A stretch of 29,995 bases of DNA, from IMG/VR virus record IMGVR_UViG_3300030333_005952, positions 1 through 29,995 of that record, one strand, 5' to 3'. Made by a program: the position numbers and the translations under genes. This document shows positions 1 to 29,995 of the stretch, in pieces. This DNA is from a virus. The notes under the pieces were generated by a model that did not search any database, was not told where the DNA came from, and saw only the letters and a program-made list of their open reading frames with translations. Within the stretch, counting starts at the first letter, position 1. Each line of letters starts with the position of its first letter.

Positions 1-3000
1 CAATTATATTAGCAAGATTAGAATCTATATCTGTGTTGCCAAACCTAATTATACCCATGTCGGAAGTAGTGCTTCCGTTGGTTCTAGTTAACGCTAATAT
101 AGAAACACTACTGTTTCTTAATTGCAAGTTCCCGACTGTAGGAGTTGGTGTTCCTATACCAACGTTGCCTCCAGAAATAACGCGCATTCTCTCTGCACCA
201 TCAGTATAAAACCTTAAATAGTCTCCACCACTAGAACCATCTATTTTTGCAGCAGTTCCTCCCCACCTAATGCTTTGTCCATCATCAAGGAAAGAGTCTC
301 CTGAATTTATTCGAACGGTGCCGTTGACTTGTAGCTTGAAGGACGGCGCAGTGCTTCCTATGCCAACATTGCCGTCAGCTGCAATACGCATTTGTTCAGT
401 CGTTCCATTTTTGAACATTATTGAACGATTGCTGATTCCGTTTGTTGAATTACTTGCTAAAACTAATGAATACTTAGCTTGTATAGAAGAGTTATCTACC
501 GCATTTGTCCCGCCGTTTAATTGAATTGAGGCTAGTGTTGCTGTACCTCCATTTACTGTTAATGGAGTAGCTGAATTGTCTCCAGCGAAACGGCCAGTTC
601 CGGCAACATCCAACTTGAAATCAGGAGTCGCATCCCCTATGCCAACATTGCCATTTGAGGCAATTCGCATTCTTTCTGTCAGAGATGTCGCATTATGCGC
701 TGTACTGAAAAGTATTGCAGCTCTATCACCATAAGTTGAATCGTCGGTAGCTTTAATCTCAGCCCCAATATCATTAGTCCCGGGCATTGACGAATCTTGG
801 GTGTGCCATTGTATTTTACCATAATCATCTCCAGACACAGATGAATTAGTATCATGCAAAATCAATGTAGGAATAGAACCACGTAGATGCAATAAACTTT
901 CAGGACTTGACGTTCCTACGCCAACATTGCCGTTGTTTAAAATACGCACCCTTTCTCCATTGTTGGTGCCAAAATATATAGATGAGTTTTCGTAGTTCCA
1001 TATATATGCCCCAGCGCTTTGGATACCAAATTGCGCACCATCATTTCCAGATGTCCCAAGTGAGTCGTAAGTAACCTGAACATCCGACCTACTCTCACTT
1101 CCCCCACTAACATGCAGCTTTCTTGCTGGCGATGTAGTTCCTATACCAACATTTTTAGAAGTATCTATGTATAAAGCCGCTCCTGCATTTTGTTCTATTT
1201 GAACAGGATGGTTTGTTCTTGAACCAAAAATTGTTTTAGTGTCGTTGCTTTGTATGTAAGCGCCAACAGTATTTGTAGTATCTGTAACTCTAAGCTCTGG
1301 ACTACCTGTACCTTCAATGTCTAAATTTGAATCGGGGCTAGTTGTTCCTATACCAAAGTTACCGTTACCTAATATAGTCGCTCGTTCGGCACCATTAGTA
1401 GCTAAAGCGAGAGGCTTATTCTCGTAAACCCAAAGGAAAGCATGAGTACCGTTTAATCCTAATCTTAATCCATCGCTGTTAGTTATGCCTTGATCAGTTG
1501 TTTGTATTCTTAAACCTACATTACTTGTGCTCCTAATATAGGATTCGCCGTTTACCTCGAGTCCACCATTAATATCTAATGTATTAGAAGGCGTGGTTGT
1601 TCCTATACCAACACTGCCAGAATTATTAATAACAAGTCTAGTGGTAACATCACTATTATACCCACCCGCACTTGCATTTGAAGTATGTGTTCCGAAATTT
1701 ATTCCGTTACCAGCAACCCATAGCCCAGCACTGGCTCTTATCACGCCATTGTCGGTCAGCTCATAGTCTGTAGTTGCGCCATAACTATTGGAAAGAGTTT
1801 TTAATGTTCCAGCAGTTATTTGACCCGCTTTAAAGTCTGCATAACTTGCTATAGTTATATCTGCGTCTGTGGCGTCTTCTGTGGTATTGATTACCGCAAA
1901 GTGGTCATCACTTTCGTCCCATATAAATCCTACGTTTGTATCGTCTCCTCTTTCAGCAATAAATCCAGCATCAAGAGAAGCAGAGCCAGTTTGATTCTTG
2001 GCTAACAACAAGACAGGGTCTTCAACAAGTACGTTTGAGGTGTCGACCGTCATTGTCGTACCGTTAACAGTTAAGTCTCCATTGAAGATAGCGTTATTAG
2101 AGAAAGTCTTGACTCCTGCTATAGTTTGATTGCCGGTCAGCTTGACGGTAGTAGAGTCCAGAACTCCAGTTGCCGTGTTGAGTGCTGAGATGTCCGTATC
2201 GTTAGCCGTGACTTGCGTCTGGAGACTTCCGGTCGCCGTGTTGAGTGCTGAGATGTCCGTATCGTTAGCCGTGACTTGCGTCTGGAGACTTCCGGTCGCC
2301 GTATTGAGTGCTGAGATGTCCGTATCGTTAGCCGTGACTTGCGTTTGGAGACTTCCCGTAGCAGTTTGCAGTGCTGAAATGTCGGTGTCGTTGCTCGTTA
2401 CTTGAGTCTGTAGACTTCCGGTAGCAGTATTTAAATTTGTAATCTGAGTAGAAGAAAGCGTTCCGCTAACAGTTAAATTACCAGAGGTGAAGATATGTCC
2501 AGCGCTAGTTACCTTAGCTCTTTCGCCTCCTGCGGTATAAAAGAACAAAGTGTCATCGTCAGAAGACTTTTCAGTTGAAACGTAAGTGTCTTCGTCAAGA
2601 TCAATTACTCCTCCGCCAAGTTCTTTCCAAGCGCTATCCCGATAACCTTCATATTTACTTGTAGTAGAATTGAAGCGAATCATTCCATCCGCAGCCGTTG
2701 GTCTTTGAGCTGTAGTACCGACTGGAACTTTTATTGCATCAGTAGAATTTATATCAAGCTTCACAGATGGAGCTAAAGTCCCAATACCAACGTTACCGCC
2801 AAAATTATTAAGTGATAAGTCTCTGTTTCCGCCATCTGAATCCATTGACTGAAGCAGCGAATATCTTTCAGAAGCTGTCGCACTTATGTTTGCTTGTATT
2901 GACAAGCCGCCCCCGTTTGACGTGGCGTTTGCGAGAAGCCTGCCTACCTCTGTTCTTTCTGCCGCTCCAAAGTTTTTGTCAGTATAAAGGTATCCATCTT

Positions 3001-6000
3001 TTATATGAATTTTATAACTTGGAGAAGTTGTGCCTATACCTATGCTTCCTCCCTTTATATTCAAGTTGTTTGCTGACAACGTATTATTTAAGCCTAGGTA
3101 CCCTACGCTGCCCTCTGCTCCTAAATATACTGAAGAGTCATCATCTCTAACTTGTATATGAGAACCATTATCAGAAGACTGAAATACTGCTACTATCTCT
3201 TCGTCAGTAGAGACATGAAAATCTGTAGTCGGACTAGAAGTGCCAACCCCAACAGACCCCTGAAAATTAGCTAGACCTGTGACAGTTATCGTATCGCTGA
3301 ACACAGCGTCATCTTGTACAAACAAGTCGCCCTTAGTTGTTATGCTATCGGTATTAGCGTCACCTAATGTAAAGTCTCCGCTTACCCCTAGATCCCCAAG
3401 GACCGTTAAGTTGTTAACGAATGTCTTATCTCCGGTAACTGTTTGTGCTCCTCCAGTAACCAAAAGAGCATTAGCGTTCAAACCGTCTACATATGCCTTA
3501 TTGGTTAAGTCTGTTGGATTAACCGGAGCAGCATTGTACGTAATATTTGTAGTAAAGTTGAAGTTGCTATAATTTGAATTACCAAAAGTTAATGTTCTAT
3601 TTTGTGATATGTTGGCTGCGCTTTGACTTATTACAAGGTTGCCTCTGTTGTCCCTTATATCTCCAGCCATATGGAACTCCCCGTCGGCCTTAAAGTCTCC
3701 AGCTACATGGAGTTTTTTATCTGGAGAGGAAGTACCTATTCCTACTTGGTTGCTAGCGTCAACGACTATAGAAGTAGCTCCTCCAAAAGTTTTAACTAGT
3801 AGAGGATTTGTGTTATTGTCGTGAGGCTGTATGTTTAAGGCGTTGTTATTCGGGACAGCTTGGCCTAGTGCTATCTTTTTAGCTCTAGTTTCACCAGCGT
3901 TAGTGGCGTAAAAATGAAAAGACTGAGACGACGCAACGCTAAAGTTTCCTGAAACACCTACGTTGCCATCATTCTCTACACTTATATGAGAAGCCCCATT
4001 TGAACCAATATGCACTGGATGGCTAGAGTCTGTACCAAAAAAAGACTTTGAATTATCCGCATAGACGGTCGCCACTACGTTATTAGTAGTGTCCTGTATT
4101 TTCATCTGCGGAGTGGCTGCGTCAGTTATATGTAGTTCTGCAGTTGGAGAATCTGTTCCTATCCCAACGGAGCCGTTAAAGGTTGCGTCTCCAGTTACAT
4201 TAACTGTATCTTCAACTATCAAATCGCCTCTTGTTATTATTTGGTCTGTAGTCTCATCTCCTAAAGTGAAGCTTCCACTTACAGATAGATCTCCAAGAAC
4301 TTTTACATTCTCAGCGAAAGTCTTAACTCCTGATATAGTTTGGTCTCCTGTGTTAAGGATAGCCTTGCCACTTAAATCATTTATATCTGTGTCGTTCGAA
4401 GTGACTTGAGACTGAAGGCTGCCTGTGGCAGTGTTTAATGCCGCGATCTCAGAATCGTTACTATTTACTTGCGTCTGCAGACTTCCTGTCGCGGTTTTTA
4501 AATTAGTTATGTCTGTGTCGTTACTAGTTACTTGGGACTGTAAACTGCCTGTGGCCGTGTTAAGAGTAGATATATCTGTATCATTACTTGTAACTTGGCT
4601 TTGCAAGCTTCCGGTCGCTGTATGCAGAGAGGCTAGCTCATTATCGTTGCTGGTAATTTGAGCCTGAAAAGCTGCAACCTCTGTATCAACGTATGATTTT
4701 GTGGTAAAGTGAGAGTTTTGAGTAGGCGCTTGTCCTATAACATTGCCCTCAAAAGTAGTGACCCCGCTGACGGTCAAACTAGTTTTTACAAAAGCTGCAT
4801 CATCTACATATAAGTCACCTTTGGAAGTAATTCTGTCTGCTGTAGTGTCACCTAGAGTGAAGTTTCCACTCACAGCTATATCATTCAAGAAAGTAGCCTT
4901 GTGGGCGAAAGTCTTTTCCCCAGAAACCGTCTGTACTCCGGTTGTCCTTACTGTGTCGCCAAGTAAAGTATTAATATTAGTATTTATATTACTTATATCT
5001 GTGTCATTACTTGTTACTTGTGACTGCAGACTACCTGTAGCCGTGTTTAATGCAGATATATCAGAATCGTTATTGCTGACTTGAGTTTGTAAGCTGCCTG
5101 TCGCAGTTTGAAGCGCAGTAATGTCTGAATCATTATTTGTTATTTGTGTTTGTAAATTGCTGTCAGCAGAATCCACGTACGATTTCGTTGAAAGGTGACC
5201 ATTTTGTGTTGGGTCTGACGCCGTGACATTTCCACTAACAGTAAGATCTTTTTCTATATCAACTCCGCTTTTGAAGCTGGCTGAACCTGTAACAGTTACG
5301 CTATCAGCAAAATAACTGTCGTCTAATACTCTTAAATCTCCTCTTGAAGTAATAGAGTCAGTAGTAGTATCCCCAAGAGTAAAATTACCAGAAACAGATA
5401 GATTACCAGAAACAGTTAAATCATTATTAATAAAAGTATTACTATTTAATTTTATATTTCCATTACTTTCTATTCTTGCTCTTTCTGTGCCTGCTGTATA
5501 AAAGTATAATGTATCATCATCTGATGTTTTTTCAGTGCTAACGTATGTGTCTCTATCTACGTCGATTACTCCACCTAACCCCTGCCAGTTCGAACTATGG
5601 TATCCCTCGAACTGTGAATTAGTAGTGTTTAATCTAATCATACCATTAGCAGGAGTCCCCGGTCTTTGGGCTGTAGTTCCTACTGGTACTCCAAGGTATC
5701 CATTTGTATTTACTGATACATTATTTGAAAAATTAACATCTCCACCTAAGCTACCACTTACGCCTAAGTTGCCGTCATCATCCAATGCAAACTCATAACC
5801 GTTTGTAGCGTTAGTATTTAATATTTTAAATTGGGCGCCTTCTGGTTTCTGCGTTGTAAGTGTTCCACCATCAAGAAATAAGTTTCCATCAAAGAAAGTT
5901 CCAGCAGTCGCAGTATTGCCTTTTAGTCTTATTTGGTCTCCAGTAACGCTAATCTGCGCTCCGCCAGTTCCTATAACAATTGTATTATCTGCAAAGTGTC

Positions 6001-6481
6001 CAGACTTAGCATATATATTTGCCCATCTATAAGTAGGTGAGCCTAAGTTGTAAGTATCATGAGTTCTAGGGAGAACGTTGCCTGCGCTTAACGCGCCTGT
6101 GATAACTACCTCGTCGCCAAAAAAGGCGTCATCTTGAACATAAAGGTCTCCCTGTGTTGTAATTGTATCGGTCTGAGAATCACCAATGTTAAAGTCACCG
6201 CTAACGTTAAGAGCCCCGCTAACTGTCAGGTCGTTAAAGTAACCAGTATTAGAAAACAAGTTACCCCAAGTTTGACTACCTGCTCCTAAGTTCTCTATTC
6301 CGGACTCGTTAGGTAAAAAATTTCTATTAGATGCCCAATACGTGCCACCATCTATCAACCCTGTGCCGGGAGGGCCTTGTGGCCCCGTAAGAGTTACATT
6401 GGACGTAGTTTTAGTAGACTCCGTTTCTACTGAAGTAGTAGTAGGAGTTGACTGTACTGTTACATCTACTTGGACAGGCAT
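1..6481 (-). CDS. Giant tail fibre / adhesin, 3' end beyond window
   Basis: Open reading frame of about 2160 codons without a stop; the C-terminus lies beyond the left edge. The ATG at 6481-6479 follows the stop of the upstream gene by two bases with no Shine-Dalgarno, so translation is probably coupled. The N-terminal 50 residues are Thr/Ser-rich with a short GPQGPPGTG stretch. The rest is repetitive: a module of the type 'LGD-x2-TD-x-IT-x2-GDL-x-V-x-D' recurs at least five times, 'VGIGT-x-SP...L.V.G' recurs more than ten times, and a 'GMIRFN...YEGY...YVSTEK' module occurs twice (about 2500-2740 and 5470-5710). Three coiled-coil arrays of a 21-residue repeat separate them. This composition is typical of long trimeric phage fibres that contact the host surface. 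A terminal chaperone domain such as Peptidase_S74 may follow outside the window but cannot be seen. Role as fibre is well supported; receptor unknown. Confidence 0.85.
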   Translation of the reverse strand, partial: MPVQVDVTVQSTPTTTSVETESTKTTSNVTLTGPQGPPGTGLIDGGTYWASNRNFLPNESGIENLGAGSQTWGNLFSNTGYFNDLTVSGALNVSGDFNIGDSQTDTITTQGDLYVQDDAFFGDEVVITGALSAGNVLPRTHDTYNLGSPTYRWANIYAKSGHFADNTIVIGTGGAQISVTGDQIRLKGNTATAGTFFDGNLFLDGGTLTTQKPEGAQFKILNTNATNGYEFALDDDGNLGVSGSLGGDVNFSNNVSVNTNGYLGVPVGTTAQRPGTPANGMIRLNTTNSQFEGYHSSNWQGLGGVIDVDRDTYVSTEKTSDDDTLYFYTAGTERARIESNGNIKLNSNTFINNDLTVSGNLSVSGNFTLGDTTTDSITSRGDLRVLDDSYFADSVTVTGSASFKSGVDIEKDLTVSGNVTASDPTQNGHLSTKSYVDSADSNLQTQITNNDSDITALQTATGSLQTQVSNNDSDISALNTATGSLQSQVTSNDTDISNINTNINTLLGDTVRTTGVQTVSGEKTFAHKATFLNDIAVSGNFTLGDTTADRITSKGDLYVDDAAFVKTSLTVSGVTTFEGNVIGQAPTQNSHFTTKSYVDTEVAAFQAQITSNDNELASLHTATGSLQSQVTSNDTDISTLNTATGSLQSQVTSNDTDITNLKTATGSLQTQVNSNDSEIAALNTATGSLQSQVTSNDTDINDLSGKAILNTGDQTISGVKTFAENVKVLGDLSVSGSFTLGDETTDQIITRGDLIVEDTVNVTGDATFNGSVGIGTDSPTAELHITDAATPQMKIQDTTNNVVATVYADNSKSFFGTDSSHPVHIGSNGASHISVENDGNVGVSGNFSVASSQSFHFYATNAGETRAKKIALGQAVPNNNALNIQPHDNNTNPLLVKTFGGATSIVVDASNQVGIGTSSPDKKLHVAGDFKADGEFHMAGDIRDNRGNLVISQSAANISQNRTLTFGNSNYSNFNFTTNITYNAAPVNPTDLTNKAYVDGLNANALLVTGGAQTVTGDKTFVNNLTVLGDLGVSGDFTLGDANTDSITTKGDLFVQDDAVFSDTITVTGLANFQGSVGVGTSSPTTDFHVSTDEEIVAVFQSSDNGSHIQVRDDDSSVYLGAEGSVGYLGLNNTLSANNLNIKGGSIGIGTTSPSYKIHIKDGYLYTDKNFGAAERTEVGRLLANATSNGGGLSIQANISATASERYSLLQSMDSDGGNRDLSLNNFGGNVGIGTLAPSVKLDINSTDAIKVPVGTTAQRPTAADGMIRFNSTTSKYEGYRDSAWKELGGGVIDLDEDTYVSTEKSSDDDTLFFYTAGGERAKVTSAGHIFTSGNLTVSGTLSSTQITNLNTATGSLQTQVTSNDTDISALQTATGSLQTQVTANDTDISALNTATGSLQTQVTANDTDISALNTATGSLQTQVTANDTDISALNTATGVLDSTTVKLTGNQTIAGVKTFSNNAIFNGDLTVNGTTMTVDTSNVLVEDPVLLLAKNQTGSASLDAGFIAERGDDTNVGFIWDESDDHFAVINTTEDATDADITIASYADFKAGQITAGTLKTLSNSYGATTDYELTDNGVIRASAGLWVAGNGINFGTHTSNASAGGYNSDVTTRLVINNSGSVGIGTTTPSNTLDINGGLEVNGESYIRSTSNVGLRIQTTDQGITNSDGLRLGLNGTHAFLWVYENKPLALATNGAERATILGNGNFGIGTTSPDSNLDIEGTGSPELRVTDTTNTVGAYIQSNDTKTIFGSRTNHPVQIEQNAGAALYIDTSKNVGIGTTSPARKLHVSGGSESRSDVQVTYDSLGTSGNDGAQFGIQSAGAYIWNYENSSIYFGTNNGERVRILNNGNVGVGTSSPESLLHLRGSIPTLILHDTNSSVSGDDYGKIQWHTQDSSMPGTNDIGAEIKATDDSTYGDRAAILFSTAHNATSLTERMRIASNGNVGIGDATPDFKLDVAGTGRFAGDNSATPLTVNGGTATLASIQLNGGTNAVDNSSIQAKYSLVLASNSTNGISNRSIMFKNGTTEQMRIAADGNVGIGSTAPSFKLQVNGTVRINSGDSFLDDGQSIRWGGTAAKIDGSSGGDYLRFYTDGAERMRVISGGNVGIGTPTPTVGNLQLRNSSVSILALTRTNGSTTSDMGIIRFGNTDIDSNLANII
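2172..2423 (-). repeat. 63-bp tandem repeat array 1 in fibre gene
   Basis: Four units with exact 63-base spacing (unit starts 2172, 2235, 2298, 2361, with a partial fifth at 2424). The first three are almost identical at base level. Each unit encodes 21 residues, i.e. three heptads, of the type NTATGSLQTQVTANDTDISA. This is a stalk coiled coil whose unit number could change by recombination. Confidence 0.9.
4365..4680 (-). repeat. 63-bp tandem repeat array 2, diverged
   Basis: About five units of the same 21-residue coiled-coil repeat, phased every 63 bases (4428, 4491, 4554, 4617). They keep the protein pattern but differ at many silent and some coding positions, so this array is older than array 1. 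Confidence 0.85.
4977..5165 (-). repeat. 63-bp tandem repeat array 3
   Basis: Roughly three units of the 21-residue coiled-coil repeat, phased at 5040 and 5103, diverged in base sequence from the other two arrays. Confidence 0.8.
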
Positions 6482-6483
6482 TT

Positions 6484-6864
6484 TTAGCTAGTGGTGACTT
6501 CTGGGGAAACTATGAATTTCCCTTTCATTAATTTTATTATACTAGGCTCTACAACCGAACCTCCGACTTGCTCTTCTGTGTACCTTTCTATGTCATACAC
6601 ATGAGTTCCGACTGGCAGAGATGCTGTTTGAGACCCGCTAATAAAAACATCAATTAAACCACTAGCGTACCCGCTTCCATTTGTTCCCGAGACTACAGTT
6701 GGACCTAAGTCCAGTAAAGTGCCGGTGTCTCCATATCTATGTTTTACAACGCCTCTTACCTTGTAGCCACTTAAGTTAATGGCAGCAGAGTTTTCGTCTT
6801 TTACATTCAACCTGACATCCAACTCTGAACCTTGCAAAACTGAAAAACTATAACTTGTAGCCAT
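6484..6864 (-). CDS. BppU-like small virion structural protein
   Basis: 126 residues, predicted to be mostly beta. It starts with a 'FSVLQGSELDVRLNV' strand and ends '...LMKGKFIVSPEVT', a layout seen in the Ig-like N-terminal domain of phage baseplate/receptor-binding assembly proteins (BppU_N type) and in small structural proteins next to fibres in marine phages. It lies directly upstream of the giant fibre, two bases apart, suggesting it attaches that fibre or forms part of its base. No signal peptide or membrane segment is seen. The ATG at 6864 has no Shine-Dalgarno and sits only 10 bases after a GTGTAA element. The family match is from pattern memory, not a search. Confidence 0.55.
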   Translation of the reverse strand: MATSYSFSVLQGSELDVRLNVKDENSAAINLSGYKVRGVVKHRYGDTGTLLDLGPTVVSGTNGSGYASGLIDVFISGSQTASLPVGTHVYDIERYTEEQVGGSVVEPSIIKLMKGKFIVSPEVTTS

Positions 6865-6874
6865 ACAGTTAAAA

Positions 6875-6886
6875 TTACACTATATT
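6875..6886 (-). promoter_or_regulatory. GTGTA-type candidate promoter
   Basis: Reads AATATAGTGTAA on the minus strand. The same 12 bases occur upstream of the portal gene (13120-13131). It ends 10 bases before the ATG at 6864, directly after a terminator, so transcription of the next gene must restart here unless readthrough occurs. Confidence 0.65.
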
Positions 6887-6890
6887 CAAC

Positions 6891-6916
6891 AAAAAAACCC
6901 CGCATAAAGCGGGGTT
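6891..6916 (-). terminator. Intrinsic terminator
   Basis: Minus-strand stem AACCCCGC / GCGGGGTT (8 bp) with a 5-base loop, followed by a run of T (6897-6891). It ends the transcript of the 6943-7314 gene. Confidence 0.9.
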
Positions 6917-6942
6917 GAGTGAATTTAATTATAAAAATAAAA

Positions 6943-7314
6943 TTATCTACCTTCTGCTAGTATTTTTTTAGCTTTACTAGAGAGATTATTAGAGTTGTCA
7001 GTATTAGATTCTTTTCTATCCTCATAAGAATTTACGTGTCTTCTAAATTCTCTAACTAACCTTTGGGTTAGCATCTCTCTATTATCTACAGGGATTAGTC
7101 CTATTTTAGTCGCATGGGCCTGAAGATCGGTTTTAGTCATCTCTTGAAGCTGCTCGTTATATTCTCCTAGCTCCATAGTATTATACTTCCACAAACCTGT
7201 GTCTCCCCAAATTTGGTCTAGGGTGGTTGGTGTAGAACCAGAATCCTCTTTCCCGTGGATTTGTTTCGTGTTCCTTTTTTTAGTTCCTTTATTAATGTTT
7301 ACAGTGGTTTTCAT
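6943..7314 (-). CDS. Small basic protein with SAP-like segment
   Basis: 123 residues, rich in Lys, Asn and Thr. Residues about 56-93 (around 'LQEMTKTDLQAHATKIGL' and the following 'LTQRLVREF') resemble the helix-extended-helix SAP or Rho-N-like fold that often binds DNA. The N-terminal 30 residues are polar and probably disordered. It forms a single-gene unit: its own GTGTA element and a Shine-Dalgarno-like purine tract (GGAAAGGAAAAAGG) upstream, and a terminator at 6916-6891. Being next to the major capsid gene suggests a head or neck role, but I do not recognise the family with certainty. Confidence 0.6.
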   Translation of the reverse strand: MKTTVNINKGTKKRNTKQIHGKEDSGSTPTTLDQIWGDTGLWKYNTMELGEYNEQLQEMTKTDLQAHATKIGLIPVDNREMLTQRLVREFRRHVNSYEDRKESNTDNSNNLSSKAKKILAEGR

Positions 7315-7339
7315 AACCTTTTTCCTTTCCTAAAGACTT

Positions 7340-7345
7340 ATACAC
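7340..7345 (-). promoter_or_regulatory. GTGTAT candidate promoter
   Basis: GTGTAT lies 25 bases before the ATG at 7314 and just downstream of the capsid terminator. Unlike most sites of this type, a purine-rich ribosome-binding tract lies between it and the start codon. Confidence 0.6.
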
Positions 7346-7368
7346 GGGGCAAAAAATTCAGAGAATAC

Positions 7369-7398
7369 AAAAAAAACCCAAGGCCGAAGCCTTGGGTT
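7369..7398 (-). terminator. Strong intrinsic terminator after capsid gene
   Basis: Perfect 10-bp stem AACCCAAGGC / GCCTTGGGTT closed by a TTCG tetraloop on the minus strand, followed by a T run (7376-7369). It begins 24 bases after the major capsid gene and ends the head-gene transcript. Confidence 0.93.
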
Positions 7399-7421
7399 TA
7401 TGATTATATTGTTTGGTGTTA

Positions 7422-8582
7422 TTAGATAACCAACCCGACAACCGCACGGGAATCGATACAAACACGTCCCTCTTCGAGAGCGCCGTAGAAGCCAAGCTTC
7501 TCCTGTCTCTGGACGTATTGATCATCCGGCTGAGCCGTGAACGAAGCGCCAGAATCAGAGTTCTGAGCCAAAGCGCGAACAAACGCACCCTTGCTGTTAT
7601 CGATACCAACCGCGAGCTCATCAGTACCAGCGGCCCAAGCATGAGCGCCACCAGAACCATCAGGAGCAATATTGCCAGAATCGAAGGAATCAAACAGAGT
7701 TGAATACTTCTTGCCAACACCAAGCTCGTTAAGCTCAACGATGTTTACTCCGAAGATCTCGGAAGTACCAGCGTTATTGTAGATTTCGCTACGGACAGAA
7801 TCCGGAAGAGCGACAGAGCTAGCACCAGAACTTGTCACAGCACCGTGACGAGTGTTCATTGGCTGGTAAGCAAAAGCTCTTACCTGCTCTTTAACTTCTG
7901 GACTGACATAAAGGTCAGTAATACCGTTGCTATAAGCGTTATCTGGAGTACCACCAGCAAATGACTCATTGATGCGCTTGTTAATAGTCATCAACTTATT
8001 CAAGTCAGCCAACTGGAAAGTGCTTTCTGTACCCACTGGAATCACGTGAGAACCAGCCTTCAAGCTGGAAATACCCGTGCCAGCAGCAGTCACAGCAGAA
8101 GAACTTGCCTCAGCAACCGCTTTAAGAATAACAGCCCAAGCATTACGCTCCTGCTTAACAAGAACTTCCTGAGCCATTCTTTCAACTCCCTTGCTGATCA
8201 CGTCCAAACGGCCACGACGAGCATACTTCTTAAGGAAGCTAACTGCACTATCCAAACGATAAGTAGCAATTTTAAGCTCAGACATGCCTTCTACATGACT
8301 AGCAGGAAGACCACCAGCAATACCCTGAGACCATACGGTCACAGCGCCTGCTCCATCAGCATAATAAAGATCAAGTGGGTAACTTGGGCTGTCGTCCTCA
8401 TCAAAAGGTGAGTCAACATAGACAGAACCCGCAGTACCAGCTTGATTCAACACTTGCTGAATAACCGGGCCAAGAAAGGCAGCGAAAGCTTCTTGAGCTT
8501 CGCGAGCAACAGTCTGCTGCTTAGAACCCATGGCCTTAACTAATTCAACCTGTTCAGGTGTATTTTTCAAATTTAATCTCAT
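7422..8582 (-). CDS. Major capsid protein (HK97 fold)
   Basis: 386 residues. It follows the protease/scaffold and decoration genes and precedes a strong terminator, the usual place for the main head gene. The N-terminal half carries a long helical, charged segment (about residues 110-160, around 'GRLDVISKGVERMAQEVL'), matching the spine-helix region of HK97-type capsid proteins of environmental phages. The C-terminal half is mixed alpha/beta and rich in Gly, Ser and Ala. It would assemble the icosahedral shell on the scaffold and then be matured by the upstream protease. The start at 8582 is supported by a strong Shine-Dalgarno (AAAGGAG, 10 bases). Base composition is less A+T-rich than its neighbours, consistent with codon selection for very high expression. 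Confidence 0.85.
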   Translation of the reverse strand: MRLNLKNTPEQVELVKAMGSKQQTVAREAQEAFAAFLGPVIQQVLNQAGTAGSVYVDSPFDEDDSPSYPLDLYYADGAGAVTVWSQGIAGGLPASHVEGMSELKIATYRLDSAVSFLKKYARRGRLDVISKGVERMAQEVLVKQERNAWAVILKAVAEASSSAVTAAGTGISSLKAGSHVIPVGTESTFQLADLNKLMTINKRINESFAGGTPDNAYSNGITDLYVSPEVKEQVRAFAYQPMNTRHGAVTSSGASSVALPDSVRSEIYNNAGTSEIFGVNIVELNELGVGKKYSTLFDSFDSGNIAPDGSGGAHAWAAGTDELAVGIDNSKGAFVRALAQNSDSGASFTAQPDDQYVQRQEKLGFYGALEEGRVCIDSRAVVGLVI

Positions 8583-8590
8583 TTTAAAAT

Positions 8591-8600
8591 ATCTCCTTTA
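8591..8600 (-). promoter_or_regulatory. Ribosome binding site of major capsid gene
   Basis: TAAAGGAGAT on the minus strand, ending 8 bases before the ATG at 8582. This is one of the best Shine-Dalgarno sequences in the window, in contrast to the GTGTA-led genes. Confidence 0.8.
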
Positions 8601-8604
8601 TAAA

Positions 8605-9147
8605 TTACAGTTCAATCTTCACTAGAACATTTCCATCTGCGTCTTTAGCACCGAGGAATTTTCCAACAACCTTGCCACTATTTGTTGCGCTAATGACACC
8701 ATTAGCAGCAGCATATGCGACACCACCAGCGGCAGGGGTTCCACCAACGCCGTTGTATAAAACAACACCTTTGGTCAAAATTGGAACAGCTTGTCCGCTT
8801 ACAACAGCCTGCAATTCAGCAGCCTTACGAGGATTGTAGATGAGCTTCTCACCGTTCTCATCTGTTTCCTTTACATCATACAGAGTAATACCGAGGATGT
8901 TGTCGCCAGTAGCAGCAACAGTCACACATGCAGGTACTCCATATCGTTGAGAAACCGTGTTAGTGTAAGCCGCTCCCGGATTACCTAACATGTCCAAGTC
9001 ACTAGATGCGCCATTCTTCCATCCATCACCAGTTACAGCGACCAAAGTTCCCTTGTTAAAAGGAACTGTGATACCATTACCAGTAAGAGAGAAAAGATTG
9101 ATGACATCGTGCTCATCATATTGTCTAAATGCTTTTAAATCAGCCAT
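8605..9147 (-). CDS. Capsid decoration / stabilisation protein
   Basis: 180 residues, predicted nearly all-beta and rich in Gly, Val and Ala ('GTLVAVTGDGWKNG', 'GNILVKIEL'-like strands). It lies between protease/scaffold and major capsid protein, the classical position of head decoration proteins (lambda gpD position, DUF2190-like small capsid proteins). It probably binds the outside of the expanded capsid. No Cys pairs or membrane segment. It starts after a good Shine-Dalgarno (TAGGAG) and is separated from the capsid gene by only 22 bases, so the two are co-transcribed. Function is inferred from position and composition. Confidence 0.65.
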   Translation of the reverse strand: MADLKAFRQYDEHDVINLFSLTGNGITVPFNKGTLVAVTGDGWKNGASSDLDMLGNPGAAYTNTVSQRYGVPACVTVAATGDNILGITLYDVKETDENGEKLIYNPRKAAELQAVVSGQAVPILTKGVVLYNGVGGTPAAGGVAYAAANGVISATNSGKVVGKFLGAKDADGNVLVKIEL

Positions 9148-9155
9148 ATTATTTT

Positions 9156-9162
9156 TCTCCTA
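9156..9162 (-). promoter_or_regulatory. Ribosome binding site of decoration gene
   Basis: TAGGAGA on the minus strand, ending 8 bases before the ATG at 9147; it lies in the 18-base gap after the protease stop codon. Confidence 0.75.
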
Positions 9163-9165
9163 AAA

Positions 9166-9804
9166 TTATTTATTAAAACTCCAATTACCCATATCAAAAG
9201 CTTTCTTATACTTATCGTATACGTCGGCTTCTGAAGCGTTTGCAGAAACAGGGACTTCGTCCTTGATCTCTTCTGCATTATCCAATGCTTCTTCAACTAC
9301 TTCTTCGACAGATGTCTCAGTAGAAGCGGTTGCTTCAGCTTGCTCGACTTCAACTTCCACTTCCTCAGGAGCCTCGTCAGACTTAACTCTAGAAGAGAGG
9401 AGAACTTGCATGTCGTTCAAATACTTAGTAAAAGCTTCGTCATCCAAATCTTTGATTTGGCTAGCAATCACCTGACGGTCTTCGTCAGAAAGGTTATAGG
9501 CCTCGTCGAGGCTAGCCATTCTTTCGTTGAACTTGTCAAAAGCGATTCTTTCAGCTTTTTCTTTTTCCAATTCAGCGATGGAGCTGGAAAGCTTTTCAAG
9601 CTGCTCCTTAACATCACTGTGTTCCGCGGACAATTTTTCAAAATCATCCTTAGCAGCCTTCAAGGCCGTTTCGGTTTCGGTTTTTTCTTCATTAAACTTT
9701 TCCGAGGCCTCTTTGAGCTGTTCCTCGATAAAGTCAGAAATCACCGAAGCCGACAACTCCTTCAAAGACTCTTCTGTTATATCTTTAATAGAATTTAACT
9801 TCAT
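9166..9804 (-). CDS. Nested scaffold protein from internal start
   Basis: An in-frame ATG at 9804 (Met284 of the protease gene) is preceded by AAAGGAAG with 4 bases to the ATG, a ribosome site as good as those of true genes here. Starting there gives a 212-residue protein made only of the acidic coiled-coil scaffold part ('MKLNSIKDITEESLKEL...'). The arrangement parallels lambda C/Nu3, where a protease-scaffold fusion and free scaffold come from the same frame. It would provide many scaffold copies per protease copy. The start is inferred from sequence. Confidence 0.65.
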   Translation of the reverse strand: MKLNSIKDITEESLKELSASVISDFIEEQLKEASEKFNEEKTETETALKAAKDDFEKLSAEHSDVKEQLEKLSSSIAELEKEKAERIAFDKFNERMASLDEAYNLSDEDRQVIASQIKDLDDEAFTKYLNDMQVLLSSRVKSDEAPEEVEVEVEQAEATASTETSVEEVVEEALDNAEEIKDEVPVSANASEADVYDKYKKAFDMGNWSFNK

Positions 9805-10653
9805 GTTTCTTCCTTTATTATTTTGATTTACATCAGTTTCCACAACTTGTGAAATTGTTTTTTCCGAAGCGGCATCTTCTTGTGTAGGCATCAATTCGTC
9901 TTTTTTAACGAATGTAATTTTTGAAGCTAGACCTTCAACGTCTGCCGCAGGGTTTTCTGTAAGCCCAATTCCTAACGGAAGGACTTCATTAATAACTTGG
10001 CGATAGACGCTGCGTCCATCGTTTAGCTTGCCTTTGCCTCCAAAGGCTTTTAAATATTCTTTAACGTTGGCCATGGCTGATTCATCTTTAATAATTTCAG
10101 CATTCTCCGTGTTTTTCTCTTCTCCTTCTACTGCTAAAATTTGGTAGTCAGCAAAACCCAACTCCCAAGAAGCGCTAACTTTCATATAGTTGTCACTAGT
10201 TGGATCAGCAGAGTCTTCAATGTAATTTGCCAATTCTGGATTAACTATTCTCCAAACAATTCCGCCCAAGGTCACGTTGAAAGGGGCGTTACTTGCTTTT
10301 ACTTCTTCTTCAGTTAAAGGTTTATCAGTTCCAAATTCAGAATAACCAGTAGTCAAAATAGTCCCAAGGATCTTATCTCTGTTATGCTCGATGTTAATTG
10401 GTTTGTTAATAAATGAATCTTTGATCCTTACTGCTGTCTCTGTGTCGATTACGTCGCCATTTTTATTAGCTCTATTAGCGACAAAAGCATTGAAAGCCAC
10501 AGGAAGCAGGTCGACTTCTTTTTCAGTGTCAATTTCTGGAACAAACTTCTCCAAGTCCACCATAGAAGCTAAGCTTAGAAACTTGTCCTTCTCTTCGGAG
10601 ACAACAGGTCTCACTGTGGAGCTGAAAATTGAAGTGTACTTTAAATTTTTCAT
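9166..10653 (-). CDS. Prohead protease fused to scaffold
   Basis: 495 residues. The N-terminal 270 residues look like a phage prohead serine protease: 'NKPINIEHNRDKILG' places a candidate catalytic His at 90, and 'YMKVSASWELGF' places the candidate Ser at 160 (or 162), the order found in U35/HK97-type proteases. Residues about 284-480 are highly charged, Glu/Lys-rich and predicted coiled coil, as expected for a scaffold that fills the prohead and is then degraded. The last 20 residues may bind the capsid protein. The gene is followed by decoration and major capsid genes. The start at 10653 has an AAAAGG tract upstream and a GTGTAA element 15 bases before the ATG. A nested in-frame start yields the scaffold alone (see separate entry). 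Confidence 0.75.
   Translation of the reverse strand: MKNLKYTSIFSSTVRPVVSEEKDKFLSLASMVDLEKFVPEIDTEKEVDLLPVAFNAFVANRANKNGDVIDTETAVRIKDSFINKPINIEHNRDKILGTILTTGYSEFGTDKPLTEEEVKASNAPFNVTLGGIVWRIVNPELANYIEDSADPTSDNYMKVSASWELGFADYQILAVEGEEKNTENAEIIKDESAMANVKEYLKAFGGKGKLNDGRSVYRQVINEVLPLGIGLTENPAADVEGLASKITFVKKDELMPTQEDAASEKTISQVVETDVNQNNKGRNMKLNSIKDITEESLKELSASVISDFIEEQLKEASEKFNEEKTETETALKAAKDDFEKLSAEHSDVKEQLEKLSSSIAELEKEKAERIAFDKFNERMASLDEAYNLSDEDRQVIASQIKDLDDEAFTKYLNDMQVLLSSRVKSDEAPEEVEVEVEQAEATASTETSVEEVVEEALDNAEEIKDEVPVSANASEADVYDKYKKAFDMGNWSFNK
9809..9816 (-). promoter_or_regulatory. Internal ribosome binding site for scaffold
   Basis: AAAGGAAG on the minus strand, inside the protease reading frame (codons for Lys-Gly-Arg), correctly spaced before Met284. 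Confidence 0.65.
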
Positions 10654-10668
10654 AGTTATATACCTTTT

Positions 10669-10674
10669 TTACAC
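10669..10674 (-). promoter_or_regulatory. GTGTAA candidate promoter overlapping a stop codon
   Basis: GTGTAA, 15 bases before the protease ATG. The same six bases are the last Val codon and the stop of the upstream gene. Confidence 0.5.
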
Positions 10675-11115
10675 GTAATAGTCAAAATTTGTTGTATAAT
10701 CTTCTTGGATATACAAATCTTCTAAATTGTCAAACGGAAAATCTTTTAAGCCACTTTCTTCGGCTTGTTGGCTTGAGGCGGTCAAATCTGCTTCAGAAAT
10801 TTTTAGGTTCAACTTTTCGTCAAAATATTTTTTGTCAAACCCCTCTGATTTCACCTTGAGAAAAGCATCAACTCTAGCAATCGCGTGAGCTAACTTATTT
10901 CCCCCTACGCACTGGTCAAACCCATCACAAAAAACAGTTTTTAGCTGGCTAATATTTGTTTTATTTGCCCCCTCCTTAGAATTGTGATCAGAAATTTTTG
11001 CTTTTAGAAATTCTAAAATTCTCTTTGATAGGTGTATAGCTAGTTGTTCCTGATCCTCCTTTGCGGGTACATTGCTTCCGCTATTAGTGAAGTCAATTTC
11101 TATAGAGTGTAACAT
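10669..11115 (-). CDS. Hypothetical protein between portal and protease
   Basis: 148 residues, not recognised. It is acidic, predicted mainly helical in residues 20-110 with a very acidic, aromatic tail (ending '...YTTNFDYYV'). Two cysteines. Proteins in this position in other phages include head-vertex or portal-associated factors, but nothing in the sequence decides. The ATG at 11115 has no Shine-Dalgarno; a GTGTAT element ends 13 bases before it. Its stop codon is part of the next GTGTA element. Confidence 0.6.
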   Translation of the reverse strand: MLHSIEIDFTNSGSNVPAKEDQEQLAIHLSKRILEFLKAKISDHNSKEGANKTNISQLKTVFCDGFDQCVGGNKLAHAIARVDAFLKVKSEGFDKKYFDEKLNLKISEADLTASSQQAEESGLKDFPFDNLEDLYIQEDYTTNFDYYV

Positions 11116-11147
11116 GAGCTATTTTTGTATACACAAAATAATAGCCC
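11116..11147 (-). repeat. Imperfect inverted repeat around GTGTAT element
   Basis: Arms GGGCTATTATTTTGT and ACAAAAATAGCTC (minus strand) pair with one mismatch and a two-base bulge, leaving GTAT as the loop. The candidate promoter hexamer lies across arm and loop. No T run follows, so it is not a terminator; it could be an operator or an mRNA 5' hairpin directly before the ATG. Confidence 0.4.
11129..11134 (-). promoter_or_regulatory. GTGTAT candidate promoter
   Basis: GTGTAT ending 13 bases before the ATG at 11115, in the 57-base gap after the portal gene. Confidence 0.5.
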
Positions 11148-11172
11148 AAATACCTTTTTTAATAAAAAAAAT

Positions 11173-13107
11173 TTAAATTTTACTATTAAATAATATGCTA
11201 GCTAAATAGCTATCTACTTGATGAGTAAAAGCAATATCTTGTATCTTTTTAACTCTATCTTCATTTGAGTCAATCGGTGAGGATATATACTCTTCTATTT
11301 TGGAACCCCAATCACTGGGCTCTTCATTAGCGATGATAATCTCTGAAATACCTGCTGCTACTTCTTTCTGTTGTTTGCTGAGCTTTCTCTTTTTATGCAT
11401 CTTTCTAAGAGAAGCCTCTACTGAATCAGTAAGTTTTTGGGCAGCTAATAGATTGTTTTTGATCTTTTCTAAGCTGAATTTAAATTCAGAAGCTCCAATA
11501 GGCCCAACTGTATTAGTCTCTAAAGGAGTGTTTATCCCTTCGGGTCTGCCGTTTTCTTTTGGTGCTTCTTTGGGAGCGTTGTTAGATGTCCCAGAAGCTC
11601 TGCCTTTGGCTAGCTCTTTCTGAGTGTTGGGTCCGCCCATCATTGGCTCATAAAAACCTTTGTTCCTCTGCTCAACATACTCTTTTTGAGACTCTTTGGA
11701 CTCTTCTGATGTTGGAAGTCTTCCGCTTCCGATAGCCTCAAGACCTTCTTCTGGAGTGAGAACACCCAACTCGACAAGCCTAGTATAAATTTTAGAATAG
11801 ATAGCTTGGTCTTTAAGTTCTATATCCTCAAAATGAGGAGTAGGATAATTTTTAAATCCAAGAATCTTCGAAATTCTCTTAATCTCTGGCATTAAGAAGT
11901 TATTGATAAAAGCCATTCTAGCTTGCTTTAGTCTTTCGACGAACACTTGAATCTTGATTTGAGCATTAGCAAACTTCTCATCTCCACTCAACAAAACGTT
12001 ATTCAAGCCAAACTGGATGTCAGCGTTAACTATCTCGTACTTTTTAGGGTCAAGAATATTTCCAATCTCCGGCACAACAAATTGGGCTTTAGTTGTATAA
12101 TCCGCAATCAACACCCTTCCGACAGACTCGTTTTCAAAAAGCTTTTGCATAGCTTCAAGGTTTCTTTGATTGACTCCGCCTTTGTCTGGGTCTGTTCCCA
12201 TTGTGACCAAAAGAACTGTTTGTTGGATTGTACGGGTGATGGCCATATCCATCTTCTTCAACTCCGCTTTCCAGTTAATATCTTCAAGAACCGGATAACC
12301 CATTGGAACCGCAAAAGGCTCGTAATCTTGCTTCTTATAAAAGACTGCTACAACCTTGTTCGTGTCTAATGGGATTTTAATCATTGTAGCTTTAGGGTCT
12401 TGCAATTGTTTTTTAATTTCTGGATCAAGACCTTCGTAAACCTCCTTGTCCTCTTCCGTTCTTGGGTTCCTAAGTCTGTCTAACTCATAGTCAGACAAAG
12501 TCTTGTAATATTTACCAGCAACAAAAGAAATATTGCCGCCCATCTTGATGTCGGCTGGGTTGAGGATAATGTAGCGAGAAGGGATTACAACGTCCGCTAA
12601 ATCATTAATGTTAGCATATGTTTGATTAATCTTGAGCATATCACCCTTCTGAATTTTCGAAGAGAACTTGTAGATAAAGACATTGCCTGAGCGGTAGTAT
12701 TCTCTGAAGAACTTGTCCTGCAAGTCGAGCACATCTAGCTTCTTAAAGAAAGCATCAAAGAAGTCTCTAGACTTCTTGTTTCCTCCGGTGTAGTAAATGT
12801 CACTAGAAGAAAACTCAGTCATCAAGTCAATAGTGTTTCTGAATACGGCGAAGTTATAGTATGCCTTTTGACAAAGAACTATCGCATCTTTTACATCTAA
12901 AGAAGAGTCAGATTTTGAGCCATAATTAGGGGTATCATATTTAAAAGGAATGAGCCCATCATCAATGTTTTCAAACCTGTATAGCCTGTCTACTGAGCCA
13001 GCTTTGTTCCATCTAGTCCTTGTCGACTTGACTGCCAAAGACTCACTTTTTGAACCGTGAGACATTAAAGGCGTGATTTCTTCTAATTTTTTCTTTTGAG
13101 TGGCCAT
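11173..13107 (-). CDS. Portal protein
   Basis: 644 residues, a usual length for portal proteins. It forms the dodecameric ring at the head vertex through which DNA is packaged and to which terminase docks. Supporting signs: size, position before protease, scaffold and capsid genes, an N-terminal segment 'LYRFENIDDGLIPF', a region around 'IPSRYIILNPADIKMGG' typical of the portal wing, and a long helical part followed by a Pro/Gly/Asn-rich disordered stretch (about residues 495-545) and a helical C-terminus. The ATG at 13107 has no Shine-Dalgarno and is 12 bases after AATATAGTGTAA. Unusually, the terminase gene is separated from it by 10 kb of glycosyltransferase and fibre genes. Confidence 0.8.
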   Translation of the reverse strand: MATQKKKLEEITPLMSHGSKSESLAVKSTRTRWNKAGSVDRLYRFENIDDGLIPFKYDTPNYGSKSDSSLDVKDAIVLCQKAYYNFAVFRNTIDLMTEFSSSDIYYTGGNKKSRDFFDAFFKKLDVLDLQDKFFREYYRSGNVFIYKFSSKIQKGDMLKINQTYANINDLADVVIPSRYIILNPADIKMGGNISFVAGKYYKTLSDYELDRLRNPRTEEDKEVYEGLDPEIKKQLQDPKATMIKIPLDTNKVVAVFYKKQDYEPFAVPMGYPVLEDINWKAELKKMDMAITRTIQQTVLLVTMGTDPDKGGVNQRNLEAMQKLFENESVGRVLIADYTTKAQFVVPEIGNILDPKKYEIVNADIQFGLNNVLLSGDEKFANAQIKIQVFVERLKQARMAFINNFLMPEIKRISKILGFKNYPTPHFEDIELKDQAIYSKIYTRLVELGVLTPEEGLEAIGSGRLPTSEESKESQKEYVEQRNKGFYEPMMGGPNTQKELAKGRASGTSNNAPKEAPKENGRPEGINTPLETNTVGPIGASEFKFSLEKIKNNLLAAQKLTDSVEASLRKMHKKRKLSKQQKEVAAGISEIIIANEEPSDWGSKIEEYISSPIDSNEDRVKKIQDIAFTHQVDSYLASILFNSKI

Positions 13108-13119
13108 ATTCGAAGTATT

Positions 13120-13131
13120 TTACACTATATT
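13120..13131 (-). promoter_or_regulatory. GTGTA-type candidate promoter of portal gene
   Basis: AATATAGTGTAA on the minus strand, identical over 12 bases to the element at 6875-6886, with 12 bases to the ATG and no ribosome-binding sequence between. Confidence 0.65.
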
Positions 13132-13170
13132 GTAATTATATAGACTCAATATTAAAGAATAATATTTATA

Positions 13171-16100
13171 TTAATTATTTTTTAGTGCTTCTACTTCTGC
13201 TTTCAGAGTCTCTACTTCTTTTATCGTCTCTTGTAGCGCTGACCATAGTATTGGGATCAAGCCTCTATCAGAAATATGTTGAGCTTTAATAGACCCATCT
13301 TCGTTTAATTGGTCTTTATCTTCTGGTACTACTGTATTTATTTGCCCCAAGACCTCTTTCATCTCATGGGCCAAGAAGCCGACTTTCGGAATGTCCATAG
13401 ACTCTCCGGTATCTTTAGCTCCTTTTTCATTCCAGTTAAAAGAATACACTGGTACTTGTTTTATAACATTAGTAGAGCAGCAAAGGTTAGACCAGCAAGT
13501 TAAATTAGTTTTTAACCGGTAATCAGAAGAAGGAGAACTGCTCATGTAAAAATAACAAGTATTTCCATTTTCATCATGGAACATAGGGTTGCAACCATTA
13601 ACAAAGAAGGTACCGTAACAATTACTATAATTTGAAGAACCAGTACAACTACGCTTTAACATTAAATAGCCTCCGCTATTGTAATTTGAAAGTATTCCAT
13701 AACATGTAGCGCTATTTTTTACTTTAAATATCGGCGCGTCCGTGCATGAAGTGCCACAGAGTTTAGAAGCGCAAAAGCCACAGCTATTGCAAGTAGTCAC
13801 CCATCCAGATGCCCCATCACATGTTTTTCCACCGCCGGCAGTGATTCCAGTTATGTTCGACCCATCTCCATGAAGTGTTCCGCACACATTTGTAGCTCTA
13901 ACAGTTGGAGCGCAAACAATAGTAGTGCCGCACAAGGTCGCACCTTTAACAAGCGTAGAACCACAAACAGTAGCAGCTTTAAGGCAGTCATTAACGATTA
14001 GCTCACTCTGTAGAACGCTATTAGCTATTGTATTGTTTCCACATATTTTAGACCCATCTATATTGGTTCCTTGTACTAGGTAATTTGCAGAGTTAGGAAA
14101 TATATTGTTTGGTATTTTATTAGGTGCAACTTTTCTAGCGCCAGTATTGCTGATGCAAACAAAAAATCCGTCACTAGTCGTAACATCTGATGTATATGCT
14201 GCAGCGTCTGTAAAGCTAGCGCCAGATGAACCGCTTGAACCAGAAGTCCCAGCTGGGCCAGTTATTCCACTTGAACCAGATGAACCACTAGAGCCGCTTG
14301 AGCCAGATGGTCCAGTTGCTCCACTTGATCCACTTGATCCACTTGATCCAGAAGTTCCAGCTGGGCCAGTTATTCCACTTGAACCACTTGAACCACTTGA
14401 ACCAGAGGAACCGCTTACACCACTTGAACCAGAGGAGCCGCTTGTACCAGATGAACCACTTGAGCCACTTGTACCAGAGGAACCGCTTGCGCCAGACGAA
14501 CCACTTGATCCACTAGAACCACTTGTACCATCTTCGCCACTTGAACCACTTGATCCACTAGAACCACTAGAACCACTTGTACCATCTTCACCACTTGAAC
14601 CAGACGAACCACTTGAGCCACTTGAACCAGAAGAGCCACTTGCACCACTTGAACCAGAAGTACCAGACGACCCGCTTGTTCCACTAGAACCAGAAGTACC
14701 AGACGAGCCACTCGTGCCAGATGAACCACTTGTTCCGCTAGAACCAGAAGTACCAGATGAGCCACTTGTCCCAGCATCCGACATTATTTCGACTGCTACA
14801 TCGATTATGTTTCCTGTTGAAAATGAACCGGCGGTACTAATTTGATCTACCGGTACAATAAGTATAGCGTTGTTTCCACTATAAGAGCCGCCAACGTTAC
14901 CGGTCACTTCATACTTCTGTATGTTTGAATTACTCAATGTGCTTGGTAAATCGGAGCTACTAGTAACCCCAGTATCTGTAAGTGTAATTATTGCTCGTCT
15001 GCTTGTATTAGTGCTGTCATCCCAAGTGTGTATATAACTTACTTGGTTGTTGCCGTACACATCACTTGCGTTAAGGTAAAGATGAGAGTCAAACAGAGAC
15101 TTACCCATTTCGCCGGGGACAAGTGTGCCAGAAGATGGGGTTCCGGGGCCGTTGTAATCAAATTTATAAAATATAGATGAACCATAGTTTCGGTCGCCAT
15201 CTTGGCCACTAGAACCAGAAGACCCACTAGAGCCAGATGGTCCAGTTGCACCATCTTGACCACTTGAACCAGATGAACCAGAAGACCCACTTGAGCCAGA
15301 TGAACCACTCGTGCCAGACGAACCACTCGTTCCACTTGAACCAGAAGTTCCAGCTTTGCCACTTCTAGAAAAAGAAATTAAACAAATATCGCCATTGCTA
15401 AAAGGGCTGTCGGCGCTATAACCTGTTTCATCAATATTAAAAATCCAGAACGGACCATGATCAGTAAGGTCACTAGTAGCGTCAAAAGAAATAAATTTAG
15501 AAGGGTTAAATTTTTCCGTAATCTTTATAGAAAAAGGTATATCATTATAATCTGTATCGGGAAGATGATAAAAGAAATCGGCTACCGTAGTGTTATTATT
15601 TGTATCTTCATCTATATGAATAGCACCAGCCTCCCTCTGTGTATTGCTACCACTACCAAACCTAAAGCTTTTATTAGATGGTTGTCCTCCAGTAGTACTT
15701 TCAAATATAAATTCAAAAGTTTGACCTCCGAAGTCTCCGTCTTGACCAGATGAACCACTTGAGCCACTTGAGCCACTTGAACCAGAGGAACCACTTGTAC
15801 CACTTGAGCCAGAGGAACCACTTGTACCACTTGAGCCAGAGGAACCACTTGTACCACTTGAGCCAGAAGAGCCACTTGAACCAGACGAGCCACTTGAACC
15901 ACTTGTACCATCTTCGCCACTTGAACCAGACGAACCACTTGATCCACTAGAACCACTTGTACCATCTTCGCCACTTGAACCACTTGATCCACTAGAACCA
16001 CTAGAACCACTTGTACCATCTTCACCACTTGAACCAGACGAACCACTTGAGCCACTTGAACCAGAAGTTCCGTCTACCCCTTTATCTCCCGTACGAGCAA

Positions 16101-19100
16101 AAGTAATTATAATGTCTTCATTATTAGAAAAAGTTCCGCTACTATCTATGATGTTACATTCAACATTAAAGTAAGTATCACTAGTTTCATTATGCAAAAC
16201 GTCTGCATCATCTCCTAAGATTCCCTCGCGGTTTGTAATTGTTGCAAGAACGTACGTTGAAGAATCAAACTTTTTAGTGACCTTGAAATGCCCTTTTATA
16301 GTAGAAGTTGAGTCAGCAATTGTTTGTAGGTAACTGCTTATATTATCTGAGTTAGCGTCTAAATAGTCTATAGAAAGGTACTTTACATTACTGTAAGTAG
16401 AGTTGTTGAAAAATAGTTTTCCATTAGCTGGCTGTCCACTTGTCTGAGTTGAAAAGGCATATTCAAAAGATGCACCGCCAAAGTTTCCATCTTGTCCACT
16501 TGAACCAGAGGAACCACTTGAACCAGAGGAGCCACTTGCACCACTTGAACCAGATGAACCACTTGAACCAGAGGAACCAGAGGAACCGCTTGCGCCAGAC
16601 GAACCACTTGAGCCACTTGAACCACTTGAGCCAGAAGAGCCACTTGAACCACTTGAGCCAGAAGAGCCACTTGAACCAGATGATCCACTTGAACCAGAAG
16701 GTCCTTGAACACCTCCAAGGTTTATTGACCAAGAATTATAAGGCCCAGCTCCATTACTCGCTCCCCCTGTACTAGTGACAGACAAATTACTTCCAGAAAA
16801 ACTATCCACTGTAGCATCAAATTTATTAGCCGGAGCAGCAGTAGGGGTAATAGTCAAAGGCTGCCCAATGGAATAAGCGTAAACACTACTATCTAAAACA
16901 AATTGCAAGTAAGCAGTATCACTATTGGTGGACACGTAAGTTTCTGGATGCCCGTCTGGAACTTTTCTACTAGAGGTACTAGTAGATTTGTATAAAGCTC
17001 CATCAGCCCCACTTGAACCGGATGAACCAGATGAACCACTTGTACCAGATGAACCACTTGTACCAGATGAACCACTTGTACCACTTGAGCCAGAGGAACC
17101 ACTTGTACCACTTGATCCAGAGGAACCACTTGTACCACTTGATCCAGAGGAGCCGCTTGTACCACTTGAACCAGAGGAACCGCTTGCACCACTTGAACCA
17201 GAGGAGCCGCTTGCACCACTCGAACCAGAGGAGCCGCTTGTACCAGATGAACCACTTGAGCCACTTGTACCATCTTCGCCACTTGAACCAGACGAACCAC
17301 TTGATCCACTAGAACCACTTGAACCATCTTCGCCACTTGAACCACTTGATCCACTAGAACCACTAGAACCACTTGAACCATCTTCGCCACTTGAACCAGA
17401 GGAACCGCTTGTACCACTTGAACCACTTGAACCAGAAGAGCCACTTGAACCATCTTCGCCACTTGAACCACTAGAACCACTTGAACCATTTTCACCACTT
17501 GAACCAGAGGAACCGCTTGTACCAGATGAACCACTTGAACCACTTGAACCAGAAGAGCCACTTGAGCCATCTTCACCACTTGAGCCACTTGAGCCAGAAG
17601 AGCCACTTGAGCCATCTTCACCACTTGAGCCATCTTCACCACTTGAACCAGAGGAACCGCTTGTACCAGAGGAACCGCTTGTCCCAGAGGAACCGCTTGT
17701 GCCAGATGATCCACTTGAACCAGATGATCCACTTGATCCGGAGGAACCACTTGTACCACTTGTACCACTTGAACCAGAGGAGCCACTTGAACCACTATCA
17801 CCAGTACGAGCAAATGTCAAAACACACTCATCGCCATTAGTAAAAGGAGAGGACGCGCTAGAAGCAACCGCATTAATATCTACCTTGTGGTAACCATTTG
17901 GCTCCGGGTCAACATTGTTATTTGGGCCTATCGTAAATAAAATAAACGCACTAGTGTCGAAGCGTTTAGTTACTTTGAAGTGACCTTTAATTGTGGATGT
18001 CGAGTCGTCGATAGTCCTTAGATAGGATTCTATGTTATTTCCACTTGCGTCTTGGTCGTCTATAAGCAAGAAGCTCGCATTGTTTTGGATGTTTGTTCCT
18101 ACGTTAAAGCCAAAGCTTCCATTTCCCGGATCAGAATTAGTTACTGAATTGTTGTAAGTGTATCTAAAAGCAGCTCCCCCAAAGTTTCCATCTCGTCCAC
18201 TTGATCCACTAGAGCCACTTGAACCAGAGGTGCCAGAAGGACCAATAGGACCTTGGGCACCTAAGGTGTTTATAACTCCATCAGCAACGCTTCCACTTCC
18301 AGCTATAACAGCACTAGAAGTTATAGTCATGGCCCCGGTTCCGGAATTATAACTAGCTACGGTGCCTTCAAATTTTTTGGTTGTTGGATTGGCGGCACTT
18401 ACTAAAAGTACACCCTGACCTACAGTCCAAGCTAGTCCTCCTTCTGTAGTTATGGAAACCGTGTCCCCTGAGCTACTAGGCAAAGTAAATGTTGAGACAG
18501 TCGTACTCTTAAACTTATCTCCGGAATAACCAGAAGTACCAGAAGACCCAGAACTTCCAGAAGAACCAGAAGTACCAGAAGGACCCCTTTGTCCTACCCT
18601 GTCATTAATTACCATTTTTCCACCCCAAACATGATCAGTATGCAACCCGCAGTTATAATAAAGTACATCTGGTGAACTTTGGGGAACGGTAAATAAAAGC
18701 TCTGAAGTAGCACTTCCTCCAGCGACGCTAGAGTTACCACTGTTAACGCCAGTAGGATAGGCATTAGCGAAATTGCCTAAAGTACCCGTAGCTGTAGCTA
18801 TATACAATTTAGCACTATTACTCGCTAACGTAGAGGAAGATATATCGAACTTATACGTCTCCCCTCTCTGCAAATATATAGTAGGAGTTTTAGATTGCGC
18901 TGTTGTCTCATGGCTTCCCGCTACAACATCAGAAAGGTACAAATAAAGATCACTCCCGTCACTCTGAGCTGTGACTTTGAATTCTTTTTGAAAATAGCCG
19001 CTAACATTAGTTGTTAAAGTATTGAGAGTGCTGCCCGTAGAAGCTATACTTGCAGAAAGCTGAACGCCACTTTCCATAAGTTTTCCTCCTCCGCTTATGT

Positions 19101-19509
19101 CCAAGTTGCCACTTACTATTGCGTCTCCGCTGACATGAAGCTTCTTTTGAGGAGCGCTAGAAGAAGAAAATTCACCGATACCTACGTTTCCATCGTAGTA
19201 TAAGTGATCAGCTCCATCAAACACAGGTTGACTCGCATGTTTAAATTGAATTTGCCCAGCGGAACCAGAAGGTATACCTCCATGTGTAGATATTTTTGTA
19301 TTTAAGTCACCACTAGCGGTATCAATTCTGGTCTTGATTTCATCTGTGTAGCCACTTAAAGCGCCACTAGTCGTACCCACATAAGACTGAGTAGCTAATC
19401 CACTTGGGTCAGATAATGGGTAAAAATGACCAGACCCCACTTCTGCCATAAAACCGCTAAATTCACCGGATTCTGTTTGGTTAAGTCTGATTAAGTTGTC
19501 TGAAGGCAT
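13171..19509 (-). CDS. Collagen-like fibre with S74 chaperone domain
   Basis: 2112 residues. Order of parts: N-terminal cap (1-165, with 'GNVGIG...LHVSGD' as in the other fibre); a cupredoxin-like beta domain (about 175-303) ending in 'YYNCGLHTDHVWGGKMVI'; seven Gly-X-Y tracts, mostly GSSGSS/GTSG with some GEDG (306-330, 417-441, 570-837, 933-1008, 1141-1258, 1384-1438, 1580-1763), separated by two kinds of beta module (type II at 331-416 and 838-932; type I at 442-569, 1009-1140, 1259-1383, 1439-1579); a cysteine-rich zone (1823-2011); and a C-terminal Peptidase_S74 intramolecular chaperone from about 1995 ('SSDYRLKTN', Ser1995 the expected self-cleavage residue) ending in a coiled coil. It is a trimeric host-contact fibre. 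A GTGTAA element lies 12 bases before the ATG; no Shine-Dalgarno. Confidence 0.88.
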   Translation of the reverse strand: MPSDNLIRLNQTESGEFSGFMAEVGSGHFYPLSDPSGLATQSYVGTTSGALSGYTDEIKTRIDTASGDLNTKISTHGGIPSGSAGQIQFKHASQPVFDGADHLYYDGNVGIGEFSSSSAPQKKLHVSGDAIVSGNLDISGGGKLMESGVQLSASIASTGSTLNTLTTNVSGYFQKEFKVTAQSDGSDLYLYLSDVVAGSHETTAQSKTPTIYLQRGETYKFDISSSTLASNSAKLYIATATGTLGNFANAYPTGVNSGNSSVAGGSATSELLFTVPQSSPDVLYYNCGLHTDHVWGGKMVINDRVGQRGPSGTSGSSGSSGSSGTSGYSGDKFKSTTVSTFTLPSSSGDTVSITTEGGLAWTVGQGVLLVSAANPTTKKFEGTVASYNSGTGAMTITSSAVIAGSGSVADGVINTLGAQGPIGPSGTSGSSGSSGSSGRDGNFGGAAFRYTYNNSVTNSDPGNGSFGFNVGTNIQNNASFLLIDDQDASGNNIESYLRTIDDSTSTIKGHFKVTKRFDTSAFILFTIGPNNNVDPEPNGYHKVDINAVASSASSPFTNGDECVLTFARTGDSGSSGSSGSSGTSGTSGSSGSSGSSGSSGSSGTSGSSGTSGSSGTSGSSGSSGEDGSSGEDGSSGSSGSSGSSGEDGSSGSSGSSGSSGSSGTSGSSGSSGENGSSGSSGSSGEDGSSGSSGSSGSSGTSGSSGSSGEDGSSGSSGSSGSSGSSGEDGSSGSSGSSGSSGSSGEDGTSGSSGSSGTSGSSGSSGASGSSGSSGASGSSGSSGTSGSSGSSGTSGSSGSSGTSGSSGSSGTSGSSGTSGSSGTSGSSGSSGSSGADGALYKSTSTSSRKVPDGHPETYVSTNSDTAYLQFVLDSSVYAYSIGQPLTITPTAAPANKFDATVDSFSGSNLSVTSTGGASNGAGPYNSWSINLGGVQGPSGSSGSSGSSGSSGSSGSSGSSGSSGSSGSSGSSGASGSSGSSGSSGSSGSSGASGSSGSSGSSGSSGQDGNFGGASFEYAFSTQTSGQPANGKLFFNNSTYSNVKYLSIDYLDANSDNISSYLQTIADSTSTIKGHFKVTKKFDSSTYVLATITNREGILGDDADVLHNETSDTYFNVECNIIDSSGTFSNNEDIIITFARTGDKGVDGTSGSSGSSGSSGSSGEDGTSGSSGSSGSSGSSGEDGTSGSSGSSGSSGSSGEDGTSGSSGSSGSSGSSGSSGTSGSSGSSGTSGSSGSSGTSGSSGSSGSSGSSGSSGQDGDFGGQTFEFIFESTTGGQPSNKSFRFGSGSNTQREAGAIHIDEDTNNNTTVADFFYHLPDTDYNDIPFSIKITEKFNPSKFISFDATSDLTDHGPFWIFNIDETGYSADSPFSNGDICLISFSRSGKAGTSGSSGTSGSSGTSGSSGSSGSSGSSGSSGQDGATGPSGSSGSSGSSGQDGDRNYGSSIFYKFDYNGPGTPSSGTLVPGEMGKSLFDSHLYLNASDVYGNNQVSYIHTWDDSTNTSRRAIITLTDTGVTSSSDLPSTLSNSNIQKYEVTGNVGGSYSGNNAILIVPVDQISTAGSFSTGNIIDVAVEIMSDAGTSGSSGTSGSSGTSGSSGTSGSSGTSGSSGTSGSSGTSGSSGASGSSGSSGSSGSSGSSGEDGTSGSSGSSGSSGSSGEDGTSGSSGSSGSSGASGSSGTSGSSGSSGTSGSSGSSGVSGSSGSSGSSGSSGITGPAGTSGSSGSSGSSGATGPSGSSGSSGSSGSSGITGPAGTSGSSGSSGASFTDAAAYTSDVTTSDGFFVCISNTGARKVAPNKIPNNIFPNSANYLVQGTNIDGSKICGNNTIANSVLQSELIVNDCLKAATVCGSTLVKGATLCGTTIVCAPTVRATNVCGTLHGDGSNITGITAGGGKTCDGASGWVTTCNSCGFCASKLCGTSCTDAPIFKVKNSATCYGILSNYNSGGYLMLKRSCTGSSNYSNCYGTFFVNGCNPMFHDENGNTCYFYMSSSPSSDYRLKTNLTCWSNLCCSTNVIKQVPVYSFNWNEKGAKDTGESMDIPKVGFLAHEMKEVLGQINTVVPEDKDQLNEDGSIKAQHISDRGLIPILWSALQETIKEVETLKAEVEALKNN
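14221..14772 (-). repeat. Collagen-like tract 7 (Gly-X-Y)
   Basis: 184 residues of Gly-Ser-Ser / Gly-Thr-Ser triplets with a few GEDG and 'GITGPAG' units, made from variable 9- and 18-base units. Confidence 0.9.
15196..15360 (-). repeat. Collagen-like tract 6
   Basis: 55 residues of Gly-X-Y, bounded by 'GKAG' and 'GQDGD', containing one 'GATGPSG' unit. Confidence 0.9.
15736..16089 (-). repeat. Collagen-like tract 5
   Basis: 118 residues of Gly-X-Y with three regularly spaced acidic GEDGTSG units about 18 residues apart, ending in 'GQDGDFGG'. Confidence 0.9.
16486..16713 (-). repeat. Collagen-like tract 4
   Basis: 76 residues of Gly-X-Y, nearly pure Gly-Ser-Ser with two Ala substitutions, between 'GVQGPSG' and 'GQDGNFGG'. 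Confidence 0.9.
16999..17802 (-). repeat. Collagen-like tract 3, the longest
   Basis: 268 residues of uninterrupted Gly-X-Y, mostly Gly-Ser-Ser, with GEDG or GENG units in the first half and GTSG/GASG in the second. Confidence 0.92.
18187..18261 (-). repeat. Collagen-like tract 2
   Basis: 25 residues, 'GAQGPIGPSG' followed by Gly-Ser-Ser triplets, ending 'GRDG'. Confidence 0.85.
18520..18594 (-). repeat. Collagen-like tract 1
   Basis: 25 residues, 'GQRGPSG' then Gly-Ser-Ser/Thr triplets, ending 'GYSG'; it follows the cupredoxin-like domain directly. Confidence 0.85.
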
Positions 19510-19521
19510 CTATAGAGATCA

Positions 19522-19527
19522 TTACAC
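19522..19527 (-). promoter_or_regulatory. GTGTAA candidate promoter of collagen-like fibre
   Basis: AAAAAGTGTAAT on the minus strand, ending 12 bases before the fibre ATG, in the 32-base gap after the glycosyltransferase stop. No Shine-Dalgarno between element and ATG. Confidence 0.6.
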
Positions 19528-19541
19528 TTTTTATGCTTTAT

Positions 19542-20525
19542 TTAATGTATAAATACTATATTGTTTATGTATTTTTGAAACAAAGATTCAGCTACCTCTG
19601 TCTTTTTTACCCCATGAATAAAGAAAATGTTTTCCTTATCTTCAGGAACCGCGAACCATTCGTCTTTTTCGTTAAAAAAAATGTTACCATGCTCTTTCTT
19701 CCAAAACGGAATAGCTAGACTCTTTTTAAAAAACTCACAAAAGTTCAAATAGGCGTAGTCACGAAATTGCAAATTTGGGTTTAAATCTATTGATCCTAAA
19801 TCATCAGACAGGTAAGTTGAAGCATTATACTTAGATAACATTGCGTTCATAAACGTCTCGCCGTTTACTGGCATAAAAATATTCTCGCTTAAGCACTTTT
19901 TATACAAGTCTACTGATTCAGACCAAAAATCAAAAGAATTACTATGAGAAAGACTAATACAACCAAAGGCGTGCCAAGGAAGCCTGTTTTTCGCTCCAAC
20001 AAATTCCATACATTCTTCGCTAAGTAAATTAACTTTCTTGCCATTTTTCCACATAAAGACGCTTTGGTATGTATGCTTTCTCAACAAAGGATACTTCAAG
20101 TGCTCTATATTTTTTTCCCAAATTCTGTCTATGTATTTTGTCGCTATAACATCAGAATCCACCCATGCAACCTTTTCATACCCCATTTCAAAAAGCTTCA
20201 AGTTTAATTCAAATTTAGAAAGCCAAAAAGAAGCAGCGAAATCATCTGAAAAGTCAGTAAACGAGTCAACGCCTGAGCCGCCAACCTGCCTAAATCTATT
20301 AGGGCTAGGAAGATTTCTTTTTTCTTCAAGATTTATAACCTCCATATTTGGGTAATCAAAAGGTAGTTTAGAGTTTGAAAAAACGACAATCTTCCGAGTT
20401 GAAAAAATACACAAGCTCCTAATCAATATCTCTAAGACATTTATATAGTTTTCTGACCAGTGATTTTCGCCACTATCTTCGTCTTTAAATAAAATAGTAG
20501 AGAATACTTCTTTTTTGGTGTTCAT
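19542..20525 (-). CDS. GT-A type glycosyltransferase
   Basis: 327 residues from the ATG at 20525, which overlaps the stop of the upstream gene as ATGA; this coupling decides the start over a Met 11 codons upstream. 'EKVAWVDSDVIA' carries a DxD motif (Asp123, Asp125), the metal and nucleotide-sugar site of GT-A fold enzymes, most like GT8-type retaining transferases. Residues around 'PWHAFGCISLSHSN' and the His near 'FFIHG' at the end fit a C-terminal acceptor region and a third metal ligand. No signal or membrane segment, so cytoplasmic. With the upstream three-domain transferase and downstream fibre it forms a likely fibre-glycosylation cassette; it may extend the sugar laid down by its neighbour. 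Sugar and acceptor are unknown. Confidence 0.7.
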   Translation of the reverse strand: MNTKKEVFSTILFKDEDSGENHWSENYINVLEILIRSLCIFSTRKIVVFSNSKLPFDYPNMEVINLEEKRNLPSPNRFRQVGGSGVDSFTDFSDDFAASFWLSKFELNLKLFEMGYEKVAWVDSDVIATKYIDRIWEKNIEHLKYPLLRKHTYQSVFMWKNGKKVNLLSEECMEFVGAKNRLPWHAFGCISLSHSNSFDFWSESVDLYKKCLSENIFMPVNGETFMNAMLSKYNASTYLSDDLGSIDLNPNLQFRDYAYLNFCEFFKKSLAIPFWKKEHGNIFFNEKDEWFAVPEDKENIFFIHGVKKTEVAESLFQKYINNIVFIH

Positions 20526-23242
20526 GATTTTTCTATTGTTTGATCTTTTTCGTTCCACCTAAAACCACATTCTCCGTTATAAAATTTTTTTTGGTATTCT
20601 ATTTTATCTTTTATGCTATTAGGGCCACAAGTGTTTTTTGAGTTAGTCCAAGTGTAGTGGTCTGGGAAAGCTATTTCTTTAGGTACTTTTGTATTCTTTT
20701 TTAATCTATATTCTTCTCTATCTTCGTAGCAAAAATGATTATCCCAATAATACTCTTTTATTCCTCCGTGTCTTTTAGTCCATATTAACCTAACAGGAGA
20801 AAAGTCTTCCCAATCACCATCATCTCCTACGTAATTTTTAAGCTGTATTGCGTACCAGTCAGATTCAGCATTGTTTTTGACGAAGTTGATAGTATCTCTG
20901 ATTTGTTGTTCGGTATAAAATTCATCTGCATCTAGCATGAATATTAAATCTATGTCTTTTTCTTTGCAATAGTCGATATGCAAACTTCTAGACTCGTGGT
21001 CGCTTAAAGCCTCTTCAGGTACAGAAAGGTAGTCTATAATGTTGGAGTAGTCGTTCTGAAACATCGAAAGCGTTTCTGAATTACTGTCTTCTACGCCCAT
21101 CTCTTCGTATATTTTGAATTGCCTACTATGTACCCAAAAATCTAAATTCAATTCGTCTTTTAACTTCACCCAAGGTTCAAATAATCTGGGAAAAGCTTCC
21201 GCACAATTGTAGGCCATAATTTGGACGCCTATTTTGACTTTTTTTGTTATTAGGTTTATTTTCTCTTTTACCATTTTAAAAGTTATACCTTTAGAGCATT
21301 CAAAACTTTTATTTTCAGGACACCAATTCCAGTCCCCCTTATCAAACTTATGGCTTATGTCGTTCCAACAGCTATTGCATACGTCTAAGTTCTGCACTCT
21401 ATAAGGCGTTTGAAATTCTGCAAAATATTTACTAAAGCCAGATATCAAAACTACTTTTCTACCAAGAGCCCAAGCTAACCAAGACATCCCGGACCCTAAA
21501 CCAATAAAAAACTCACAATGCTGAATCCAGCCAGCGGCTTGCTCTAAATCAGTCGCTTCGGGGTGAATAACGTTTTTCAAAGAAGGAGTGTCCATCCATC
21601 CTAGGGGCTCTTTTTGAATAACTACAACTTTATACCCAAGCTCGCTTAGATAGTCGACAGTTTGCTGCCATCCAGACTTGTTCTGCCAGTGCTTTAAGCC
21701 CGCTGTAGAAGCTATAGATATGCAAACATATTTTTCTTTCAAGTTTCTAGGCCTATCTTTTTCGTGTAGCTTAGGCCTCACCTCTCTGTGTTCTAATCCT
21801 AGTATGTCTGAAGCAGTTTGCTGTAAAGGTATAGACCTTGGGTCGTTAGGGTTTCTATTAGTGTTTTTCCAGTCGTCAAACCAACCTAGTTGATAAGAAG
21901 CATAGCAATCTACTATCTCGTTATGAGAAATAAAATTTATATTAGGATATGACTCTCTTAATAAATCATTATGGAAAGTCTGACAAAAAATAATACAATT
22001 ATACTTTACTCTAAACTGCTCTACATATGGTATCCACGCGATAGTGTCTCCAACAGAACTACTGTCAAACGAAATTAAAACTTTTTTATCTTTTGCGTCA
22101 AAAGTTTCTTCATAAATAATCTCGCCGTTTTCTTCTTCTACTTTTATTCTCCAATTAACAAACGTTTTTGGGGAAGGTTTTGCCCAATGGTGGCAAAGCA
22201 AACTGGTTTGATAAACTAATTCATTATTTTCGTTGTCTATAAAACTTACTTTGCGTTTTCCAGAAAAGTTTCCCGATAACTCACAAAAAGCTCCATCGAC
22301 AAACGAGGTCTGTACTAAGCAGTTTTCCGCAGGAGAAAATAGCTTGGATACTTTCTCCACGGAAGGATGGCACTCGAACGTTTCTTTACTTTCTAGACAC
22401 TTCCATAAAGGCGGTGTTACATTAAACTTGCCGTGCTCTTTAACCGCATACTTTAAGTCAGACGCGCAAAAAATATCACAATCACCACCAACATAAGTAT
22501 ATCTATATTCTTGACTACCCATTCTGAATGGAGCGCGGAACTTGTAGTTTATAGAACTACCTAATTGAATTATCTCCGTGTTTGTCGAACCAGCTAAATG
22601 AAGGAGGCCCGTATCCATTGTAATGAATTTTTCTGCCCTATTAATAATGTGCCAAGTTTGAGACAGGTTGGCCTTTTCGGAGAGGTCTATTAGGTTTGGG
22701 TTTTCTTCAAACTTAAATATATATTTTATTTTTGACCAGCTTCCTACCTCTGGTTCTTTTTCAGTCTTGCCTGTTATGACTACCTTGTGTCCCAGATCTA
22801 TGAGGTAGTCTATTAATGCTTGCCATTTTTCTTGTGGCCAAGTTCTGGATTCCCAATTGAAAGCAGGGTGAATGCAAATATAGTTTAAAGGAAGATCTAA
22901 GTCTTCGTATTTGTCAGCGATAAAATCATATTCCATCTCTTCAGGCAAAAGTCCAAAACCTAGATACTTAGCATGCAAGGCTCTTATGTCAAAAGAGTGG
23001 TTTAGTTGGTGACTCCAAGCAACGTCATGAATGTCTTCTTTATTGTATTGTTCTTTAATTTTTTCTACATTCTCTTCCCACAAGAATATTTTATTAACGT
23101 ATGGATTATTTTTGAAAACCTCTGGGTTGTAAGTAATAATGTCTATTTTTTCTCTATAAGCTTTTGAGAGCTTTCTTAAAGAAGGGGTAGTAGAAAGAAT
23201 GTCTCCTAGCCCGCGACAATGTATTAAATAAAGCTTTTTCAT
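20522..23242 (-). CDS. Three-domain transferase: GT9 + TibC-like heptosyltransferase + GT2-like
   Basis: 906 residues. Domain 1 (1-300) is a GT9-like heptosyltransferase fold: 'HCRGLGDILSTTPSL' at the start, 'HPAFNWESRTWPQEKW' at 125-140 and 'MDTGLLHLAG' at 209-218. Domain 2 (about 307-665) matches the autotransporter O-heptosyltransferase family (TibC, Aah, BAHT): an N-terminal beta domain, 'FDSSSVGDTIAWIPYVEQF' at 392-410, and the iron-finger cysteines Cys622, Cys625, Cys641 and Cys649 in 'CNSCW...DWNWC...FEC'. In the family these bind Fe3+ and the enzyme adds heptose to Ser of adhesins. Domain 3 (669-906) is a GT-A/GT2-like transferase with 'LDADEFY' (Asp771, Asp773). The ATG overlaps the terminase stop. 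Domain calls come from motif recognition; the donor sugar is unproven. Confidence 0.8.
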   Translation of the reverse strand: MKKLYLIHCRGLGDILSTTPSLRKLSKAYREKIDIITYNPEVFKNNPYVNKIFLWEENVEKIKEQYNKEDIHDVAWSHQLNHSFDIRALHAKYLGFGLLPEEMEYDFIADKYEDLDLPLNYICIHPAFNWESRTWPQEKWQALIDYLIDLGHKVVITGKTEKEPEVGSWSKIKYIFKFEENPNLIDLSEKANLSQTWHIINRAEKFITMDTGLLHLAGSTNTEIIQLGSSINYKFRAPFRMGSQEYRYTYVGGDCDIFCASDLKYAVKEHGKFNVTPPLWKCLESKETFECHPSVEKVSKLFSPAENCLVQTSFVDGAFCELSGNFSGKRKVSFIDNENNELVYQTSLLCHHWAKPSPKTFVNWRIKVEEENGEIIYEETFDAKDKKVLISFDSSSVGDTIAWIPYVEQFRVKYNCIIFCQTFHNDLLRESYPNINFISHNEIVDCYASYQLGWFDDWKNTNRNPNDPRSIPLQQTASDILGLEHREVRPKLHEKDRPRNLKEKYVCISIASTAGLKHWQNKSGWQQTVDYLSELGYKVVVIQKEPLGWMDTPSLKNVIHPEATDLEQAAGWIQHCEFFIGLGSGMSWLAWALGRKVVLISGFSKYFAEFQTPYRVQNLDVCNSCWNDISHKFDKGDWNWCPENKSFECSKGITFKMVKEKINLITKKVKIGVQIMAYNCAEAFPRLFEPWVKLKDELNLDFWVHSRQFKIYEEMGVEDSNSETLSMFQNDYSNIIDYLSVPEEALSDHESRSLHIDYCKEKDIDLIFMLDADEFYTEQQIRDTINFVKNNAESDWYAIQLKNYVGDDGDWEDFSPVRLIWTKRHGGIKEYYWDNHFCYEDREEYRLKKNTKVPKEIAFPDHYTWTNSKNTCGPNSIKDKIEYQKKFYNGECGFRWNEKDQTIEKS

Positions 23243-25065
23243 ATCAACCTAGGTGAAAAAGTAGCACCAACTTCCTCTTTTTCACTCATCATGTCGTTAT
23301 AACACTTTAAAGCCCAATTAGCTAACATGAGGGTTGTATAATTATCCTTTCGGGCTCTACTTGCTGAAGTACTCCTAGCTAAATGATGCGGTAAGTCAAA
23401 GCTTTGGGTTCCTTTGGCGGTTGACTTAACTTCTACCAACGCACACTGCTTTTTAGTTTGGTAAATCCAACTGTCTTGAAACTCAATCAAATCTAGGAGG
23501 TTGTCATGGCCAGTTTTGTCAATAGGTATCTTAGTTGACGAGACTCGATCAAACTGAGTTCCATGAGCAGTCACTCGGGAAGCAAACCATAGCTTCTTGT
23601 GGTCAATACATGCTTGTAGGTACTCATTAGCTTTTCTGAGCCAATTAGAGGTGAAGACTTGTTTAAACACTATCTTCTTGTCCTCAACGTTGTATTGGAA
23701 CCTAGCCCTACGCATTTCTTTCTCATAGTCTATCCCCTCTTTGTCTGAGTCAAAGTCCATAAACTTTAACTCTGCTTTAGACTTGGAGAACCACTCCGAC
23801 TCATTACAACTATCAATAAACTGATATCCAGCATTATCAATACATATAAACACAATATTAAAGTGCTCAACTAAATAATGTAAATATTTTATATGATCTT
23901 TTAAGTCTCCACCTGCTACCGCATAACTATGTACTAATGTACCATATCCTGTCTCTTCATCCAGCTCTAATAAGGACATAGCAAAGTAGTCAGAGCTTGG
24001 GCTATTACTAAAACTAGGGTCAATACCCAATATGTACTTTTGTCCGTCCTTACCAGAGATTCTAGAAGTTGGCGTTTGCCCATCAGGAATTGTGCAGTCA
24101 TGCATCTTTTTAGCACTAAAATAACTGTCGCTACCATCAGTGAACTGTGCGCAGTACTCTCGTAAGAACGATGAGTGCGATTGACCACCGCTTTGCGCTT
24201 CCTCAATGATCGTTCCGTCAATCATTTCTTCTGGTAGGGCTTCATAGCTCATCTGGGAGATGAAGTAGCTTGCGTCACCTTTCTCATTAGACGTAATCTT
24301 AGTCATCCACTCCTTGTATGTCTTGTACAAGTTTTCAAAAGTAAATGATGCTGAGGATAGGGCTATCATCTTAGCTTTGTTCTCGAACACCATTCTGTCC
24401 TCTTCTTTCATTAAGCCTTTCTCGATTAGGTTATTTTCCATCTCTCTTATCTCTAAACGCTCTTTCATGTTTTGAGGAGCTACCAAGAAAGGCATGAGCA
24501 CTGTTTTAATTATTTCTTCAGGCAGAAGTAGGAACTCATCAAGAACAAGTACATTAGCTCTGAATCCTCGAATCTTTTCACCACTCAACGGTATCGCTGT
24601 TATTGTTCCGTTGTTGACCTTCCATTCGTATGCGTCATTTCTTTTTGACTTGTGTCCAAATGCTTGAGCTAGTAGTTCAGCACCTTTGCTCTCAACGAAC
24701 TTCTCTATATTATTAAAGATGAATCTAGCAGTACGAAAAGTAGGACCAGCAATAAGTATTTTAGTTTCTGGCTCAAATATACATTGTAGAAAACAGTAGA
24801 CAGCAGAAATGAAAGTCTTACCGCAGCCACGGCCCCAAACACACATGCTAAAGTTTCTATTGAACATCCCCTTGAGTGTTATCTCTTGATATGGGGAAAG
24901 TTTGACTCCTGAAATAAGCTCTGTGGCTAAGCCTAAGTTCGCCCGCAGGAACTTAGCTAAAGTTATTTTAGCTTCCCTGTCTTCTAGTTCACCTTTGAGC
25001 GACAGAATGTAGTCATTAATGTCTTCTACCGTCTCAGGTTTATATTTTGTAGCTTCGTACCACAT
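23239..25065 (-). CDS. terL: Terminase large subunit
   Basis: 608 residues. It is the packaging motor that docks on the portal, translocates DNA and cuts it. ATPase half: Walker A 'WGRGCGKT' (77-84), Walker B 'VLVLDE' (172-177, Asp176-Glu177), and 'IALSSAS' (coupling motif III) near 234-240. Nuclease half, RNase H-like: 'YILGIDPSF' (Asp349), 'FICIDNAG' (Asp410) and 'KTGHDNLLDL' (Asp521 or Asp525). Length is normal for a full subunit. The ATG at 25065 shares a base with the stop of the upstream micro-ORF (TAATG) and its stop overlaps the next ATG, so it is translated within a coupled chain. The best supported gene of the window. Confidence 0.95.
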   Translation of the reverse strand: MWYEATKYKPETVEDINDYILSLKGELEDREAKITLAKFLRANLGLATELISGVKLSPYQEITLKGMFNRNFSMCVWGRGCGKTFISAVYCFLQCIFEPETKILIAGPTFRTARFIFNNIEKFVESKGAELLAQAFGHKSKRNDAYEWKVNNGTITAIPLSGEKIRGFRANVLVLDEFLLLPEEIIKTVLMPFLVAPQNMKERLEIREMENNLIEKGLMKEEDRMVFENKAKMIALSSASFTFENLYKTYKEWMTKITSNEKGDASYFISQMSYEALPEEMIDGTIIEEAQSGGQSHSSFLREYCAQFTDGSDSYFSAKKMHDCTIPDGQTPTSRISGKDGQKYILGIDPSFSNSPSSDYFAMSLLELDEETGYGTLVHSYAVAGGDLKDHIKYLHYLVEHFNIVFICIDNAGYQFIDSCNESEWFSKSKAELKFMDFDSDKEGIDYEKEMRRARFQYNVEDKKIVFKQVFTSNWLRKANEYLQACIDHKKLWFASRVTAHGTQFDRVSSTKIPIDKTGHDNLLDLIEFQDSWIYQTKKQCALVEVKSTAKGTQSFDLPHHLARSTSASRARKDNYTTLMLANWALKCYNDMMSEKEEVGATFSPRLI

Positions 25066-25136
25066 TAGTCTAATAAAGCAATAAGTATCATCATTAACAC
25101 TATTGCAATCGCTTCTTCTTTTGTTAAACAGATCAT
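25065..25136 (-). CDS. 23-residue micro-ORF between nuclease and terL
   Basis: A short frame, MICLTKEEAIAIVLMMILIA plus Leu-Leu-Asp, with an ATG overlapping the nuclease stop (ATGA at 25136-25133) and a stop overlapping the terL ATG (TAATG at 25067-25063). About 16 of 23 residues are hydrophobic, enough for one short helix that could be membrane-bound or buried in a partner. It may be a real microprotein or a translated linker that carries ribosomes from the nuclease gene to terL. Confidence 0.5.
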   Translation of the reverse strand: MICLTKEEAIAIVLMMILIALLD

Positions 25137-26068
25137 AAGTGCCCTAAGTCGTAAGCTAGCTGCAGATCATAGTCTTGGAATGAACCTCCAGAGAATAAAA
25201 GTTTTTTAATTATCCTTTGGGACTCTGTTCTGCCTTTTACAAAAAGAAACTGAACGTCATGATAAGACTGTATTAAGTCTCTAATATTTTTAAATATAAA
25301 TTCTGGACTAGCTTTAATCTTTTTCGATACATATGGTAGCCTATCGAAAGCTAGGCACTCGTTGATAGTTCTTTCGACTAGTACAATTATTGAACTTTCA
25401 TTTTCCATCGCTCTTTCTATTTCTTTTTTGAATCTTTCTAGACCTCCGCTCATTGTCCCTATGAGGTCATTGATAGACTTTCTTTCTATATAGCAACCTA
25501 CAGCTAGCTCTTCGTCATGTAGCGTATAGTCTCCGTAATCTAGTTTTTTGACTATAGTCGCTTCGGAGAATTTAATTGGTTTTTGCTCTCTCGTGTCTAT
25601 AGCTATTTCTGTTGCTCCTTCTTTGATCATTTGATTCAGCATTCCTTCTGACGGATAAGAGCGGAATCTATTTTCGTAGCCTAAGCTTTTACAAAGTCCT
25701 CTATAATCTCCAAAGAGAGTTTCGTAATACTGAACTGGAGGACTCATTATACTCCTAAGTTCAACTTGCGTTGGGGTCAGGAATGACTTACCCTCTTCTA
25801 TCCTTTTTTTGAGTATACCTTTACAATACTCTTTCCTCTTATCTTCTGTCTGTTGTTTGAGCCAAGCTTTAAGATTAGTTTTAGTATTGAAGTCTCTAGA
25901 GAAATAATAATCTTTGTTTTTGAACTTTATCATTTCCCCGGTATGTAAATCTTTTCGTGGGAAAAACTTTTGATAGTACTCAACCATTCTGATAGAATGA
26001 GTACGCAAATGCATATGTAGCCCTTTGTCGTCCGGAAATTCTTTATCGCATATAAGACACTTAGCCAT
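25133..26068 (-). CDS. C2H2 zinc-finger / XPF (ERCC4) family nuclease
   Basis: 311 residues. The N-terminus holds a classical C2H2 finger: Cys4, Cys7, His20, His24 ('CLIC' ... 'HMHLRTH'). A Lys/Arg-rich linker follows. From about residue 155 is an ERCC4-type nuclease: 'IDTREQKPI' (Asp158), 'LDYGDYTL' (Gly179-Asp-Tyr) and 'IERKSINDL', the GDx(n)ERKx3D signature of XPF/Mus81 enzymes, then 'GGLERFKKEIERA'. These enzymes cut branched or 3'-flap DNA. No C-terminal helix-hairpin-helix pair is obvious. Its position directly before terL suggests it clears branches from replicated concatemers before packaging, a job done by endonuclease VII in T4. A GAGG tract precedes the ATG, which overlaps the upstream gene by 8 bases. 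Confidence 0.8.
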   Translation of the reverse strand: MAKCLICDKEFPDDKGLHMHLRTHSIRMVEYYQKFFPRKDLHTGEMIKFKNKDYYFSRDFNTKTNLKAWLKQQTEDKRKEYCKGILKKRIEEGKSFLTPTQVELRSIMSPPVQYYETLFGDYRGLCKSLGYENRFRSYPSEGMLNQMIKEGATEIAIDTREQKPIKFSEATIVKKLDYGDYTLHDEELAVGCYIERKSINDLIGTMSGGLERFKKEIERAMENESSIIVLVERTINECLAFDRLPYVSKKIKASPEFIFKNIRDLIQSYHDVQFLFVKGRTESQRIIKKLLFSGGSFQDYDLQLAYDLGHL

Positions 26069-27170
26069 TTAAAACCTCTTCTTTTGTTAGACCCATAATC
26101 CGAGCTTTAATTTCGTCAAGAGAAGATATTTTTTCTACTTCGTTTTCTAATGCTTTCTTTCTTACTTCTGCGAGCGCCACCATCTTCTTCCTGCTCTCTT
26201 CGTCCTTCCAAAGTTGGACAAGGTTTAGTATGCTGGCGTTCTCTTTTATTTGTTTGCTTAGTCTTGCACTTCTCTTCTCCTTCAGGCTCTCTAGTAGCTT
26301 TTGTTGTCTGTTAACGCATTGGTTATACTCTGTTTGAGCTGTATTAATTGATTCAACTAAACCCATAGAAATCCTAGCTCCTTCTGTGTCATCAGCAGCC
26401 TCATCCAAAAGTCTAGAAAGTCTTTCTATTCTTCTTTGGATATTAGCTGAGATAACCACTTCAGCAGATAAAACAATATACTGGTCAACTTCTTCTTGGG
26501 TAAGGTCAGACTTATTATGGGTATACCTTATAAACGAAGACTCAAAAAGCTCTCTGTCAGTGTCACTTCTATAAGTATTAATCTGATGACAAAATCTAAA
26601 AGTATTTAAATAATTTATTAAATTTTCTACTTCTGCTTTCTTCCTAGAATTTAAGTTCTCCTTGTCTAGTTTCTCGTCATGTACATACTTGTTTATTCTT
26701 GGTATAGCCCTGTCTATTGATTTGGGCGCCTTATAGTCTCCTGACTCTTCTTCTTCTGCTTGAGTTACAAGCCCTTCTTTAGCTTGGAAGTCTCTCACAG
26801 CTCTGCATTCTATGCTTAGAAAGGTAAGCTCGGGATTCTTAGTAATGTATCTGGCTATTTCTAGAGGAGACATAATCTCATTACCAGAGGAATCCCGGCT
26901 ATTGTTCCTAATGAACTCTACTTGGTCTTCCGACAGTTCAAAATTATCTGTCTGTTTTACGTACTCGTTAGACGGACGAGCCTTTATCTTTCTTGACGCT
27001 AAAAACTTTTTGACGGCTTTGCCCTCTTTGCTTCTTCCGTCTTTACCCTTAAAGCCTGCGCCTTCTTGTATAAGTTCAAGTAAGGACGGTGCGTTGTCTT
27101 TTTCGCACCCATTCCACATATCCAAGAGGTTGTCAATCTGCTCTTGTGTTAATTTAATTTCTTCGCTCAT
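26061..27170 (-). CDS. Putative terminase small subunit
   Basis: 369 residues. The N-terminal 60 residues ('LLELIQEGAGFKGKDGRSKE...') and residues about 75-130 look like two helix-turn-helix units; the second half (about 230-360) is long, charged helix that could form an oligomeric coiled coil. Position upstream of terL, a DNA-binding N-terminus and an oligomerising C-terminus fit a small terminase subunit that recognises phage DNA, though it is larger than most. The ATG overlaps the sigma-factor stop (ATGA). It could instead be a phage DNA-binding regulator; I do not recognise a decisive motif. Confidence 0.5.
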   Translation of the reverse strand: MSEEIKLTQEQIDNLLDMWNGCEKDNAPSLLELIQEGAGFKGKDGRSKEGKAVKKFLASRKIKARPSNEYVKQTDNFELSEDQVEFIRNNSRDSSGNEIMSPLEIARYITKNPELTFLSIECRAVRDFQAKEGLVTQAEEEESGDYKAPKSIDRAIPRINKYVHDEKLDKENLNSRKKAEVENLINYLNTFRFCHQINTYRSDTDRELFESSFIRYTHNKSDLTQEEVDQYIVLSAEVVISANIQRRIERLSRLLDEAADDTEGARISMGLVESINTAQTEYNQCVNRQQKLLESLKEKRSARLSKQIKENASILNLVQLWKDEESRKKMVALAEVRKKALENEVEKISSLDEIKARIMGLTKEEVLNG

Positions 27171-27853
27171 AGGAAATCCACCTCGCCTTCTTTTATTAGT
27201 TTTTTAACTTTTAAGATTATTGACTTTTTAATGTTTTTTATTTGCTTATACCCGGGGCTTCTATTCTTCTCTGATGTCTTGTACCCCATCAGCTTAGCGA
27301 CTTCTGCTTCTGAGAGATTTTTGATGTACAAGTTTTCGTATATTTTCCATTCTATCGGCTTTAGGTATTTTGGCAGAACTTGGTTTAGTTTTCCGAATGC
27401 TAAATCTATATCTAGCACAGAGTCTTCTCTCATGTTACCTAAGTCTTGCTGGTGGTTCTCTAGAGAAACGGGAACTTTTACATCGTGAGCTATTTTTTTA
27501 CTTTTTTCCCAATGGGCGTACAAGGGGCAGTCGGCACATTGCTTTTCGTATATTACGCATAAATCTCCACCTTCTGAAGCAGCGCATTTTAAACAAGGAC
27601 GAGCATAATTGCCGTAGTTGTTTCTAATTAAATTTTTTATCTGATTAGTGATGATTCTATTAAGCCAAGGAGCCAAAGGCTTAGCTGGATCATATAAGTG
27701 CCATTTCTTATAGATATGAATCCTAAGAATTTGAGAAATATCATCAAAGTCCATCCAAGTAATAGAAGTTAACTTCCATTTAGATTTCCTCTTCTTTATT
27801 TCTTCATCTATAGTATCTATGAAATCTTCAAAGTCTTTTTTATCTACCGCCAT
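27167..27853 (-). CDS. Phage sigma factor with zinc-binding insert
   Basis: 228 residues. Region 2-like segment at about 28-85 ('WMDFDDISQILRIHIYKKW' then 'APWLNRIITNQIKNLIRN') has the form of ECF/phage sigma factors that bind core polymerase and melt the -10 region. Region 4-like helix-turn-helix at about 164-215 ('LSEAEVAKLMGYK'). Between them is a cysteine insert, Cys87-x2-Cys90-x8-Cys99-x6-Cys106-x2-Cys109, likely zinc-binding. It would redirect host RNA polymerase to phage promoters, possibly the GTGTA elements described here. Start and stop overlap the neighbours (TAATG upstream, ATGA downstream), so it is produced with the packaging proteins. Confidence 0.75.
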   Translation of the reverse strand: MAVDKKDFEDFIDTIDEEIKKRKSKWKLTSITWMDFDDISQILRIHIYKKWHLYDPAKPLAPWLNRIITNQIKNLIRNNYGNYARPCLKCAASEGGDLCVIYEKQCADCPLYAHWEKSKKIAHDVKVPVSLENHQQDLGNMREDSVLDIDLAFGKLNQVLPKYLKPIEWKIYENLYIKNLSEAEVAKLMGYKTSEKNRSPGYKQIKNIKKSIILKVKKLIKEGEVDFL

Positions 27854-28239
27854 TAGCCGCCTTCCCTAAGGCTTCCGGCTTCTCTTTGAAATTGTTCCAT
27901 GAATTTCTTTTTGCTTTGCTTTGGGGCGCTTGATTTCATCTCCGTAGGAATGAACTCGTTTCCACTTTCGTCAGAAACGCTCATCAAGTCTCCAATTGAT
28001 GCTTTTTGAACTTTTAATGAACCTTGTATATCAAAGTCTAGTCCAGAGATGTCAGGAACACTCAAATTTTCTTCTTCGTCTTCTAAATTAACTTGTTCTA
28101 CCACAGGCTTAGCTACAACTTTCTTAACAGGAGCAACTTTTCCAGTTAAAGTGTTAGCGCCACAAGAGGAACAAAACTTAGGTTTGTTACCTGCTTGAAA
28201 CTCCATAAGAGCACCACAGTTCATGCAATAAGCCTTCAT
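27853..28239 (-). CDS. Zinc-ribbon protein, first gene of the packaging operon
   Basis: 128 residues. N-terminal zinc ribbon with Cys5, Cys8, Cys23 and Cys26 ('YCMNCG' ... 'KFCSSCG'), then an acidic, probably disordered linker and a basic C-terminus. Such ribbons occur in transcription or DNA-binding accessory proteins; being translationally coupled to the sigma factor (its TAA overlaps the sigma ATG) suggests a partner in phage transcription. Leads an unbroken chain of overlapping genes down to 19542. ATG at 28239 has no Shine-Dalgarno and lies 11 bases after GTGTAT. Confidence 0.65.
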   Translation of the reverse strand: MKAYCMNCGALMEFQAGNKPKFCSSCGANTLTGKVAPVKKVVAKPVVEQVNLEDEEENLSVPDISGLDFDIQGSLKVQKASIGDLMSVSDESGNEFIPTEMKSSAPKQSKKKFMEQFQREAGSLREGG

Positions 28240-28250
28240 AGTTAATAATA

Positions 28251-28256
28251 ATACAC
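28251..28256 (-). promoter_or_regulatory. GTGTAT candidate promoter of packaging operon
   Basis: CTATAAAAGTGTATTATT on the minus strand, in the 39-base gap after phoH, 11 bases before the ATG at 28239. No other gap exists before 19542, so it would drive eight genes. Confidence 0.6.
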
Positions 28257-28278
28257 TTTTATAGATAAAACGCTATGA

Positions 28279-29055
28279 TTATTCTAAAGTATTAACTTTT
28301 TTGACTATATACTTTAAAATATCTGAACGAACAATATCTTCTTCGCCAAACTCAAAAGTATGTATACCGTTGTCTTTAGACTCGTCATCGTTAAATAGCT
28401 CTTTAAGCCTCACAAATGCCCCTCTGTTGCCGTTTTTAAGGTCAGTCTGCATTGGGTCAGCACAAATAAATATTTTGCTGTTGTGGCCAATTCTCGTGAG
28501 GAAAGTGATAATTTCTTTAAGCGTGCTGTTTTGGCATTCGTCTAAAATTAGACATTTTCCATTCCAGCTCATTCCTCTGGAGAAGTTGATTGGGTAAGTC
28601 GCGACTCTCTCCTCTTTTTGCAAGCGTTTAATATCTGCTTCAGATAGAAGCTCGTTAAGCTTATCAATAAAGGGTAAGTTGAAATAATGTAATTTAGTGT
28701 CCGCATCTCCGGGTAGGAAACCTAATCTCGCGTCAGAACTTTCTACTGCAGACCTTACATACACTATTTCAGAAACAGCTTTTTTGTTTAAAAGCCTTAA
28801 CCCAGCATATACAGCAAGCATAGTTTTAGAAGTTCCAGCTGGGCCAGTTGTGAAAACAATGTTCGTAGAATCATCTAAGGCTAATTTTATGAAATCTTTT
28901 TGTTTTTCTGTCCAATTTAGATCTTTGATATGAAAATGATCTCTTAGCGCTTCTCTTTGGTAGATCGAAACACTTCTATCTACCCCGACACCCTTTGGGC
29001 TAATCTCTAAGTCATCAAAAGACTCAAGGACAGCCCTAGTCCTTACTTTAGGCAT
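28279..29055 (-). CDS. phoH: PhoH-like ATPase
   Basis: 258 residues from the ATG at 29055. A longer frame to 29121 would add 22 residues but would run over the start of the divergent gene, so the shorter start is chosen. Walker A 'GPAGTSKT' (71-78), 'YVRSAVESSDARLGFLPGD' downstream, and Walker B 'LILDECQN' (Asp172-Glu173), followed by the conserved 'ADPMQTDL', are the PhoH family signature. PhoH is frequent in marine phages; proposed roles include RNA helicase or RNA-processing functions, none settled. Single gene with its own GTGTAT element 11 bases before the ATG. Confidence 0.9.
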   Translation of the reverse strand: MPKVRTRAVLESFDDLEISPKGVGVDRSVSIYQREALRDHFHIKDLNWTEKQKDFIKLALDDSTNIVFTTGPAGTSKTMLAVYAGLRLLNKKAVSEIVYVRSAVESSDARLGFLPGDADTKLHYFNLPFIDKLNELLSEADIKRLQKEERVATYPINFSRGMSWNGKCLILDECQNSTLKEIITFLTRIGHNSKIFICADPMQTDLKNGNRGAFVRLKELFNDDESKDNGIHTFEFGEEDIVRSDILKYIVKKVNTLE

Positions 29056-29066
29056 ATCATTTAATA

Positions 29067-29072
29067 ATACAC
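29067..29072 (-). promoter_or_regulatory. GTGTAT candidate promoter of phoH
   Basis: TTGGTGTATTATT on the minus strand, 11 bases before the phoH ATG, only 13 bases from the divergent plus-strand element. Confidence 0.55.
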
Positions 29073-29085
29073 CAAAATAAAAACA

Positions 29086-29091
29086 GTGTAA
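29086..29091 (+). promoter_or_regulatory. GTGTAA candidate promoter of MscS-like gene
   Basis: AACAGTGTAATATAAAAT on the plus strand, 8 bases before the ATG at 29100. No Shine-Dalgarno. Confidence 0.55.
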
Positions 29092-29099
29092 TATAAAAT

Positions 29100-29528
29100 A
29101 TGGCCAATGAATTAGTAACACCCCAAATGAAAGAAATGTTTGAGGATTTAATCGGCACCTACGGCTGGTTTATCCTTGCAGGCTTTTTGGCTGTACTCTT
29201 AAAAGATGCTATACACAAAGCAGCCGAAGGTTTTATGGTATTTATGGGGAAGGACTTCCAAAACGACGACATTCTATATATTTCCGGAAGGCAAGCGCGT
29301 ATAGTTCGCGTCGGTTTTTTCAAGACTATTTTTTATATGACAGACCGCAAAACTAAGATGGTCGTGCCAAATGACAGGTTAAAAATGCTGGTTGTAGAAA
29401 AAACTTTACCTAAAAACGGAGGCTTTCCTTATTTGTTTAAAGCTGGAGAAGCAGGGTATGAAGAACAAAATGAAATTCTTAAACAAATGAATGAAATACC
29501 GAAGACAAGTAAAAAAGACAAAGTGTAA
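29100..29528 (+). CDS. Mini MscS-like membrane protein
   Basis: 142 residues. One hydrophobic helix at about 20-47 ('YGWFILAGFLAVLLKDAI') followed by a beta domain at 52-102 whose pattern ('KDFQNDDILYISGRQARIVR...', then 'MVVPNDRL') matches the pore helix TM3 and beta domain of MscS mechanosensitive channels, including the Pro-Asn before the last strand. The usual TM1-TM2 and the large C-terminal cage are absent; a polar tail of 40 residues replaces the cage. It may oligomerise in the inner membrane. Role is unknown: turgor control, membrane permeabilisation or infection-specific membrane organisation are possible. First rightward gene, with GTGTAA 8 bases before the ATG. Confidence 0.6.
   Translation: MANELVTPQMKEMFEDLIGTYGWFILAGFLAVLLKDAIHKAAEGFMVFMGKDFQNDDILYISGRQARIVRVGFFKTIFYMTDRKTKMVVPNDRLKMLVVEKTLPKNGGFPYLFKAGEAGYEEQNEILKQMNEIPKTSKKDKV
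29523..29528 (+). promoter_or_regulatory. GTGTAA candidate promoter overlapping a stop codon
   Basis: GTGTAA 8 bases before the ATG at 29537; the same bases are the final Val codon and stop of the MscS-like gene. Confidence 0.5.
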
Positions 29529-29536
29529 TATCTAAC

Positions 29537-29995
29537 ATGGGAGATATACATGCTTTAGCCATAAATGGCAATTTAAAAGGTATAAAGCAGGCTTTAGGGA
29601 ATAAGAGACTTCTTTCTTCTCTAGATGACGAAAAAGGCTGGAGCCCGCTTCATTACGCAGCCAACAAAAGTAAAGCAAAAATAGTGCAAGTAATCCTAGA
29701 CGCAGGGATAAATCCTAATATAAAAAGTAAGCCACCCGAAGGTCAAAAGCAAAACGATTGGAACCTAGCTCTAGAAGATAATAAAGAGAACAAAACCCCA
29801 ATAGTTCATCCTATGGACGTCGCAGAAGGACCTCATCGAACTAAGATACTAAATAACCTAATAGCTAAAGGTGGAAAGTTTTGCGCGGAAGATTTAAACT
29901 TGCATCAAGCAGTTCAAGTGCAAGATATAGATGAGATAGAGTGTCTACTAGAAGATGATTCTATAAAAATAAATGAAAGAGATGGTCGGGGCTGG
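29537..29995 (+). CDS. Ankyrin-repeat protein, 3' end beyond window
   Basis: 153 residues to the window edge with no stop. Residues about 31-64 are a canonical ankyrin repeat ('DEKGWSPLHYAANKSKAKIV' followed by 'LDAGINPNIK'); a second degenerate unit lies near 85-115 and a third near 120-150 ('LHQAVQVQDIDEIECLLEDD', with 'INERDGRGW' starting another). Ankyrin repeats bind proteins, so a role in host interaction or regulation is possible, but no catalytic part is visible. The start follows the MscS-like stop by 8 bases; no Shine-Dalgarno, GTGTAA upstream. Confidence 0.75.
   Translation, partial: MGDIHALAINGNLKGIKQALGNKRLLSSLDDEKGWSPLHYAANKSKAKIVQVILDAGINPNIKSKPPEGQKQNDWNLALEDNKENKTPIVHPMDVAEGPHRTKILNNLIAKGGKFCAEDLNLHQAVQVQDIDEIECLLEDDSIKINERDGRGW

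Follow-up and report, generated by a model that had tools for sequence, protein, structure and literature searches.

The MscS-like gene and its surroundings

The window (the whole 29,995-base stretch of DNA analysed) encodes a terminase large subunit, a sigma-70-type factor, a PhoH-like ATPase, an ERCC4 nuclease and a collagen-repeat/Peptidase_S74 protein, so that the phage setting is right. Towards its end, between phoH and an ankyrin-repeat gene, lies a short ORF whose product comprises the equivalent of one helix and one domain of the mechanosensitive channel MscS. The features of the region are itemized in Table 1. One related contig (L003:7528-9117) likewise encodes an ankyrin-repeat protein, of 529 aa, near its MscS-like gene.

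Table 1. Features of the MscS-like gene and its neighbours, in window coordinates
Feature	Position	Strand	Basis
MscS-like TM3–β protein, 142 aa	29100..29528	+	Intact ORF, ATG to stop; relatives; PF00924 in family; Foldseek
Hydrophobic part of helix, equivalent to MscS TM3a, residues 18-34	29151..29201	+	Hydropathy; structural alignment of model to EcMscS
TM3b-like segment with K-[DE] kink motif, residues 35-53	29202..29258	+	Profile alignments; K35 nearly invariant in A5
MscS β-domain (five strands, short helix after VPN), residues 54-103	29259..29408	+	AF2 model; invariant positions
Conserved tail LPKNGGFPYL..GE.GYEEQ in place of MscS α/β cage, residues 104-124	29409..29471	+	10 of 22 positions (103-124) invariant in A2
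PhoH-like ATPase, divergent neighbour, 258 aa from conserved MPK start	28279..29055	-	PF02562, 4e-49
Phage sigma-70-type factor, candidate reader of GTGTAA	27167..27853	-	PF04542, 2.7e-7
Ankyrin-repeat protein, 8 nt downstream of MscS-like gene, cut by window end	29537..29995	+	PF00023, 2.5e-9
GTGTAA, putative phage late promoter, 8 nt before start codon of MscS-like gene	29086..29091	+	Upstream hexamer analysis
ATACAC (GTGTAT on minus strand), facing near-copy on phoH side	29067..29072	-	Inspected upstream spaces
GTGTAA of ankyrin gene, overlapping end of MscS-like gene	29523-29528	+	Motif scan

The MscS-like ORF is a real gene. Relatives were found at 39 loci of the IMG/VR collection with a narrow profile and at 174 loci with a broader one, from which the best 80 were kept. 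The coding sequences are under purifying selection, with a median dN/dS of 0.064 and a maximum of 0.195 for 24 usable pairs that are not independent of each other. The phage proteins of this type are ~104-170 aa long.

Starting at the N terminus, ~15 residues of the window protein precede the TM3-equivalent helix. The hydrophobic segment spans approximately residues 16-35 with a peak hydropathy of 1.78, after which the chain continues through the kink into the β-domain and ends with a further ~40 residues. Each of 41 diverse family members has at most one hydrophobic segment, and the TM1–TM2 tension paddle of MscS (or TM2 alone) is thus absent from all of them. In 12 of the 41, including all six short paralogues described below, the hydrophobicity of this segment is no more than moderate (peak 1.25-1.56, against a threshold of 1.6 that was our own choice). 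The C-terminal α/β cage with its side portals is also absent, the residues that follow the β-domain containing a single short helix in the predicted structure. The sequence N-terminal to the helix is net negative in 40 of the 41 members, which suggests a helix probably oriented like TM3 of MscS, with its N terminus outside and its C terminus inside.

Conservation is distributed unevenly along the chain. In alignment A2 (38 sequences) 37 of the 49 positions of the β-domain (54-102) are invariant compared with 5 of 17 in TM3a, a contrast exaggerated by the placing of the search patterns within the β-domain. Charged residues such as R64, R67, R70, D82 and R83 are invariant in A2. The invariant columns fall to 18 in the broader alignment A5, where K35, located at the TM3a–TM3b kink, remains nearly invariant and is followed by D or E. 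The mean fraction of glycine and alanine in TM3a is 0.28 in 20 long proteins, 0.29 in 15 proteins of a third group and 0.39 in six short ones, compared with 0.50 in 14 MscS proteins, and the helices may therefore not pack like those of MscS TM3.

Relationship to MscS

Taken alone the window protein provides weak evidence of MscS identity; it matches the MscS family PF00924 with E = 0.023 and 15.2 bits, below the Pfam cut-off of 20.2. The evidence is strong at the level of the family. When the 41 diverse members were scanned singly, 33 matched PF00924 at E ≤ 1 (best 3.6e-7), and one relative exceeds the cut-off, with 30.9 bits. Profile searches of the PDB ranked MscS first. Fifteen long members returned two rows, with Helicobacter pylori MscS at the top (E = 0.034), a mixed set of 26 returned MscS in 13 of 14 rows (best E = 0.0064), and the short paralogue by itself returned it in 12 of 14 (best E = 0.014). 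With all 41 members MscS occupied 11 of 14 rows and the top position (E = 0.0055), while rows 2-4 were MraZ and Cdc21. These searches were run to a limit of E = 10, their E-values are marginal, and most of the MscS rows are constructs of Escherichia coli MscS and so not independent.

The relationship was also examined from the bacterial side. A family HMM built from A5 was run against 40 ORFs from bacterial loci, and all 15 genuine MscS proteins (E up to 0.0018) outrank the other 25 (best 0.097). Using hhalign against an alignment of 14 of the 15 MscS proteins, the full family alignment A5 scored 89% (E = 2.3e-6) and the short paralogue alignment A4 78%, whereas the 15 closest sequences alone reached 21% and the phage sigma factor, used as a control, 0.3%. 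The profile alignments run from TM3 into the β-domain in the MscS register. Identity to MscS is ~8-26% in the fold and profile alignments. Phage resources gave little: PHROGs yielded weak matches only (six at E ≤ 0.1, none bearing a name), and tblastn of 50,697 phage records found no match for the window protein (E ≤ 0.01) or for a short or a third-group relative (E ≤ 0.1).

The structure of the window protein was predicted by AF2 using 41 diverse sequences, giving a model of moderate confidence (pLDDT 71.4, pTM 0.41). It comprises a helix (residues 8-49), strands at 58-61, 64-71, 75-80 and 85-90, a helix at 91-96, a further strand at 99-103 and a helix at 120-131. A helix followed by five strands is the order of the MscS β-domain. 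A model from 15 close sequences was poor (pLDDT 51.5) and was left out of the fold search. Foldseek returned 904 PDB matches at E ≤ 10, of which 24 were at E ≤ 0.001. Among the best 50 of the 904, 45 are titled MscS, YnaI, MscK, MSL or Flycatcher, four are titled 'a membrane protein' and one is unrelated. The entries 3udc and 3t9n, which bear the title 'a membrane protein', belong to an MscS; with these four chains counted, members of the MscS superfamily occupy rows 1-49 of the 50 listed.

Structural alignment with VIA-align places residues 12-105 of the model on residues 91-180 of EcMscS. The first 16 rows are all MscS-superfamily chains, aligned within residues 12-105 with Z-scores of 8.0-9.3; a value near 8 counts as modest according to the tool's own note. 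Unrelated barrels (TnsB, Tudor, CarD, FeoA) reach Z 6-7 on the β part alone. Assignment of the phage protein to the MscS superfamily thus rests on the profiles and the predicted fold jointly. A sequence-only reading of the window had proposed a single membrane helix with an MscS β-domain, without TM1–TM2 or cage, in a phage. Profiles and fold bear this out, and the model, rather than lacking the MscS β fold, retrieves chains of the superfamily.

This leaves little room for a chance resemblance between the phage protein and MscS, in which a helix happens to precede an unrelated Sm- or SH3-like barrel. The sub-threshold Pfam score of the single sequence, the marginal E-values in the PDB and the scores reached by unrelated barrels would fit such a resemblance. 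Set against these are the agreement between separate profiles of two paralogue families, the fold search, the relative that passes the PF00924 cut-off, the 33 members that match this family, the HMM ranking and the hhalign comparison, by which we regard chance as largely refuted and its remaining probability as close to negligible.

Genomic neighbourhood and distribution

In 74 of 79 contigs phoH stands immediately next to the gene, or to the pair of paralogues, and is divergently oriented. Its frequency was estimated from a scan with the sigma factor, independent of the MscS-like gene; this hit at least 531 loci, of which the 80 with the best scores were taken. PhoH together with at least 600 nt beyond it was present in 46 of the 80, and 14 of these 46 carry the MscS-like gene. 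All 14 fall among the 15 loci with the closest PhoH (E < 1e-130), this division having been chosen after the data were seen and with a PhoH profile trained on gene-bearing contigs. Within the fetched flanks, the gene was not found in the other 31 loci, and an unfiltered search of the sigma–PhoH loci for a diverged copy gave three matches at chance level (E = 3.3-4.1). The gene thus seems to be near-constant within a single clade of uncultured tailed phages, and not across the wider group. The exception among the 15 (L170:3793-4511) has a close PhoH without the MscS-like gene, and the gene that comes next directly adjoins phoH.

GTDB contigs were scanned twice; no relative came up the first time and one the second, on a contig binned with a Flavobacteriales MAG. 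Of the 71 ORFs of this 77-kb contig (NZWA01000041.1, L118-L121), 55 have homologues in a 144-kb phage contig (G016); it is therefore phage DNA that was binned with the MAG, and points only weakly to a host. Queries of the phage collection with bacterial MscS matched 4 and 17 records, several of which are bacterial contigs or short unannotated pieces. One MscS found in this manner, MaAM05, was rejected; it is flanked by purB and glgX and looks like host DNA.

The script found the long gene in 79 contigs, and a second, shorter paralogue occurs in 22 of these. (The contigs examined numbered 81; in L006 and L093 the long gene was missed by the ORF caller, though tblastn had it.) This is not a fair frequency, since contigs were selected for their similarity to the window protein. 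Searching with the short protein gave 27 loci, partly in the same contigs. The paralogue was called as 104-111 aa in 20 contigs and, from an upstream ATG, as 157 aa in two. In 21 of the 22 it is placed directly between phoH and the long gene, from which it diverges; in the remaining contig (L008) it is on the same strand, ~3.7 kb away. In the window no short paralogue lies between phoH and the long gene, although one may be present beyond the window end. The short proteins have 28-35% identity to the window protein in A5, form one side of a tree branch (93/91), and have a helix richer in glycine and alanine (AGAAG).

The GTGTAA motif

GTGTAA is the most enriched hexamer upstream of genes, found before 49 of 354 starts in the window and three long contigs (L110-L125), compared with 1.3 expected. 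Of 52 copies lying within 30 nt of a start, 46 have their end 8-16 nt ahead of the ATG. The window has sites at 6880, 10674, 13125 and 19527 on the minus strand and at 29086 and 29523 on the plus strand, and the motif stands ahead of genes encoding proteins of 126, 495, 644 and 2112 aa. It also precedes the gene for a 2194-aa tape-measure-like protein in the 144-kb contig. It is present ahead of the MscS-like gene in the window and in all three long contigs, and ahead of phoH in G016, G001 and G020:C12, while the phoH side of the window has GTGTAT in its place. More widely, a generous upstream region contains GTGTAA for 72 of 79 long genes. Among 21 long genes whose upstream spaces were inspected, 19 have GTGTAA there and one (L105) has GTGTAT; the last (L069) overlaps the preceding gene and there is no space. 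A facing TACAC is also present in most of these spaces. The short paralogues divide differently, with GTGTAA in 8, GTGTAT in 13 and neither in 1 of 22.

The motif is unevenly distributed in the 144-kb contig. It precedes 1 of 48 ORFs in a region of replication- and sugar-like genes (L110-L111) and 21 of 107 in L112-L116 (Fisher P = 0.0025), where the split and the gene labels were made by eye and L117 (0 of 6) was left out. Lying mostly ahead of virion-block genes and the MscS-like gene and seldom in the presumed replication region, GTGTAA looks like a phage late promoter, perhaps used with the phage's own sigma factor; it may instead have a role in translation. A literature search on GTGTAA as a promoter found no paper. 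The motif lends indirect support to the late timing that had been suggested for the gene from the sequence.

Lysis genes in a related phage

The sequence-only reading had also raised the matter of a separate lysis cassette, and the 144-kb relative encodes a Hydrolase_2 endolysin (PF07486, 6e-15) and an Rz-like spanin (phrog_456, 2.3e-5). Approximately 120 nt from the spanin gene, and preceded by GTGTAA, lies a gene for a hydrophobic-looking protein of 64 aa without a family match that could be a holin. Homologues were found by tblastn for the endolysin in G001, for the spanin in G020:C12 and for the 64-aa protein in G020:C12 and L008, and for none of the three in the window, itself a genome fragment. 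A separate lysis set thus exists in a relative, and the MscS-like gene need not be the holin; the endolysin and spanin also speak against the MscS-like protein being the whole lysis machinery. Holins are diverse; no holin family is found among the Pfam matches of the 41 members at E ≤ 1.

Comparison with known MscS-type proteins

The MscS proteins of E. coli and H. pylori share with the phage protein the TM3a–TM3b helix, the kink motif (KD in H. pylori MscS, 4hw9) and the β-domain with a VPN-type turn. They differ in possessing the TM1–TM2 paddle and the α/β cage, in place of which the phage protein has its conserved PYL/GE.GY tail, and in length (~286 compared with 142 aa); the helix of the phage protein contains less glycine and alanine. 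MscS descent is clear. In the open-licence papers searched there was no phage protein of such an architecture, which is reduced beyond any described member that we found.

The closest precedent is TcMscS of Trypanosoma cruzi. According to its description (PMC12334622), this protein lacks the TM1 equivalent and the cage, yet is a functional heptameric mechanosensitive channel with lipids in its pore. It is there called the minimal functional MscS unit and retains an N helix and TM2; without the N helix it was unstable or badly seated in the membrane in simulations. Like the phage protein TcMscS (9bgq, 9bgu) has the MscS core without a cage or full TM1, and the fold match has Z 7.1-7.2, but the phage protein has kept the TM3 equivalent only.

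MscS-like folds occur in other viruses. Those of Aureococcus anophagefferens virus and Sylvanvirus (PMC6163359) differ in being larger, one of 261 aa with three predicted transmembrane segments and one of 651 aa, and in belonging to eukaryotic giant viruses and not to phages. The best viral fold matches are two unnamed BFVD entries of similar length, A0A516LVN0 (104 aa) and A0A516MLU7 (129 aa), with E ~2e-6. These are possibly members of the same family. In two further reports, MscL is named as a gene near prophage sites in Oenococcus (PMC8074189), and the list for a Staphylococcus aureus prophage clade includes apparent host genes such as metE, YchF and RpsF (PMC8460829).

Possible function

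The reading that we favour, tentatively and as something a little short of probable, is that the protein acts late in infection as an oligomeric valve in the inner membrane, formed by a ring of TM3–β subunits and relieving turgor or passing ions. A protein of the MscS line, cut down to the TM3-equivalent helix and the β-domain without paddle or cage, would be expressed late from the putative GTGTAA promoter that it has in common with virion genes. Through its β-domains it would assemble within the inner membrane of the host as a ring, which in some phages might also take in the shorter paralogue. The ring of TM3 helices would then form a small, lipid-dependent pore, and this could relieve turgor or pass ions while virions fill the cell. 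TcMscS, a channel without TM1 and cage, is the best precedent for such a valve; against it, the phage protein lacks TM2 as well, and so goes beyond the TcMscS truncation that sat badly in the simulated membrane. The low glycine and alanine content of TM3a, its lower conservation and, in some members, its moderate hydrophobicity also count against a channel.

The main rival, which we place below the valve and consider unlikely, is that the β-domain persists as a docking module tethered to the membrane, whose partner might be PhoH, a virion assembly factor or nucleic acid, with no pore at all. The β-domain is more conserved than TM3a, as if a partner of this domain mattered most, and charged residues in it are invariant in A2, but this conservation is inflated by the position of the search patterns. 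The persistent divergent phoH gene would fit a docking partner, as would a helix that has partly lost its glycine/alanine pattern and is moderately hydrophobic in some members. Yet a mere anchor would need neither the TM3b kink motif nor the helix–β register, both of which are retained, and the shorter paralogue preserves the Gly/Ala-richer helix. It is distinctly unlikely that the protein is instead a holin-like or membrane-depolarizing late protein, accumulating in the inner membrane and opening either to finish the cycle or to set the moment of lysis. A small single-helix membrane protein with a putative late promoter would suit that role, and in 19 of 79 contigs the next gene encodes a small protein with, as judged by eye, seemingly one helix and a coiled coil; the relative with its endolysin, spanin and separate 64-aa candidate argues the other way. 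To our knowledge no holin has a cytoplasmic β-domain on an N-out helix. A subunit that joins or poisons host MscS, altering the osmotic response of the host, is highly doubtful. The TM3–β register is the same as that of bacterial MscS, and MscS is widespread, PF00924 being found in all 13 genomes of one Flavobacteriales family and in 14 of 14 controls. Against this, the low identity makes mixed rings look unlikely, and the paralogue pairs of some phages suggest that these proteins have partners of their own.

The valve could be taken further. In its fullest form the protein would be the smallest MscS-type channel known, made as TM3–β rings from a late promoter, with two divergently transcribed paralogues combined as hetero-oligomers in some of these phages, and holding the virion-filled cell intact until the phage lysis genes act; that all of this applies together is possible but on the unlikely side. 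If TM3–β alone gates, a single helix with one small barrel would be enough to sense membrane tension, and the protein would be a minimal model for channel biophysics. A membrane gene of MscS descent that is near-constant and apparently late would signal that the phage manages the turgor or ion content of its host before lysis.

Other genes of the window and related contigs

Two large genes are located on the minus strand of the window. One (13171-19509) encodes the 2112-aa protein of tail-fibre type, with 12 matched collagen-repeat stretches and the Peptidase_S74 end. The other (20522-23242), beside the terminase, encodes a 906-aa protein with a heptosyltransferase match (Glyco_transf_9, 1.3e-24). 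In the related contigs genes resembling those of pilins or pseudopilins (GFTLIELLVVIAII...) are found at L124:509-2436, L025:4989-5936, L032:4061-5068 and L112:10395-10670, and in G001 such a gene comes directly after the MscS-like gene. Similar 'RNAF' signal-peptide proteins are encoded near pilin-like genes at L123:18336-18875 and L112:10672-11352, the labels of both groups having been given by eye.
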